Below are positions 1-64,000 of a stretch of DNA of 64,000 nt, piece after piece (position 1 is the first letter of the stretch; each line of letters begins with the position of its first letter). The notes under the pieces were generated by a model. It was not told the origin of the DNA. It made no database searches and saw only the letters and a program-made list of their open reading frames with translations. The translations under genes and the position numbers were made by a program. Origin of the DNA: Halorubrum lacusprofundi ATCC 49239 (GTDB lineage Archaea > Halobacteriota > Halobacteria > Halobacteriales > Haloferacaceae); the NCBI RefSeq assembly GCF_000022205.1, contig NC_012029.1:1-64000 (forward strand). Direction: 5' to 3'.

Positions 1-63
1 AATCTGGAATTGGATATGGTAGATCGACGAGAGACGGGCTAACGGGAAACAAATCTTATTCTA

Positions 64-115
64 TTGATCTATCCCGGTGATCCATCTCGGTGATCCATCC
101 TGTTGATCTAGCTCG
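64..115. repeat. Four tandem 13-bp repeats beside the origin
   Basis: Four units follow each other without gaps: TTGATCTATCCCG, GTGATCCATCTCG, GTGATCCATCCTG and TTGATCTAGCTCG. All share the pattern TGATCNANCNNG. They sit about 18 bases outside the left recognition box. The layout resembles the 13-mer arrays of bacterial origins, but a role in unwinding or protein binding is inference. Confidence 0.75.
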
Positions 116-132
116 TTCTGATTCTCTCCCCT

Positions 133-157
133 CCCCCACCCCTTTGTTTCGACTGGA
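133..157 (-). promoter_or_regulatory. Origin recognition box, left copy
   Basis: On the minus strand this reads TCCAGTCGAAACAAAGGGG followed by a T and a five-G run. It differs from the right box at only three of 25 positions. Known haloarchaeal boxes bind the winged-helix and AAA+ domains of Orc1/Cdc6, and the adjacent orc1 is the expected partner. Confidence 0.85.
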
Positions 158-356
158 GACCGTTATCGGTGGAGGGGTGGATACGAGTGGTCGTGTCTCG
201 GATGTAAATACGAGTGTTCAAACGATTTACCGTAACTACTACTAACAACAAAATAAATGATCGGGCTTTGTCGAGGGTACTGTTTTACAGACATTATAAT
301 AAAACTACCGCTATACTATATCCTCTTCTCACCCCCCTCCCCCACCAAATCCGAGT

Positions 357-381
357 TCCACACGAAACGAAGGGGTGGGGG
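357..381 (+). promoter_or_regulatory. Origin recognition box, right copy
   Basis: It reads TCCACACGAAACGAAGGGG followed by a T and a G-run. It is the inverted partner of the box at 133-157 across the AT-rich core. A C-rich stretch at 331-345 and the G-rich end of this box could also pair imperfectly. Confidence 0.87.
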
Positions 382-779
382 GTCAGGAGAAGACAAACAG
401 ATAATCCGAGTGGATAACCGGCACCGACTAGACGATCACGAGACTGAAACGGGGTGGAATCCGAGGACAGCTCCGAAAAACGAGTGGATCGCATTACGGC
501 TGTCTGGACTCGAATCGAGACAATACACCCACGTTTCCCGTCCATCGAGTTTCCCCTCCTAACGTCTCGATCTCGCTGTCGATTTTGTCACTGATCTTGA
601 CCGACACGGTCCGTTTCGGGTCCAGAGAGCAACACTTTTGTACCCCGTATTCATCTGGTTCGACTGCATCAACTGGACATATTCGACCATAGTTCTGGTC
701 GAATATCGACGTTTCAGGCCGAAATACGACCTCTGCCGCCGTTGCGCGGGCGACTTCCACCTGAAACAGAGGGGTTCCA

Positions 780-2453
780 ATGGACGAAGGAGAGAACACA
801 CCGCAGGCCGATGAATCGAAAGACAACAGCGGGATAACCGGCGATCGGTCCGGGACTGACCAGGTTGACGAAACCGACGGATCCGACGAAACCGACGCTA
901 ACCTCGACGATCCGCCATCACCCGGCTCGACGAACTCTGATTTAAACACGGATCTACAGTCGGATCCCGAAACTGACGTTTCCACGGACATCGATGTCGG
1001 AAGCGGCGGACGAGACCGCTCCTCTCCGGATGTCGACTTCGACGGTGTCGTCCTCGACGACGACGACGACAACCAGGGTCTGTTCGACGATCTGCTCTCC
1101 GGAGAGCCGATATTCGAGAATAAAGAGGTCCTCCGTCCCTCCTACACTCCCCACGAGCTTCCCCACCGAAACGACCAGATCAATCGGATGGCGACGATCC
1201 TCGTCTCCGCGCTGCGCGGGGAAACGCCCTCTAATATCCTCATTTACGGCAAGACGGGAACGGGGAAGACGGCCTCCGCGAAGTTCGTCTCCCAAGAGCT
1301 TGAGTCCACCTCACAGAAATACGACGTACCCTGCGAGGTCGAGTACATTAACTGCGAGGTGACGGACACGCAGTACCGCGTCCTCGCGCAGCTCGCGAAC
1401 ACCTTTATCGAGAAGAACCAGGCGGTCATCGCGGACCAACTGGAGCGGTGTCGCGAACTCCGCTCTGCCGCCGCCGACGCTCCAGCCGCCCTCGCCGACA
1501 CCGAGTTCGCAACGCTCGACGACCTCGACGCGCGAATCGACGAGCTCGAAACCGATGCCGAAGAGATGGAGGAGGTCCCCATGACTGGCTGGCCCACCGA
1601 CCGGGTCTACTCGACCTTCTTCGAGGCAGTCGACTACCACGAGCGCGTGGTTGTTATCATGCTCGACGAGATCGACAAGCTTGTCGAGAAGAGCGGGGAC
1701 GACACCCTCTATAACCTCTCTCGGATGAACTCGGAACTCAACAGGTCCCGGATCTCGATCATGGGGATCTCGAACGATCTGAAATTCACCGATTTCCTCG
1801 ACCCCCGTGTCAAGTCGAGCCTTGGCGAGGAAGAGATCGTCTTCCCGCCCTACGACGCGAACCAGCTCCGCGACATCCTCCAGCACCGCGCCGATATTTC
1901 GTTCAAGCAGGACGCGCTCACGGACGACGTGATCCCCCTCTGTGCGGCGTTCGCCGCTCAGGAACACGGCGACGCCCGTCGCGCGCTCGATCTACTCCGT
2001 ACTGCGGGCGAACTCGCCGAGCGCTCGCAGGCTGAGATCGTCGCCGAGAAACACGTCCGGCAGGCGCAGGACAAGATCGAACTCGACCGCGTCGTCGAGG
2101 TTGTCCGCACCCTCCCGACCCAGAGCAAGATCGTGCTGTTCGCGGTCATCCTCTTGGAGAAGAACGGCGTGCACAACATCAACACTGGCGAGGTATTCAA
2201 CATCTACAAACGCCTCTGCGAGGAGATCGACGCCGACGTGCTCACCCAGCGCCGCGTCACCGACCTCATCAGCGAACTCGACATGCTCGGGATCGTCAAC
2301 GCCGTCGTCGTCTCGAAGGGGCGCTACGGCCGGACCAAGGAGATGGGCCTGTCGGTTCCCGTCGAGGAGACCGAGGCCGTCTTGCTGTCCGACTCCCGAC
2401 TCGGCGACATCGAGAACGCGCAGCCGTTCGTCCAGGCCCGATTCGACAACTGA
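780..2453 (+). CDS. orc1: Orc1/Cdc6 replication initiator
   Basis: The AAA+ ATPase binds origin recognition boxes and starts chromosome replication. About 100 residues of Asp/Ser/Thr-rich low-complexity sequence precede the conserved domain. Walker A (GKTGTGKT) lies at residues 157-164, Walker B (LDEID) at about 296, and sensor 1 (GISND) at about 332. The C-terminal third has the winged-helix pattern of the family. At 557 aa it is longer than archaeal Orc1/Cdc6 proteins of about 400 aa, mainly through the acidic N-terminus. The ATG at 780 is the first start and lies immediately right of the origin. A start inside the low-complexity tail cannot be excluded. Confidence 0.95.
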   Translation: MDEGENTPQADESKDNSGITGDRSGTDQVDETDGSDETDANLDDPPSPGSTNSDLNTDLQSDPETDVSTDIDVGSGGRDRSSPDVDFDGVVLDDDDDNQGLFDDLLSGEPIFENKEVLRPSYTPHELPHRNDQINRMATILVSALRGETPSNILIYGKTGTGKTASAKFVSQELESTSQKYDVPCEVEYINCEVTDTQYRVLAQLANTFIEKNQAVIADQLERCRELRSAAADAPAALADTEFATLDDLDARIDELETDAEEMEEVPMTGWPTDRVYSTFFEAVDYHERVVVIMLDEIDKLVEKSGDDTLYNLSRMNSELNRSRISIMGISNDLKFTDFLDPRVKSSLGEEEIVFPPYDANQLRDILQHRADISFKQDALTDDVIPLCAAFAAQEHGDARRALDLLRTAGELAERSQAEIVAEKHVRQAQDKIELDRVVEVVRTLPTQSKIVLFAVILLEKNGVHNINTGEVFNIYKRLCEEIDADVLTQRRVTDLISELDMLGIVNAVVVSKGRYGRTKEMGLSVPVEETEAVLLSDSRLGDIENAQPFVQARFDN

Positions 2454-2518
2454 GACGATCCGCTCGACGGAGTTTCCGCTTCCTTCTCTCCTGGTTTCCG
2501 CTGACGCTCCAGTTTCCC

Positions 2519-3616
2519 TTAAGCGACGGCCTCCGCGGTTACCTCTCCACCCGAAACGATGGGCTTCGCGTCAGGAACGGTGATCTTCTCGCTAGATCCA
2601 CTTCCACTACTGACTCCGTCGGCGTCGGCGCCGACCCCTCCAGTCTGCATCACGACGCTCGTCGCCAACACGTCACTCAGATCCGCCTGGCCGGTCGTGA
2701 TCAGTCGCACGTAGCCGAGGTACGGCACACGGACCCGCGCGACTCCGGTCACCCAGTCGGCCTTGACCGGCGCGGCGAGCCCGTTCGCCTGATCGTACTC
2801 GCCGTTGTTGTCGCCGAGCGTGATGAATCCGTCGTGGGGTGCGGGACAGTGGTTGAGTTCCCCGCAGTCGGCGGCGTTGTGGTACCGATCGTCGGCGCGG
2901 TCGTGCCAGTTTTCGCCTTCCTCCACATGAAACATCGCCCGATGGATGATCGGCGAAGTCGTCCGTCCCGGTGGTCGGTAGATCACCACCGAGCCGTAGG
3001 ACCCGAACGTCTGGTAGTCAGCGGTCTCCCCGACCTCGTGAGTCACGACACCGATGTCGTTGTCCGCGGCGTCGGGTGCAAGTCGCCCCGGCTCCGTGAC
3101 GAAGACGAGGTCACCAACCTCAATGTTCGGCTCCATGCTCCCGGACTCGACCGCGACCATCGGCGGCCACACGCCGCTGACGCCGAACAGGATCAGGCCG
3201 ATCACAAGCACGATGGCCACGCTGGAGAGCATTTCCCGGATCCACATCAGCGGCCCCTCTCTGTTGTGACGGAACCGGTACAGGACCCCTTTGCCGGAAG
3301 AATTCGAGTCTCGGTCCGTTTCGGTTCGGTCTCGTCCCGTTTCACCCCTCCCTCGACTTGGTTTTGATCCGGCCTGACCAGTTTCGATCCGATCGTCGGA
3401 GGCTCGGCCGCGTTCGTCACTCGGTGTCTCGGTGTCCGCAGAACCTGTTTCAGAACTTTCCCCGGGACCCGTCTCACAATCCTCTTTGGAAACCGACTGG
3501 TCGCCGCCGTTTCCGTCGTCGCCGCTGAAATCGCCGTCGTTGACGGGATCGCTGTCTGCCGATCCGGTCTTCCGGTCGGGTTCGTCGCCGCCGTCCGACC
3601 GGTCCCCTTCGTCCAT
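2519..3616 (-). CDS. sec11: Signal peptidase I, Sec11 type (S26B)
   Basis: This membrane serine protease removes signal peptides from Sec substrates outside the membrane. The first 110 residues are an acidic Ser/Asp/Glu/Gly-rich cytoplasmic tail. One transmembrane segment (about 131-150) follows. Then comes the S26 core: box SGSMEP with Ser160, His225 in the segment IIHRAMF (archaeal and eukaryotic type, in place of bacterial Lys) and the Asp motif LGDNN at about 269. It converges on orc1 across a 65-base gap. Its place between orc1 and the PolD small subunit matches other haloarchaeal chromosomes. The length of the acidic tail is unusual. Confidence 0.92.
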   Translation of the reverse strand: MDEGDRSDGGDEPDRKTGSADSDPVNDGDFSGDDGNGGDQSVSKEDCETGPGESSETGSADTETPSDERGRASDDRIETGQAGSKPSRGRGETGRDRTETDRDSNSSGKGVLYRFRHNREGPLMWIREMLSSVAIVLVIGLILFGVSGVWPPMVAVESGSMEPNIEVGDLVFVTEPGRLAPDAADNDIGVVTHEVGETADYQTFGSYGSVVIYRPPGRTTSPIIHRAMFHVEEGENWHDRADDRYHNAADCGELNHCPAPHDGFITLGDNNGEYDQANGLAAPVKADWVTGVARVRVPYLGYVRLITTGQADLSDVLATSVVMQTGGVGADADGVSSGSGSSEKITVPDAKPIVSGGEVTAEAVA

Positions 3617-3727
3617 TACATCTTCGTTGACGGGTTTCGGTCATAAGCTTCCGGGTCGATCGCCGCGAGTTTCGGGGGACCAACGGGCTCCGGAACCGTT
3701 TTGAGCCGTCCTCCCGTTTCCAGTCTC

Positions 3728-5494
3728 GTGCCGCTGGAGTCGAACGCCCGGATCGTCAAGGAGCTCGCCAGGCGCGGATACAACGCTGAACGCGAAGCGA
3801 TCACCCTCTTGGCGAGCGCGCCCGACTCCGCCGCTGCCGTCGAATCGGTCGTCGACCGCGCCCCGGACGACGCCCTCCGCATCACCACCGACCACGTCCG
3901 CGCCGTCACGAACGACCAGTCAGTTTCTGGCGGTGATTCAGCCGTTTCACCCCCCGACTCGGCTGCGTCCGGCCCCGGCTCGGCTGCGTCCGGCCCCGGC
4001 TCGGCTGCGTCCGGCCCCGGCTCGACCGCCTCTGTCGCCGATCCAACCACAGAATCACCTCCAACCCGAAACAGCGATCAACCGCCTTCTACGACCTCGA
4101 CGGAGGGATCTCCAGTCGAAATGGAGGGGTCTTCTTTGGACCACGTTCCCGGCTCCGATCGCGATGCCGAGAACCCGGAGACCGATATCGATACCGAAAT
4201 CGACCGCGACTCCGACAGTAATGCCGACAGCAGCGTCGATCGCAGCCCCGATCGCAGCCCCGACAGCACCTCTCACCACGATCCCGATATCCGAGAGCTG
4301 GAAGTCGGTAACGACATGACCGGTCAGAGTACTGGGACCGGGGAGTACAGCGACTTCGTTCGGACGTTTCGCGACCGGTACGAGCGGCTCTCGAAGGTCC
4401 TTCGCGGCCGCGTCAACCACCGCCCTGCCGAGGCGATCGCGGAGATGCCCGGCGGGAGCGACGCCGCGATGATCGGCCTCGTCAACGATGTCCGGTCCAC
4501 CAAATCCGGCCACTGGCTCGTCGAACTAGAAGACACGACCGGAACCTTCCCCGCGCTGATCATGAAAGACAAGGGGCTCGCCGACCTCGTCGACGAGATC
4601 ATGATGGACGAGTGCCTCGCTATCGAGGGGACGCTCGCCGATGACTCCGGAATCTTATTCGCCGACTCCCTCCACTTCCCCGACGTTCCCCGGACTCACC
4701 GGACGGGGGCGGCCGACCGTCACGTGCAGGCCGCGCTGATCTCCGATATCCACGTCGGCAGCGACGAGTTCATGGTCGACGCATGGAGTAGCTTCACCGA
4801 TTGGCTCCACACGCCCGAGGCCGAACCGGTGGAGTACCTGCTGCTCGCCGGCGACATGGTCGAGGGCGTCGGCGTCTACCCCGATCAGGACGAGGAACTG
4901 GAGATCGTCGACATCTACGACCAGTACGAGGCGTTCGCGGAGTACCTCAAGGAGGTGCCGGCTGACACCGAAATCGTGATGATCCCCGGCAACCACGACG
5001 CGGTCCGACTCGCGGAGCCCCAGCCCGGGTTCAACGACGAGATCCGCTCCATCATGGATGTCCACGACGCGCAGATCGTCTCGAACCCCGCGACCGTCAC
5101 CGTCGAGGGCGTCGACGTGTTGATGTACCACGGCGTCTCCCTCGACGAGGTAATCGCGGAGCTCCCCGAGGAGAAGGCGAGCTACGACGAACCCCACAAG
5201 GCGATGTACCAGCTTTTAAAGAAGCGTCACGTCGCGCCGCAGTTCGGCGGCCACACCCGCGTTGCCCCGGAGGAGCGCGACTACCTCGTCATCGAGGACG
5301 TGCCCGACGTGTTCCACACCGGTCACGTCCACAAGCTCGGCTGGGGGAAGTACCACAACGTGCTCGCCGTCAACTCCGGTTGCTGGCAAGCGCAGACCGA
5401 CTTCCAGAAGTCCGTCAACATCAATCCCGACTCCGGCTACGCGCCCATCCTCGACCTGGACACTCTCGACATGACCGTCAGGAAATTCGCGTGA
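3728..5494 (+). CDS. polD1: DNA polymerase D small subunit (DP1), exonuclease subunit
   Basis: DP1 is the proofreading 3'-5' exonuclease subunit of the archaeal replicative polymerase PolD. The calcineurin-like phosphoesterase motifs are all present: SDIHVGS (D340, H342), AGDMVEG, GNHD (421-424), a YHG motif, and GHVHKLG (H533, H535). An OB-fold region precedes them. Residues about 70-200 form a disordered acidic linker that includes three SAASGPG repeats encoded by perfect 21-bp tandem repeats near 3957-4022. I chose the GTG at 3728, which gives MPLESNARIVKELARRGYN, the family's usual N-terminus, over an upstream TTG at 3701. The gene lies close to the origin. Confidence 0.94.
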   Translation: MPLESNARIVKELARRGYNAEREAITLLASAPDSAAAVESVVDRAPDDALRITTDHVRAVTNDQSVSGGDSAVSPPDSAASGPGSAASGPGSAASGPGSTASVADPTTESPPTRNSDQPPSTTSTEGSPVEMEGSSLDHVPGSDRDAENPETDIDTEIDRDSDSNADSSVDRSPDRSPDSTSHHDPDIRELEVGNDMTGQSTGTGEYSDFVRTFRDRYERLSKVLRGRVNHRPAEAIAEMPGGSDAAMIGLVNDVRSTKSGHWLVELEDTTGTFPALIMKDKGLADLVDEIMMDECLAIEGTLADDSGILFADSLHFPDVPRTHRTGAADRHVQAALISDIHVGSDEFMVDAWSSFTDWLHTPEAEPVEYLLLAGDMVEGVGVYPDQDEELEIVDIYDQYEAFAEYLKEVPADTEIVMIPGNHDAVRLAEPQPGFNDEIRSIMDVHDAQIVSNPATVTVEGVDVLMYHGVSLDEVIAELPEEKASYDEPHKAMYQLLKKRHVAPQFGGHTRVAPEERDYLVIEDVPDVFHTGHVHKLGWGKYHNVLAVNSGCWQAQTDFQKSVNINPDSGYAPILDLDTLDMTVRKFA

Positions 5495-5539
5495 CCGCTC
5501 GCGCTCGGCGCGCTACCGATCGATATCGATCCCGTCGCG

Positions 5540-6172
5540 TTACCGGTCGATCTCGACGCGGCCGCTGGTCGCGCTGTTGAGTCGTTCCACGAGCGACTCC
5601 ACCTCGGCCACGGGAACCCGAAGCACGAGCCGCACACGCTCGTCGTAGTCGGCGTCGAACTCGACGCCCGACGACTCGATCACGCCTCGGACGGTCCCCG
5701 AATCGTCGTACGCGGTCTCCACGACCAGCTGACGGTGCGGTCGCTCCTCGATCACGCCCGCCTCGTCGACTCCGTCTTTCACCGCCCGCGAGTAGGCGCG
5801 CGCGAGCCCGCCGACGCCGAGGTTCGTCCCGCCGTAGTACCGGGTCACCACCGCGACGACGTTCCGAATATCACGCTGCTGAAGGACGTTGAGCGCCGGC
5901 TTCCCAGCCGAGCCGGTCGGCTCCCCGTCGTCCGAAGAGTACTCCCGGAGCATGACCTCGCTGCCCGGCGTCCGGGCTGAGGCCTCGCCTGCGGGAACTC
6001 GGTACGCCGGCACGTTGTGGGTCGCGTCGTCGTACTCGGTCCGAACGCGGTCGATAAACTCCTCGGCCGCAGCCACCGTATCGGCCGGTGCGACGTGCCC
6101 GAAGAACTCCGAACCCTGCACCTCGAACCTCGCCGTCGCGGATTCCCCGACAGTCAGGTACGTCTCGCTCAT
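5540..6172 (-). CDS. IMPACT/YigZ family protein (UPF0029)
   Basis: This 210-aa protein has the two-domain IMPACT/YigZ layout. The N-terminal domain carries the family core DATHNVPAYR, a glycine-rich SDDGEPTGSAGKPALNVL stretch and VVAVVTRYYGGTNLGVGGL. A C-terminal ferredoxin-like domain (about 140-210) follows. Bacterial YigZ and eukaryotic IMPACT are linked to translation control, but the exact activity is unknown. The start at 6172 gives MSETYLTV. It overlaps the stop of the upstream membrane-protein gene by four bases, so the two are probably co-transcribed. Confidence 0.88.
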   Translation of the reverse strand: MSETYLTVGESATARFEVQGSEFFGHVAPADTVAAAEEFIDRVRTEYDDATHNVPAYRVPAGEASARTPGSEVMLREYSSDDGEPTGSAGKPALNVLQQRDIRNVVAVVTRYYGGTNLGVGGLARAYSRAVKDGVDEAGVIEERPHRQLVVETAYDDSGTVRGVIESSGVEFDADYDERVRLVLRVPVAEVESLVERLNSATSGRVEIDR

Positions 6173-6693
6173 GCGCGCGCATCCTCGTCGTTGCTTGCGG
6201 TTGTATCGCCGATGGCCTCGCCTCCGTTTGTGGCCTCCTCCTCGCCACTCTCGGCTTCCTCCTGCCGTTCGACCACAACGCTCGTTGGCGGTGCGAGCCG
6301 GTACAGCGCGAGGAATGCGGCGACGCCGACGACCTCCGCACCCTTGGCGACGATCGCGAGCGGATCGCTCGCGAGCGCTGCCGCGGTCCCGCCACCGTGC
6401 CACCCCGCGTAGCCGGCGAGGAACGCGGCGAGGGTGCCGGCACCCAGCGCGTACAGCCGCCGGTACTCGTCCGCGCGCAGCGTCGCGACCGCGATCGCGA
6501 CGGTGAACGCCCCACCGAGCAGGAACACGTAGGGACGAGCGTCTGCGGGCTCGGCGAGCCGCGGCCACGCCCACAGGAAGTGGACGGCCGCGCTCAGCGC
6601 CGCGGTCTGTGCGGCCACCGCTCGGAGGAGACGCTTCCGCGAGGTGTCGCGCCCGGTGAACTGTCGGTCCGAACCGCTCTCCGTCGCGTTCAT
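6169..6693 (-). CDS. Haloarchaeal four-helix membrane protein, function unknown
   Basis: The 174-aa product has about four hydrophobic helices: ALSAAVHFLWAWPRL, YVFLLGGAFTVAIAVATL, YALGAGTLAAFLAGYAGW and AEVVGVAAFLALYRLAP. A short charged N-terminus and an acidic C-terminal tail flank them. No enzymatic motif is visible. It lies four bases after the pspAB stop and overlaps the IMPACT gene start by four bases, so the three form one minus-strand operon. The start was set at MNATESG. Confidence 0.75.
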   Translation of the reverse strand: MNATESGSDRQFTGRDTSRKRLLRAVAAQTAALSAAVHFLWAWPRLAEPADARPYVFLLGGAFTVAIAVATLRADEYRRLYALGAGTLAAFLAGYAGWHGGGTAAALASDPLAIVAKGAEVVGVAAFLALYRLAPPTSVVVERQEEAESGEEEATNGGEAIGDTTASNDEDARA

Positions 6694-6697
6694 CGGG

Positions 6698-7303
6698 TCA
6701 CTCCCACGGGTGATTCCCCGGCGTGTCGGGCCACAGGGGGTACCAGTACGCCTCGTCGTCCTCGAGCCCGAGCTCCCCGTCGAGGACGGACTGGAGCTTG
6801 AACTCGACCTGCTGGTTCCGGTCGCTCGTCCCTTTCGGTGAGAACGGGTAGTACGCACCGCGCCGGAACGAGTAGATCCAGTAGGCGTCGACGCCGTCAC
6901 GCTCGAATCCGAAGACGGCCGCGAGCAGGCGGGAGCCGAACCCCTCCTCGATGAACTGGTCGGCCGCGAAGTGGATGCTCGTCACCAGATCCTCCGGATC
7001 GTTGTCCTCCAGTACGAACCACTGATAGCCGTGGTCGTCCTCGTGTCGGTGAAACCCGGTTCCGGTGTCGATCTCGCCGGCCTCCAAGATGGCCTCGACG
7101 GTCTCGACTGCGTCGTCGAACCGGGTGCTGTCGACGCCGGAGAAGCACAGCGCGGCCTCCCCGCAGTGGTCGTAGCCGAGGTCGGCCTCCATCGTCATAT
7201 ACGCGGTCGACATCCCGAAGAGGTCCTCGGGGTCGGCCTCGCGGGTCGCGTCCGTCTCGGCACTCGTCCCGAGCACGGCGCGGATCGTGTCGAAGATGCC
7301 CAT
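6698..7303 (-). CDS. pspAB: PspA-associated protein PspAB
   Basis: The 201-aa protein begins MGIFDTIRAVLG and continues with DLFGMSTAYMTMEADLGYD, which I recognise as the haloarchaeal PspAB family. Family members are named for association with PspA/HtpX-type envelope stress genes. The biochemical role is unknown. No transmembrane segment is evident, so the protein is probably cytosolic. It is first in a three-gene minus-strand cluster. The assignment rests on remembered family sequence, and no PspA or HtpX gene is visible in the window. Confidence 0.78.
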   Translation of the reverse strand: MGIFDTIRAVLGTSAETDATREADPEDLFGMSTAYMTMEADLGYDHCGEAALCFSGVDSTRFDDAVETVEAILEAGEIDTGTGFHRHEDDHGYQWFVLEDNDPEDLVTSIHFAADQFIEEGFGSRLLAAVFGFERDGVDAYWIYSFRRGAYYPFSPKGTSDRNQQVEFKLQSVLDGELGLEDDEAYWYPLWPDTPGNHPWE

Positions 7304-7401
7304 CTATGGGCACGGCTAGGCGACGCGGGGTTTAGGGGTTTCCGTCGTGGCCGCTGCGCGTTCCCGCATTGCCGCCGCTACGCGTTCCCACACCGTCGCC
7401 G

Positions 7402-8322
7402 CTACGCTTCCGACTCCCCTTCGATGCGATTGAGGTACGTCAATATTCCTCGCGAGTTTAGGCTCGCGTCGGCCCTCGCGCGCTCCGGATTCCAAAACTC
7501 TACGTCCCGGCTCGTCTCCTCGAAGTGCTCGACGACGGCCTCGTCGTCGCCGAGCGCCTCGCGTTTCTCCCGGACGGCCTCGACCCACTCGACGTACGCC
7601 CGCTTCGCCTCGCCGATCAGCGACGGCTCGTACTCGCGCGGGCCGAAGTGGCCGAAACAGAGGTACTCGGGATCGATCTCCTCGATGGCCGAGAGGTCTG
7701 TGAGACACTGATCGAGGTCGAACTGCGGTGGCGGCGTGGTGGGCCGAACCGTGTCGACCGCCGGGACGTAGATTCCGGCGGCGTCGGCGGTGAAGACGAC
7801 GTCAGCGTCGGGCTCGTGGTAGAAGGCGTGGTGCGGGGCGTGACCCGGTGCCTCGTGGACGACGAGTTCGCGGTCGCCGAGATCGATCCGGTCGCCCTCC
7901 GCGAGCCCCGAAATGCGGTCCTCGGGGACGGGCGCGGGGTCGTCGTAGTACTGCCACTGGTCCTGTACGGCGGACTTCGTGCCGGCGACGAGCGCCTCCG
8001 GGTCGATGAGGTGTCGGACTCCCTTTTCCGGAAGACGGACTTCGGCATTCGGGTAGCGTTCCACGAGGTGGCCCGCGCCGCCCGCGTGGTCGAGGTGGGC
8101 GTGTGTGGGAAGGATCCACGCCAGCTCCTCGCGGCCGATCCCGATCTCGTCGAGCGTCTTGAACAGCGCCTCGCGGTTCACCCCTGTGCCGGTATCTATC
8201 ACGGCCGGTTTCTCGGTGTCGTACACGTACACGGCCCCGTACTCGTCGGTCCCGAACATCCCAGTATCATGGACGTACAGATCCGCGATCCCCCGAACCG
8301 ACTCGAACTCGCCAGCGTGCAT
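7402..8322 (-). CDS. MBL-fold metallo-hydrolase
   Basis: The 306-aa metallo-beta-lactamase-fold protein has the metal-binding motif THAHLDH at residues 73-79. Further ligands are APGHAPHH near 167, the Asp of TADAAG near 186 and a late His in CFGHFGP. The layout is typical of stand-alone glyoxalase-II-like hydrolases; the substrate cannot be read from the sequence. The ATG at 8322 gives MHAGEFESVRG. The upstream gap at 8345-8360 contains CTTTTAACGAT, an A/T-rich promoter-like stretch. The 7313-7401 gap after the stop contains three imperfect GCCGCTACGCGTTCCC repeats. Confidence 0.88.
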   Translation of the reverse strand: MHAGEFESVRGIADLYVHDTGMFGTDEYGAVYVYDTEKPAVIDTGTGVNREALFKTLDEIGIGREELAWILPTHAHLDHAGGAGHLVERYPNAEVRLPEKGVRHLIDPEALVAGTKSAVQDQWQYYDDPAPVPEDRISGLAEGDRIDLGDRELVVHEAPGHAPHHAFYHEPDADVVFTADAAGIYVPAVDTVRPTTPPPQFDLDQCLTDLSAIEEIDPEYLCFGHFGPREYEPSLIGEAKRAYVEWVEAVREKREALGDDEAVVEHFEETSRDVEFWNPERARADASLNSRGILTYLNRIEGESEA

Positions 8323-8435
8323 GTCGTTACGACTGCCGCGCGACGCCTTTTAACGATCGGTCCGAGGAACCATACGAGGAGACCGACCGCTAGGTCGTGG
8401 CGGACCCTTATGGTCGCCCCGCTCGATGGAGCGGT

Positions 8436-9371
8436 ATGCGCGTGCTCGTTACCGGCGCCACCGGATTCGTCGGGAGCCGACTCGTCCCGGCGCTCCTCGA
8501 CCGGGGTCACGAGGTGGTCGTGCTCGTCCGCGACGCCGACGACTACGCCCCGCCCGCGGGCGTTCACGTCGTTGAGGGCGACCTCCTTGAACCGAACTCC
8601 TTGCGATCTGCGTTCGATATCGATGGCGATCCCGTCGACGCCGCCTATTACCTCGTCCACTCGATGGACGGGGGTCCGGGCTACGAGGAGCGGGACCGGA
8701 ACTGCGCTCAGAACTTCATCGAGGCAGCGTCGACTGCGGGCGTCGACCGAGTCATCTACCTCGGCGGACTCGGCGAGGACCGCGAGGACCTCTCCGAACA
8801 CCTCAAGTCCCGCCGCGAAGTCGAACGGATCCTCGGGACGAGCGATCCGGCGCTCACGACGCTGCGGGCAGCGATCATCGTCGGCGCCGGCAGCGCGAGT
8901 TTCGAGGTGATTCACGGGCTCGCGAGTCGGCTCCCGGTGATGACCACGCCGAAGTGGGTCGACACCCTTTGTCAACCGATCGCGATCGACGACGTGGTCG
9001 GGTACCTCGTCGGCGCGCTCGAAGAACCGGCGACCGCGGACGACACCTTTGAGATCGGCGGTCCGAACGTGTTGACGTACGCGGAGATCCTCCGTCAGAC
9101 CCGCCGCCAACTCGGACACAAACTGTGGATAATTCGGGTGCCCGTGTTGAGCCCGGAGCTGTCGGCGAAGTGGCTCCGGCTGGTCACCGACGTGAACCCG
9201 TACCTCGCCCGATCGCTCGTCGAGGGGCTCCGAAACACCGTGATCGTCGAGGACGACCGGATCCGCGATCTCGTGCCGATCGACCAGACGCCGTTCGAGG
9301 TCGCTGTCGCGCGGGCGATCAATGAGGCGAATCGGTCAGAAGCGGCTCGGTCGGAGGCAACCCGGTCGTGA
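8436..9371 (+). CDS. NAD(P)-binding SDR-type epimerase/dehydratase (NmrA-like)
   Basis: The atypical short-chain dehydrogenase has a Rossmann fold with GATGFVG at residues 7-13 right after a short beta strand. The middle resembles NmrA/complex-I-type NAD(P)H-binding proteins (YYLVHSMDGG, YLGGLGED, and LRAAIIVGAGSASFEVI near 145). Substrate is unknown. The ATG at 8436 (MRVLVTG) is preferred because the fold must begin with this strand. The stop overlaps the next gene's GTG start by four bases, which indicates co-translation with that membrane protein. Confidence 0.87.
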   Translation: MRVLVTGATGFVGSRLVPALLDRGHEVVVLVRDADDYAPPAGVHVVEGDLLEPNSLRSAFDIDGDPVDAAYYLVHSMDGGPGYEERDRNCAQNFIEAASTAGVDRVIYLGGLGEDREDLSEHLKSRREVERILGTSDPALTTLRAAIIVGAGSASFEVIHGLASRLPVMTTPKWVDTLCQPIAIDDVVGYLVGALEEPATADDTFEIGGPNVLTYAEILRQTRRQLGHKLWIIRVPVLSPELSAKWLRLVTDVNPYLARSLVEGLRNTVIVEDDRIRDLVPIDQTPFEVAVARAINEANRSEAARSEATRS

Positions 9372-10036
9372 GCCGTAACTACGGCGAGATGTGGGTGTAC
9401 GAGAGCCTCGTCGGCGGTATTCCCGGACTTGACATCTCTCGAAGGCTCGCAGTCGCGATCCAGTTCGTCCTCTTCGAGGTCGGCGTGGTGGCTCTCGGCT
9501 GGTACTACGGGCTGTGGGATGCGGTCGTCGCCGGGACCGTTGCCGTCGCGGTGGCGGCCGTCGGTAGCGTCGAGATGCACCGGCTCGGTGCGATCAACCG
9601 CCGGCTTCCGACGCCGCCGGCGCACAAGCGGCTACTGTTCGGGTCGAGCATCGAGATCGTCCTCGGCGTGCTCGCGTTCATCGCTCTCGTCACGTACCTG
9701 ATCGCGTGGGACGGTGCCCTGCTTGATCGACTATTCGGTCCCGACCCGCCGATTCCGGTCGTTTACCTCTCGCTGTTGATACTCTGGGATCTCACCTACC
9801 GGATCGGTACCTCGTGGTGGAGTGCGGTCGTCGCGCTGTGGCGCGCGGTCCACGTTGACCTCTCTCCAGCGGCGACCTCGCGAGCCAGACGGCTCGACGC
9901 GGAGAACATTGCGTTCTCGGCGCTCCAACTGGTGCTCGTCCCCTTCCTGCTCTCAGAACCCGTCCTGCTCGGGGCGGTCGTCGGACACGTTCTCGCTGTC
10001 GCGATCGTCTGTTCCGCGGCGATCGTGCTCTCGTGA
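9368..10036 (+). CDS. Multi-pass membrane protein, haloarchaeal family of unknown function
   Basis: The 222-aa protein has about six hydrophobic helices (LAVAIQFVLFEVGVVALGW, VVAGTVAVAVAAVG, EIVLGVLAFIALVTYLIAW, VVYLSLLILWDLTY, AFSALQLVLVPFLL, AVVGHVLAVAIVCSAAIVL). A Trp-rich cytoplasmic loop carries YRIGTSWW. Translation starts at GTG 9368, overlapping the preceding reductase gene by four bases, so the two products may cooperate at the membrane. No catalytic motif is evident. Confidence 0.8.
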   Translation: MSRNYGEMWVYESLVGGIPGLDISRRLAVAIQFVLFEVGVVALGWYYGLWDAVVAGTVAVAVAAVGSVEMHRLGAINRRLPTPPAHKRLLFGSSIEIVLGVLAFIALVTYLIAWDGALLDRLFGPDPPIPVVYLSLLILWDLTYRIGTSWWSAVVALWRAVHVDLSPAATSRARRLDAENIAFSALQLVLVPFLLSEPVLLGAVVGHVLAVAIVCSAAIVLS

Positions 10037-10105
10037 CTCAGCAACGACTATCGCTCTGATCTACGAAGTCAGATATATCGGAGAAAGAGACCGCGAAACG
10101 ACGAC

Positions 10106-10279
10106 TCACTCGTCCTGAAGTTCTTGGAACTTGTCGAGGAGTGCCTCCGTGGAGTCGCCGGTATCGTACGTGAGCGATCCGGAGTACTCCGGCCGCTCGG
10201 CGTCGAAATCGGCGTCGACTTCGCTATTCTTCTTCTCGCGACGCTCGTACTCGGCCTCGTCATAGGCACCCATTGACAT
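10106..10279 (-). CDS. Small acidic protein (DUF5786-like)
   Basis: The 57-aa product (MSMGAYDEAEYERREKKN...) matches the small haloarchaeal family with a conserved MGAYDE start and an ALLDKFQEL helix near the C-terminus. It is charged, has no transmembrane segment and no cysteines. Function is unknown. The ATG at 10279 was chosen; a second in-frame ATG lies two codons later. Confidence 0.78.
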   Translation of the reverse strand: MSMGAYDEAEYERREKKNSEVDADFDAERPEYSGSLTYDTGDSTEALLDKFQELQDE

Positions 10280-10390
10280 GGTACACACTCACTTTGAAAC
10301 TGTCAGTAATATATGTATCGGTGAAATGTCTCATCTGCGAAATATTCGCCCCACCGGAACCAATTAATCCCGCCGTACGGTAGCACCGGC

Positions 10391-11437
10391 GTGGCACAAC
10401 CGATCCGATTCAGGCGCGCGCCCGGCGGCTGGAGCGACGACCGCGTGCGCGCGCAGCTCGAACGTCCCCTCGACGACAACCTCGGGGCGACCGCGAGCGA
10501 CCCGTGGTTCGCCCCGCCGCCCGGCTACGAAGCCCGGCGGTTCGACATGGCTGACGGCTCGTTCGCGCTGTTCTGCTGGACGGACGGCGACGACAACTCC
10601 CCGAACGGGGCCGACGGGGGACCGGTCGGGTACTGGGTCGGCAACACGGAGACGCCGAGCGAACTCTGGCGGACGGACAAGTACGGATTCGACGAGGTCC
10701 CCTACCCGGTCTCTCGGTGGGTCCAGCGAGAGCTGCTCGCTGGGCTCCATGACGACGAGCCGTGGTTTGCAGCGTATCCGCACGTCTCCTGGTTCTTCTT
10801 GCCGGTGTTCTGTTCGAAGGACGGTGCTGAGACGACGCGAGCATTCTTCCGCGACCACGCGGCCGGGTTCCCCGATGCGACCCGAGAAGAGGGGACGGGC
10901 TTTGTCGAGGAGACGCTCCGCCCGGGGACACTCGACGATTACCGCGAGACGATGGCGGGGAAGCTCGGGACCTCGACGTCGCTCGATCTGGTCCGGATGA
11001 GCGCCGCGATCGCGGAGTTCACCGCGGCCCGAATCTTGACCGAGGCCGGCTACGAGGTGACGCCCGAGATCGAGGTGACGACCGGCCACTCGCTCGATTT
11101 TCGGGCCACGGATCCGAACACCAGGACCGCCTCGCTGGTCGAGGTCACGCGCCCGCAACCCGTCTCTGGACGCTCTGCGAGCGACCCCGTCGCGGCGGTC
11201 CGCGACACCGCGGAGACGAAGACGAGCGGACAGCTGGAGGCACACGGTGGCGGCGTCACCCTCTTCGTTGACTGCACCTCCTTCCCAGCGGACGACTGGG
11301 CGGCCGTGCGCGAAGCGCGACCGGAGGTCCGTCATAGGCCGGCCGTTGTCCTGCGCGCGCGCCCGGACGGACACGTCGAAGGATATCGGAAGGGATCGGT
11401 GCCGATCGATCTGTCGGCCGCGATCGACTGGGTTTGA
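10391..11437 (+). CDS. Conserved haloarchaeal protein (DUF5784-like)
   Basis: The 348-aa soluble protein begins MAQPIRFRRAPGGWSDDRV from a GTG start, the conserved N-terminus of a haloarchaea-specific family. The C-terminal half contains AAIAEFTAARILTEAGYEV, then TGHSLDFRA and SLVEVTRPQP near residues 215-255. That arrangement resembles a restriction-endonuclease-like core (Asp, then a second acidic strand), but no full PD-(D/E)xK signature can be claimed. Function is unknown. Confidence 0.78.
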   Translation: MAQPIRFRRAPGGWSDDRVRAQLERPLDDNLGATASDPWFAPPPGYEARRFDMADGSFALFCWTDGDDNSPNGADGGPVGYWVGNTETPSELWRTDKYGFDEVPYPVSRWVQRELLAGLHDDEPWFAAYPHVSWFFLPVFCSKDGAETTRAFFRDHAAGFPDATREEGTGFVEETLRPGTLDDYRETMAGKLGTSTSLDLVRMSAAIAEFTAARILTEAGYEVTPEIEVTTGHSLDFRATDPNTRTASLVEVTRPQPVSGRSASDPVAAVRDTAETKTSGQLEAHGGGVTLFVDCTSFPADDWAAVREARPEVRHRPAVVLRARPDGHVEGYRKGSVPIDLSAAIDWV

Positions 11438-11559
11438 GTCTCCCACCCGAACCTGAGCCTATCGCCTGAATCTGCGCGTCACTGGCGCGCTCGGCTCGGA
11501 CGGACGCGTTGCTCCTGATGCAAACCCCTTAAAAACGGAACTCCGTTTTCGCCGCCCGC

Positions 11560-11844
11560 TCAGAACGAAACCGGTGACGGCCCGTCGTCGGCGTCGGTCG
11601 TCGGGTCGCGGTCCGAGTAGAACCGCCGACCGACTCCGCGGTGGCAGACGCCCGCGCGGAGCGTGGTAAACACGTCGTCCGCGTTGTCGAACGTCTGGTC
11701 CCCGAACCGCTCCAGCACGTCTCCGAGACGCTCGGAGCCGTCGGCGAGCTCTACGGTCGCGTTTCCGTGGGCCGCGATCAGTTCTTCCGAGGTCGTCGGA
11801 TATTGGTGCCGTTCGAGTCGGTCGTCGACGCCATTCAAGCGCAT
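11560..11844 (-). CDS. Small conserved protein (DUF5789-like)
   Basis: The 94-aa protein (MRLNGVDDRLERHQYPTTSEELI...) has the pattern of a haloarchaeal family with an N-terminal YPTTSEELIAAHGNATVEL block and a central GDVLERFGDQTFDNADDVF. It is acidic and soluble with a single Cys-His pair near the end (CHRGVGRRFY). Function is unknown. The ATG at 11844 is used. It is divergent from the PHP gene, and the intervening region holds AT-rich stretches at 11908-11930. Confidence 0.78.
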   Translation of the reverse strand: MRLNGVDDRLERHQYPTTSEELIAAHGNATVELADGSERLGDVLERFGDQTFDNADDVFTTLRAGVCHRGVGRRFYSDRDPTTDADDGPSPVSF

Positions 11845-11985
11845 CAACTACTGCGAGCCGCCGATAGTCCTTAATGATTGTCCATGTACAACCTTAGTCC
11901 GGAGAATCACATTATATTTCCTTATATTCCTCTGTCCCGCGCGATCGACCGTCGACGCTTAGTGCGGGGTCATCGAACGGCGGGC

Positions 11986-12795
11986 ATGGATACAGACCGG
12001 ATCGTCGCCGACCTCCACGCGCACACGACGGTCTCCGACGGCACGATGACGGCCGACGAGCTCGTCGACGTCGCCCGCGAGACCGGCCTCGATTGGGTCG
12101 CGATCACCGACCACGACCGCGTGCACCCGGACCTGAGCGCACCGGTCGTCGAGCGCGACGACCTTCGGGTCGTCCGCGGGATCGAACTCCGCGTCGACGC
12201 CGGCTTCGAGCGGCTCGACCTCCTCGGCTACGCGGTCGGACACACCGAGGCGCTCGACGCCGAGATCGAGCGGCTGCAGACCGACCGGGAGCAGCGAGGG
12301 GCCGCGATCGTCGACGCGGTCGAGGACCGGCTCGGCGTCGATCTCGGGGTCGAGCCTCGCTCCGGACTCGGGCGTCCGCACATCGCCCGCGCGATCGACG
12401 AGTCGTCGGCGCCGTACGACTACGCAGGCGCCTTCGACGAGCTAATCGGGAACGACGGTCCCTGCTACGTCGCGCGCGAGGTAACGAAACTGGAGCGCGG
12501 CGTCGAACTCCTCCGGGACGCCTGCGCGCTCGTCGGGCTCGCACATCCCTTCCGGTACGACGACGTGGGCGCCGCGCTCGACGTGGCCCGCGAACTGGAC
12601 GCAGTGGAGCGGTTCTACCCCTACGGGCGCGCGGTCGACGACGCACTGGTCGAGCGGGTCGCTGCCGAGAGCGATCTCCTGTTGACGGGCGGTACCGACG
12701 CGCACGAACGCACTCTCGGCGAGGCGGGACTGACGGCGGAGGCGTTCGCGCCAGTTCGGGAGCGGCTGCCGAACCCGATCGCCGAGTCGCCCTAA
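11986..12795 (+). CDS. PHP-domain metal-dependent phosphoesterase
   Basis: The 269-aa protein has the four PHP motifs: ADLHAHTTVSDG near the start, ITDHDRV, the Glu of GIELRV, and the C-terminal GLAHPF and GGTDAHE. These coordinate a trinuclear metal site in the family. Small stand-alone members hydrolyse phosphoesters such as nucleoside 3',5'-bisphosphates or RNA ends; the substrate here is unknown. The ATG at 11986 places the first His motif about ten residues in, as usual. AT-rich TATATTTCCTTATATT at about 11910 may carry promoter elements. Confidence 0.87.
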   Translation: MDTDRIVADLHAHTTVSDGTMTADELVDVARETGLDWVAITDHDRVHPDLSAPVVERDDLRVVRGIELRVDAGFERLDLLGYAVGHTEALDAEIERLQTDREQRGAAIVDAVEDRLGVDLGVEPRSGLGRPHIARAIDESSAPYDYAGAFDELIGNDGPCYVAREVTKLERGVELLRDACALVGLAHPFRYDDVGAALDVARELDAVERFYPYGRAVDDALVERVAAESDLLLTGGTDAHERTLGEAGLTAEAFAPVRERLPNPIAESP

Positions 12796-12864
12796 CGGCA
12801 TCGGGATTTCCGACTTTTCCGATTGACGAACAGGGTTAAGCCCGCCCCCGACAGAGTGTCGGGT

Positions 12865-13029
12865 ATGCGGTGTCACTACTGCGAACGGGAGGCCGCCTAC
12901 GAGGCCGAGCAGAGCGGTGTGGTCGTCGGCCTCTGCGAGGAGCACTTCAAGGCGCGCGTCGAAGAGCTCGCCGAGTCTGACGAGCTTGCCTCGCTCCGCG
13001 ACAAGATCGATATCGAATCGTCGGAGTAG
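12865..13029 (+). CDS. Small zinc-finger protein (DUF6757-like)
   Basis: The 54-aa product starts MRCHYCEREAAYE and contains CxxC followed by LCEEHF, a Cys/His set able to bind one zinc. The rest is an acidic helix. It resembles a widespread haloarchaeal micro-protein family of unknown function. The ATG at 12865 is chosen because the zinc-ligand pair must begin the protein. Confidence 0.8.
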   Translation: MRCHYCEREAAYEAEQSGVVVGLCEEHFKARVEELAESDELASLRDKIDIESSE

Positions 13030-13163
13030 CGATCGGTTGCGGCTTTTGCTGTCTGCGGCTTCTTGCCGTTCGTCGGTAGTCTTCTCTCTCGCGTCCGCGC
13101 TCGTCTGTCAGCTGATTCGCCGCGGACGAATCATAAAAGACGGCTCGAAGCCAACGCTCGGGT

Positions 13164-14144
13164 ATGCACCCAACGGACCGGCCGCGGCGGCTCCGTACCG
13201 ACGGCGCTCGCTCGCTCGTCAGCGAGACCTCGCTGTCGGCGTCGGACCTCGTCGCCCCCGTCTTCGTCGACGCGACGACCGACGAGCGCGTACCGATCGA
13301 GACGATGCCCGGCCACGAGCGCGTCCCCGTCGACGAGGCGGTCGCCCGAGTCGAGGAGGTCCGCGAGACCGGCGTCGAGGCCGTCATCGTCTTCGGCATC
13401 CCCGAGTCGAAGGACGCCGAGGGCACGCGCGCGTACGCGGAGGACGGGGTCGTCCAGCGCGCGATCCGGCGAATCACCGCCGAGACCGACGCCTACGTGA
13501 TCGGCGACGTCTGCCTCTGTGAGTACACCGACCACGGCCACTGCGGCGTGATCGAGGAGTCGGCGGAGACGGACCCGACGCTCACGGTGAAAAACGACGA
13601 GACGCTGGAGTTGCTCGCGGAGACCGCCGTCTCGCAGGCGGATGCGGGCGCTGACATGGTCGCGCCTTCGGCGATGACGGACGGACAGGTCCGCGCGATT
13701 CGCGAGGCGCTCGACGCCGCAGGCCACGCGGACGTAGGGCTGATGAGCTACGCGGTCAAGTACGAGTCCGCCTTTTACGGGCCCTTCCGCGACGCGGCCG
13801 ACGGTGCGCCCGCGTTCGGCGACCGTCGCCACTACCAAATGGACCCCGCGAACCGTCGCGAGGCGCTCCGCGAGGCTCGAATCGACGCCGAGGAGGGCGC
13901 GGACGTGCTGATGGTGAAACCCGGGCTGCCGTACCTCGATATCGTCGGCGACCTCCGGCGGGAGTTCGACCACCCGATCGCCGCGTACAACGTCTCCGGA
14001 GAGTACGCGATGCTGCACGCGGCCGCGGAGAAGGGGTGGCTCGACTTGGAAGCGACCGCTCACGAGTCGCTGCTGTCGCTCAAGCGCGCGGGCGCGGACC
14101 TGATCATCACGTACTTCGCCGAGGACCTAGCTGAGCGCTTATAA
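13164..14144 (+). CDS. hemB: Porphobilinogen synthase (delta-aminolevulinate dehydratase)
   Basis: HemB condenses two 5-aminolevulinate molecules to porphobilinogen in heme, siroheme and cobamide synthesis. The Schiff-base lysines are K199 ([12 protein letters not shown]) and K252 (LMVKPGLPY). Zinc cysteines C117, C119 and C127 lie in the segment [12 protein letters not shown]. Substrate loop [15 protein letters not shown] and NVSGEYAM are also present. The 326-aa length is normal. An AT-rich ATAAAAG lies about 30 bases upstream. The stop codon is embedded in the TTATAA box that begins the dispersed element at 14138. Confidence 0.96.
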
Positions 14145-14469
14145 ACGGAAGCGGGTCAGACTGACACTCTTGCTAATTATTCATTTTGGCGCGCCCCGAT
14201 TCGGGGCTCTCTGAGCCGCGAACCGACGGTGCGAGGGAGTCGGTCGCCCGGAGCGAAGCGACGAGTGACCGACGAGGCTGGGGAGGTGAGAGGCGCGGTC
14301 GCGGGCGGGTTGGACTCAAAGGGGCAGTCGCGAGGGCGACGCTTGACGACGTAAGCACCGCAGGAACGAGTGGAACGAGTGACGAGGAGCGCAGCGAGTC
14401 ACGCGAGCCGTCGCGGCTGGGGCTTTGAAGATGTTTGTCGCAGTCGTTCTGCCAGCCGCTATTTATAAG
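14138..14469 (+). repeat. Dispersed structured intergenic element, copy A (longest)
   Basis: About 330 bases with no credible gene. It opens with CTTATAAAC, which contains the hemB stop, and closes with TTTATAAG at 14462. Blocks shared with the copies at 60560 and 63841 are GCGAGGGA, GAGGCTGGGGAGGTGAGAGG (14274) and GGACTCAAAGGGGCAGTCGCGA. The right block GGCTGGGGCTTTGAAG is shared with the copy at 14855. Two hairpins occur: GGCTC/GAGCC at 14205-14217 and GTCGGTC/GACCGAC at 14239-14273. Their stems differ in sequence from the other copies yet pair perfectly. It may be a structured RNA or a MITE-like mobile element. Confidence 0.75.
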
Positions 14470-14485
14470 CAAAATCTGAAGCCGT

Positions 14486-14728
14486 TCACACCACCTGCTC
14501 GCCGTCGTCGTCGTAGACCTCGATGGCGTCGACCGGGCAGACCCGCGCCGCGAACTTCGCGTCGAACTCCTCGCCGTCGGGCACCTCGACGACGAACACG
14601 TCCTCGTCCTCCTCTTCACTCCCCCGTAGGTCGGCTTTCCCGTCGTTCAGGTTCTTCTCGAAGGCGTCCCACTCGGCGACGCACTGGTACATTCCGACGC
14701 AGGTGTCACGATCGAACTTCACGCGCAT
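14486..14728 (-). CDS. Ferredoxin, probable single-cluster type
   Basis: The 80-aa acidic protein has CVGMYQC (C-x5-C) at residues 10-16 and CPVDAI near residue 64. That is three cysteines in a pattern usual for a single 3Fe-4S (or incomplete 4Fe-4S) cluster. It probably carries electrons in the cytosol; the partner is unknown. The ATG at 14728 gives MRVKFDRDTC. It sits alone between two copies of the dispersed element. Confidence 0.85.
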   Translation of the reverse strand: MRVKFDRDTCVGMYQCVAEWDAFEKNLNDGKADLRGSEEEDEDVFVVEVPDGEEFDAKFAARVCPVDAIEVYDDDGEQVV

Positions 14729-14854
14729 GCCTCTCGGTTCGACGAGGCGGTACAAAGCGCTGGCGACGAGGTGTGCCGGAATCCGATCGAATCGCGTGAC
14801 TGATCGGTCGCGGGCCGAAACGGTTATCGGCACGTTATCGTTCCAAACTCGGCC

Positions 14855-15028
14855 ATCCTCAAAGCCCCAGCCTCGGTTATACGCAATCGGATCCTGCGTG
14901 GTGAACGCCTCCAAAGCCCCACCCTCACGGCTCACGGCTCGCGGCTTCGCCGCTCGCGTTCGCCGCGTCCCTCGCGCGTGCTGCTCGCGGGCCGATGGCC
15001 TGCTCGCAGGCACGCGCCAACCGCAATC
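14855..15028 (-). repeat. Dispersed structured intergenic element, copy B (rearranged)
   Basis: Read on the minus strand it opens with GGTTGGCGCGTGCCTGCGAGC and CGCGAGGGA, as in the copies at 60560 and 63841. It then jumps to the right-end block GGGGCTTTGGAGGCGTT, found in copy A. That right-end block occurs twice here (14908 and 14857), so the copy looks internally deleted and partly duplicated. Hairpins GGCC/GGCC (14990-15000) and GCGGC/GCCGC (14941-14953) hold the two stem positions. The ends are not exact. The whole 14729-15108 gap holds no credible gene. Confidence 0.65.
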
Positions 15029-15108
15029 GTCGAGATCGAACCCCGTCGCTGAGCGCTGCGCCCGCCGCGACCGTCCTTTTTAAGCGTCGCAGGCACGGAT
15101 CGCCGCGT

Positions 15109-15363
15109 ATGACTACGGTCTGGCTCGTCGATCGGCAGTTCGACTCGAAGGGGCTCGTGCGGCTCACCTACGCCACGGAGGACGGCGAGCGGATGCACAC
15201 GAAGGAACTGGCCGAACAGCGACTCGTCACGGGCGACGGGGTCACCGCCGGCCGCGAGGTCGAGGAGAATGCGCTCGGCGAGAGCCCGGCCGACGAGATC
15301 GAGCGCTTCGCAACGGAGGCGTCGAAGATGGCCGCCGAACACGACCTCGACGATCGGGTCTGA
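15109..15363 (+). CDS. Small conserved haloarchaeal protein of unknown function
   Basis: The 84-aa protein (MTTVWLVDRQFDSKGLVRL...) has a short beta-rich N-terminal half with YATEDGERMHTKELAEQRL and a helical, acidic C-terminal half. No cysteines or membrane segments are present. I do not recognise a functional family. CTTTTTAAG about 30 bases upstream fits an archaeal TATA box and supports the ATG at 15109. It is followed after 84 bases by valS on the same strand. Confidence 0.72.
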   Translation: MTTVWLVDRQFDSKGLVRLTYATEDGERMHTKELAEQRLVTGDGVTAGREVEENALGESPADEIERFATEASKMAAEHDLDDRV

Positions 15364-15447
15364 CGGTACCCGACCGTAGCTGATCGCGCAATCCTGCCCC
15401 ACACAACCGAGGCCGTTAAGGGGGAACCGGCGGAACGTGAGTGTGAA

Positions 15448-18126
15448 ATGCCCAGTGGTGAGTACGACCCAGACACCGTCGAGCCGCGGTGGCAGCGGCG
15501 ATGGGTCGACGAGGAGACGTACGCCTACCCCGACGACGACCCGGTCGATCCGAACACGGTCTTCTCCATCGACACGCCCCCGCCGACGGTATCGGGGAGC
15601 CTCCACATGGGCCACCTGTACGGCTTTACCCTCCAGGACTTCGTCGCCCGATTCGAGCGCATGAACGGTGGAGAGACGTTCTTCCCGTTCGGCTACGACG
15701 ACAACGGTATCGCCTCCGAGCGGCTCACCGAGGACGAACTCGATATCCGCCACCAGGACTTCGAACGCCGGGAGTTCCAGGCGAAATGTCGGGAGGTCTG
15801 TGCCGAGTACGAGGCGCAGTTCACCGAGAACGTCCAGTCGCTCGGCGTCTCAGTCGACTGGGACCACACTTACCAGACGATCGAGCCGCGCGTCCAGCGC
15901 ATCTCCCAGCTGTCGTTCCTCGACCTGTACGATCAGGGTCGCGAGTACCGCGAGAAGGCGCCCGCGATCTGGTGTCCCGAGTGCGAGACCGCCATCTCGC
16001 AGGTCGAGACCGAGGACGACGAGCAGGCCAGCCACTTCCACGATATCGCCTTCCCCGTGGTCGGAGGCGACGCAACCGATGACGGCGCCGAGGAGTTCGT
16101 CATCTCGACGACGCGCCCCGAACTTCTCCCCGCGTGCGTTGCCGTCTTCGTCCACCCCGACGACGACGAGAACCAGAACCTCGTCGGTGAGTCCGCCGAG
16201 GTCCCGCTGTTCGGCCACGAGGTGCCGATCATCGCCGACGAGCGCGTCGACATGGAGACGGGTTCCGGCATCGTGATGTGCTGTACGTTCGGCGACCAGA
16301 ACGATATCGAGTGGTACCAGGTCCACGACCTGAACCTCCGGGTCGCTATCGACGAGTCCGGACATATGACCGACGTCGCCGAGGGGTACGAAGGGATGCA
16401 CGCAGACGAGGCCCGCGAGGCTATCGTCGAAGACCTCGACGGGGCGGGCGCGCTGCTGGACCGCCGCGATATCACCCACACCGTCAACGTTCACGAGCGC
16501 TGCGGGACGAGCGTCGAGTTCCTCGTCACCGAGCAGTGGTACGTCGAGATGCTCGACAAGACCGACGAGTACCTCGAGATCGGCCGGGAGATGGAGTGGT
16601 CTCCGGAGAAGATGTTCACCCGGTACGAGCACTGGGTCGAGGGGCTCCAGTGGGACTGGCTCATCTCTCGTCAGCGCTCCTCGGGCATCCCGTTCCCGGT
16701 GTGGTACTGCGAGGACTGCGGGGAGATCGTCGTCGCCGAGAAGGCCGACCTGCCCGTCGACCCCCTCTCGGACGACCCGCCGGTCGACGCCTGTCCCGAG
16801 TGCGGCCACGACGAGTTCGAACCTGAAGACGACGTGCTCGACACGTGGGCCACCTCCAGCCTGACCCCGCTCATCAACGCCGGCTGGGACTGGGACGAGG
16901 ACGCCGGGGAGTTCACCATGGAACACCCCGAACTGTACCAATTCGACCTCCGACCACAGGGCCACGATATCATCAGCTTCTGGCTGTTCCACACGCTGGT
17001 GAAGTGCTACGAGCACACCGGTGAGGTTCCGTTCGAGGAGACGATGATCAACGGCCACGTCCTCGACGAGAATCGGGAGAAGATGTCGAAGTCCGTCGGT
17101 AACGTCGTCGAGCCGGAGGCGGTGCTGGCGGAGTTCCCGGTCGACGCCACGCGCTACTGGGCCGCCGGGACCGCCGTCGGCGACGACTTCCCGTTCAAAG
17201 AGAAGGACCTCCGCGCGGGCGAGAAGCTGATCCGCAAGCTGTGGAACGCCTCTAAGCTCGTCGAGTCGCTGGCGCCGGAGCCGTACCCGGATACGCCGGC
17301 CGACGAAGACCTCCGAGAGCTCGACCGCTGGCTGCTCGCCGAGCTCGACGACCGAATCGAGCGACTCACTGGGCTCTTCGAGGATCGCGCGTTCTCGAAG
17401 GCCCGCGACGAACTCCGGAGCTTCTTCTGGAACACGTTCTGTGACGACTACCTCGAGATCGTCAAACAGCGCGAGGACGACGCCGCGGCGTACACGCTCC
17501 GGACGGCACACCGGCGGTTCCTGAAGTTGTTTGCCCCGCTGCTCGCGCACGTTACCGAAGAGCTCTGGCACGACATGTACGCCGATGGAGCGAGCGACCC
17601 CGACGCGGTCGACGCCGCCGTCGCCGACGGCGCGCGCGACTCGATCCACCTCGCCGACTGGCCCGAGCCGCTCGGTCTGGAGGCAGACCACGAGGCTGGT
17701 GCGGCCGCCACGGCAGTCGTCGGTGCCCTCCGAAAGTACAAGAGCAAGAACCAGCTCCCGCTGAACGCCGAGCTCGATGCCGTCGAGGTGTACGCCGATG
17801 TCCGCGGGTTTGAGGAGGACATCACGGGCGTGATGCATGTTGCGGACCTTACCGTCCATCCCGATGAGGACGCCCCGGTCGAGACGGTGATCACCGGGAT
17901 CGACCTCGACTACGCCACCGTTGGGCCGAAGTACGGTGATCAGGTCGGGGACATCGAGGCGGCGCTCGCGAAAGAGGAGTACGAGATCGACGGCGAGGAG
18001 CTCCACGTTACGGGTGTTACGCTTGTCGAGGAGGAGTTCGCGATCGAGGAGGAGCGACAGTACCAGGGCGACGGCGAGCTGTTAGAGGCGGACGACGTGG
18101 TCGTTATCGTCCGTAACGAGGCGTAG
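15448..18126 (+). CDS. valS: Valyl-tRNA synthetase
   Basis: This class Ia synthetase charges tRNA-Val and edits mischarged threonine. The HIGH-type motif HMGH is at residues 53-56 in PPTVSGSLHMGH. The KMSKS motif lies at 545-549. The editing (CP1) domain fills about 190-400, and a CxxC zinc pair (WYCEDCG...CPECGHDE) sits near 425-450. The C-terminal anticodon-binding helical domain contains WNASKLVE and FCDDYLEIVK. Its 892 aa fit archaeal enzymes. The long open frame on the opposite strand is a GC-bias shadow. Confidence 0.97.
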   Translation: MPSGEYDPDTVEPRWQRRWVDEETYAYPDDDPVDPNTVFSIDTPPPTVSGSLHMGHLYGFTLQDFVARFERMNGGETFFPFGYDDNGIASERLTEDELDIRHQDFERREFQAKCREVCAEYEAQFTENVQSLGVSVDWDHTYQTIEPRVQRISQLSFLDLYDQGREYREKAPAIWCPECETAISQVETEDDEQASHFHDIAFPVVGGDATDDGAEEFVISTTRPELLPACVAVFVHPDDDENQNLVGESAEVPLFGHEVPIIADERVDMETGSGIVMCCTFGDQNDIEWYQVHDLNLRVAIDESGHMTDVAEGYEGMHADEAREAIVEDLDGAGALLDRRDITHTVNVHERCGTSVEFLVTEQWYVEMLDKTDEYLEIGREMEWSPEKMFTRYEHWVEGLQWDWLISRQRSSGIPFPVWYCEDCGEIVVAEKADLPVDPLSDDPPVDACPECGHDEFEPEDDVLDTWATSSLTPLINAGWDWDEDAGEFTMEHPELYQFDLRPQGHDIISFWLFHTLVKCYEHTGEVPFEETMINGHVLDENREKMSKSVGNVVEPEAVLAEFPVDATRYWAAGTAVGDDFPFKEKDLRAGEKLIRKLWNASKLVESLAPEPYPDTPADEDLRELDRWLLAELDDRIERLTGLFEDRAFSKARDELRSFFWNTFCDDYLEIVKQREDDAAAYTLRTAHRRFLKLFAPLLAHVTEELWHDMYADGASDPDAVDAAVADGARDSIHLADWPEPLGLEADHEAGAAATAVVGALRKYKSKNQLPLNAELDAVEVYADVRGFEEDITGVMHVADLTVHPDEDAPVETVITGIDLDYATVGPKYGDQVGDIEAALAKEEYEIDGEELHVTGVTLVEEEFAIEEERQYQGDGELLEADDVVVIVRNEA

Positions 18127-18146
18127 AACCTCCCTGCGCGGTCCGG

Positions 18147-19202
18147 CTATAGATCCGCGCCGACAGCGGCCTCGACCGAGTCGAAGCCGTCCCGATCGAG
18201 GAGATCGAGGACCCCCCCGTTGATGTCGCGTGCGAGGCCCGGCCCCTCGTAGACGAGCCCTGTGTACAACTGGATGAGGGACGCGCCCGCCCGTATCTTC
18301 TCGTAGGCACCCTTCGCGTCCGAGATTCCGCCGACCCCGATCACCGGAACGTCGGTGCGCTCGGCAACGAACCGGACCCGCTCCGTGGCGATCGGCTCTA
18401 TCGGCTTCCCCGAGAGTCCACCGCGCTCAGCCTGCTGGGGACTTTTTAGAGAGTTCGGACGCGATGTCGTGGTGTTGGTTGCGATGACGCCGTCGAGACC
18501 GAGATCGTCGACGACTCCGAGCGCGTCCTCGACTGCTGGCTCCGGGAGGTCCGGGGAGAGTTTTACAAGGAGAGGATCGGCGCCCGCGTCCGTAAGAGTG
18601 CCAAGTATCTCCTCTAACGCCGCGCGGTTCTGCAGTTCGCGGAGACCGGGCGTGTTCGGGCTGGAGACGTTAACAACGAAGTAGTCGCCGGCGTCCGCCA
18701 CGCGCTCGTAGGTATATAGATAGTCCTCGGGGGCCTCGGCGAGGGGTGTCGACTTCGACTTCCCGATGTTGATTCCAACCGGAATCTCCGGCAGCGGCTC
18801 CCGATCGAGCCGTTCGCCGACGATGTCGGCACCCTCGTTGTTGAACCCCATCCGGTTTATGAGAGCTTCGTCCTCGCGCAGCCGAAACAGTCGCGGTCGC
18901 GGATTCCCCGGCTGTTGCTCAGCGGTGACGCCGCCGACCTCGACGTGACCGAACCCCAGCGCTGCGAGGCCGCGCGGGACCTCAGCATTCTTGTCGAAGC
19001 CGGCCGCGACGCCCACGGGATTGGGAAACTCGTTCCCGAATGCCTCAACGCGCAGACGAGGATCGTTCACGGAGAACCGGCTGTGGAGGTGTTCAGTCAC
19101 CGGTGTGGTTTGCACCGCACGTAACAGTCGGTGTGTCAGCCCGTGTGCCGTCTCCGGGGGAAGTCCGAACAGTGCCGGCTTCAAGAGATCGTACGCGCCC
19201 AT
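18147..19202 (-). CDS. pyrD: Dihydroorotate dehydrogenase, quinone-dependent (class 2)
   Basis: PyrD oxidises dihydroorotate to orotate in pyrimidine synthesis, passing electrons to quinone via FMN. Visible hallmarks are VGVAAGFDKNAEVPRGLAALG, GGVTAEQQPGNPRPRLFRL, NRMGFNNEGAD, the active-site stretch NVSSPNTPGLR (class 2 Ser), LVKLSPDL, and the FMN-phosphate region GVGGISDAKGAYEKIRAGA near the end. The start at 19202 (MGAYDLLKPALFGLPPE) gives 351 aa with the amphipathic membrane-associating N-terminus typical of class 2. It converges on valS. Confidence 0.95.
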   Translation of the reverse strand: MGAYDLLKPALFGLPPETAHGLTHRLLRAVQTTPVTEHLHSRFSVNDPRLRVEAFGNEFPNPVGVAAGFDKNAEVPRGLAALGFGHVEVGGVTAEQQPGNPRPRLFRLREDEALINRMGFNNEGADIVGERLDREPLPEIPVGINIGKSKSTPLAEAPEDYLYTYERVADAGDYFVVNVSSPNTPGLRELQNRAALEEILGTLTDAGADPLLVKLSPDLPEPAVEDALGVVDDLGLDGVIATNTTTSRPNSLKSPQQAERGGLSGKPIEPIATERVRFVAERTDVPVIGVGGISDAKGAYEKIRAGASLIQLYTGLVYEGPGLARDINGGVLDLLDRDGFDSVEAAVGADL

Positions 19203-19334
19203 CGTTTCGGTCTCGTCACGCACGGGCATCAATCCGCCGACCGCCGTCGCAAGGGTAGCTCGCGCACACCTCGACTAACTCGGTGTCCCAGTCCGGCCTT
19301 TAAAAGTGAGTACTATGGAAAAATACGAGCTGGT

Positions 19335-19538
19335 TCAGAAGTCGTGTTCAAGATCTTCCGGGCTGGAATCGGCCTTCTGAATGATTATCTTTCCGTCTCG
19401 GACCCGAACGAACACTTCGTCGCCGATATCCATTCCGGCGACGGCAAGCTCGTCCTCGTGGAGGTTCACGTGGACGTTGTGGTACTCCCCCTCGTCGTCC
19501 TTGGCGCCACTGGGGCTGAGCTTCTTTTTACGGACCAT
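19335..19538 (-). CDS. Small AbrB/SpoVT-like protein
   Basis: The 67-aa protein starts MVRKKKLSPSGAKDDEGEY and has a swapped-hairpin-like core (YHNVHVNLHEDELAVAGMDIGDEVFVRVRDGKIIIQKA). This matches the AbrB/MazE DNA-binding fold in haloarchaeal homologues. It may be a transcription factor or antitoxin-like protein, but no toxin gene lies next to it. The start was placed at the lysine-rich MVRKKK, not at an upstream alternative. Confidence 0.75.
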   Translation of the reverse strand: MVRKKKLSPSGAKDDEGEYHNVHVNLHEDELAVAGMDIGDEVFVRVRDGKIIIQKADSSPEDLEHDF

Positions 19539-19743
19539 CGCGGTTGTACTGGTCAAACTTCGCCATAGCAGACACATAAGTGTTGTTTACCCGCACAGGA
19601 GCGATCTCGCCTGTTCTGTCGACGCTGTTCGTGCAACGCTCCGACCGATCAACGCTTCATCTCGAACGGGCGATCTGTCCTCCGACCGTCGACCGACTCC
19701 CATATTGGCTCGTAAATCACTCGAAACCGCTAGCCCGTACGGA

Positions 19744-19826
19744 GTTAATATATAAATGTTTTGCAGATCAGCTTTCATTTGCCCGATATATTTATTACAG
19801 ACTGTGTGTTGGGTTCGCATGGAGGA
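19744..19826 (+). promoter_or_regulatory. Promoter region and ribosome binding site of the MC1 gene
   Basis: Two strong AT boxes, TTAATATATAAATG (19745) and GATATATTTATTAC (19785), lie 75 and 35 bases before the MC1 ATG. The second is well placed for a short leader. GGAGGA at 19821-19826, seven bases from the start, is a strong Shine-Dalgarno sequence. Such sites are rare in this window, where most genes look leaderless, so high expression is likely. The 19539-19743 stretch contains no gene. Confidence 0.7.
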
Positions 19827-19832
19827 TAAACC

Positions 19833-20162
19833 ATGGTACGTGAAGACGGTAAGCGAAACTTTGCCCTTCGAGAGGAAGACGGATCGGAACCGAGTGAGTT
19901 CTCCGGTAATATGCCCCGCCAGGCCGCGCTCAAGGCTGCCCGTACGCTTGAGCCCGCCCCCTCGGAGGAAGAGGCAGAGCGGATCACGCTCCGCCTCCGC
20001 GAGAAGGGGACCCAGAAGGTTCATGAGTACGAGGGTTGGGCTTGGAAGGACAGCGCCCCCGAGGTCGACGACGCCGCCGACGAGTTTTGGCTCAACGATC
20101 TCGACGATATCACGAAGGCGAACGTCTCGAAACAGGGGATCGAGTACATCGACGACGAGTAG
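19833..20162 (+). CDS. Chromosomal protein MC1 (non-histone DNA-bending protein)
   Basis: The 109-aa protein carries the MC1 signature: NFALREEDGSE, the segment GNMPRQAALKAARTL, ITLRLREKGTQKVHEYEGW and a C-terminal NVSKQGIEY. MC1 binds and sharply bends DNA as a monomer and is a major nucoid protein in haloarchaea and Methanosarcina. The surface here is more acidic than the methanogen form, as expected for a halophile. A tandem AT-box promoter and strong ribosome binding site precede it. It lies immediately upstream of the rRNA operon on the same strand, so its transcription heads towards the rRNA promoters. Confidence 0.9.
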   Translation: MVREDGKRNFALREEDGSEPSEFSGNMPRQAALKAARTLEPAPSEEEAERITLRLREKGTQKVHEYEGWAWKDSAPEVDDAADEFWLNDLDDITKANVSKQGIEYIDDE

Positions 20163-20257
20163 CCTTCGAGGCCAGATGCGTTTTTTGTCGCCCCTATCCA
20201 CATAGCTATCCGCTCGTTCACACTCCCACGTCATGAAACCGCATGACGAAGCTCCGA

Positions 20258-20380
20258 TGGTTCGACGGGGTTAAATACAACCCGGCCATCGTGACTAATG
20301 CGAAGAACGCACCTGCGAACTCGGGCCGTTCAACCCGGTCCGGTTTCGCTGGATCTGAAACGCTTCGATGGGTTTATAGC
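20258..20380 (+). promoter_or_regulatory. Two tandem rRNA operon promoters
   Basis: TTCGACGGGGTTAAATAC (20261-20278) and TTCGATGGGTTTATAGC (20364-20380) share TTCGAYGGG followed by an AT box. They are spaced 102 bases apart. That is the layout of haloarchaeal rRNA promoters, which are multiple, with a BRE-like GC block before the TATA element. They lie 325 and 222 bases before the 16S gene. The stretch between them and 16S contains the leader and the 5' arm of the processing stem, and no gene. Confidence 0.78.
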
Positions 20381-20472
20381 CCATCGGAGGGTACAATCAG
20401 ATCCGCGAAGATGAGGATTTCGCCCCCTGCGCTCCGGCGTAAGAGGAAATCTGATGTGAGCCGTGGTAGTTC

Positions 20473-20520
20473 GGTGTCATCCAGGTCGCTGGGTGGACCG
20501 GACACCACATAGACCATGCA
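20473..20520 (+). other. 5' arm of the pre-16S processing stem
   Basis: GGTGTC..CCAGG, CGGACAC (20499) and AGACCATGCA (20511-20520) pair with TGCATGGTCT (22130), GTGTCCG (22140) and CCTGGACACC beyond the 16S 3' end. The unpaired CACAT between the two helices fits the bulge of a bulge-helix-bulge motif cut by the archaeal tRNA-splicing endonuclease. The pairing is seen directly; cleavage is inferred from archaeal rRNA maturation. Confidence 0.8.
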
Positions 20521-20595
20521 ATGGTGTTTTGACTTATCGCAAGTCAAAACCCGCCAACACCCCTCTGAGCCGGGAATCAGGCTCGGAGGTTATAC

Positions 20596-22064
<1,469 letters not shown>

Positions 22065-22223
22065 ACCGACCCGAGACTCGCCTTCTGGGCGAGCTCACCT
22101 TTCGACCGTCACCAGACGGTCACTATTCATGCATGGTCTGTGTCCGACTATCCGCCGGCCTGGACACCGACGAACTACCACGGTTCACACAAACGGAGAT
22201 ACATCCTTCCCGCGTGGGAAGGT

Positions 22224-22295
22224 GGGCTCATAGCTCAGCGGTAGAGTGCCTCCTTTGCAAGGAGGATGCCCTGGGTTCGAATCCCAGTGAGTCCA
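22224..22295 (+). tRNA. tRNA-Ala (TGC) in the 16S-23S spacer
   Basis: The 72-base cloverleaf begins GGGCTCATAGCTC and ends GAGTCCA. The anticodon stem is CCTCC/GGAGG with loop TTTGCAA, giving anticodon TGC, and the T-arm is TGGGTTCGAATCCCA. CCA is not encoded. This tRNA is standard in the spacer of haloarchaeal rRNA operons. Confidence 0.97.
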
Positions 22296-22438
22296 TGTCA
22301 GCCTCGGTCCGAATCCGTCCCCTTAAGTGGGAGACGCGACTCGGATCGAGTAGACGACGACCGATGCACCATCCCGGGAAACCGCGGATGGGAAGGGTTC
22401 GATGGACACGCTCCTGCCTGGACGTGATCCAATGACGA

Positions 22439-22459
22439 CCGTGTATACGTGCGATCCAG
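22439..22459 (+). other. 5' arm of the pre-23S processing stem
   Basis: CCGTGTATACGTGCGATCCAG pairs almost perfectly with CTGGATCGCACATATACACGG at 25527-25547 beyond the 23S 3' end. A second helix, CTGAACTCATACGA against CGTATGAGTTCAG (25507-25519), continues the stem. Together they bracket the 23S gene and carry the expected bulge-helix-bulge cleavage site. Confidence 0.82.
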
Positions 22460-22570
22460 ACGTCCACTGAACTCATACGAGTTCGTGGAACGTCAGTGAA
22501 CCATATACAGTCGGGTGACATTTAGTCACTTGACACCGTCAGCGGTTCTTTATTGAATCGACTGACACAC

Positions 22571-25487
<2,917 letters not shown>

Positions 25488-25624
25488 CGGCACTGACACC
25501 ACAGGTCGTATGAGTTCAGGCGGTAACTGGATCGCACATATACACGGTCGGAAGAACCACCGACACAGGCGTCTCTCTCCGCGAAAGCGTGGAGAGAGTC
25601 TCGGTTCAATTCCGAGAGTCGGCG

Positions 25625-25746
25625 TAAAGGCGGCCATAGCGGTGGAGCAACACCCGTACCCATTCCGAACACGGAAGTTAAGCCCACCAGCGTACCGGGA
25701 AGTACTGGAGTGAGCGATCCTCTGGGAACCGCGGTTCGCCGCCTAC
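25625..25746 (+). rRNA. rrf: 5S ribosomal RNA
   Basis: About 122 bases run from TAAAGGCGGCCATAGCGGTG to CGGTTCGCCGCC. The terminal stem GGCGGC/GCCGCC, loop CCCATTCCGAACACGGAAGT and loop-E region are intact. It follows the 23S gene after the processing stem, as in all haloarchaeal rRNA operons. Confidence 0.95.
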
Positions 25747-25781
25747 CATTCATACGGGAGAATACTCCCACTCGCAATTTC

Positions 25782-25812
25782 GCCCACGGACACTACGTCC
25801 GTGGGCTTTTTT
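25782..25812 (+). terminator. Hairpin and T-tract between 5S and tRNA-Cys
   Basis: The 10-bp perfect stem GCCCACGGAC / GTCCGTGGGC with a five-base loop is followed by six Ts. Archaeal termination mainly needs the T-run, so this is a plausible end of the rRNA transcript. The tRNA-Cys 80 bases downstream may have its own promoter or arise by readthrough. Confidence 0.65.
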
Positions 25813-25891
25813 CATGTATAGAGAGCGGCGGCGCTGTGTTTCACACGCGACCGCTAGGCTTAAACGCTCGACTGCGGTACGTCCGATAGGC

Positions 25892-25967
25892 GCCAAGGTG
25901 GCAGAGTCTGGTCAGACGCAGCGGCCTGCAGAGCCGCCCAACGCCGGTTCAAATCCGGCCCTTGGCT
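25892..25967 (+). tRNA. tRNA-Cys (GCA)
   Basis: The acceptor stem is GCCAAGG / CCTTGGC and the anticodon stem GCGGC / GCCGC with loop CTGCAGA, giving anticodon GCA. The T-arm is CCGGTTCAAATCCGG. It closes the classic haloarchaeal rRNA cluster. CCA is not encoded. Confidence 0.96.
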
Positions 25968-26032
25968 CTCGTTTCAACTCCGAGAGCGGCTCGCTCGGCG
26001 ACACGGGTGGTCGGCTTCTTGTTGTCTTCGTC

Positions 26033-26836
26033 TCAGAAGTCGCCCGCGTCGAGCACTTCGTGCGGGATGTTCTCGTCGCGGAGCCGCGCGGTGTGTTTCG
26101 GTAGCTGGTCGGCCGTAACGATTAGTAGTACGTTCATGCCGCGCACTGCGGCTTCGGCGACGGCGTCGACCGTTCCGAACCGGATATCCGGGTGTGCGTC
26201 CGCCCGCGCGGCGAGCGCGTACGCTTCGGTACCGGCGACGGCGAGCAAGCTCTCGGACGGGCGGGTCGCTGTGAGCACGTCGGGGGCGACCGATGCCGCG
26301 TCTGTGACGGCTGGAACGGGGAGCACTGTGACGTATCCGGTCTCGTAATCAACTACGCCCTCGAAATCGGCGACACCGACGGCTTCGCCCGCTGCGGCAG
26401 CGGTGACGGTGACCGCCGTTGCTGTCCCGCCTGCGGGGTTCGCATGGAGGACGCCGTTACGCATGAGCAGGCCCACGTCGCTTCCCTCGGCGATGTCGTC
26501 CATCGCGATCGCGGCGTCGACGTCGACGCTGCCAAGCACGTCGGAGCTGACGCGGTTGAGGTATGCCTCCAAACTGTCGGTTCTGGAGATCAGCCAGTCG
26601 ACGCCTTCCTTTGTTACCGTATACCGTCCTCGACCTTCCTTCTCGACGTATTCGTGCTCCACGAGGTCCCTCACGTAATCACTGACGGCCTGCGACGTTA
26701 CGCCGATCGCTTCGGCAATCTCTGTTTGGCTCACTGCGGGTTGCCGGGCGGCGATCTCTACCAAAACCTGATATCGCGTTGCGTCGCGCTTGCTGTCGAG
26801 GACCTCTGGTGGTGTCGCTCTATCGGAATCCGTCAT
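26033..26836 (-). CDS. Winged-helix transcriptional regulator with C-terminal sensor domain
   Basis: The 267-aa protein has an N-terminal MarR/IclR-like winged helix (RYQVLVEIAARQPAVSQTEI, then AIGVTSQAVSDYVRDLVEHEYVE and a YTVTKEGVDWL wing, residues about 20-85). The C-terminal domain (about 100-265) is alternating alpha/beta, ending in VRGMNVLLIVTADQLPKHTARL, and may bind a ligand. Similar two-domain proteins are widespread in haloarchaea. The target genes are unknown; it stands alone, divergent from the membrane-protein gene at 27137. Confidence 0.82.
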   Translation of the reverse strand: MTDSDRATPPEVLDSKRDATRYQVLVEIAARQPAVSQTEIAEAIGVTSQAVSDYVRDLVEHEYVEKEGRGRYTVTKEGVDWLISRTDSLEAYLNRVSSDVLGSVDVDAAIAMDDIAEGSDVGLLMRNGVLHANPAGGTATAVTVTAAAAGEAVGVADFEGVVDYETGYVTVLPVPAVTDAASVAPDVLTATRPSESLLAVAGTEAYALAARADAHPDIRFGTVDAVAEAAVRGMNVLLIVTADQLPKHTARLRDENIPHEVLDAGDF

Positions 26837-27136
26837 TGCCCGTGTTCTGCGGCGCGCAATTAAAGTACTGTTGCAGAGAGCGATCCTCAGCGCGCGTATT
26901 TCGGCTGATCGACGAATTTCGTGAAATATTCATTGTCTCGGATCAGGTTCGATTGTCTGATATCCATGTCTGCTTGTGCTGCTTCCCGGGGCTGTACCGT
27001 CTGCCGCCGACTGGACCCTCGCTGGCGGGCGCGGTATCGCCGTCCCAAGGCGATCGACGCTTCGCTTCGGCTCTATTTCGCGTTTCGAGAGCGCGGCTTA
27101 GTAACCGTTATACACCGGGTGACCCATGCTGGAACT

Positions 27137-27994
27137 ATGCAACGACGCGCTGTGGCCGTGTACGCTGCGCTCTTCGTTCTCGTCGCGGGCGTGGCCGGTG
27201 TGCTCACTGTGACGGCCGATAGCCCGGAGATCGGCTTCGAAAACCCTGACTACGAGGTCTCGGACGGTGAGACGATCGAGGTCGAGGGCCAGGAGTACGT
27301 CGTCGAGATCACCGAAGTTGAGGAGAGCGGCGGTGGTGGTCACGGTGGCGGTGGTGGCGGGACCTCGCTCGTGGCGACGATCGAGCGCAACATGACCGTG
27401 GAACAGTCCGAGGCCTGGGCGAACGGGTCGACGGTTCAGTTCAACGAGCGGGAGTGGCGCGTGGAGATCACGGGTGAGGATCCGAGCGAATTCACGCTCG
27501 TTGAGGTACCCGACCGACAGGCGATCCTCGAAGCTGATCCGCAGGCCGACAACGAGACCGTCCAGCGCGACGACGGCGAGTACGTCGTCGTCACCGAGGA
27601 CGGCGAGTCGAGTCTCATCCCGGTCGGGGAGTACTTCCCGGCCCCCGAGGAGCGCTCGTACGCTACGGGTGGCACCCTTGAGTACAGTAGTCAGACCGCG
27701 ACCGTTGACAACGTCACGGCGGACCAAGCGGTGCTCGTCTGGGAGGCCACGGAGACGGAGTCGATCGAGGTTCAGGACGAGGGGATCGTCACGCTCGTCG
27801 AGACGGACCTCGTCGCGCACTTCGCCGACTCCTCGACCCTCCACCTGTCGAGCGATATCGAGGGGTACGATGCACAGGTCGCGGAGATCGAGCAGTTTGA
27901 ACAGTACAACTCCGGACTGACGCGCGTGGTGATCCTCGCGCTGTTCTCGATCGTTCTCCTGCTCTCGGCGGCGTTTATTCCCTCGCGGTACTGA
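27137..27994 (+). CDS. Exported, double-anchored protein of unknown function
   Basis: The 285-aa product has an N-terminal hydrophobic segment (AVYAALFVLVAGVAGVLTV), a mostly beta, acidic ectodomain with a Gly/His-rich patch (GGGGHGGGGGG, about residues 63-74), and a C-terminal membrane helix (VVILALFSIVLLLSAAFIP). The topology suggests an extracellular domain held at both ends. The ATG at 27137 is supported by CGTTATACA about 30 bases upstream. The 300-base gap before it contains only this promoter-like box and an AT-rich imperfect palindrome near 26911-26927. Confidence 0.75.
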   Translation: MQRRAVAVYAALFVLVAGVAGVLTVTADSPEIGFENPDYEVSDGETIEVEGQEYVVEITEVEESGGGGHGGGGGGTSLVATIERNMTVEQSEAWANGSTVQFNEREWRVEITGEDPSEFTLVEVPDRQAILEADPQADNETVQRDDGEYVVVTEDGESSLIPVGEYFPAPEERSYATGGTLEYSSQTATVDNVTADQAVLVWEATETESIEVQDEGIVTLVETDLVAHFADSSTLHLSSDIEGYDAQVAEIEQFEQYNSGLTRVVILALFSIVLLLSAAFIPSRY

Positions 27995-28129
27995 TCTCCG
28001 ATTTCGATCGGCTCTCTCGGTTCGCGTTTCCGTTCGATTCGCGTTCCCGTTTTCGAGATGCTTCCGTGTCGCCTCGGAGTTCACGGCAGCGACCGACAAC
28101 CTATATTTGTCGGACTCATCACGGGATGT

Positions 28130-28339
28130 ATGACTGACACCGCGGAGAAAATTCGCCAACTCGCCCCTCATTGGGGCGTGATGTTCGTCGTGATGTTCGT
28201 CGTGTTGGCGATCGTCGAGCGCGTCGTCGGATCGCTTTCGTTTCTGGCGTCGATGCTCCTCGTGTTCGTCGTCGCGTTCGGGTATCCGATCGTCGTTCGG
28301 GCTCTCGGTGTTGCGCCGCCTATCTGGCAGCGACCCTAG
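28130..28339 (+). CDS. Small two-helix membrane protein
   Basis: The 69-aa product starts MTDTAEKIRQLAPHWG and has two hydrophobic helices (VMFVVMFVVLAIVERVVG and FLASMLLVFVVAFGYPIVVRAL). The start is supported by CCTATATTTG about 28 bases upstream, so the mRNA is likely leaderless. Function is unknown. Confidence 0.68.
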   Translation: MTDTAEKIRQLAPHWGVMFVVMFVVLAIVERVVGSLSFLASMLLVFVVAFGYPIVVRALGVAPPIWQRP

Positions 28340-28382
28340 TCGCGGGGTTCAGCGGCTTGCAAGCCGGATCGAGCGGTCGTGA

Positions 28383-28529
28383 TCACTCCTCGGTGGAGTC
28401 CCGAAACGGGGCCGCGATCCGGCGTCCGTACGTGGTCGAAACGACGCCGAGTACGAACGAGATGACTGCGGCGGCCGCGATCCACAGGGTGTTCGGGTGT
28501 TCGAGTCCGGAGTGAAGCAGTATCTCCAT
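28383..28529 (-). CDS. 48-residue single-helix membrane protein
   Basis: A short frame encodes MEILLHSGLEHPNTLWIAAA followed by a hydrophobic run to VLGVVSTTYGRR and an acidic end (FRDSTEE). One membrane helix with a positive stop-transfer patch is clear. Codon choice is G/C at third positions, as in its neighbours. It is convergent with the small membrane protein at 28130. I do not recognise its function; similar micro-proteins are common in haloarchaea. Confidence 0.6.
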   Translation of the reverse strand: MEILLHSGLEHPNTLWIAAAAVISFVLGVVSTTYGRRIAAPFRDSTEE

Positions 28530-28705
28530 GCCTTCCGGTTCGTTCTGTCCGGATTAAGCGGTTCGCTTCGGTGCCGACGCCGCTTCGGGCACGGCGTTCG
28601 CGTCCGCTTTCAGTGAATCGAATGTTCTGACCGGATAACACCGATGTCAGCAGGTGGCCCGGCGGTCACTTTCGCTTTTATACGTATCCGCTTCGTACCG
28701 GTAGT

Positions 28706-29320
28706 ATGAGCGACGACATCCCGGCTCCCGTCACGCCGGAGCGTCCGGACGCACCGTTCCATACCACCGGAACCGACCACGTTACCGTTTGGGGAAGCAA
28801 CGAGGCCGACACGATCGCGTTCTACCGCGACCTACTTGGCATGCCGCTCGTCCTCCGCCAGCCCAATCTCGACGACCCCTCGCAGACGCACCTATTCTTC
28901 GACACCGGTGACGGGCGAATCCTGACGTTCTTCGTGAGCGACGACCGCCCCTCGGCTCGTGGCCAGCGCGCCGGCACCGGCGCAGTCCACCACCTCTGTT
29001 TCAGCGTCGATCCCGACGAGTACGAAGATATCATGTCGGCGCTGGAGGATGCTGGGAAAGGGTACAACGTGTTCGATCGAGGGATCTTCCACTCGATCTA
29101 CACGCAGGACAACAACGGCCTCGTCATCGAACTCTCGTCGGACAAGTACGAGATCCCGGACGATCGCAAGGGCGAGGTGCTCGCGACTGCCCAGCGGCTC
29201 CGTGAGGAGGACGGTGCCGACTTCGCGAAGGATCGTCACATGGAGGCCGCCTTGGAGGAGCTCGGGCTCCCGGTGAACAAGTACGATCTGCCGGATGCCG
29301 ACGCGGGCGTCGGCGTATGA
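28706..29320 (+). CDS. VOC-family (glyoxalase/dioxygenase-like) protein
   Basis: The 204-aa protein has the vicinal oxygen chelate pattern: TTGTDHVTVWGSNEADTIAFY (first metal ligand His), YRDLLGMPLVLRQPN, VHHLCFSVDPDEYED (second His) and LVIELSSD (Glu ligand). The C-terminal tail (about 160-204) is helical. The family includes ring-cleaving dioxygenases and glyoxalases; the substrate is unknown. The gene overlaps the next esterase gene by four bases (ATGA), which suggests they act in the same small-molecule pathway. Confidence 0.87.
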   Translation: MSDDIPAPVTPERPDAPFHTTGTDHVTVWGSNEADTIAFYRDLLGMPLVLRQPNLDDPSQTHLFFDTGDGRILTFFVSDDRPSARGQRAGTGAVHHLCFSVDPDEYEDIMSALEDAGKGYNVFDRGIFHSIYTQDNNGLVIELSSDKYEIPDDRKGEVLATAQRLREEDGADFAKDRHMEAALEELGLPVNKYDLPDADAGVGV

Positions 29321-30066
29321 GCCGCGGACCCCTGCATACGGGCGACGACCCGCACGCCGACGAGGAGCTGGTGACCGCCGGCACCGACATCGAGGCGGCG
29401 GACGCCGCCGTCGTCCTCGTCCACGGTCGTGGCGCGACCGCGCGGAGCATCGTCGAGTTCGGGACGGAGGTCGCAGGCGACTACGATATCGCGCTCTCGC
29501 CGGCGGCTTCGCCGCCGGCTGTCAGAGAGACCTCCGGTCTCTCACTACTCGCGCCGCAGGCGGCGGCGAACACGTGGTACCCGAACTCCTTCCTCGCTCC
29601 GGTCGCGGACAACGAACCCGGCCGGAGTTCCGGTCTGCGTGCCATCGGCCGCGCAGTCGAGACCGCGACGGACGCAGGGATTCCGGCCGAGTGCGTCCTC
29701 GTTGGTGGCTTCTCGCAGGGCGCCTGTCTCGCGAGCGAGTTCGTTGCGCGAAATCCGTCGCAATACGGTGGGCTCGCGGCACTGAGCGGCGGGCTGATCG
29801 GCGAGTCGATCGATCTCGACGATTACGTCTCCCACGCGGCGGCCGCGGTCGACGGGGACCCCGCCGACGCGCTCGCGGGAACGCCGGCGTTTCTCGGGTG
29901 CAGTGATGTCGACCCGCACATCCCCGAAGAGCGGGTCCACGAGACGGCCGACGTGCTTGCGGCGCTCGGTGGCAATGTCGAGACCCGGATCTACGAGGGG
30001 ATGGGTCACGGGATCAACGAGGAGGAGACGGCGTCCGTCTCCGAGATGGTCGCGAACCTGACGTAG
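29317..30066 (+). CDS. Phospholipase/carboxylesterase-type alpha/beta hydrolase
   Basis: The 249-aa serine hydrolase has the nucleophile elbow GGFSQGA (Ser about 123), an oxyanion segment VLVHGRGATA near residue 33, the acid residue in GCSDVDPHIP (about 199) and the catalytic His in GMGHGIN (about 233). That is a complete triad in the order seen in the YpfH/phospholipase-carboxylesterase family. It is probably cytosolic. Start-stop overlap with the VOC gene indicates one operon. Confidence 0.9.
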   Translation: MSRGPLHTGDDPHADEELVTAGTDIEAADAAVVLVHGRGATARSIVEFGTEVAGDYDIALSPAASPPAVRETSGLSLLAPQAAANTWYPNSFLAPVADNEPGRSSGLRAIGRAVETATDAGIPAECVLVGGFSQGACLASEFVARNPSQYGGLAALSGGLIGESIDLDDYVSHAAAAVDGDPADALAGTPAFLGCSDVDPHIPEERVHETADVLAALGGNVETRIYEGMGHGINEEETASVSEMVANLT

Positions 30067-30106
30067 GTCCGCGGTAGTTCGTGTCGGGAACCGTCCGGTC
30101 CTCCGA

Positions 30107-32185
30107 TCACGCCAGCCAGTCGTCGGGTTTCGTGTCGTAGTCGATCTCGTCGGCCGCGATCCGCGCTTTGATCTCCGGATCGAGGTCGTGTTCGGTCACC
30201 TCGCCGCCGTCGTACTGGAAGCGCACGCCGACCTCTTTTCCCTCCGGTTCGGTGCCCCGCCGCATGGCGCGGCGGATCGCCTCGTCGGAGTACTCGACGC
30301 GGATCGTCGCGAGGTTCGCCGGCCGCCCCCACAGCTCGAAGACGCGCTTCAGCGTCTCTCTCGCCGATTCCTCGTCGAGAGCGACCCCGTTGTACCGGTG
30401 GCCCAAGAGGAGTTCGCCTCGGTTCCGGAAGTTGCCGTCGAGTACGACGACCGTGGGCTTCCCGAAGTTCGTGAACCGCAACAGAAGCTTCTTCCGCACG
30501 TCGTCGGCGTCGACGCTGGCGACGCGGTGCTGTTCGGTCGCCCGACTGTACTCGTAGGTGAAGTAGTTCCCCTCGCGCACGAACTCGTCGGTGAGGAACG
30601 CGTCGATGAACGTTACGTCGTTGTGGCTCTCGCGGACTTCGAGCATCCGGTCCCAGCCCGTCGCACGATCCACGTCGGCGAGCGCCTCGTCGACCGTCGC
30701 ATATCGATCGACGTCGAACATGTACCGCGCTTGCTCGGTTAACGTCTCCCGCGAGACGTTCCGGAGAGAGTTCCGATGCTCCGGCCGCGAGAGGACGTAG
30801 TGTCGCTCCGCGAGGCCCTCGCGCGTGAGCAGCTTCCACGGGTAGCGCTCGATGTCCGGGCCGGAGTCGGGGCCAGCGTCGCTGTCGGTTCCCGGACTCT
30901 CTCCGTCCCGCGCCGACAGCGCCCGGTCGACCGCCTCGGCGTCGACACGCGGGTCGCGGTCGGCGGCGAGCTCGGCCAGTTCGTCGAGCGTCGCCGGTCC
31001 CGCCCCCGCGATCGCGGGATGAGGTTCGAGCGCTGCGGCGACCTCATCGAGGTCGATCCGCGAGTGGAAATTCTCTGGCGTCACTCCCTCGATCCGAAGC
31101 AGCTTGTCGATCACGTCGCGACGGGCGGCCCGCAACTCCACGTGGGTCCACAGCTCGAACCCGAGCTTGTAGGGGTTGAGCCCGGGCGATCCGAGCACCC
31201 GGGACATGTGGTCGGCGTACGTGAGGAACTCGTCGGGATCGGCGAACCCCTCGCCACCCATCATGACTGACTCCCAATATGTTGCCCACCCCTCGTTCAT
31301 CACCTTCGTCGACTTCTGGCCCGCGAAGTAGTACGCCTCCTCGCGAAGCGCGTCGATGACGGTCGTCTCCCACGGCTCGCGGTCGACCGCCTTTCCGCTC
31401 TCCGGGTCGTACCGCTTCCCGTAATCACGCAGGAACGCGAGCACGTCCGGGCGCGGCTCCTCCGGCTCGACGCCCTCGCCTCTGGCTTCGAGCCACTCGT
31501 CATCGAACACGTCACGACGCACCTCTTCGGAGAGGTCCAGCTCCGCGATCCGCTCTTCGATCGCCGCGAGCGGATCGTCGTCAGGGCCGTTCACGTCCTC
31601 GTCGACTCCCGGTTCGTCGACCGACCGCGCGGCGTCGGCCGGGCTGTGCTGGTCGATCGTGTCCTCCAGCGCGCTCACAGCGTCGATCAGGCGCTCGACC
31701 TCGTCGCGGTCGACCTCCGGACGATCGGCGATCGCCGCGATCCGGTCGGCGTTGCGCTCCAGCCGCGCCGCGGCGTTCGGTCCGCCCTTGCCGCGGTCGG
31801 CGTACAGGCCGAACCACCGGTTGTTCGCGAAGAAGTCCGCGTGGGCCTCGACGTGGGTTATCACCGCCTTCTGGTCGGCGGGCGAGTTCGACTCCTGGAG
31901 AAACGCGTGGCTCGGATCGTCGTTGTTGACGATCTCGAACGCCTTCCCGAGCCCGTGGCGATCCAACTTCGACTGCCGCTCGTAGTTCATTCCCCACCGC
32001 CAGTGGGGGTACCGCCGCTGGAAGCCGCCGTACGCGATCAGTTCGTTCATCTCGTCGTGGTCGACGATCCAGTACCGCACCGGGTACGGCTCCAGCCCGA
32101 GCCGTTCGGCGAGCGCGCGCGCTTCCGCCGCCGGTACTCCGAGCGACTCCGCCTCGCGTTTCGCTTCGACTCGCTCGTCCCTCAT
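30107..32185 (-). CDS. SpoVR family protein
   Basis: The 692-aa protein belongs to the SpoVR/YcgB family. Visible family segments are [16 protein letters not shown], a [21 protein letters not shown] stretch, [26 protein letters not shown] and [10 protein letters not shown]. The catalytic activity of the family is not established. In bacteria it is produced with PrkA and YeaH during spore formation or stationary-phase stress. Here it ends the prkA-prkA-UPF0229-spoVR operon, with a four-base overlap with the preceding gene. At 692 aa it is longer than the bacterial form of about 510 aa, mainly in an acidic segment around 180-260 and one near 420-460. Confidence 0.92.
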
Positions 32186-33564
32186 CGGCGCTCACCTCCG
32201 TCGGTCAGCCCGCTTGCCGCCTCGCCGGCGGTCGCGGCGCCGTCGCCTTCGGCTTCGGTACTGAGGATCTCGTAGATGGCGTCGGTGACGTCGCCCGGCT
32301 CCGAGACGCGGGCGACGGCGATGTTGCCCGTGTTGCCGAGCGCCTCTTCCACCTCGTCGGCGTGACGGGCGTTCGGCGCGGCGCCGCCCGGCTGCGTCTC
32401 CACGTACGCGTGGAGGTTGGCGTCGATCGACTCCATCAGCGGCATCACCGACTCGGTCGTGTCGCTGCCGGCGTTCTCGGAGTCGCCGGCGGCGAACACG
32501 TAGCGGTTCCACTCGCTGTAGGGGTACTCTTCGAGGATCTCCGCGACCAGCTCGTAGGCGCTGGAGATCCGGGTGCCTCCGCCCGACTGGATCCCGAAGA
32601 ACTCGCCGCGGTCGACCTCCCACGCTTCTGCATCGTGGACGACGTAGCGGAACTCCGCGGCGTCGTACTTCCCGGTCAGGTACCAGTCCATCGGGGTGAA
32701 CACCCGCTCGACCAGCTCGCGTTTCGTCTCGCGCATCGAGCCGGACACGTCACGGACGTTCACCACGACGACGTTGCGCTCGCGCTTCTCGATCACCTCG
32801 GGATGACGGAAGCGCTCGTCTTCTCGGCGGAAGGGGACGCTGTCGAGCCCCTCCCGGCGAATCCGATGAGTGGCGGGCTCGCGGTCGATATCCTCGTCGA
32901 GCGCGTCGAAGCTCACCCACCGGTCGAGCGCTTCGACGGGCTCGCCGTGCTCGTCCGCCGCGGTCGCAGCCGCGTCGGCGATCCACGCCCGCGAGACGGG
33001 AATCCCTTGGTTGCGCGCCCATGCGAACACGTCGTCGACGTCCGCGCCGGCGACGTGGAGTCCTTCGCGGACGTAATCCTCGTCGAAGTCGGTCGCGAGG
33101 TGGCGCTTCAGCCCGCGCTTGAAGAACTCGTCGACGTCGAGGGTCCCCCGCGGGCCGGCGCGGGCAGTGTCGGTGTAATCGCCTTCCATCTCCTCAACGA
33201 CTCGTTTCCCCTTCGGTTCGAGGTCGAGTCCCAGCTCCTCGTCGAGCTCGCGCGCGAACTCCTCCGGGTCCATCTCGTAGTACTCGTGCTCGCCGCCTTC
33301 CTCGCCCGGGTCCCCCTCCTCATCGCCGTCGGACTTTGGTTCGACCGGCTGGCCGGGCTGGGGCTGTCCGCTCTCCCCCTGCCCGACGCCGCCGGCCTCG
33401 CGGCGGTCGTACTTGAACTCGGGGAGATCGACGATCTTCACCGGGATACGAACTCGGTCGGGGTCGGAGCCGCCCAGATCGCCGTGGCTGATGAACTCCG
33501 CGAGATCCTCGCGGCGCTTCTCACCCACCTCGCGGAACCGCTCGCGGTCCTCGGTCAGTCCCAC
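32182..33564 (-). CDS. UPF0229 (YeaH-type) VWA-domain protein
   Basis: The 460-aa protein starts at GTG 33564 ([18 protein letters not shown]). A conserved basic/acidic N-terminus ([19 protein letters not shown]...) and a disordered acidic linker precede a C-terminal von Willebrand A domain. Its metal site is DVSGSM in [13 protein letters not shown], with [18 protein letters not shown] and VFAAGDSEN further on. UPF0229 proteins partner with PrkA and SpoVR. The start overlaps the upstream prkA paralog by ten bases. An upstream extension in this frame would be antisense-like noise and was dropped. Confidence 0.9.
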
Positions 33565-35996
33565 GTCCGACCACCCCCGTTTCGGCCGCTTCGGTCCTCT
33601 ATCGGACGATCTGGGGTGGCCTCGCTCGCCGTGTTGCCGTCGGCGGTCAGGCTCGTCCACTCGTCGCGAACGTTCCGCATCACGGCGCGGCTCGTCAACT
33701 CGGCGGACGCGGGGCTGTACCCCCGGTCGACGAGCCGCGCTATCGTCGTCGCCTTCGTCCGTTCCGTCTCGGTGTCGGCCGGCGGATCGGCCCACTCGGC
33801 AGGGTCGAGGTCCGGGAATCGTCGTTTCACGTCCGCGAGGTCGTTCGACTCCAACACCGCCTTCAGCTCCGGGATCTCGCCGAGGTCGGCGTCGCCGACG
33901 CTGAACGCGTTGCCGCGGTTCCGCCACGCGTACCGGGTGAGTGCGCGTATCACCCGCTCGCGCCGGAACGTCCCGACCGGCTCGGTGGGGTCGGTCCCGC
34001 GGTAGTCGCTCTCGTCGAACCGGCCGAGCGTCTCCGTCTCGAACACCTTCATCGCGAGCGCGTCCGGCTCCTCCGGGCCGCGCTCGGTCTCGACGGGCAC
34101 CTCGGCGTCCCACGCGTACACGTGCTCGACGTACTCGGCCACGGTCGCCTCCGGGACGGTCTCCTCCGCGAGGATCGCGTCGACCACATCCGCTCGCTGG
34201 CGCTCGCGTACGCGCTCGGCCACGGGCGCCTTCCGGCTCTCGAACTCCGCGACCTCCGTCCGCGAGAACACCGGCGCGTCGGAGAGTGCCTCGGCCATCG
34301 CGTCGAGCACGTCCGTCGGCGTGATCACCCGCTCGACCGGTAGTTCAGGGTGGCTGCGGTCGGCGTCAGACCCGAGCAGCTCCGCGACGATATCGCGGAC
34401 GTAGGTGACCGGGATCCCGTTCCGGCCATCTCCGTCGCCGAACTCGATGTCGTCGACGGTGATCCGCTGTTCCTCGCCGCTCCGCTCGCGCCGTATCTCA
34501 CCGTTTTCGTACAGCTCGGCCTTCTCGACGAGGTCGATCCCCGCCGGCAGGTCGTCGGTGTCGAGCCGCGTGACGACCGCGTACAGCGCGGCCGCTCCGA
34601 CCGCGTGGGGAGCGAGTTCGCGCTCCGTGATCCCTTTGTCGCCGTCGCGGACGCCGATCGTAAGGGACGCGGCACTGGGCTCGCTCGCGGGGTCCCTCGC
34701 GGGATTTTCGCCGGTATCGATCGGCTCGTCGTCCTCGATCCCGTCGACCGTCGGTACGCCTCGCGGGCCGCCGACCTCGCGGCGCAACAGCTCTGCCTCC
34801 AGCCGCCGGTTCGTGAGGTAGCGGAACTCGTGGCGAGTGAGACGGCGTTTCAGCGCTTTCAGGGGGTCCGCCCCTTCGCGCTCGGCATGGCGGTCGAGTT
34901 CGGCGTCGAGGTCGGGGTTCGAGATGACGATGAGCTGGGTGTCGAGATCCATTCCGATCCCCTTATCGAGCTTTACCCGCCGCTCGTCGGGGACGTTGAG
35001 GAGCCGCCGGAGGAGGTCGGCGTGCTGGCTCGCGTCCTCGACGATGGTCGCGACGCCGTTGCCCTGTGAGAGCACGCCGTCGTAGCTGAACGCTTGCGGG
35101 TTCTTCCGCCCGCGCGAGTCGAGCTCGCGGAGCATGCCGCCCATCCACGATCCGACGAGCCGCTCTTTCGGGCTCCCGTCGTCCTCGGCGTGGAGCACGC
35201 CGACCCCTTCGCCCACGTCGACGACGTAGCTCGTCACGCGGAGGTGGTCGCGGTCGGTGATCGCCGAGAACAGGTCTCGACGCCCCTCGTCGCGGTACAC
35301 CGATTCGAGGTGGTCGTACGCCTCGCGGCTGAACGGGTCGAGGTCCACGTCGGCCGCGATCGGGTAGGCGTCGTCGTCGACGGCGTCGGCGATCGACTCC
35401 CGGACCGCTTCGGGGAACACCGAGAGGGGGTGTGTCTGGACGGGACTCCGGTACCACGCGGCGGCGTCTCCGCCGTCGCCGTACGAGAGCGACGCGGCGC
35501 CTGCCCCGACCCCGCTTCCGGTCCCGGCCCCGGTGACGTTCCACTCGACGGTGTAGCGTCGCCCGGCCTCGGTCTTCGAGAACTCCCGAAGGCCGTTCAC
35601 CAGACACCGCTTGAACTCCGACTTCCCGGTGGCTGTGGGGCCGTCGATCCACACGATCGTCTCGTCGTTGCCGCGCCCCGCGGCGGCGGCCCGGAGGTCG
35701 TCGACGAACGCGTTGAGCGCCGCGGTGTTGCCCAACACGGCGTGTTCCCCGTCGTTGAACGGATCGTCGAAGAACCGGTACCGCTCCAGCCGCTCGCCGC
35801 GCTCGCGGACCTCCCGGGTCCCCTGCGACTCGACGGCCGCGAGGAGGTACCGCGCGCCGGAGGCGGCCGCGGTCGGGTTCTCCAACACCCGGTCGACGTA
35901 CTCCTCGAGGCTCATCGGCGGGTCGTACGCCCCCCGAAGGGTCTCGTCGGCGTCGCGGACGAACGCGTCTCCGTCCGGCGTGTCGCGTTCGGTCAT
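33555..35996 (-). CDS. Second PrkA-type ATPase/kinase paralog
   Basis: The 813-aa protein has the PrkA AAA+ domain with P-loop [10 protein letters not shown] at 119-128 and conserved segments [39 protein letters not shown] and [20 protein letters not shown]-terminal PrkA-like region continues to about 760. The P-loop retains GxxxxGKS, but identity with the upstream paralog is low and it has longer inserts. It may be a regulatory partner rather than a redundant copy. The ATG at 35996 follows the first prkA stop by one base. Confidence 0.88.
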
Positions 35997-35997
35997 C

Positions 35998-38073
35998 TCA
36001 GTCCCCGCCGTTTTCGATCTCGGAGCGGGCGACGGCCGCGCCCGCGTACTCCAGCACCTCCGCGGCGCCGTCCTCGGAGTAGCCGCGGTCGACCAAGGCG
36101 TCGACCCACGCGCTCCGCTCCTCGTCGTCGAGGTCGGTCGCGGAGACCAGCGCCGAGAAGTTGATGTTGTGCTTCTTGTCCTCCCACAGCTTGCGTTCGA
36201 GCGCGCGCCGGAGTCGGTCGTTCTCCCGCGGGTCGAAGCCGCGCCCCTCGCGAGCGCGCCGGGAGACCCAGTTCGACACCTCCTGTCGGAAGTCGTCCTT
36301 GCGATCGGAGGGCACGTCGAGCTGCTCTTCGACCGCGCGCAGGAACGTCTCGTCCGGCTCGGTCTCGCGGCCGGTGAGCTCGTCGTCGACGGTGGCGTCG
36401 TCGATGTACGCCATCACGTGGTCCATGTACTTCTCACCCTGCCGGCGGAGCTCGTCAACGTCGTACGCCAACGCGTGGCGCACGTCTTCGATGGCGCGCT
36501 CGCGGTACTCCTCGCGGACGGTCTCTAAGAGCCGCTCGTAGCGGTCGAGGTCCGCTTCCGCGATCGAGCCGTGGCCGCCGAGGTTCGCCTCGAAGTGGTC
36601 GAAGACGGACAGCGGCGAGAGGTAGCTGCGGTCGCGGTGGGTGGCGTCCATGATCGCCTCGGCGATCTCGTCGCCGACGAATCGGGCGGAGATCCCGTCC
36701 ATCCCCTCGCCCACGTCGGCGGATTCGGCGGCGTCCTCGCGGAGCTTCCGACGGTCGATCTCCTCGTCTTCTAGCTCGCCGTTGTACACCTTCGCCTTAT
36801 CGAGGAGGCTCACCGTCTCGTCGGCCGGCTCCTCTAAGCGGGTGAGAACGCCGAAGAGGCCGGCCATCTCCAAGGCGTGCGGCTCGACGTGGACGTTGGG
36901 CACGTCGGCGTTGTTGAGCATCTTCTCGTAGATTTTCGCCTCGCTCTCGTACTCCAACACGTAGGGGTAGTCGATCCGCTTGGTGCGGTCGTTGAACGCC
37001 TCCATCTTCTCGTCGCCGGTCTTCTCGCGGTACTCCGGCATGTTCGTCCGCCCGACGATCACCTGATCGATGTCGATCCGGGGGTTGTTCTTCGGCTTGA
37101 TCGTCGACTCCTGAGAGGCGTGGAGGAAATCGTAGAGGAACTCTCGCTGCAGTTTGAGTAGTTCCTCCCCGGAGAACAGCCCGCGGTTGGCGTTACAGAA
37201 CGCGCCGGCGTAGTCGAACGCGCGTGGATCTGACTCGCCGTAGACGGCGAGCTTCGCGTAGTTGACGTCGCCGGTGAGTTCCGTTTCGTCCTGGTTCTTC
37301 TTGTCTTTCGGCTCGAACGTCTCGATGCACTCCCGGCGGTTCTCGTCGGCGACGAGCCGGACGACCTCGACGTGGTTGTCGAGGACCCGCTGTAAGTCGT
37401 CGTCGTAGTGCGCGAGCAGTTCGTTCAGGTAGAACTCCGAGGCCGGGTCCGGGTGTTGGTCGTTTCGGAGGGTGTAGGGTGCGTCGAGCCGCTCGTTGAG
37501 CTCGTCGATCACGCCCTCGCGCTGGGGGCGCGGGATGAGCACGAGCGGGTCCTGGTTCATCGGCGAGCGCACGGTGTCGTCGCCGGGGTCCTGATCGTCG
37601 ATCACCGAACAGAGGTTCACCCAGCGGAAGGTGTACATCCGACCGGCGTCCTCGCGGGTGTACGCCTCGAAGTACCGACGGACCAGCCAGTCGAAATGCG
37701 ACTTACCGGAGCCGACAGGACCGAGCAGAAGCTTGATCCGCTTTTCGGGTCCGAGGCCCCGAGCGCCGGATTTCACCTTGTTGACGAACTCGTGGATCGC
37801 CTCGTGGACCTCTCGGCCGTAGAAGACGTTCTCGCCGTCGTGGAGGGGGTCGTCCGCGGCGAGCGCGTACTCGACGACGCCGCGTTCCTCGTCGTATTGG
37901 GTGCCGTAGTGGTCGAACATGTCCGCGACGCGCTGGTGAGCGTTCCGCGCGATCCGCGGCTCCTCGTACAGCGCGTCGAGGTACCAGTTGAACGAGCGGG
38001 GTTCCCGGAGATCGTCCGGGACGTTCGTCCGGTACTCCTCGCTGAGCCGTTCGAGCGTGTGTCGGTTTGGCAT
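35998..38073 (-). CDS. prkA: PrkA-type serine protein kinase with AAA+ domain
   Basis: The 691-aa protein is close to bacterial PrkA/YeaG in length and order: N-terminal helix, NHQRVADMF-like segment (here NAHQRVADMFDHYGT), P-loop GPVGSGKSHF at 118-127, EVHEAIHEF, NRGLFSGEELLKLQREFLYDFL, IDQVIVGRTNMPEYRE, and the C-terminal kinase-like domain from about 460. PrkA proteins are stress-linked Ser kinases or AAA+ proteases; the true activity is debated. It is the first gene of the four-gene operon. The 388-base region between this gene and the plus-strand gene at 38462 holds the promoters. Confidence 0.92.
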   Translation of the reverse strand: MPNRHTLERLSEEYRTNVPDDLREPRSFNWYLDALYEEPRIARNAHQRVADMFDHYGTQYDEERGVVEYALAADDPLHDGENVFYGREVHEAIHEFVNKVKSGARGLGPEKRIKLLLGPVGSGKSHFDWLVRRYFEAYTREDAGRMYTFRWVNLCSVIDDQDPGDDTVRSPMNQDPLVLIPRPQREGVIDELNERLDAPYTLRNDQHPDPASEFYLNELLAHYDDDLQRVLDNHVEVVRLVADENRRECIETFEPKDKKNQDETELTGDVNYAKLAVYGESDPRAFDYAGAFCNANRGLFSGEELLKLQREFLYDFLHASQESTIKPKNNPRIDIDQVIVGRTNMPEYREKTGDEKMEAFNDRTKRIDYPYVLEYESEAKIYEKMLNNADVPNVHVEPHALEMAGLFGVLTRLEEPADETVSLLDKAKVYNGELEDEEIDRRKLREDAAESADVGEGMDGISARFVGDEIAEAIMDATHRDRSYLSPLSVFDHFEANLGGHGSIAEADLDRYERLLETVREEYRERAIEDVRHALAYDVDELRRQGEKYMDHVMAYIDDATVDDELTGRETEPDETFLRAVEEQLDVPSDRKDDFRQEVSNWVSRRAREGRGFDPRENDRLRRALERKLWEDKKHNINFSALVSATDLDDEERSAWVDALVDRGYSEDGAAEVLEYAGAAVARSEIENGGD

Positions 38074-38461
38074 TGTATCTAGTCCCTGGTCGCTCGGAGG
38101 GGCGGCGATCCGCTGCGAGCACCCTCGACGCGCGGCGGCACAGCTCTTCGTGCCTGAGACAACGGCTCATGGAGCCGCGAACGCTGCTGCCGTCGAGGGC
38201 GACCCACGACGGATCGCCGTTCGCCCGTAACCGAGGCTATATGTATGAGGGAGATTCGCACGCATAAGTGTGTCGCCCGTTGGCACTAATCATGATACTG
38301 CGACCGTCTCCGGTGCCAGCGGTTTGGCTCCCCTTTGCGGCCGAGAACGGGCTTATCTCGGCGTCCTCTTCGTCTCCACGGTGATGCCGCCCTTGGAATC
38401 TGAAACCGGAAACGCCGCCTCCGGGCCGCAGCCTTTTGCCGGTCCCCGCCCCACGACCGGT

Positions 38462-39142
38462 GTGACGTTCAGCATCTGCGTTCGCGAGCGGTACACCGAC
38501 GACGACGGCGACGACCAGATTCGGTACGGCGTGGCAGTGACCACACGCCTGCCGGGGGTCGGAACGCTGTGTCCGTTTGCGTCGGCGGACGGCGCGGTGG
38601 CGACTCAGTCGCTCGTCAACGTTGAGTTGGGCCGAAAAGGGATCGCGTATTTGGGCGACGGACTCGCCGTCGACGACGCGCTGGAGTCCCTCCTAAACGC
38701 CGACGAGGGGAAGTCACAGCGCCAGCTCCACGGCGTCGACGCCGACGGGACGTTCGCGTTCTCCGGCGAGGAGTGCAACGACTGGTACGGCCACGTCGTC
38801 GGCGAGAACTACACCGTCGCGGGCAACCTCCTGACGGGCGAGGACGTGATAGACGACGTCGCGGCCGCCTACGAGTCGGACGCCCACGGTGAGGCCCCGC
38901 TGGCCGAGCGGCTGATCGACGCGCTCGCGGCGGGCCACGAGGCTGGCGGCGACAAGCGAGAGGACCTGAAAGTCCAATCCGCGGCGCTACAGGTGACGAA
39001 CACGGACGAAGCGACCGACGACCCGTACTACAACGACCTTCGCATCGACGCGAGTGAGACACCGATCGATGACCTTCGCGAGACGTACGAGACGGCCAAG
39101 CGCGGCTACGAGACGGTGATGGAGAAGTACGCGGACGAGTAG
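38462..39142 (+). CDS. DUF1028 family protein, putative Ntn-hydrolase
   Basis: The 226-aa protein begins (V)TFSICVRERY and contains the family core GVAVTTRLPGVGTLCPFA, DGAVATQSLVN and GHVVGENYTVAGNLL. DUF1028 members are thought to be N-terminal nucleophile hydrolases, for which an exposed Thr after Met removal makes sense. This favours the GTG at 38462 over upstream starts at 38384 (ATG) and 38270 (GTG) that would add 26 or 64 unconserved residues. Weak AT boxes lie at about 38237 and 38352, so the longer starts are not ruled out. Confidence 0.8.
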   Translation: MTFSICVRERYTDDDGDDQIRYGVAVTTRLPGVGTLCPFASADGAVATQSLVNVELGRKGIAYLGDGLAVDDALESLLNADEGKSQRQLHGVDADGTFAFSGEECNDWYGHVVGENYTVAGNLLTGEDVIDDVAAAYESDAHGEAPLAERLIDALAAGHEAGGDKREDLKVQSAALQVTNTDEATDDPYYNDLRIDASETPIDDLRETYETAKRGYETVMEKYADE

Positions 39143-39162
39143 TAGTGATCGCCGCCGGCTCT

Positions 39163-40005
39163 TTATAAGGCCAGTCGCGCGAGGACCGGCAGGTGGTCAG
39201 AGGGGTAGCGCCCCCGGTCGTCACGGTCGGTGAGGGTTGCGAACGCCTCAGCGCCGACCTCGGGCGAGACGAGCGCGTGGTCGATCCGGCGACCGTCGAT
39301 CAGCCGAGCAAAATCGGTGAGGCTCGTCTCTGGCCCGTGTCGGAGGTCGGCTGCCGTGGCCGCGTCGCGGAGCGCGATCCCGGAGTCGTCGATCGGCGCT
39401 GTGTCCGTCTCCGCCGTCGGATCGTCGCCGACGAGGATCCGATGCGGGTCGGATCCCGACGTGCAGTTGAAGTCGCCGACGAGTACGACGGGGATCGTCT
39501 CGTCGGACTCGCCTGCGTCCGGTCCCGCTACGTCCGGGAGTCGCTGGCAGAGCAGTCGCGCCGATTCGCGGCGGGCGTGCGCGCTGACGTGGTCGAAGTG
39601 CGTGTTGACGACGAGGAGGGCGGCGTCGCCATCGATCGCCCGGACTCGCGCCCACGTCGCGATCCGCGGGTAGTCCGCACCCCAGTCGGTCGACGGTTCG
39701 CTCGGCGTCTCGGAGAGCCAGAACGTGTCGTCGTCGACGACCTCCCAGCGATCGGTCCGGACCGCGATCGGGCAGCTCTCGCCCTCGTCGTCCGCTTCCC
39801 GGCCTCGCCCGACGAACTCGTACTCCGAGAGGCGCTCGCGCAGGTCGCGCCGTTGACCGGGCAGCGGCTCCTGAAACGCGGCGACGTCCGGGCGGTGGAA
39901 GCGGACGAGCCGTCCGACCGCGTCGCGACGGTCGTGCCAGGCGTCGTGATGATCGTCGCGGTTGGCGTAGCGGACGTTGTAGCTCAGCACCCGAATCGCG
40001 GTCAT
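39163..40005 (-). CDS. Endonuclease/exonuclease/phosphatase family protein
   Basis: The 280-aa EEP-fold protein has LSYNVRY at residues 8-14, FQEP (metal Glu), LVVNTHFDHVS (catalytic His/Asp), VLVGDFNCTSGSD (Asp/Asn) and the final YPSDHLPVLARL (Asp-His pair). All active-site residues are in place. Candidates for substrate are DNA/RNA, inositol phosphates or sphingolipid-like phosphodiesters; none can be chosen from sequence. The ATG at 40005 is used. It is convergent with the DUF1028 gene. Confidence 0.9.
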   Translation of the reverse strand: MTAIRVLSYNVRYANRDDHHDAWHDRRDAVGRLVRFHRPDVAAFQEPLPGQRRDLRERLSEYEFVGRGREADDEGESCPIAVRTDRWEVVDDDTFWLSETPSEPSTDWGADYPRIATWARVRAIDGDAALLVVNTHFDHVSAHARRESARLLCQRLPDVAGPDAGESDETIPVVLVGDFNCTSGSDPHRILVGDDPTAETDTAPIDDSGIALRDAATAADLRHGPETSLTDFARLIDGRRIDHALVSPEVGAEAFATLTDRDDRGRYPSDHLPVLARLAL

Positions 40006-40103
40006 TGTCGTGGGAGTCGCAGGCGAGGCGATTAAAAGGCGCGGAGCGATCGCGCGTTCGACGGATACGATATCAGCGGTTATCGTGTCGCCGCTCCAGC
40101 CGT

Positions 40104-40150
40104 TCGTTTATAAATGGTTGTCGCTACTGCTCGCGTCATTTATAAACAAC
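40104..40150. repeat. Pair of inverted TTTATAAA boxes 32 bases apart
   Basis: GTTTATAAATG (40107) and CATTTATAAAC (40138) are exact inverted copies of each other. They lie in the gap between two minus-strand genes. The same box delimits copies of the dispersed element elsewhere in the window. This could be a solo scar or the minimal form of that element, or simply two TATA boxes for the gene starting at 40005, although the distance of 100-130 bases is long. Confidence 0.45.
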
Positions 40151-40167
40151 ATTCCGATCGCGCTCGC

Positions 40168-40650
40168 TTACCCCGAGAATTCGTACAGCTCGTCGCCGAC
40201 GTGGTGGATCGACTCGACGACCTTCCCGCTGTCGCCGACCATATTATCGCCGTCGACCAGCGCGCGGCCGACCGCGAGCACCTTCTCGTGGGTCTCCTCG
40301 GCGATCACGACCAGGTCGCCCTCGCGGATCGCCGAGTCGGCCTCGACGATGCCGGGGCGCATCACGTCGGCGCCGCCGGAGACGAACGAGATGGCCCCCG
40401 CGTCGACCGTGACGATTCCCGTCTCCGGCTCGTAATCGTTCGCACCTCGCACGGTGAGGAACGGCTCGTCGTCGTCGACGTAGAAGACCGCCGGCTCTCC
40501 GTCGACCAACACGAGCTCGTAGTTCGCGTCCACGAACTCGACGAATTCGAAGGTGTCCCCGTCGATGTCGACGCCGAGGTGGTCGGCGACCGCCTCGCGG
40601 ATCGCCGTGATATCGTCGCTCCGGAGGTGATGCCGCGATTTCACTTCCAT
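40168..40650 (-). CDS. PUA-domain RNA-binding protein
   Basis: The 160-aa protein has a short N-terminal alpha/beta domain (HHLRSDDITAIREAVADHLG) and a C-terminal PUA domain (about 78-160: VDAGAISFVSGGADVMRPGI, DLVVIAEETHEKVLAVGRAL, HHVGDELYEF). The arrangement matches archaeal MCT-1-like proteins. An RNA-binding role in translation or RNA modification is inferred. The ATG at 40650 (MEVKSRHHL) is the first with the conserved N-terminus. Confidence 0.87.
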   Translation of the reverse strand: MEVKSRHHLRSDDITAIREAVADHLGVDIDGDTFEFVEFVDANYELVLVDGEPAVFYVDDDEPFLTVRGANDYEPETGIVTVDAGAISFVSGGADVMRPGIVEADSAIREGDLVVIAEETHEKVLAVGRALVDGDNMVGDSGKVVESIHHVGDELYEFSG

Positions 40651-40842
40651 GCACACCCAGTCGACCGCTCGGCCGATAAATGGACCGCTCCACGGCGTGA
40701 TGGTCGCGGTCGCTGAGGGCGCCGCGGTCGCTGATGACGTCGCGGTCGCTGAGAACGTCGCCGTCGTCCGAAGTACCGTCGGGACTTTCATGCAGTTGGA
40801 CCGATCAAAACGGCCTTAAACCACCTCTTCATATCCGTTTGT

Positions 40843-41445
40843 ATGCTCAATCCGCTCATCACGACGATCGTGAACCCGACGGCGATCGTCGTCGCGGTGA
40901 TCGCGACGCTGCTCGTCGTCCTCGTCAGTTCGCTGAAGGGGAGGGGTTGGGAGCCCGCGACGGACATCTCGGACGAGGTACTCCAACGACGCGCCGCCGC
41001 CGTGCCCGAGACCGAGTTCCCCGAGCCCGGGAACCGCTCGATCGGCGGCGGTGGCGGCGGCGGGGCGATCCCCGCCGGCGGCGAAGGCGAGGAAGGTGAA
41101 CTGGAGGATGGTGCGGCGGGCGGCTCCGGGCCCGGCGACATCCCCGAAGACGAGGTCGAGTACTTCGAGGTCGAGTTCGTCAAGCAGGGCGAGACCGTCG
41201 AACTCTCCAACAACGAGCCGATCTTGGACCAGGGCGAAGATCAGGGCTGGGACCTCCCGTACGCCTGCCGGCAGGGCCAGTGTGTCTCCTGTGCCGGTCG
41301 GATCGCCGACGGTCCCTCCGAGGACTTCGTCGAGCACGACAACCAGCAGATGCTCGAAGACGCCGAGATCGAGGATGGCTACACCCTGACCTGCGTCGCG
41401 TACCCCCGCGGCTCCTTCAGCATCGAGACTGGCGAGGCGCCGTAG
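40843..41445 (+). CDS. Membrane-anchored 2Fe-2S ferredoxin
   Basis: The 200-aa protein has an N-terminal membrane helix (AIVVAVIATLLVVLVSSL, about 14-31), a low-complexity linker with a GGGGGGG run and acidic Gly-rich stretch (about 67-100), then a plant-type ferredoxin domain. The cluster ligands are CRQGQCVSC plus a late Cys in YTLTCVAYP. Tethering to the inner face would place it near a respiratory or membrane redox partner. Upstream at 40813 is GGCCTTAAACC, a weak TATA-like box. Confidence 0.88.
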   Translation: MLNPLITTIVNPTAIVVAVIATLLVVLVSSLKGRGWEPATDISDEVLQRRAAAVPETEFPEPGNRSIGGGGGGGAIPAGGEGEEGELEDGAAGGSGPGDIPEDEVEYFEVEFVKQGETVELSNNEPILDQGEDQGWDLPYACRQGQCVSCAGRIADGPSEDFVEHDNQQMLEDAEIEDGYTLTCVAYPRGSFSIETGEAP

Positions 41446-41553
41446 CGGTCCAGGCGCGAGCCGCCCCGCGGCTCCTCCGCTGTTCCTCCGCTCGCCTTCC
41501 GATCCACCGCCCGCTCGCGACACCCTTTTTCGCCTCTCGGCCGAACCATCGGT

Positions 41554-41880
41554 ATGTCCCTCATCACGGCCCTCGGCGCTGGGGCCGCCGCGCTTCTCGC
41601 CGCGGTCGCGGCCGCGCTCGTCTACCGCGACGCTGGCCGCGTCGGCGTCGACCTCGGATCGCCGCGCCTGTGGGCCGCCTTCGTCATCGTCACGTCAGGA
41701 ATATCCGTGATAACCGTGCTCCTCGTCCCCGACGCACCGCTTCCCGGCGTGCTCGTGATCGCGGCGCTGGGACCGCTGTTGTACCTCCTCGAACGCGACG
41801 ACTCGATGCACGGCGACGGTCCAGCGGATCCGACGCGGCTCCCGAGCGACGGGGACGAACCTGAGCGACCGGACGAGTGA
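41554..41880 (+). CDS. Small membrane protein of unknown function
   Basis: The 108-aa product has three hydrophobic stretches ([56 protein letters not shown]) and a hydrophilic acidic tail. The pattern resembles small haloarchaeal membrane proteins. No functional motif is visible. It lies just downstream of the ferredoxin gene but 108 bases away, so co-transcription is uncertain. Confidence 0.7.
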
Positions 41881-42001
41881 GTGGGGACGCGTACCTCCTC
41901 GTCACTCCTCCCGCCGGATCGACGATGATACAGTTCGTTTCCGGCATTCGCCGTGCTCGCAAACCGCAAGCTTCCATAGGCTCGGCCGAGAAGGGACGGT
42001 A

Positions 42002-42328
42002 ATGAGCGACGAAAGCCTCGCGGACCGGGTCGAGAAGTGGATGGTCGGACAGATGCCGATCATCCAGATGCACGGCGGCACGAGCGTCGTGCGCGAGGCG
42101 GACGCCGAGACCGGCGAGGTCGTCGTCGAACTCGGCGGCACCTGCTCCGGGTGCGGTATCTCGAACATCACCGCCGACAACATCCGCCGCGACCTGATCA
42201 TGGACTTCGACGAGGTGGAGAACGTGACGGTGCGGTCCGCCTCCTCCGGCGATCAGGGCGCCTCCACGGTGGAGGGCGGTCGCGGCGGCGAGCTGAAACA
42301 CGAGACCGAATCCGCGAACCACTTTTAA
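42002..42328 (+). CDS. NifU C-terminal domain (Fe-S scaffold) protein
   Basis: The 108-aa protein matches the NifU/NFU domain: a [19 protein letters not shown]-terminus, [17 protein letters not shown] with CxxC, and [18 protein letters not shown]. The CxxC pair binds a labile Fe-S cluster delivered to apo-proteins. A short disordered tail follows. It fits the number of ferredoxins encoded in this region, though no direct operon link is seen. Confidence 0.9.
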
Positions 42329-42395
42329 GACGGGTCCCGCGGCTACAGAGACGTGAACTGACACGACTCCCGAGCGCGTCGCCGTCGTTGTCCCC

Positions 42396-43853
42396 TCACA
42401 GCGCGTTCTCCAGCGCCGACGCCACGCTCCGAGCCTTCTCCGCCAGCGGCTCCGGCACGTCTCCGGCCGCCTCTGCGTCCCGCAGTTCGTCGTCGTCGAC
42501 GCGCTCGACGGTCCCGTCGGGGTGTTTCATCACGTCGACGTGAAGGTCGACGTAGCGGGCGGCGTCCGGGAACACCTCGACCGGCGTGCAGACGTTGACA
42601 TACGTCCCGCGCACCGTCCCATCGCGCCCGCGGTACGTCGTCGGGTACCACCATCGGCCCTCCTTCAGGCTGGTCTCAGCGATGTCGCCGGCCTCGCGGG
42701 GCACGTCCAACCCGTCGTAAGAGCCGCCGCCGGTCATCTCGCGCTCGACCGCGACCGAGCCGTCGGCGTCGACTGTGGTCACCGTCGCCTCGCCCAGCGT
42801 GATCAGTCGCCCGTCGGGCTTGCCGTGTTCGAGCCGGAGCGCGTCGCCCTCGGCCGGCCCGAACGCGTCCGTCACGACCCCGAACGGGAATGAGGCGTCC
42901 GCGTCGGGCTCGCACAGCGCCTCTGCGAGGTCAACGCCCGAAGATGCGTCCGCCGACCCCGCCTTCACCCGGTGGTGACCCGGCATCGTCGCGGTCGCCT
43001 CGCGTCGGCGGTCGTCGAGCGCGAACCGGCTCTCGCGGCCGAACCACACCCAGACGCCGGCGTTCGGGCGCGTCAACGGCTCCTCGCGAACGCTGTCCGA
43101 ACCGTCGAGAACGCCGGCGCCTCCCGCCGCGTCGACGGCGTCGTCCAGCCCCTCGACGGCCGCGACCGCCCGGTCGAGTCCGGCCTGCAGCTCCTCGGTG
43201 TCGGCGTCGACCGCGGGCGGCTTCCAGACGGCGCGCCACCCCTCCGGCGGCTTCAGTCCGAGCAGGTCGAGCATTCCCGACAGCTCTCGCGCGTCCTTGT
43301 CGTTCCGCGCGTCGACGCGGGTGCCCGAGCCGGGTTCGAGCGTGACGAGCCCGCCGCCCGCTCGCAGCGACCCGTCCAACTCGGGGCGGCGATCCGTCCA
43401 TGGCGCCGCGGACTCCCGGACCTGCACCCGGACCGGATCGCCGGTCTCGATTCGGTCGTCGACGCTCCCGTACGGGAGGTACCCCTCGGTGGTGGCGTCG
43501 CCCTCGCTCTCGCCCCCGCCAACGCGAAGCCGTACGACCGCCCCACCGCCGAGCGTCTCGGTCACCGTCCCGTCGCAGACGGTCCCGGGCGGGGTCGGAT
43601 CGGTCCACGCCAGCGCGTCGAGTCCCGTGTCGGTCAGGAGGCCCCGGAGGGTCCCTATCGCGTCCGGATCCCCGTGCGCGCCGACACCCTGCCGATCCTC
43701 TGTCGTCGCGATCCGTGCGTCGGGCGGTGCGCTTTCGAACTCGGCGTCGAAGCGCCGTCGGATCGGGGTCGACGCGCCGACGACCTCGTGGCCCGCGTCG
43801 AGCAGGGCCTCGGTGAGCGCCGTCGCGTAGATGCCGCGAACGCGGGCCTTCAT
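42396..43853 (-). CDS. FAU-1 type ribonuclease/RNA-binding protein (DUF402)
   Basis: The 485-aa protein matches archaeal FAU-1, an RNase E/G-like AU-rich-RNA-binding protein. The N-terminus is MKARVRGIYATALTEALLDAGHEVV. An S1-like segment (TVCDGTVTETLGGGAVVRLRVGG, near 90) and a DUF402-like C-terminal domain (VEREMTGGGSYDGLDVPREA...YVDLHVDVMKHPDG, 380-450) follow. FAU-1 has been reported to act on pre-5S rRNA in Pyrococcus. It is preceded by a gene whose stop overlaps its ATG by four bases. Confidence 0.88.
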   Translation of the reverse strand: MKARVRGIYATALTEALLDAGHEVVGASTPIRRRFDAEFESAPPDARIATTEDRQGVGAHGDPDAIGTLRGLLTDTGLDALAWTDPTPPGTVCDGTVTETLGGGAVVRLRVGGGESEGDATTEGYLPYGSVDDRIETGDPVRVQVRESAAPWTDRRPELDGSLRAGGGLVTLEPGSGTRVDARNDKDARELSGMLDLLGLKPPEGWRAVWKPPAVDADTEELQAGLDRAVAAVEGLDDAVDAAGGAGVLDGSDSVREEPLTRPNAGVWVWFGRESRFALDDRRREATATMPGHHRVKAGSADASSGVDLAEALCEPDADASFPFGVVTDAFGPAEGDALRLEHGKPDGRLITLGEATVTTVDADGSVAVEREMTGGGSYDGLDVPREAGDIAETSLKEGRWWYPTTYRGRDGTVRGTYVNVCTPVEVFPDAARYVDLHVDVMKHPDGTVERVDDDELRDAEAAGDVPEPLAEKARSVASALENAL

Positions 43854-44272
43854 AGCTCGTCGGGGTCGCGCGCGAACCGGACGCGGTCGTGGACGGTCGC
43901 GCCGAGCGACAGTTCGACGAGGACGGGCGTCTCATCGTTGTCTCCTTCCTCGTCATCTCCTCCTGTCTCCGCGGTCCGCAACACGCGCCCTCCCTCGATC
44001 GGAACACCCCAGCCCTCGAGCGAGAGGTAGCCCCGGAGGTCGCTCCCGTGGGTGAACAGATCGACGTCGGCGGTCGCGTGCTCCTGTCTCTCGGTCGCGC
44101 TGTGGGCCATCTCCATGTCGGAGTAGTAGTGTCCCGCCGGCGCGAAGAACTCCCGGAGGCTGTCGGCGTCCTCGTCGACCAGTTCGGCGACTCGGTCGGA
44201 TGCCGCCGCAATCGCGTCCGTGTCGAGCCCCGCCTCGCGGAGGGCCCGTTGGGTCCGTGCGTCGAAGTGCAT
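43850..44272 (-). CDS. Conserved haloarchaeal protein of unknown function
   Basis: The 140-aa soluble protein (MHFDARTQRALREAGLDTDAI...) has conserved-looking EFFAPAGHYYSDMEMAHSATE and TADVDLFTHGSDLRGYLSLEGW segments, the latter perhaps beta-rich. No metal-binding cysteines. It overlaps the FAU-1 gene start by four bases, suggesting a shared role in RNA metabolism, which is only a contextual inference. Confidence 0.75.
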   Translation of the reverse strand: MHFDARTQRALREAGLDTDAIAAASDRVAELVDEDADSLREFFAPAGHYYSDMEMAHSATERQEHATADVDLFTHGSDLRGYLSLEGWGVPIEGGRVLRTAETGGDDEEGDNDETPVLVELSLGATVHDRVRFARDPDEL

Positions 44273-44395
44273 ACTGTCCCTTCGGTCGGCGCGGTTTCAA
44301 TCTTGTCGGGTCCGCGGTGTCGCGCGCGCGATGGCGGGTCGACGACGCCTCGAATCCCGCCACGGCTTAAGTTACCTCGGTCCGAATGAGATGAC

Positions 44396-45406
44396 ATGCC
44401 ATCTCGGTCGGATCCGGTCGAGTCGCGCGCCGACGACGACCGCGACCTCTACGACATCGCCACGTGGGAGGAGCGTACCTCCCTCGACGGGCTCTCCGTC
44501 GCGCTGCACTGGCTCATTACTCGGTCGGCGAAGGCGATCGTCGTCTTCGTCGCGCTCCTCGGGCTCCTCGCGATCCTCGGATCCTTCGGGCTCGGACTCG
44601 TCTTCGACCCGGCGGTCGGGATGCTCGTCGGGCTCTCAGCGATCCCGGCGCTCGGGCTCGCAGCGTACGTGTACGTCTCCGACGTGACCACCGGAGAGCC
44701 GCTCTCCCTGCTGGTGGCGACGTTCCTCCTGTCGATCCTGACCGCGACGTTCGCGGCACTCCTCAACAGCGTCGCGCAGCCGTACTTCCAGCCGTTCGGA
44801 TTCCCCGGGCTCGTCCTCTTCTTCTTCGCGATCGTCGGTCCGATCGAGGAGTCGGTGAAGCTACTCGCGGTTCGGCTGTACGCGTACACCGACGACCGGT
44901 TCGACGCGGTCATCGACGGGGCGGTGTACGGCGCGATCGCCGGGCTGGGGTTCGTCGTCATCGAGAACCTCGTGTACATCGCGCAGACCGTCGATCTGGG
45001 GGAGCTTTCGCTCAGTATCGCCACGCTCGGTGCGGGCGACGGGATCGCCGCGCTGCGCGCGCTCGCCGGCCCCGGACACGTCATCTACTCCGCGTTCGCG
45101 GGATACTACCTCGGGCTCGCCAAATTCAACCCTGGGAACCGGGGACCGATCGTCGTGAAGGGGCTTATCATCGCTGCCGCGATCCACGCGCTGTACAACA
45201 CGTTGGTCGGGCCAGTGACGACGGTGCTGTCGGTCGCGACCGGGCTCCCGCAGCTTGTCTCCCTGTTCGTCTTCGTGCTCCTGTTTCAGGGCGCATTCGC
45301 GTACGTTCTCCTGCGGAAGCTCCGCCGATACCGAGACGCGTACCTCGAGACGCGCGACGCGGTCGATCCGGATGTCAAGCCCGAAATGACCGAGTTCGAG
45401 GACTAA
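44396..45406 (+). CDS. PrsW-type intramembrane metalloprotease
   Basis: The 336-aa protein has about eight membrane helices. The PrsW/CPBP motifs are present: EESVKLLAVRLYAY (paired Glu), GLGFVVIENLVYI (Glu-Asn) and GPGHVIYSAFAGYYLGLA plus AAIHALYNTLVGPV (His). In Bacillus PrsW cleaves an anti-sigma factor; the archaeal substrate is unknown. The acidic N-terminal 35 residues are cytoplasmic. The ATG at 44396 follows GGCTTAAGTTACC, a TATA-like box, by about 25-30 bases. Confidence 0.9.
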   Translation: MPSRSDPVESRADDDRDLYDIATWEERTSLDGLSVALHWLITRSAKAIVVFVALLGLLAILGSFGLGLVFDPAVGMLVGLSAIPALGLAAYVYVSDVTTGEPLSLLVATFLLSILTATFAALLNSVAQPYFQPFGFPGLVLFFFAIVGPIEESVKLLAVRLYAYTDDRFDAVIDGAVYGAIAGLGFVVIENLVYIAQTVDLGELSLSIATLGAGDGIAALRALAGPGHVIYSAFAGYYLGLAKFNPGNRGPIVVKGLIIAAAIHALYNTLVGPVTTVLSVATGLPQLVSLFVFVLLFQGAFAYVLLRKLRRYRDAYLETRDAVDPDVKPEMTEFED

Positions 45407-45461
45407 CTGCGACCCGCTCTCTCGCCGATCCGCCGATCCGCCTCTCCCGCAGACTCGAAGA

Positions 45462-46442
45462 TCACCTCGGTGGCGGGTCGACCCGCGATCGGTCGCCCGT
45501 GCCGCCCGTGAGCGCGCTCGCGAGTGCGCCCTTCACCACCACGTCGTCGCCAAGTTCGGTGAGGCGAACCTCGGGGACGTTGATGAACACCATGTCCGCG
45601 AGCTTCTCGCGGATCGGGTCGAGCACCAACTCGGGGTTGTTGAGCGCGACCGCGCCGCCGACGCTCACGACTAGTGGGGCGTACGCGTGGATGACGTTGG
45701 CGACGCCCATCGCGTTCCAGTGGGCGACTTGAGCGATCACGTGGTCGGCGAAGGTGTCCTCGCCGGCCGCCTCGAACACGTCGACCGCGGAGAAGTCGGG
45801 GTCCTCGATCGGCAGGGAGGTCTCGATCGGGTCCTCCTCGTGGAGCTCGCGGGCGTACTTCGGGATGTTGTTGCCCGAGCAGTACCCCTCCCAGTGGCCG
45901 TCGAGCCCGCATCCACAGGTCATGAAGCCGTGCGGGTCGACCGTCATGTGGCCGACCTCGCCGGCGTTGCCGTCCCACCCCGAGAGCACGTTGCCATCGA
46001 CGGCGACGCCGGCACCGATACCGGAGGAGATGGTGAGATACACCATGTCGTCGGGGTTGCGCTCGGAATGGAACCGCTCGCCGATGACGCCCGCGATGGT
46101 GTCGTTGTGGAGATGGACCTCGTCGGTGTCTAACAGCTGTGAAACCGGTCCGATGAGGGGAATTCGTTCGACGGTGTCCGGGAGATTCGCCGGTCCCTGT
46201 ACGATCCCGGCAGCCAGATCGAGGGGACCGATCGAGCCGATCCCAGCCGCGACTACCGCGGTCGGGTCGATTCCGGCGTCCTCGCACGCGCCGCGGACCA
46301 CGCCGAGAACGGCCTCGGTGACCGCGATCCCGTTTGGCCCGCTCGGGGTCCCTCGCGAGTCGGATCCGAGGACGGTTGCGGTTTCGTCGCCGACGACCGC
46401 CCGGACGTTTGTCGCTCCGAGGTCGACGCCCACGTAGTACAT
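45462..46442 (-). CDS. ROK-family sugar kinase (probable glucokinase)
   Basis: The 326-aa protein starts MYYVGVDLGATNVRAVVGD, with phosphate-1 loop DLGATN. Other ROK features are HLHNDTIAGVIGE (catalytic Asp), TISSGIGAGVAVDGNVLSGWDG and NAGEVGHMTVDP with TCGCGLDGHWEGYCSG, the zinc-type cysteine motif. Annotation as glucokinase follows haloarchaeal homologues; other hexoses or N-acetyl sugars are possible. The start at 46442 is the only one that opens with the ATP-binding strand. Confidence 0.9.
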   Translation of the reverse strand: MYYVGVDLGATNVRAVVGDETATVLGSDSRGTPSGPNGIAVTEAVLGVVRGACEDAGIDPTAVVAAGIGSIGPLDLAAGIVQGPANLPDTVERIPLIGPVSQLLDTDEVHLHNDTIAGVIGERFHSERNPDDMVYLTISSGIGAGVAVDGNVLSGWDGNAGEVGHMTVDPHGFMTCGCGLDGHWEGYCSGNNIPKYARELHEEDPIETSLPIEDPDFSAVDVFEAAGEDTFADHVIAQVAHWNAMGVANVIHAYAPLVVSVGGAVALNNPELVLDPIREKLADMVFINVPEVRLTELGDDVVVKGALASALTGGTGDRSRVDPPPR

Positions 46443-46563
46443 CGGGTAAACTCGCGGACCGGTATCACTTAAGCGGGACGCTTCAGGGGACACACGCCGG
46501 AGCGGATCGCTCTCGTTTCCGTGTGCGCCGGTGTCTCACGGATTTGCGACGCCGAACGCACGA

Positions 46564-47019
46564 TTACGACGCCGAACGCACGAACGTCACCGGACACGGC
46601 GACGAGAGGAGGACCTCTTGGGCGACGCTCCCGAAGACGGCCTTCCCGGTCGGCGACCGGCGGCGACCGCCGACGACGACGCGGTCGGCACCGATCGCAG
46701 ACGCCGCCTCGACGACCTCGTCGGCGTGGTCGCCGACGGCACCCCGGACCGAGTGCGACACGCCGGCCTCGGTGAGCGCCTCCGAGAGCGCTCGCGTGGT
46801 CGTGTGTCGCTCGGCGACGGCGTCAGGGGTCGACCCCTCGCTCGTCTCGTCGACACCCAGCCGAGATCTGACCGTATCGAACTCCTCGTCGGTGAACACG
46901 TGGGTCAACACGACCTCCGCGCCCGCGGGTTCGGCCACTGCGATAGCCTCTTCCGCGAGCCGCTCGGTTCGCTCCTCGTCTTCTGTTCCGACCGCTAGCA
47001 TGACTTTCTTGATGCTCAT
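46564..47019 (-). CDS. Universal stress protein (UspA fold)
   Basis: The 151-aa protein begins MSIKKVMLAVGTEDEERTERL and ends with the nucleotide-binding signature GADRVVVGGRRRSPTGKAVFG plus SVAQEVLLSSPCPVTFV. That is the ATP-binding class (G-x2-G-x9-G-S). Haloarchaea encode many such proteins, and a specific role cannot be assigned. A 15-bp direct repeat (GACGCCGAACGCACG) at its 3' end spans the stop codon region. Confidence 0.9.
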   Translation of the reverse strand: MSIKKVMLAVGTEDEERTERLAEEAIAVAEPAGAEVVLTHVFTDEEFDTVRSRLGVDETSEGSTPDAVAERHTTTRALSEALTEAGVSHSVRGAVGDHADEVVEAASAIGADRVVVGGRRRSPTGKAVFGSVAQEVLLSSPCPVTFVRSAS

Positions 47020-47167
47020 ACTTCCCTTTCGCCCCCCGACAACTTAAAACCGCCGAATTATTAACTCAGTTCTGAATAAACTTTTTACCGATCGATCCTG
47101 ACACTCGTTGGATCGACGGCGCTGCCGCTTGCGACGCGTCAATGCCGTGGAAAAGCGAAACCGTCGT

Positions 47168-47551
47168 TCAGTAGTCGGGGGCGTCGTCCTCGACTTCGCG
47201 CTTCAGCGACTCACGCCGGGACTTCGCGTCGCGACCGGTCGCCTCCAGCAGGAACTCGTTTTTGGCGTCGACCGCGTCGGCGGCGGCGTCGGCGTTCCCT
47301 TCCGCGATGACGTCTTCGGCGGGGCGCTCCTCGAAGTGGACCGCAAGCTTGTCCTTCTTGCTGCCGTACTTGGTGGCGCCGGCCACGATGCGGTCGAAGA
47401 CGGGGTTGTCGGGATCTTCGACGACGTACAGCTCGTGGTCCTGCCACTCTTCCGTGTCGGTGACTTCGCCGAAGTACTCCTCGATGGAGCCTTTCAGGTC
47501 GGGCATGCGGTCGTCCAGATGCTCACCGCGGCGCATCTTGTACTCCTTCAT
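47168..47551 (-). CDS. Conserved haloarchaeal protein (DUF5611-like)
   Basis: The 127-aa protein begins MKEYKMRRGEHLDDRMPDLKG and contains LYVVEDPDNPVFDRIVAGA, KKDKLAVHFEERPAEDVIAE and NEFLLEATGRDAKSRRESLKR, matching a haloarchaeal family. It is soluble and charged. I preferred the ATG at 47551 over a GTG 14 codons upstream, since the family starts at MKEYK. Function is unknown. Confidence 0.82.
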   Translation of the reverse strand: MKEYKMRRGEHLDDRMPDLKGSIEEYFGEVTDTEEWQDHELYVVEDPDNPVFDRIVAGATKYGSKKDKLAVHFEERPAEDVIAEGNADAAADAVDAKNEFLLEATGRDAKSRRESLKREVEDDAPDY

Positions 47552-47674
47552 GCCACGTTCGTTCGACAGGGGGCCGTAAACCAGTTTCGTCACGGGGTCT
47601 TCGCCCGGTTCACCGGCGGATCGAGCGAATCGGTGAGGCGCCCGCTCGGGGCGGCGATCGGGAGGGAGGCAGGT

Positions 47675-48769
47675 TTAGATTGGTCGCTCGTCGACGTACC
47701 CGCGCTTGCACTCCGGACAGATATCGCCCGCGCGCATGGAGTTGCCGTCGGCGGCGCGAGTCATCTCGCACTCGGGACAGTAGTACTCTGTCGTCACCTC
47801 TGAGGTCGACGTTTCGAGGTCCGGGCTGTCGCCGCGGGTGATCCCGACGCCGTCGTCGACTGCGCTGCCGGTCTCGGCCGCACCGTTCGCTTCGACCGCT
47901 GTCTGCGCCGGTGCCTCGACGTAGTCCGCGTCCTCACCGTCGGTCGGCTGGTCGGCGGCCTCGGGCGTGAGCCCCCCGCCGAACTCCACGTCGCCCGTGT
48001 TGCCGTCGTCTAGCTCGGCGCTGAACCCCTCGTCTTCGCCGCCGTGTTCGGGCCACGGGGTCGGCTCCTCACCACCCTCGTCCGACTCGTCCACGTCGGG
48101 CCACGCGCCGCGCTCGCGGTCGTCAGCGTCTTCGCCCTCCTCGTCGAGAATCACGCCGTCGTCGGTCTCGGCGCGCTCCTCGTCGGCGGTCGGCTCCGTC
48201 GTCTCGGCCTCCGGGTACGCCGCGTACTCACCATCGTCGCGTTCGAGGCTGCCGTTGCTGTCGTCGTCGCCCGCGCCCGACGGCCCTTCGTCGATCAGCT
48301 CTGCCCCGCCGTCATCGCCGGCCGCTCCCGCCTCCACGTCCGCTTCTGTTTCCGACTCCGACGCGGTCGTATCGCCCGGTTTCGTCTCCGGTGTCCTGGC
48401 GTCGGCCGCTCCCGGCTCTGCGGGGATGTCGGCCGTGTCGTCGCCGTCCTCGGGGCTGTTGCCGATGATCACGGCGTCGTCGCCGTCGATATCGCCGTCG
48501 GGACCGGTCCCCTCGACGCCGGTTACCGGAGTCTCGCGGTCCGAATCGGCGTCGGGCCCCGTCGGCTCGTCGCCCACGACGGTGGCCTCATCGGTCAGCT
48601 GTTTCATCGTCGTGACCTCAGTGTTCTCGCTGACCACCTGCGTCTCGCCGCAGCGAGCGCAGGTCTTTACCTCGGTGACGGTGGTGACAACCTCGTTCCC
48701 GTCCTCCTCGCGCTCGCGCCGTAGTTCGGGCTCGCCGAAGTCGTGCCCGAGCAGACACCTGAGTCCCAT
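47675..48769 (-). CDS. Acidic protein with a zinc ribbon at each end (DUF7093-like)
   Basis: The 364-aa protein starts MGLRCLLGHDFGEPELRRER and carries a zinc pair CARCGE near residue 37, preceded by a lone Cys-x2-GH. At the C-terminus YYCPECEMTR and GDICPECKRGYVDE form a full four-Cys ribbon. About 250 residues of Asp/Glu/Thr/Gly-rich disorder lie between. The ends are conserved in haloarchaeal homologues while the linker is not. Function is unknown. Confidence 0.8.
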   Translation of the reverse strand: MGLRCLLGHDFGEPELRREREEDGNEVVTTVTEVKTCARCGETQVVSENTEVTTMKQLTDEATVVGDEPTGPDADSDRETPVTGVEGTGPDGDIDGDDAVIIGNSPEDGDDTADIPAEPGAADARTPETKPGDTTASESETEADVEAGAAGDDGGAELIDEGPSGAGDDDSNGSLERDDGEYAAYPEAETTEPTADEERAETDDGVILDEEGEDADDRERGAWPDVDESDEGGEEPTPWPEHGGEDEGFSAELDDGNTGDVEFGGGLTPEAADQPTDGEDADYVEAPAQTAVEANGAAETGSAVDDGVGITRGDSPDLETSTSEVTTEYYCPECEMTRAADGNSMRAGDICPECKRGYVDERPI

Positions 48770-48990
48770 TACGCTTCACCTGCGGGTCCGAGGGTAAAAA
48801 ACGCCCTGTCCGGCGTCCGACACCCGGCAGACGAGATTCGTGCCGGCTGAGGCCGTCCCGGTCGCGTTTTCGGACGCTTTGGTTGCGTCTCCGAATGCTC
48901 TGATTGCCGTCTCCGGGAAACGATCGACTCGCTTCCGACCGTCGTTCCCGACGATTCTTTGTGGCTCGCTTACGTACCACTCGATCGTCC

Positions 48991-49305
48991 ATGCCGACCG
49001 TATCCTACCAAGGCGAGGAGATTGAGTGTGAGGAGGGGGCGATCCTCCGCGACGTGCTCAAAGAGGCCGGCCTCTCGGTGTACAACGGGCGGGCCGAGCA
49101 GTTCAACTGCCGCGGAACCGGGTCGTGTGGCACCTGCGCCGTGCAGGTCGACGGTGCGGTCAGCGAGCCGGGGAAGAAGGAGAAGGCTCGCCTCTGGTTA
49201 CCCCCGCATCACCCGAGTCACGACGTGCGCCTCGCGTGTCAGACTCGCGTCGAGGGCGACGTCGAGGTGCGAAAGGGCCGCGGGCTCTGGGGGCAACACA
49301 TCTGA
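48991..49305 (+). CDS. 2Fe-2S ferredoxin
   Basis: The 104-aa protein (MPTVSYQGEEIECEEGAILRD...) has the ferredoxin cluster pattern FNCRGTGSCGTCAVQV (C-x5-C-x2-C) and a fourth Cys in VRLACQTRV. It looks like a soluble adrenodoxin/plant-like ferredoxin with a short acidic N-terminus. It starts at the ATG at 48991; an upstream in-frame ATG would add 29 unconserved, Arg-rich residues. Confidence 0.88.
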   Translation: MPTVSYQGEEIECEEGAILRDVLKEAGLSVYNGRAEQFNCRGTGSCGTCAVQVDGAVSEPGKKEKARLWLPPHHPSHDVRLACQTRVEGDVEVRKGRGLWGQHI

Positions 49306-49493
49306 ACGCTCGCTCGGGCGTCGGACGCAGTCGGCGCTCGTCGCCGCCAGCCACCCCGATCGGCGGCGACGACGCTCGTCGTTATGATAAGAACCCGCGC
49401 CGGATGTGAATCCGCGAGCGGGCAGAAGTCTTGTTGTCGCGTGTCAGAGTCGCGTTCGGCGTCAGCCGGACCGACCCACCGTATCGGATCGGC

Positions 49494-49688
49494 TTACTGC
49501 CGAACGACGTTGGACGCGCGCGGTCCCTTGGGCGAGGACTCGATGTCGAACTCGAGCTCCTGGCCCTCTTCGAGGTCCGGCCCTTCGACATCTTCCATGT
49601 GGAAGAACACGTCGTCGTCAGCGTCGTCAGTCTCAATAAATCCGTAGCCGCCAGTGTCGTTGAAGAAATCAACCTTTCCGGTCGCCAT
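49494..49688 (-). CDS. Cold shock protein
   Basis: The 64-aa CspA-type OB-fold protein has RNP1 GGYGFIET and RNP2 VFFHME, with MATGKVDFFND at the start. It binds single-stranded RNA and DNA as a chaperone. On the minus strand, TCCTTATGT (49715-49723) lies about 30 bases before the ATG, fitting a leaderless mRNA. Confidence 0.94.
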   Translation of the reverse strand: MATGKVDFFNDTGGYGFIETDDADDDVFFHMEDVEGPDLEEGQELEFDIESSPKGPRASNVVRQ

Positions 49689-49901
49689 TACATTCTAACG
49701 AATGCCCCGTTCGGACATAAGGATTGCGAGTGTACAGTTACCACGTGTGGTGGCGAACGTCTGTTCCGGTACTACACGGATACTGCACCTATCTGTGAGT
49801 ACACCGAGGATACCCTCGTCCCTCCAACTGTTCTGTCGGTTCCGCAATCGCAACTGTCACCGGAGGGGTGTTTATGTTCAACCGCCGCGATTCAACCTAG
49901 C

Positions 49902-50417
49902 GTGTTCCGGTCACTCAGGGAGAACGGTCCAGGGCTGCTCGTACCGGCGGCGTGGACCGTCGTCGCCGCGACAGTGCTCGGTGTCATCTCGACACGCGCG
50001 CTGTTCGTCGCGCACGTCGTCATGAGCGTCCTGCTCGTCGCGTTCGTCGCCGCCTCGTGGCGCGACATGTCCGACGGCGTGCTCCGAGCGTGGAAGCTCG
50101 TGATCCTCGCAGGTACGCCCGTCACGCTCGCTGGCGTCGCGGGGTTCCTTGCATTCGGGGACACCTTCGGTGTCCCTCCGGACGCCCTGCTCGCGGTCTC
50201 GCTTTTCGGCTGGGCGCTCCTCCCGGCGGCTGGGTTCGCCTACACCCGGAGTCGTGTCGAGGAGGGCGCGCGTATCTACGATGTCGGCGCCGCTTGTTGT
50301 GTCGCCGGAACGGTCGGCATCGCGTTGGCTCCCTCGGCGACGTGGACCGCAGCCGCGCTCGCCGTCGTCGGCGCCGGACAGACGGCCGGCATCCTCGACG
50401 CCACGCTGCGGTACTGA
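49902..50417 (+). CDS. Six-helix membrane protein of unknown function
   Basis: The 171-aa protein has about six hydrophobic helices, among them LLVPAAWTVVAATVLGVIS, VAHVVMSVLLVAFVAA, LVILAGTPVTLAGVAGFLAF and ALLAVSLFGWALLPAAGFAY. The GTG at 49902 (MFRSLRENGPGLL) is supported by GTTTATGTTC about 30 bases upstream. Any start further upstream would run antisense through the cold shock gene. No functional motif is visible. Confidence 0.72.
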   Translation: MFRSLRENGPGLLVPAAWTVVAATVLGVISTRALFVAHVVMSVLLVAFVAASWRDMSDGVLRAWKLVILAGTPVTLAGVAGFLAFGDTFGVPPDALLAVSLFGWALLPAAGFAYTRSRVEEGARIYDVGAACCVAGTVGIALAPSATWTAAALAVVGAGQTAGILDATLRY

Positions 50418-50486
50418 GTGCTCTCGCACGAAACGCTCTGGTGTTGCCACCCCACACTATCTCCCGTTCCGGTCCGTACGTCCCGT

Positions 50487-50792
50487 ATGATCGACCCCGG
50501 ACTCCTCTACCTCGCGGTCATCGGCGCGCTCTTGCTCGTCGCGCTGGGCCTTGGTGTCCGCGTTCTCTGGGATATCGTCGGTGACGCGCGCGAGATCCGT
50601 CGCAGGCGACGGTCCGGAGGACTGGAGCCGTATACGGAAGACGAGGAGCACGATCGGGTGCCCCGCGATCCGGTCGAAGACGACGGCGACGACGGCAGGG
50701 CCTCGGCGACGTGTCCCCAGTGCGGGGCGGACAACGACCCCGCGTTCACCTACTGTCGTCGGTGCGTGTCGCCGCTCCCTCCCGATGAGTGA
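50487..50792 (+). CDS. Membrane protein with C-terminal zinc ribbon
   Basis: The 101-aa product has one N-terminal helix (LYLAVIGALLLVALGLGVRVLW), an Arg-rich patch (REIRRRRR) that fixes it with the C-terminus inside, an acidic linker, and a zinc ribbon CPQCGADNDPAFTYCRRC. This resembles small haloarchaeal DUF7577-type proteins. A role is unknown. The ATG at 50487 is taken (MIDPGLLYLAV). Confidence 0.78.
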   Translation: MIDPGLLYLAVIGALLLVALGLGVRVLWDIVGDAREIRRRRRSGGLEPYTEDEEHDRVPRDPVEDDGDDGRASATCPQCGADNDPAFTYCRRCVSPLPPDE

Positions 50793-50897
50793 TCGTCGCC
50801 GTCCGCCGAATCGGGCCGATGCATCGTCCGTGACCTCCTCGTACGGCCAGACCACGCATTATTAATGCTCCTCGGGATGCCGTAGCGACGAGGAATC

Positions 50898-51791
50898 ATG
50901 CACAGAGAGTTCCGCGAGTGGGTCGACTTTGGAGCCGACGGGCGTGCGCCCGAGTCTGTTTCGATCGACTATCGACCCGACGCGATGGCGTCCGTGGTAG
51001 AGGACCAATCTGAGCGTATCGACCGGCTCTGGGAGAGCGCGAAGCGGGAACGGCCGGGCCTGTTCGACGCCCCCGGCTTTCGACTCCTGGAAGCGTCGGA
51101 TACCGGAATCGTGGTCGGGCCGGCGCAGTTCAAACAGCACTTCGTACGCCGACTGTTGCTCTCCGATTCCCTCGAAACGTCGGCGACCAGGTTGAGAGAC
51201 GAACTTGAGGAATCGATCCGATACCTGTCTTCGATGGTCGCCATCGTCGCCGGTGACGATCTTCTGATCGGCGTGAAAAGGCGCACGGATAGCAACTTCC
51301 TCTCCCTGCCGGGGAGCGGCTATCTCGACCGAAACGGAGACATGCGCGCGGGCGAACTCTGCCCGACCGCGGAGATTGTCGCCCGTGAAGTGTACGAGGA
51401 AACCGGTCTGGAGGATTTAGATCGGATCCGTTGTTTCGGTATCTTCGAAGACCTGCATCCGGAGTCACACCTCAATCCGGCGCTGTTTTCAATCATTACG
51501 ACCTCTCGATCGTCAGACCACGTCCTCGATCGTATCGATCGAGCCGAAGACGCCGACGAGTTCGATCGATTCCTCGCTGTTCCGCTGCGACCGGACGCGC
51601 TCTCCGCGCTCATTCGGACCGACACGAACGACGCCGAACTCCCGGTAGCGGCTCCGAAATTGGAGGGCGATCTGAATGGGATCTCGGACAAGACGTTGCT
51701 CATGTTACTGCTGATCGGGCGGAATCGGTTCGGCCGCGACTGGTTCCAACGCGAACTGGCGAACTCTTCCGTCGTTCTGGTGCGGAAATGA
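50898..51791 (+). CDS. Nudix-like hydrolase with a non-standard Nudix box
   Basis: The 297-aa protein has a Nudix-type core: VAIVAGDDLLIGVKRRTDSN and LSLPGSGYLD, followed by REVYEETGL. The distal half REVxEExGL is perfect. The upstream Glu is spaced E-x9-RE instead of E-x7-RE. A 115-residue N-terminal domain precedes it (with FKQHFVRRLLLSD). A C-terminal segment ends LLIGRNRFGRDWFQ. It opens the accessory island. The substrate is unknown; a nucleotide derivative is likely. Confidence 0.78.
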   Translation: MHREFREWVDFGADGRAPESVSIDYRPDAMASVVEDQSERIDRLWESAKRERPGLFDAPGFRLLEASDTGIVVGPAQFKQHFVRRLLLSDSLETSATRLRDELEESIRYLSSMVAIVAGDDLLIGVKRRTDSNFLSLPGSGYLDRNGDMRAGELCPTAEIVAREVYEETGLEDLDRIRCFGIFEDLHPESHLNPALFSIITTSRSSDHVLDRIDRAEDADEFDRFLAVPLRPDALSALIRTDTNDAELPVAAPKLEGDLNGISDKTLLMLLLIGRNRFGRDWFQRELANSSVVLVRK

Positions 51792-51840
51792 CGGTGCGAG
51801 ACTGGTTCGTCACGCGATATGAGCCGGAACCAGCCGGCGC

Positions 51841-52593
51841 TCACTTGAGGTCGGTGGCTCTCTCGTGCAGTTTCTCGTTTGAGGCGACGAAGTCCCCGGT
51901 CGACGTGGCGCCACCGTCGTGTCCCGTTACGACTCCGTCGGCTATTTCGACCAAAAACCGGCCGGCGGTACGATCCCACTCGCTCTGATCGAAGGCGTAA
52001 ACAATGTCGGTAACGCCACTGGCCAGATTCGCGAGGTCGAGGGCTCCGGATCCGGTCGAACGTAGTCCTTCCACCTGACTCCCGAAGTACCGGTGTGTCT
52101 CCCACACCCGATCGCGATCCTTGTTCCGCGAGGAGTACGGGATTGCCACGAGCGCTTCTTCGATCGCGTCCCGATCCGAGACCCCGAGTGTGACGGCTTC
52201 GTCCGGCGGCTCGCTCCGCTTCGACGCGGCGAACAGCTCGTCGCTAACCGGCCGATACACGACTCCCAACTCCGTTTCACCTCCGACGGACAGCCCGATC
52301 GAGACCGTGAAATCGGGAAGGCCTCGCAGGTAGTTTGAGGTGCCGTCGAGGGGGTCAACTATCCACTTCGTCTCGTGATCTCCCATCATCCCTGATTCTT
52401 CGGAGAGGATCGTATGGTCCGGAAAGGACGACGAGAGACGTTCTACGATGAGGGCCTCGGATCTATGATCCACTCCGGACACGGGATTCCCCGGTGACTT
52501 GTAGTCGTGCTCGGTTATTTCCTCGAACTGATTACGCTGGTACTCCCCAGCGATTTTAGCGGCCTCTATCGCCACAGAAAGGTACTCAGACAT
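51841..52593 (-). CDS. Inositol monophosphatase family protein
   Basis: The 250-aa FIG-superfamily phosphatase has the metal motifs ILSEESGM (Glu), WIVDPLDGTSNYLRGLPDF (DPLDGT) and the late SEWDRTAG (Asp). Members dephosphorylate inositol phosphate, fructose bisphosphate or 3'-phosphoadenosine phosphates. The final LVEIADGVVTGHDGG is typical. The gene converges on the Nudix-like gene with 49 bases between stops. Together they suggest phosphate-ester or nucleotide processing, but no direct proof of a common pathway exists. Confidence 0.87.
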   Translation of the reverse strand: MSEYLSVAIEAAKIAGEYQRNQFEEITEHDYKSPGNPVSGVDHRSEALIVERLSSSFPDHTILSEESGMMGDHETKWIVDPLDGTSNYLRGLPDFTVSIGLSVGGETELGVVYRPVSDELFAASKRSEPPDEAVTLGVSDRDAIEEALVAIPYSSRNKDRDRVWETHRYFGSQVEGLRSTGSGALDLANLASGVTDIVYAFDQSEWDRTAGRFLVEIADGVVTGHDGGATSTGDFVASNEKLHERATDLK

Positions 52594-52648
52594 TTTCTAG
52601 TTTACTAATAGTACTGAATACGTTAATAAACCGGCTATCTCGATTCGA

Positions 52649-53089
52649 CTAGAGGTAGACGAACTCTGTCACGAGTAACGCGTACAGGACCAACCAGACG
52701 AACGTCGTCGTCATCTGGAGACCGATAAAGTACGAAGAGAGGCTCCGCTTCTCGATCTGTGACCGAGACCGCGTGTCGTAGTCTTCTACCACGGACAGCT
52801 CCTCGAACTGCGTTTCGGTACGCCGCATGCTGTCGTTCAGTACGTCTCTCGCCCCTTTGTACGATTCAGTCGCGAGCCAGAACGAGTACGCGATCGCTAC
52901 CCCGGCCATCGCGACGAGTGGGCGAACCACGGGACTGGCCTGCAGTAGCGTTCCGATCAGTACCGCGATGACTGCAAGAGAGAAGTAATTCGCCCTGATG
53001 AGGAGGTCGTCCCTGTACTGTGACTCCTCGCTCAACCGCGTGTAATTTGTCACGATTAGTTCGACGTGTGGGTACTCGATCTCGCCCAC
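52649..53089 (-). CDS. Multi-TM protein with cytosolic helical segment
   Basis: The 146-aa protein has two adjacent membrane helices (about 33-50 and 54-73) and a charged helical segment (75-116: SYKGARDVLNDSMRRTETQF). One long or two short helices follow at 118-146 (MTTTFVWLVLYALLVTEFVYL). The layout resembles 2TM effector-like proteins such as SLATT-domain proteins, but the similarity is topological only and I do not claim membership. It is oriented like the IMPase gene, with a 55-base gap, and sits next to an IS transposase. Confidence 0.65.
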   Translation of the reverse strand: MGEIEYPHVELIVTNYTRLSEESQYRDDLLIRANYFSLAVIAVLIGTLLQASPVVRPLVAMAGVAIAYSFWLATESYKGARDVLNDSMRRTETQFEELSVVEDYDTRSRSQIEKRSLSSYFIGLQMTTTFVWLVLYALLVTEFVYL

Positions 53090-53129
53090 ACGAGAGTCAT
53101 ACAGTCGGTACTTCCCAAGCAGCGTAATC

Positions 53130-54440
53130 AGCTGAATTGAATCGCTAAATTAACCACAAGAAAGTGTCTGGATCTGGATGTGTTCACCATACCTGATCCA
53201 GACGAGTACCTTTCGGCGTCGGATGTCAAAGACGTAGCGGAAGAGGTCATTACGCCACTCCCGTTGCCGGGTGTCGAGGGGAGCCCCCTCGACCCCGGCG
53301 ACATCTGGCTCGTCGTCATCCTAGCCTGCACTAACCAGAACTCGATTTGGGACACCTGCAACGATACCGAGGGAACGCCGTGTGACGACACTGTCTTGAG
53401 GTGGCTCCACACACTCAACCGTCAGTGGCTTGAGGTCGTTGCCAACCTTCTGCTCGCACGGCTCGCCATGACGATTTTCGACCCTGACCGGTCGAGAACC
53501 GTCTCCATCGACTTCATCGACAATCCCTACCACGGCGAGCACCATGCTGAGAAAGGCGAACTCTGTTCGATGGCTCCTAAGGACGGGACTACGACCTGCC
53601 ACCGCTACTGCACGGCGTACGTCGTCTCGAACGGGAAGCCGGTGACGCTGGCGATGACTTACGTCCGCAGTGACGAAGATGAGGCTGACGCGGTCGAGCG
53701 CGTGCTCGCCCGCGTCGAAAACTATCCCTTCGAGATCGATCTCTTGCTTGCCGACAGCGGATTCTACAACGAGCGCGTCATCCGCCGCGCTCGTGATATC
53801 GCCCCAACGGTCGTTCACGTGCCCAAGAAGGGCGAGCGCATGAAGGACAAACTCGAAACTCACAAGTCGTACATGACGACCTATCGCATGTACAAGGACA
53901 GCGAGCGGGAACTGCGCTTCCCGCTCGCGGTCGCTGTCTCCTACCAGAACGGAGATCGAGGCAAGCACGGCGAGGTCGTTCGTGGCTACGTGGCGTGTGG
54001 CGTTACTGATCGCTCAGCGAAGCAGGTCGAACACCGCTACAGGAAGCGTTCAGGCATCGAAACGACCTATCGCTTACTTCGGCAAGCACGCGGGATCACG
54101 ACGACGCGTGATCCCGTCGTGCGGTTTGCCATCATGTTGGTCGCGGCATTGCTGGAGAACCTGTGGCTGGTGCTACGGTGGGCGGTCGTCGCCCGCCCAC
54201 GGCGGGGCGGGCGCGACCTGCCCGAGGAGTTCACGTTCAAGACGTTCTGTGACTGGATTCGTCATGAGCTGGAAGAGGAGTTACGCCGCCGGTGGAAGAT
54301 CAAAGCGAACGGGGTTGGAGTGCCAGCATCACAGGCAACGGCCGCGGGCTGACCGGGGTCAGCCCACGGCCTGTCAGTTGGCGGTGAGCGACAGCTTTCG
54401 GCAGATACCGTCGAAATCCGGGTAACATCGTCTGTCCAAA
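53130..54440 (+). mobile_element. ISH3-type insertion sequence, ends not resolved
   Basis: The transposase gene at 53180 is full length. I could not find convincing terminal inverted repeats or a target duplication. The left end probably lies between 53090 and 53180, since the upstream gene is intact and ends there. The right end probably lies between 54380 and 54480. Composition drops in GC at both borders. Confidence 0.5.
53180..54352 (+). CDS. ISH3-family transposase
   Basis: The 390-aa DDE transposase starts at GTG 53180 (MFTIPDPDEYLSASD). The catalytic residues are the Asp of VSIDFIDNPYHGE (about 114), the Asp of IDLLLADSGFYN (about 193) and the Glu of YRKRSGIETTYRLLRQARG (about 298), with the Y-x2-R-x3-E-x6-R signature near the last. 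The frame is uninterrupted, so the element may be active. It belongs to the IS4-like ISH3 group common in haloarchaea. Confidence 0.92.
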   Translation: MFTIPDPDEYLSASDVKDVAEEVITPLPLPGVEGSPLDPGDIWLVVILACTNQNSIWDTCNDTEGTPCDDTVLRWLHTLNRQWLEVVANLLLARLAMTIFDPDRSRTVSIDFIDNPYHGEHHAEKGELCSMAPKDGTTTCHRYCTAYVVSNGKPVTLAMTYVRSDEDEADAVERVLARVENYPFEIDLLLADSGFYNERVIRRARDIAPTVVHVPKKGERMKDKLETHKSYMTTYRMYKDSERELRFPLAVAVSYQNGDRGKHGEVVRGYVACGVTDRSAKQVEHRYRKRSGIETTYRLLRQARGITTTRDPVVRFAIMLVAALLENLWLVLRWAVVARPRRGGRDLPEEFTFKTFCDWIRHELEEELRRRWKIKANGVGVPASQATAAG

Positions 54441-54494
54441 GCGGTGAATTGGAACTTCCTCGATCTACTTCGTGGGAGCAGCCGAGACTGACCG

Positions 54495-54794
54495 TCAAAT
54501 TATACAGAAAGTGACTATTTTGTGGCGTTCAGGCAGCACCCTCTCGACTCGTTCGGGAAGTAACGACAGTTGCTCAGACCCATCAACTCCCGTTCGTTCG
54601 TCCGAGTCTGCCGGATCGGTTGGACGTGTCGACAACCAGTATACTGCCGGCCCCAACAGTACGAAACCCGGTGCCGCTCTCAGAACTGTCGCAGGTACTG
54701 TGACGAGGGTCGAAAGCGGCACCGCGATCGCCGGTACAAAGAAGAGCACGAGACTTAGCAACGTCAGATATCTTTCGTTCTCTCTCCAACTCAT
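54495..54794 (-). CDS. Small two-helix membrane protein, possibly truncated
   Basis: The 99-aa frame starts MSWRENERYLTLLSLVLFFV with two helices (LLSLVLFFVPAIAVPLSTL and LRAAPGFVLLGPAVYWL). Its hydrophilic tail ends at an AT-rich junction near the IS right border. The final KIVTFCII looks unlike the rest, so the original C-terminus may have been lost to an IS-related event. Coding status is uncertain. Confidence 0.5.
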   Translation of the reverse strand: MSWRENERYLTLLSLVLFFVPAIAVPLSTLVTVPATVLRAAPGFVLLGPAVYWLSTRPTDPADSDERTGVDGSEQLSLLPERVERVLPERHKIVTFCII

Positions 54795-54828
54795 ATTGGT
54801 GGCACGATAACACCTGTGTATTAAATCG

Positions 54829-55020
54829 TTGGCGTCTCGGTCGCGTCGCCTCTCTTCAACGTCTGCGGAGACTGCGCTCCCTGTAGATCCGCCTGTCTCT
54901 GCAAAGTGCGTCGTGGAAGCAGGAAGCCCAATCACCAGAAGTCATAGACTTCTGGTTAGCAGTCAGAACTCTTCGAGTTCTGATAACACCCTCAAGCGCG
55001 ATCCGTCAGGCGAGCGGTAG
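54829..55020 (+). pseudogene. TnpB 3' relic (IS200/IS605, IS1341-type)
   Basis: Only the last ~50 codons of a TnpB-like protein are recognisable: SAETALPVDPPVSAKCVVEA, GSP and a tail ending LKRDPSGER before a TAG. The phrase VSAK-VVEAGSP close to the C-terminus, a tail that runs into the element's right end, and the terminal GTAGTTCAC all fit haloarchaeal IS1341-type elements. The nuclease domain and left end are missing, so no TnpB could be made from this locus. Confidence 0.75.
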
Positions 55021-55034
55021 GGTGGGTAGTTCAC
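54912..55034 (+). ncRNA. Candidate orphan omega RNA / IS605-type right end
   Basis: The right end keeps two perfect hairpins, CCAGAAGTC/GACTTCTGG (54935-54955) and CAGAACTC/GAGTTCTG (54964-54982). The block CCTCAAGCGCGATCCGTCAG and the terminal GGGTGGGTAGTTCAC (to 55034) follow. In intact elements this region yields the omega RNA, whose guide is the flanking DNA. Here the guide would be the sequence from 55035 on, inside the 3' end of the LEA-like gene on the opposite strand. Expression is not shown. Confidence 0.6.
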
Positions 55035-55651
55035 TTCTCTGAGGAGTCGCTGTCGTCGCTGTCGTCGCTGTCGGTCTCGTCCGACGTCTTCTTGTCGCCT
55101 TTCACCATTCTCTCTACTACTTCCTCGCCTGATTCTTCAGCCTTGTCTGACGCCTTTTCGCCGGCTTCTTCAGCCTTGTCTGACGCCTTTTCGCCGGCTT
55201 CTTCAGCCTTTTCCGATGCCTTCTCGCCGGCTTCTTCGGCCTTGTCTGACACTTTCTCGCCGGCTTCTTCGGCCTTGTCTGACGCCTTCTCGGCGGCTTC
55301 ATGGACCGCCTCGCTGGCCCGCTCTGAGCTCTCTTCGATCCGTTCGGATGCGCTCTCGCTTCCCTTTTCGATACTCTCTGCGGTCTGGTGGATCCGGTTT
55401 GCCGTCTTCTCCTTTACACCCTTGATAAGGTTGTTCGGCTTCTGGGAGTTCTGGACCCAGTAGGCGAAGGCGATCGCAGCCGCTCCCAACAGCAGGAGTC
55501 TTTTCAGCCTCATCCCTTTCGATCGTTTCGCAGGCCTGATTTCGATGACCTTGTCGTTCGCCGAGAGGGCCTCGACTATCGCTTCCCTTATCTGATCATC
55601 TACACTGGACTCGCTCTCTCCGAACTGGTCTTTGAGTGACGGGCGTTTCAT
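55031..55651 (-). CDS. LEA/apolipoprotein-like repeat protein with membrane anchor
   Basis: The 206-aa product begins MKRPSLKDQFGESESSVDDQ. One membrane helix (LLLLGAAAIAFAYWV, about 60-75) follows, then a helical domain built of 11-residue units of the type AEEAGEKASDK. The units run about 120-175 and are encoded by 33-bp tandem repeats. The end is acidic Ser/Asp-rich. Such 11-mers form amphipathic helices in LEA and apolipoprotein-like proteins. The TGA stop lies inside the IS605-type terminal TTCAC, so the original C-terminus may have been altered by the insertion. Confidence 0.75.
   Translation of the reverse strand: MKRPSLKDQFGESESSVDDQIREAIVEALSANDKVIEIRPAKRSKGMRLKRLLLLGAAAIAFAYWVQNSQKPNNLIKGVKEKTANRIHQTAESIEKGSESASERIEESSERASEAVHEAAEKASDKAEEAGEKVSDKAEEAGEKASEKAEEAGEKASDKAEEAGEKASDKAEESGEEVVERMVKGDKKTSDETDSDDSDDSDSSEK
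55125..55295 (-). repeat. 33-bp tandem repeats coding for 11-residue helical units
   Basis: About five imperfect units built around CTTGTCTGACGCCTTTTCGC and CGGCTTCTTC occur in a row, in frame with the LEA-like protein. Units differ by a few bases, for example SDK versus SEK at the end. The copy number is probably variable between strains. Confidence 0.8.
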
Positions 55652-55697
55652 TGTAATTTGGTGTTGCTGCGTCTGGTTGCGTTCGAGCACAGCTGCG

Positions 55698-55733
55698 TCA
55701 CCAGAAACCGTGCTCTCACCAGAAACCGTGCTC
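55698..55733. repeat. Two 18-bp direct repeats in a gene-free stretch
   Basis: TCACCAGAAACCGTGCTC occurs twice without a gap. Slightly further on, ACTCGGGTATTG-TATG occurs twice (55795 and 55808). No gene is visible between 55652 and the tRNA-Phe array; the stretch looks like degraded mobile DNA. Confidence 0.6.
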
Positions 55734-55922
55734 CGGATAACGATACGCTCGTGATCTGGTCTGCCATCGACCGTACGTTGGCCACACTCGGGTATTGTTA
55801 TGTCCCCACTCGGGTATTGGTATGACTCGCTGAATCTGCCTGCCAGAGTACGCGAATCCGTAATCCTGCCTTACTGGCGACGAACCCGCCGATTGCTGCG
55901 GGCTGCACCCGAAAAGGAAGCA

Positions 55923-56273
55923 CTCGCTGCGCTCGCGGGGACGATGGACAGGTCGATCTTCAGGTGAGGCTCACGAATGTGGTTCGCTTGGAAAAGATAT
56001 GCCGCCTCCCCGATTTGAACTCTGGAAGACGATCCCGCTTGCTCACTCCCTTCGCTGCGCGGGCTGCGACTTCCATGCTCAAATCGGCTCGGGAGAATTT
56101 TCGCTGCTTACGGCTCGGTCGCTCCGCTCCCTCACGAGTTTGCAGGAAAATGCCGCCTCCCCGATTTGAAACGCGTGAGACTCCCTCCAGTCGTCTCACT
56201 GTTCCCCGCTCGCTGCGCTCGCGGGGACGATGGACAGGTCGATCTTCAGGTGAGGCTCACGAATGTGGTTCGC
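55923..56273. repeat. 65-bp exact duplication next to tRNA-Phe
   Basis: A 65-base block occurs identically at 55923-55987 and 56209-56273. It starts CTCGCTGCGCTCGCGGGGAC and contains GACAGGTCGATCTTCAGG, a degraded version of the tRNA-Phe anticodon arm (ACAGCTCGATCTTCAG). Each copy is followed within about 15 bases by a 20-bp tRNA-Phe 3' end. The block is part of the tRNA tail array. Confidence 0.85.
56000..56170 (-). repeat. Two extra copies of the tRNA-Phe 3' end
   Basis: TGCCGCCTCCCCGATTTGAA, the complement of the last 20 bases of tRNA-Phe, is present exactly at 56000-56019 and 56151-56170 as well as in the real gene at 56281. Spacing is 151 and 130 bases. They do not form tRNAs. Such tails are usual for sites where elements integrate at a tRNA gene and leave att-like copies. 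Confidence 0.85.
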
Positions 56274-56280
56274 AGGAAAA

Positions 56281-56354
56281 TGCCGCCTCCCCGATTTGAA
56301 CGGGGGACAGCTCGATCTTCAGTCGAGTGCTCTCCCAATCTGAGCTAAGGCGGC
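56281..56354 (-). tRNA. tRNA-Phe (GAA)
   Basis: The acceptor stem is GCCGCCT / AGGCGGC, with D-arm TAGCTCAGATTGGGAGAGCA, anticodon stem CTCGA / TCGAG with loop CTGAAGA (anticodon GAA), and T-arm CCCGTTCAAATCGGG. CCA is not encoded. Downstream (leftward) lie two extra 3'-end copies. Confidence 0.96.
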
Positions 56355-56477
56355 TCGCACTCGGACTAATGCCGATTCGGGACAAAAGGATTTCGAAAAG
56401 CGGCGACCGGATCGGCGAGTTGCGTCGTCGTCGCCATCGGGACGGTACTGGAGCGGTAGCGACGAGAAACAGCGAGA

Positions 56478-56620
56478 TGGGACCGCCAGGATTCGAACCG
56501 GAACCGAACGTGCTCGCTCCTCCGTCGCTGCGCGCGTCCGATAGGGCTCGAATCCGTTCACAGCTGCGGCGCTCACGGTGTTGTTTGCGCCGCGAAAGTG
56601 GGACCGCCCGGATTCGAACC
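56478..56620 (-). repeat. Two extra copies of the tRNA-Pro 3' end with covarying hairpins
   Basis: TGGGACCGCC-GGATTCGAACC, the complement of the tRNA-Pro 3' end, occurs at 56478 (one mismatch) and 56599 (exact), and in the gene at 56692. In transcript orientation each tail is followed within about 10 bases by a hairpin: CTGCTGC/GCAGCAG (56659-56686), GCGGCGC/GCGCCGC (56566-56593) and TCGTCGC/GCGACGA (56428-56465). The first two have 14-base loops. Confidence 0.85.
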
Positions 56621-56691
56621 TCAGTCGCTCCACTCCCTGCTTCGAATCCGCTCCACTACTGCTGCTCGCGGTGTTGCTCGCAGCAGAAAGA

Positions 56692-56762
56692 TGGGACCGC
56701 CCGGATTCGAACCGGGGTCTCGGGCACCCAAGGCCCGGAGTATACCACTAACCCACGGTCCC
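56692..56762 (-). tRNA. tRNA-Pro (TGG)
   Basis: The acceptor stem is GGGACCG / CGGTCCC, with D-arm GGTTAGTGGTATACTCC. The anticodon stem is CGGGC / GCCCG with loop CTTGGGT (anticodon TGG), and the T-arm is CCGGTTCGAATCCGG. CCA is not encoded. It faces the same way as tRNA-Phe and is followed by its own array of 3'-end copies. Confidence 0.95.
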
Positions 56763-56850
56763 GTACCCATACATACCCGCATCGCCCGGTAAAGCGTTTC
56801 GTTGCGTGACCGCCTCGCGTTCGGTCGCGGCTATCTCGCTTGCGGCACCC

Positions 56851-58905
56851 TCACTCCTCGTCGTCGCGCAGTTCGAGGTCGGCGACGATCTGGTACGGGT
56901 CCGTCCCCTTCCGGATCGCGTCGAGCATGAAGAACGCCTCGTCGGGCGCGAGGAAGTGCCTCGTGATACCGCGACCGAGCGGCGTCGGCGAGAAGCCGTC
57001 GATGAACTTCCACTCCAGTAACTTTCCGACCGCGTGTTTCGTCGGCACCTCGCCGATCATCCGATCGTTGAGCCGCTTGGCCTTCTTGCCCGCGACGACG
57101 ACGTTCGCCAGCGTCTCCTCGACGGCGGCGGTCTCGTCGTAGTGGGTCGCCACGTCCTCCATCTCCCCCTTGAGGAGGGTGAACGCCACCTCATCTTCGG
57201 TCCGGTCCATGGAGTTGTGGTAAACGCCGTCGGGCTCGACGAGGAGGTAGACACGGCCACGGTCGTGGTAGTCCGGCCGCCCGGCGCGCCCGAGCATCTG
57301 GGAGAACTCCTGAACGGAGAGCCACTCGATCCCCATCGCCAGCGAGTCGAAGATCACCTGCGAGGCGGGGAAGTCGACGCCGGCCGCCAGCGCCGCGGTG
57401 GTGACGACCGCCGAGAGGTCCTGGTTCCCGAACTGCCGTTCGACTTTCTTCCGGCGCTTGTAGTCGAGTCCGGCGTGATACGGCGCGGAGTCGTACCGGA
57501 GCTTCCGGCTGATCTCGTGACATCGTCGCCGGGAGTTCGTGAAGATGATCGTCTGGCCCCGGTACCCCTTCGAGGATTTCGTGTCGAACTCGCGCTTCAC
57601 GAGCTTGTCGGCGATCTGCGCCTTCTCGCGGCTGTCCGCGAAGGTGACGTGGCGCTCGATGGGGACGGGTCGCTCCTCGTACTCGATGAGCGTGGCTCGG
57701 AGCTTCTCGGCGAGCCATTCTGGGTTCCCCACCGTCGCCGAGAGGTAGACGAACTGGGTGCCGCCGTACCCCTCGTGGGTCTCCATCCGATTCTCGCTGT
57801 AGTACTTCAGCCGTGAGATGAGCCCGTCGAGCCGGTGGCCGCGCTCGCCCTCCTTCAGCGTGTGGACCTCGTCGATGACGACGGTGCCGATGTCACCGAG
57901 GTCCTTCCCGGTCCGGAGTGCGTGGTCGATCCCCTCGTAGGTACCGACGATCACGTCGGCGTTCGGGTCGAAGCGGTTTCCGTCGTCGTTCACCCGCGAG
58001 GAGCCGACGCGGATCGAGACGTTCAGCCGGTCGCCGTAGCGGTCTTTGAAGTCCTCGTGCTTCTGGTTGGCGAGCGCGACGAGAGGGACTAAAAAGAGGA
58101 GCTTCCCGTCCCCTTTCAGTGCCCGGTCGATTCCGGCTAGCTCGCCGACGAGGGTCTTCCCGGTCGCGGTCGCGCTCACGACGAGCTGGTCGGTACCATC
58201 GAGGAGACCGTTCCGCACGGACAGGCTCTGGACCGGGAGCAGCTCCTCGAAGCGGCCCTGCAGATGTGCAGAGAGATCCGGATGGAGATCGAGGTCCTCG
58301 GTCCGGACCGGGGAGATATCGTCGACGTTCGCGGAGACCTCGTCGTACTTGGTGAGATCGGGATCGAGTCCGCCTTGCAGGAGGTTGACGATCCGGTCTA
58401 AATCCCCGGACTCGTACAGCAGCTCCTCTAGCCGCTCCTCGGCGGCGCCCGTGAACTCGCCTTTGTACGACAGCTCGCGTTCCAACTCCCGGCGGGCGCA
58501 GTCGCGACAGATCAGCTCGTCGTTGTGCTCGATTGCGCCGTCGCTCGTGATGGGGCCATACCGACCGTCGTTCGCGCAACGCCGACAGGTCCGGACCGCC
58601 ATCGCCTCCAGCTGGTAGCCGTCGAGCATCGCCTGCAGCCGCTTGCGGTTCTTCGGCGAGGTCTGCTCGGAGATCCGAATCCGACCGGCCGCGCGGGCGA
58701 GATCAACGAATTCGCCGGGCTGGCGGGGATGGTCCTCGCCGTCGCGGATGACACGGAACTTGCCCGGTCGCGGGCCTGCGGAGGTCTCCTTGAGTTCGAG
58801 CCGCCCGCGGAGTATCCGATTGCCGTCGCGGGTGGCGACAACGGTGTAGTCGCTCCGCGCCTCGTGGAGGAACAGCGTCTCGACTTCGGCCAACTGCTGT
58901 GACAC
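56851..58905 (-). CDS. Ski2-type DEAD/DEAH helicase with N-terminal zinc domain
   Basis: The 684-aa helicase has an N-terminal domain with a zinc pair set (CRRCAND and CRDCARRE, about residues 107-140). The helicase core has motif I SATATGKT (about 243), DEVH (motif II), LSATVG (III), TIIFTNSRRRC (IV) and QMLGRAGRPD (VI). The layout fits the archaeal ASH-Ski2 group, which works with aRNase J and the exosome in RNA decay. Hel308-like DNA repair helicases lack this N-terminal domain. The final 100 residues are helical. Confidence 0.85.
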   Translation of the reverse strand: MSQQLAEVETLFLHEARSDYTVVATRDGNRILRGRLELKETSAGPRPGKFRVIRDGEDHPRQPGEFVDLARAAGRIRISEQTSPKNRKRLQAMLDGYQLEAMAVRTCRRCANDGRYGPITSDGAIEHNDELICRDCARRELERELSYKGEFTGAAEERLEELLYESGDLDRIVNLLQGGLDPDLTKYDEVSANVDDISPVRTEDLDLHPDLSAHLQGRFEELLPVQSLSVRNGLLDGTDQLVVSATATGKTLVGELAGIDRALKGDGKLLFLVPLVALANQKHEDFKDRYGDRLNVSIRVGSSRVNDDGNRFDPNADVIVGTYEGIDHALRTGKDLGDIGTVVIDEVHTLKEGERGHRLDGLISRLKYYSENRMETHEGYGGTQFVYLSATVGNPEWLAEKLRATLIEYEERPVPIERHVTFADSREKAQIADKLVKREFDTKSSKGYRGQTIIFTNSRRRCHEISRKLRYDSAPYHAGLDYKRRKKVERQFGNQDLSAVVTTAALAAGVDFPASQVIFDSLAMGIEWLSVQEFSQMLGRAGRPDYHDRGRVYLLVEPDGVYHNSMDRTEDEVAFTLLKGEMEDVATHYDETAAVEETLANVVVAGKKAKRLNDRMIGEVPTKHAVGKLLEWKFIDGFSPTPLGRGITRHFLAPDEAFFMLDAIRKGTDPYQIVADLELRDDEE

Positions 58906-59021
58906 TACGTTTTGGTACGCGAGCGAGGTATTTTAGGAGTTCGGCTCGACGTGTGGCGCCGGCGCTACGTGAAGCGATCGCACGAAAAAAGGGCCGCCTC
59001 GATCGGACTGGAGGGCGGTCT

Positions 59022-59552
59022 CTACGAAACGAGCAGCTCCTCGCCGCGGTCGACCGTGATCCGGCACGGCGGCGAGAGCTTGTTGTACGCGCGGCGGAAC
59101 GCCTCCTTCACGACGGACGCCTGCTCGACGTCGCAGTACGCGGTGAAGACGATGTCGTCCTTGTTGAGCCGCGCGGCGGTCCCGACCGGCTTGCCGAACG
59201 CCTGCCGCATCCCGTCGGAGACACGGTCCGCACCGGCGCCGGTCGCCTGCTTGTTCTCCCGAATGACCTGATGGGGGAACTTGCGGAGGGTCATCTTGTA
59301 GTTACCCTCGCCGAGTTCCTTGATGAGGTGCCGGTTCGCCGAGAGCCGGGAGCTCTCGAGCGAGCCGTGTCGGATCTGGAGCTCCTCTTCGACGCGGAGG
59401 CTGATCTGGACGGGGTAGTCGTCCGGCTCCGCGGAGAGGTCGCCCATGTTGTGCTGGGCGATCTTCGAACCGGGAATGCCCGTGATGTATTCGCGGCGGG
59501 TGTACGACGGCTTGTCGATCGTCCGATACATAGAGGCGGGTTTGTCAGACAT
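59022..59552 (-). CDS. rpl10e: Ribosomal protein L10e (uL16 family)
   Basis: The 176-aa protein begins [20 protein letters not shown] and contains [17 protein letters not shown] and [20 protein letters not shown] (here starting KFPHQ), the signature of archaeal L10e. It belongs to the large subunit near the tRNA-binding sites. An acidic patch is typical of haloarchaeal forms. The start at 59552 is chosen over upstream extensions. Confidence 0.95.
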
Positions 59553-59696
59553 GGCTACTTGTCCGATGTAGCCGGTGCTGCGGCGATAAAGCCTTCGATA
59601 GCGAGGCGCCGTCGTCGGCTCGGCGGAGGTCACCGTCGGCTGTCTGGCGGATCACGGTGCGTATTGACGTGACACGGATCACTTCACGCCGATCGA

Positions 59697-60437
59697 TCAC
59701 TCCTCCGGCGTCGGGTCGAGCGCGACGTGGTCGAACCCGCGGTCTGCGAGCCGCTCCGCGGCCCGATCGGTGACCGAGGGCGCGACGAGCACTCCGCGGA
59801 CGACGGGGGTGTCGGCTCCTTCTTCCGCTCCCAGCTCCGCCCGGAGCGCCCGCACGTACCGGGCGAGTTGCCCGACCGCGTCCGGGCCAACCCGCCGGCG
59901 TTTCAGCTCGACGACGACCGGGTCACCGTCGGCGTCGACGCCGAACACGTCCATCGGGCCGGCGCTGGAGGGGCGCTCGGTCTCGCGGGGCTCGAACCCC
60001 GGCTCGACGAGTTCGGGGCGTTCCAAGATTCTGGTCCGAAGGTCCTCCTCGCTCCCGTGGAGCGTGAGGTCGCGCCCGCCGGTGACCGCCATCGCAGAGA
60101 GCTGGTGGATGTCGGAAAAGCGGACCGTCAGCGTCTCGTCGGGGTTGCTTCTGGTCGAGCGTACGCGAAGTTGTCCCTCGCGCACCGCGGCGTGGTGTTC
60201 CGATCCCGGCGGCTGCCAGTTGACCGGCTGGCGCCCCTCGTCGGTGTGGACGAGGGCGGCGCCGTCGGGCTTTAACACGAGCAGCCGGTCGCCGGCGCCG
60301 AGGTCGGAGGCGGCGCGGCCCTCGTAGCTGACCGTACAGCGGCCGAAGAGGCTTATCAGATCGCCGCCCTCGAAGGCGTCTTCGAGTTCCCAGAGGGCCT
60401 CGCGGTGGCTCGGGTCGTGGACGCTCGTTACTGTCAC
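59697..60437 (-). CDS. nucS: Mismatch endonuclease NucS (EndoMS)
   Basis: NucS/EndoMS cuts both strands at mismatched or branched DNA and supplies mismatch repair in archaea lacking MutS. The 246-aa protein has an N-terminal DNA-binding domain (LFGRCTVSYEGRAASDLGAGD, LLVLKPDGAALVHTDEGRQP) and a C-terminal RecB-like nuclease core: GPMDVFGVDADGDPVVVELK then RRRVGPDAVGQLARYV. The GTG at 60437 (MTVTSVHDPSHREAL) fits the family length; an ATG at 60560 would add 41 unconserved residues. Confidence 0.92.
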   Translation of the reverse strand: MTVTSVHDPSHREALWELEDAFEGGDLISLFGRCTVSYEGRAASDLGAGDRLLVLKPDGAALVHTDEGRQPVNWQPPGSEHHAAVREGQLRVRSTRSNPDETLTVRFSDIHQLSAMAVTGGRDLTLHGSEEDLRTRILERPELVEPGFEPRETERPSSAGPMDVFGVDADGDPVVVELKRRRVGPDAVGQLARYVRALRAELGAEEGADTPVVRGVLVAPSVTDRAAERLADRGFDHVALDPTPEE

Positions 60438-60559
60438 TACGAGTCGTACGGGGTTGTGGCTCAAAAAGGGCGCGAGGGCGAGGTCGGCAAGAATGGTCGG
60501 TCGTACGTCGTCGCCATCGGCGGTGACGCACTGTACGAGTTCGGCGCCTCTGCCGATCA

Positions 60560-60761
60560 CTTATAAAGCGTTGCTAGCGTGACGAATGCCTCCAAAGTTG
60601 CCCCCTTTAACCTCCACACAACCGCAACCGCACAGCACCTCACGCCTCCCCAGCCTCGCCGCGGCCGCCATCGGCGGCCGCGGGCTCCCTCGCGCGAACT
60701 GCTCGCGCCCTAACGGGCGCTCGCAGGCGCGCGCCACCGCATTTGAAGACCGTTTATAAAT
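60560..60761 (-). repeat. Dispersed structured intergenic element, copy C
   Basis: On the minus strand it begins TTTATAAACGG and ends with CGCTTTATAAG. Inside are GGTGGCGCGCGCCTGCGAGC, GCGCGAGGGA, GAGGCTGGGGAGGCGTGAGG and a GTGTGGAGGTTAAAGGGGGCA block comparable with GGACTCAAAGGGGCA in copy A. Hairpins are GCGCCC/GGGCGC (60705-60720) and a perfect 11-bp CCGCGGCCGCC/GGCGGCCGCGG (60659-60683). It fills the gap between nucS and ahcY, and one end box may double as the ahcY or nucS promoter. Confidence 0.75.
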
Positions 60762-60773
60762 GCCGCTGACCGC

Positions 60774-62063
60774 TTACGTCCCGTGCTCCCAGCTACCCAT
60801 GTACTCACGCTGTTCGTCGGTGAGCGCGTCGTGTTCGACGCCCTCCGCGTCGAGCTTGATCTCGGCGACCTCGCGGTCGAGGTCGTCGGGCACGTCGTGG
60901 ACGCCGGGTTCGTAGCTCTCGCCGTTCGCGGCGAGTTCGCGGACGACGACCGCCTGCACGCCGAAGCTCTGGTCCATCACTTCGACCGGGTGGCCGAGCG
61001 AGATCGGCGCCGCGAGGTTGACGAGCCGCCCCTCAGCGAGCACGTTCAGGACGCGGCCGTCGGCCATCTCGAAGCCTTCGACGCCGTCGCGGGCCTCGAA
61101 GCGGTCGACGGCGAGATCGTCAAGATCGTCGAGGTTCACCTCGACGTCGAAGTGGCCCGCGTTCGCGAGCAGGACGCCGTCCTGCATCTCCTCGAAGTCC
61201 TCGCGGGTGATCACGTCGCGGTTGCCGGTCGTCGTGATGAACACGTCGCCCTTCTTCGCGGCCTCCACCATCGGGAGGACCTCGTACCCCTCCATGTGTG
61301 CTTCGAGCGCCTTGCGGGGGTCGACCTCGCAGACGATCACGTTCGCGTTCTGGCCGGAGGCCTTCATCGCGACGCCCTTCCCGCACTGGCCGTACCCGCC
61401 GACGACGACGTTCTTGCCGGCCCACGAGAGGTTCGTCGTCATCGCGATGGTCGCGAGCGACGACTCGCCCGTGCCGTGGACGTTGTCGAACAGCTGTTTC
61501 ATCGGCGTGTCGTTCACGGCGAAGACGGGGTAGTGAAGCTCGCCGTCGGCGTCCATCGCGCGCAGGCGGTGGACCCCGGTGGTCGTCTCCTCGGCGCCGC
61601 CAATGATGGAGTCGATGAGATCGGGGTACTCCTCGTGGACGAGCTTCACCATGTCCATCCCGTCGTCGACGGTGATGGTGGGGTCGTGGGCGATGCAGGC
61701 GTGCATCGCGTCGTAGTACTCCTCGTCGTCGACGCCGCGGACCGCGTAGGAGGTGATCGACTCGTGGGTGTCGAGCGCGGCCGACACGTCGTCGTGGGTC
61801 GAGAGCGGGTTACAGCCGGTGATCGCGACCTCGGCGCCGCCGTCGGCGAGCAGTTCGACGAGGTTCGCCGTCTTCGCCTCGACGTGCATCGCCATCGCGA
61901 TCGTCTCGCCGGCGAGTGGCTGCTCGTTGACGAACTCCTCGCGGAGCGCGTTCAGAATCGGCATGTGCTGGAGCGCCCAATCCATCTTCCGGCGCCCCTC
62001 CTCGCGGGCCGTTTCGATGTCCGAGAGATGCTGTGACACCGGTGAATACGCGGTTTCGCTCAT
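60774..62063 (-). CDS. ahcY: Adenosylhomocysteinase
   Basis: AhcY splits S-adenosylhomocysteine into adenosine and homocysteine, keeping methyl-transfer reactions going. The 429-aa protein has the substrate segment MAMHVEAKTANLVELL, HDVSAALDTHESI-like (THDDVSAAL), NDTPMKQLFDNVHGTGESS and the NAD-binding GGYGQCGKGVAMKASGQ followed by CEVDPRKALEAHMEGY. The C-terminal tail ends in KLDAEGVEHDALTDEQREYM. The ATG at 62063 (MSETAYSPV) is chosen. An earlier ATG adds six residues. Confidence 0.96.
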   Translation of the reverse strand: MSETAYSPVSQHLSDIETAREEGRRKMDWALQHMPILNALREEFVNEQPLAGETIAMAMHVEAKTANLVELLADGGAEVAITGCNPLSTHDDVSAALDTHESITSYAVRGVDDEEYYDAMHACIAHDPTITVDDGMDMVKLVHEEYPDLIDSIIGGAEETTTGVHRLRAMDADGELHYPVFAVNDTPMKQLFDNVHGTGESSLATIAMTTNLSWAGKNVVVGGYGQCGKGVAMKASGQNANVIVCEVDPRKALEAHMEGYEVLPMVEAAKKGDVFITTTGNRDVITREDFEEMQDGVLLANAGHFDVEVNLDDLDDLAVDRFEARDGVEGFEMADGRVLNVLAEGRLVNLAAPISLGHPVEVMDQSFGVQAVVVRELAANGESYEPGVHDVPDDLDREVAEIKLDAEGVEHDALTDEQREYMGSWEHGT

Positions 62064-62165
62064 ACCTCTCGGTTCGCTCACGGCGCACTAAACCCTGCCG
62101 ACACCGGGCGAGTCTGGAAAAAGAACCGTCAGCGTGCGCGAACCGGACTGGCGCGAGATGCGCCG

Positions 62166-63548
62166 TCAGTTCTGCGGGCCGTTCCCGTTACCCTGACCGT
62201 TTCCGTTGCCCGGGCCGTTCCCGGCGTTGCCGTCGTCATCGTCGTCTTCGGCGCCGTCCTCGCCTTCTTCACCGCTCTTGTCGGCGTCATCCGCGTCGTC
62301 GGTGTCATCCTCTTTTGTATCGTCGCCGTCGTCACCGTCCGGGCCGGCGTGGTCCGGCGGTCCTTGCTCGCCGTCGTTCCCGTTGCCCTGACCGGTGTGG
62401 TCCGGCGGTCCCTGCTCGCCGTCGTTCCCGTTGCCCTGACCGGCGTGGTCGGGCGCGTTACCGGGGCCGTCGCTCGCGTTGCCCGCGTTGCGTCCGTTGT
62501 CTGCGTCGCTTCCGTTACCCGCGTCGTCCGGACCGCTCGGGCTCCCCGCGTGGTCCGGGGCGTTCCCCGGGTTGTTCTCGGTTACGAAGTCCGAGACGGC
62601 GGCACCGATGCCGCCCTCGCGGTCCTGGAGCCGGTCGATGAAGTCCTGCACGAGTTGGCCGAAGGACTGATCCTCGGCCTCGCCGCCGTCGACGGTCAGG
62701 TCGACGGTCGTCGAGACGGTGTCGTTCTCGTAGCCGGCCGTCACGTCGACCGTGACGTTCGCTTCGGCGGCGTTGAGGGTGACGGTCCCGTTCTCGTCGG
62801 TCTCGTAGCTGCCCTCACCGACGTAGGTGACGTTCTGTCCGTCGGCGGTGGTGACGTTCACCGAGGCGTTTTCCGCGGCCTCGTCGTCGTCGGTGACCGT
62901 GACGACGGGCTCACCGTCGGTGTTCGACACGTCGAGTGCGAGTCCCTCGGGGGTCTCGAGGTCGACCGTCGTCGAGACGGACTCGTTCTCGTCCGTCGCC
63001 GTCACGTCGATCGTCACGTCCTCCTCAGCGGCGGAGAGGGTGACGGTGCCGTTCTCGTCAGTCTCGTAGTCGCCCTCGTCGGCGTAGGTGACGTTCTGTC
63101 CGTCGGCGGTGGTGACGTTCACCGAGGCGTTCTCGACCGCGGTGTCGTTGTCGGTGACCGTCACGACGGGTTCGCCGTCGGTGCTCTCGACGTCGATAAC
63201 GAGCCCGTCGGGGGCCTCGAGATCGATCGTCGTGGTGGTGGAGTCGTTCTCGTACTCAGCGGTCACGTTCACCGTCACGTCCTCCTCGGGGGTGGAGAGG
63301 CCGACGGTGCCGTTCGCGTCGGTCGTGTACTCACTGGCTCCCGCGTACGACTCGTTCGCGGGATCGACGACGCTCACGTTGACGGTGGCGTTCTCGACCG
63401 CGGTGCCGTTCTCGGTCACTGTGACCGTCGGTTCCCCGTCCGCGTCGTCGACGGTCACGCCGAGGTCGCCCTCGGCGGCCGCGACGCCGGTCATCGCACC
63501 GAGTGCGACGACCGCGATCAACAGCAGGCCAATCGTGTGTTTGCTCAT
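62166..63548 (-). CDS. Secreted repeat protein with three Ig-like domains
   Basis: The 460-aa protein has a signal peptide (MSKHTIGLLLIAVVALGAMT, then GVAAA). Three repeats of about 85 residues follow, each with the pattern DGEPVVTVTDNDTAVENASV and YETDENGTVTL. Then a linker and a long low-complexity tail of PDHAGQGNGNDGEQG-like units and Asp/Glu/Gly/Asn runs. No sortase or PGF-type anchor is visible. The second and third repeats are almost identical at DNA level, for example the block at 62828 against that at 63089. TATA-like CTTTTTATAG lies about 30 bases upstream. Confidence 0.82.
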   Translation of the reverse strand: MSKHTIGLLLIAVVALGAMTGVAAAEGDLGVTVDDADGEPTVTVTENGTAVENATVNVSVVDPANESYAGASEYTTDANGTVGLSTPEEDVTVNVTAEYENDSTTTTIDLEAPDGLVIDVESTDGEPVVTVTDNDTAVENASVNVTTADGQNVTYADEGDYETDENGTVTLSAAEEDVTIDVTATDENESVSTTVDLETPEGLALDVSNTDGEPVVTVTDDDEAAENASVNVTTADGQNVTYVGEGSYETDENGTVTLNAAEANVTVDVTAGYENDTVSTTVDLTVDGGEAEDQSFGQLVQDFIDRLQDREGGIGAAVSDFVTENNPGNAPDHAGSPSGPDDAGNGSDADNGRNAGNASDGPGNAPDHAGQGNGNDGEQGPPDHTGQGNGNDGEQGPPDHAGPDGDDGDDTKEDDTDDADDADKSGEEGEDGAEDDDDDGNAGNGPGNGNGQGNGNGPQN

Positions 63549-63575
63549 GTGCATCCGGGTCGTGACACCGTTACC

Positions 63576-63585
63576 CTATAAAAAG
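63576..63585 (-). promoter_or_regulatory. TATA box of the secreted repeat protein
   Basis: CTATAAAAAG (CTTTTTATAG on the minus strand) is centred about 32 bases before the ATG at 63548. This would put transcription start within a few bases of the start codon, as in leaderless haloarchaeal mRNAs. The stretch from 63586 to 63840 contains no recognisable gene. Confidence 0.65.
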
Positions 63586-63840
63586 GCAACTCGGTTAAGC
63601 CGGTTTTACCCGGATTGTATTCGGGTTACCGGCGCTATCTCGGCGGTTTGGGTATTTGGCGGGATCGAGCGGTTAATCGATCCGTATCGGCGCCGATTTG
63701 CATTCGAAAGAAATCGATCCGCGGTTCGGACGCGACTCGACTTCGATCGGTCTATGGGTGTGAATCAGATCGGGAGTGAGTGTTGCAGTTCGTCGGCGGT
63801 AAGACGATATTTAAATAACTGTGAGCGACGGCGTCGATTA

Positions 63841-64000
63841 CTTATAAATCGGCGGCGGTGGCGCGTGCCGACGAGCGCCCCGAGGGCGCGAGTCGCACGC
63901 GCGAGGGAATCGCTGGCGCCGACGGCGCCAGCGACGAGGTTGGGGAGGTGAGAGGTGCAGTGCGGTTGCGGGCGGGTGGGACCTAAAGGGGCAGCCGCGA
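63841..64000 (+). repeat. Dispersed structured intergenic element, copy D (cut by window end)
   Basis: It opens with CTTATAAATC, then GGTGGCGCGTGCC, GCGCGAGGGA, GAGGTTGGGGAGGTGAGAGG and GCGGTTGCGGGCGGGTGGGA with CCTAAAGGGGCAGCCGCGA at the very end of the window. Hairpins are GCGCCC/GGGCGC with loop CGA (63875-63889) and a perfect 11-bp TCGCTGGCGCC/GGCGCCAGCGA (63910-63934). It is the clearest copy for the left half. Confidence 0.75.

Follow-up and report, generated by a model that had tools for sequence, protein, structure and literature searches.

Repeat units ending in tRNA tail copies lie behind haloarchaeal tRNA genes and look like tiny mobile DNA cassettes

In integrons, gene cassettes are short and stand in tandem with fixed orientation at one primary site, the newest being nearest to that site, and the attC sites are long imperfect inverted repeats whose structure is kept more than their sequence. 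Among the elements known from haloarchaea, SNJ2 has an attachment core of 14 bp. More generally, the att scars of tyrosine integrases (SNJ2, pNOB8, and SSV types) duplicate a tRNA 3' end while leaving the tRNA intact, and the attachment core measures 13 bp in a Halovivax provirus of the SNJ2 type (PMC8371274). Short mobile repeats of haloarchaea are represented by SMR-A, PATEs, and MITEs of Haloquadratum, which are non-coding, about 110 bp long, and bear inverted repeats, with palindromes as their strongly preferred target; SMRs and PATEs leave their target unduplicated and are located within other mobile elements (PMC3119063). Lastly, a palindromic motif of about 19 nt lies just behind about half of the tRNAs of one archaeal species, Methanopyrus kandleri, and was suggested to be a processing signal, with no tail copy reported (PMC5217627).

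The locus considered here lies in a window of 64,000 nt from Halorubrum lacusprofundi ATCC 49239 (NC_012029.1, positions 1 to 64,000), this being the whole stretch of DNA analysed. In transcript direction, the order is tRNA-Pro, unit 1, unit 2, spacer, and tRNA-Phe, and the repeated sequence is the tRNA-Pro tail from G52 to the discriminator. The features are as follows.

56692-56762, minus strand: tRNA-Pro(TGG), the target gene (ARAGORN and Rfam)
56599-56691, minus strand: unit 1, type B, 93 bp, tRNA-proximal (taken tail to tail)
56659-56686, minus strand: hairpin 1 of unit 1, CTGCTGC / GAGCAACACCGCGA / GCAGCAG (sequence)
56641-56649, minus strand: inverted T-arm arm of unit 1, GGATTCGAA (tail comparison)
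56599-56620, minus strand: direct tail copy 1, GGTTCGAATCCGGGCGGTCCCA, identical to tRNA-Pro (tail comparison)
56478-56598, minus strand: unit 2, type A, 121 bp (covariance model match 56478-56558, E = 1.8e-15)
56566-56593, minus strand: hairpin 1 of unit 2, GCGGCGC / AAACAACACCGTGA / GCGCCGC (sequence)
56547-56555, minus strand: inverted T-arm arm of unit 2, GGATTCGAG (tail and motif comparison)
56508-56535, minus strand: conserved loop motif of unit 2, GCGCGCAGCGACGGAGGAGCGAGCACGT, with inner stem ATCGG/TCGGT on its flanks
56478-56499, minus strand: direct tail copy 2, one mismatch to tRNA-Pro (tail comparison)
56428-56465, minus strand: third stem TCGTCGC/GCGACGA, ancestral spacer, outside any unit (comparison with G208)
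56281-56354, minus strand: tRNA-Phe(GAA), also trailed by units
56000-56280, minus strand: two tRNA-Phe units (second: covariance model match 56000-56089, E = 5.3e-6)

An earlier note on this DNA had reported that the tRNA-Pro tail occurs three times, each time followed by a stem-loop. Both downstream copies are indeed real, and the first two stems are just as claimed, with 14-nt loops and four of the seven pairs exchanged. The third stem exists too, with a 24-nt loop, but it is no part of a unit, since the unit-free tRNA-Pro locus of genome G208 aligns to the H. lacusprofundi spacer past the last tail copy and lacks this stem. What that note had missed is the inverted tail copy in each unit, the second, covarying hairpin that the direct tail closes, and the presence of such units at the adjoining tRNA-Phe and many other tRNAs.

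A complete unit is non-coding, roughly 65-130 bp long, and made up, in order, of hairpin 1, an inverted tail copy, a conserved, G+C-rich loop, and a direct tail. Hairpin 1 begins at the first bases after the tRNA, the inverted tail copy includes the full T-arm with an acceptor part that is usually a few bases short, and the direct copy (22 nt in the window units) runs from the T-arm to the discriminator and pairs with the inverted tail as hairpin 2. The tRNA in front of a unit stays intact, with the unit itself supplying a T-arm and an acceptor 3' strand. As for the types, the type A loop has the common sequence TCGCGCGCAGCGAnCGnnGYGAGCGAGCACGTC, the type B loop is shorter (e.g., GAAGCAGGGA...GTGACTGAGG), and in type C only the last 14 nt or so are repeated, together with a related motif in the opposite orientation. 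A type B unit is also found at the tRNA-Pro of genomes G200, G217, G120, G203, and G227, and at tRNA-Leu(TAG) and tRNA-Val(CAC) of H. lacusprofundi itself. Judged by position and tail decay, unit 2 appears older than unit 1. At tRNA-Phe, the first unit contains a copy of the tRNA-Phe anticodon arm. In the tRNA-Phe units, the anticodon-arm copy is degenerate and a hairpin is inserted before the T-arm (55941-55968 and 56227-56254). About 2 kb away from these units is a reading frame of 390 aa with the look of an insertion-sequence transposase (53180-54352).

Across the H. lacusprofundi genome, and leaving a tandem tRNA-Asp pair aside, tail copies (24 nt, 18 or more matching) occur within about 340 nt downstream of 12 tRNAs, whereas the tRNA 5' ends, serving as a control in the same genome, gave no copies except at that pair, and hence the tail copies exceed chance. 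Comparison of all 48 tRNAs of this genome placed tail-like sequence, direct and/or inverted, behind 16 loci, among which the loosest matches (e.g., tRNA-Thr(TGT)) and the tandem tRNA-Asp pair make unconvincing units. The two tandem tRNA-Asp(GTC) genes, at G000 C2:114519-114693, are 29 bp apart, have identical first and last 24 nt, and are then followed by an apparent decayed unit. The extent of the target copy was judged from 117 first units. At T-stem positions 49, 50, and 51, the direct copy is identical to the tRNA in 10, 56, and 24% of cases, respectively; the identity then rises to 94-99% between position 52 and the end of the T-loop, amounts to 91-95% over the acceptor, and drops to 85% for the discriminator. 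As GGTTCRA is common to nearly all tRNAs, the true junction is possibly anywhere in this segment. Moreover, for 109 of these 117 units, the inverted arm is a closer fit to the tRNA of its own unit than to the rest.

The earlier note would have been refuted by a lack of similar units in related genomes, and this is decisively not what was seen: units of this kind stand behind the tRNAs of related genomes throughout the order, and behind most tRNA isotypes. A covariance model of hairpin 2, built from 36 units, matched 176 of the 195 Halobacteriales genomes, spread over 59 of the 66 genera, with up to 23 matches per genome; these genome-wide counts are those of the hairpin 2 model. Within Halorubrum, 51 of 52 genomes carry units (2-17 model matches each). 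Of 295 genomes drawn from the whole phylum, 51 matched, every one a member of Halobacteriales. All seven model matches below E = 0.01 in the H. lacusprofundi genome lie behind tRNAs (Gly, Arg, Gly, Lys, Pro, Phe, and Val), and 50 of 55 model matches stand a short way behind a tRNA of the same orientation. When its ends were required to be exact, the type A motif was present in 35 of the 195 genomes of the order, its reversed control pattern gave no match in the same genomes, and 58 of 63 motif matches are located 53-522 nt downstream of a co-oriented tRNA. In a motif scan of 84,980 species genomes, 118 stretches were returned, and among the matches listed all are haloarchaeal or from archaeal/Halobacteriales bins; 70 of the 84 matches examined lie no more than 420 nt from a tRNA, and in the remaining 14 the arms of a tRNA tail can still be made out. 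Taken together, motif and model matches place units behind over 20 kinds of tRNA, and several matches away from a tRNA are explained by an inserted island. The core motif CGARCG-NN-GYGAG alone was discarded as a unit marker, as it occurs by chance in coding sequence. In Rfam, the window matched only tRNA and rRNA families, and none for the units.

Compared with the systems above, the units resemble integron cassettes in being short, tandem, and of fixed orientation at one primary site, near which the newest may also lie, and each ends in a long imperfect inverted repeat in which, as in attC sites, structure is kept over sequence, as judged by covariation counts. However, they have neither a gene nor a known linked integrase, their target is the T-arm and acceptor of nearly every tRNA isotype, and no attC core motifs were found in them by eye. 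With MITEs, SMRs, and PATEs they share a non-coding nature, a size under about 300 bp, inverted repeats, a strong target preference, and dispersal in many copies, but the units contain their target sequence in both direct and inverted form, sit behind tRNAs, and have the 22-nt tail at both ends. Like integrase att scars, they duplicate the 3' end of an intact tRNA, though they also hold the inverted tail and conserved loops, while the M. kandleri palindrome is likewise an inverted repeat just behind many tRNAs, but is shorter and described for one species. In the open literature searched, with subscription papers outside its scope, we found no description of tRNA-tail repeat units, and these look like an undescribed kind of tiny mobile DNA cassette.

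The stems of the units covary strongly. In hairpin 2, the paired positions show 62 double changes against 20.4 +/- 4.4 in shuffles that ignore relatedness, so that the exact size of the excess is soft, and the signal is gone when the partner is offset by one, two, or three columns. What is firm, however, is how varied the stems are: the five-pair inner stem occurs as ATCAG/CTGAT, ACCAG/CTGGT, GCCAG/CTGGC, GGAAG/CTTCC, GCAAG/CTTGC, GAAAG/CTTTC, and others, and is paired at 4.6 of 5 positions, versus 3.7 when shuffled, in 177 distinct units.

Comparisons between relatives showed that units come and go as wholes. Across the genus, tRNA-Pro is followed by no complete unit, one, or two, with decayed remains often beyond. 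In Hrr. distributum JCM 10118 (G201) and Hrr. ezzemoulense DSM 17463 (G202), in which the gene upstream of tRNA-Pro is 97% identical, a single complete unit is present in one and absent from the other at tRNA-Lys(TTT), twice at tRNA-Gly(GCC), and at tRNA-Ser(GGA). These indels equal exactly one unit with clean tail-to-tail boundaries; the alignment past the indel is best at the two tRNA-Gly loci and poor at the tRNA-Lys flanks, and the position of the tRNA-Ser indel depends on how the repeats are aligned. Such exact differences at orthologous tRNAs, and the finding of one kind of unit behind most isotypes across the order, support the suggestion of the earlier note of an element whose insertion brings in a tail together with a hairpin. 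Where an array has at least two copies, the tail nearest the tRNA resembles the tRNA more than the last copy does in 25 arrays and less in 3 (some of the loci had been selected because they have units, a choice that should leave the order unaffected). Because the tail copies are more decayed the farther they lie from the tRNA, arrays seem to be extended on the side of the tRNA, and insertion right beside it would be the simplest reading. When loops and hairpins are compared for similarity, the clusters follow the tRNA in part and the genome in part, which is no proof of movement between tRNAs.

The same tRNAs also receive integrative islands. In genome G004, an 8.1-kb island (L160 11638-19900) with integrase-like and methylase-like reading frames, as judged by eye, lies between tRNA-Gly(TCC) and a unit; its att repeat spans the tRNA from anticodon arm to 3' end, and beyond the right end of the island comes the unit. 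By eye, too, the integrase-like frames of this island are split at about 12,500, and the methylase-like protein has 1132 aa. An identical arrangement, with the island between tRNA and unit, is found at tRNA-Leu of G149, and right-end-like tails directly before units suggest it for Hrr. rubrum and Hrr. tebenquichense. As the unit follows the right end of the island in both G004 and G149, units were there before the islands and are not island ends. The att repeats of the islands are at least 44 bp, versus 22 nt for the units, and thus differ from these in extent, and the island ends, compared by eye, bear no resemblance to units. We thus rejected ordinary integrase att scars as an explanation, given that the island att repeats differ and that units lie beyond islands, in line with the view of the earlier note that these are not simple decayed att sites.

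Our preferred reading, to which we would give a probability of about one half, is that the units are non-autonomous, cassette-like DNA elements inserted in trans behind tRNA genes. They would enter directly behind the tRNA in fixed orientation through a putative recombinase that acts at the T-loop/acceptor and recognises the folded or duplex inverted repeat, with new units added beside the tRNA, as cassettes enter an array. Such a recombinase would have to be widespread among haloarchaea, given that units are present in 51 of the 52 Halorubrum genomes and that no virus or plasmid was seen with units apart from a tRNA. In fact, the phage collection contained no unit, 15 of 16 viral motif matches are not units, and the single plasmid match sits behind tRNA-Val of an 828-kb replicon, and we therefore set aside a viral or plasmid origin. 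Against this reading, neither a recombinase nor a circular intermediate was found, each single presence/absence case fits loss by recombination between tails as well, presence/absence can arise by deletion or duplication between tail repeats, and array polarity could come from stronger gene conversion beside the tRNA. Spread between isotypes would need an extra step, since a unit that arrives with a foreign tail would damage a tRNA of another kind.

The main rival to mobile cassettes is passive genome dynamics, which we consider a doubtful explanation. Here, tail copies made by integrases of SNJ2-like or other elements with short cores would be multiplied and lost by tail recombination or slippage, and template switching would keep the arms complementary with no dedicated mobile unit. 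Consistent with this, the repeat of about 14 nt of the acceptor end in type C is the size of an SNJ2-type attachment core, exact loss is explained by tail-to-tail recombination, and template switching can yield compensating changes without selection. Against this, conservation of the loop motif, together with the stems on its flanks, extends over 59 genera, and most units keep an asymmetric internal loop (CCT vs TYC) that template switching would heal. Moreover, the real islands in these tRNAs, with their longer att repeats and unlike ends, displace units, and the unit copy starts sharply at position 52 rather than at the start of the island att.

An unlikely, more far-reaching form of the cassette reading is a gene-less cassette system, in which a common host recombinase would act at the T-loop of any tRNA and insert there hairpin cassettes that are folded, single-stranded or cruciform, every tRNA being a primary site that builds an array, as an archaeal counterpart of the integron in mechanism.

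Alternatively, the units could be a host RNA element, with hairpins as terminators, trailer-processing signals, or exonuclease blocks and the T-arm/acceptor copy as an RNase Z decoy, but we regard this as improbable. Its appeal lies in the fixed orientation directly after the tRNA, the near-universal occurrence in haloarchaea, and the precedent of the M. kandleri palindrome as a suggested processing signal (PMC5217627). In addition, the predicted fold of the sense strand is about 2 kcal/mol more stable than that of the antisense, which points towards RNA but is probably compositional. A fold acting as RNA should have G-U pairs far outnumbering A-C mismatches, as is the case in tRNA acceptor stems from the same data (29 G-T vs 1 A-C). 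In contrast, hairpin 1 mismatches comprise 18 G-T, 37 A-C, and 41 other, hairpin 2 has 25 G-T against 16 A-C, and the transitions of the inverted arm compare as 44/934 for G-U and 40/1072 for A-C. No clear enrichment of G-T over A-C is thus seen in the unit stems, and the hairpins look maintained as DNA, not RNA, so we rejected an RNA fold as the selected feature. Furthermore, orthologous tRNAs without units show no visible substitute, no Rfam family matches, and several copies behind one tRNA would be superfluous for a processing signal. The 3'-end processing/termination cassette, also proposed in the earlier note, hence finds no backing in stems that lack an RNA signature and units that are patchy at any one tRNA. 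An RNA intermediate, in which read-through of the tRNA gives a transcript that ends in the tail and that primes, or undergoes reverse transcription, at a nicked tRNA 3' end to give tail-to-tail insertion, would account for the tail at both ends, the fixed orientation, and insertion beside the tRNA, but with stems lacking an RNA signature it is very improbable.

Units occur in about 90% of the sampled haloarchaeal genomes, behind nearly every kind of tRNA and without an Rfam family. Should they be mobile, they would form a new class of minimal elements that target tRNAs at large and have a recombinase open to testing. Otherwise, they still account for a large share of the confusing tRNA fragments in haloarchaeal genomes and warn against taking each additional tRNA 3' end for an integration scar. 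Either way, they are natural arrays for tracing tRNA-site recombination in archaea.

Two further observations were made alongside. In G202 (C74:4125-6980), over ten tRNA-like matches fall within 3 kb of a single contig, which may be viral or some other mobile array of tRNAs. In addition, a dispersed, structured Halorubrum repeat (GGTGGCGCGTGCC...GAGGCTGGGGAGG...GGTGGGACYCAAAGGGGCAG-stem-CTGGGGCTTTGGAGG), which had no Rfam match and may be an unknown RNA or element, occurs at G000 C2:355421, 602869, 824692, and 1818358, and also beyond tRNA-Pro in loci L140, L143, L144, L148, L152, and L157. Its variable stem carries a loop resembling the type B loop.
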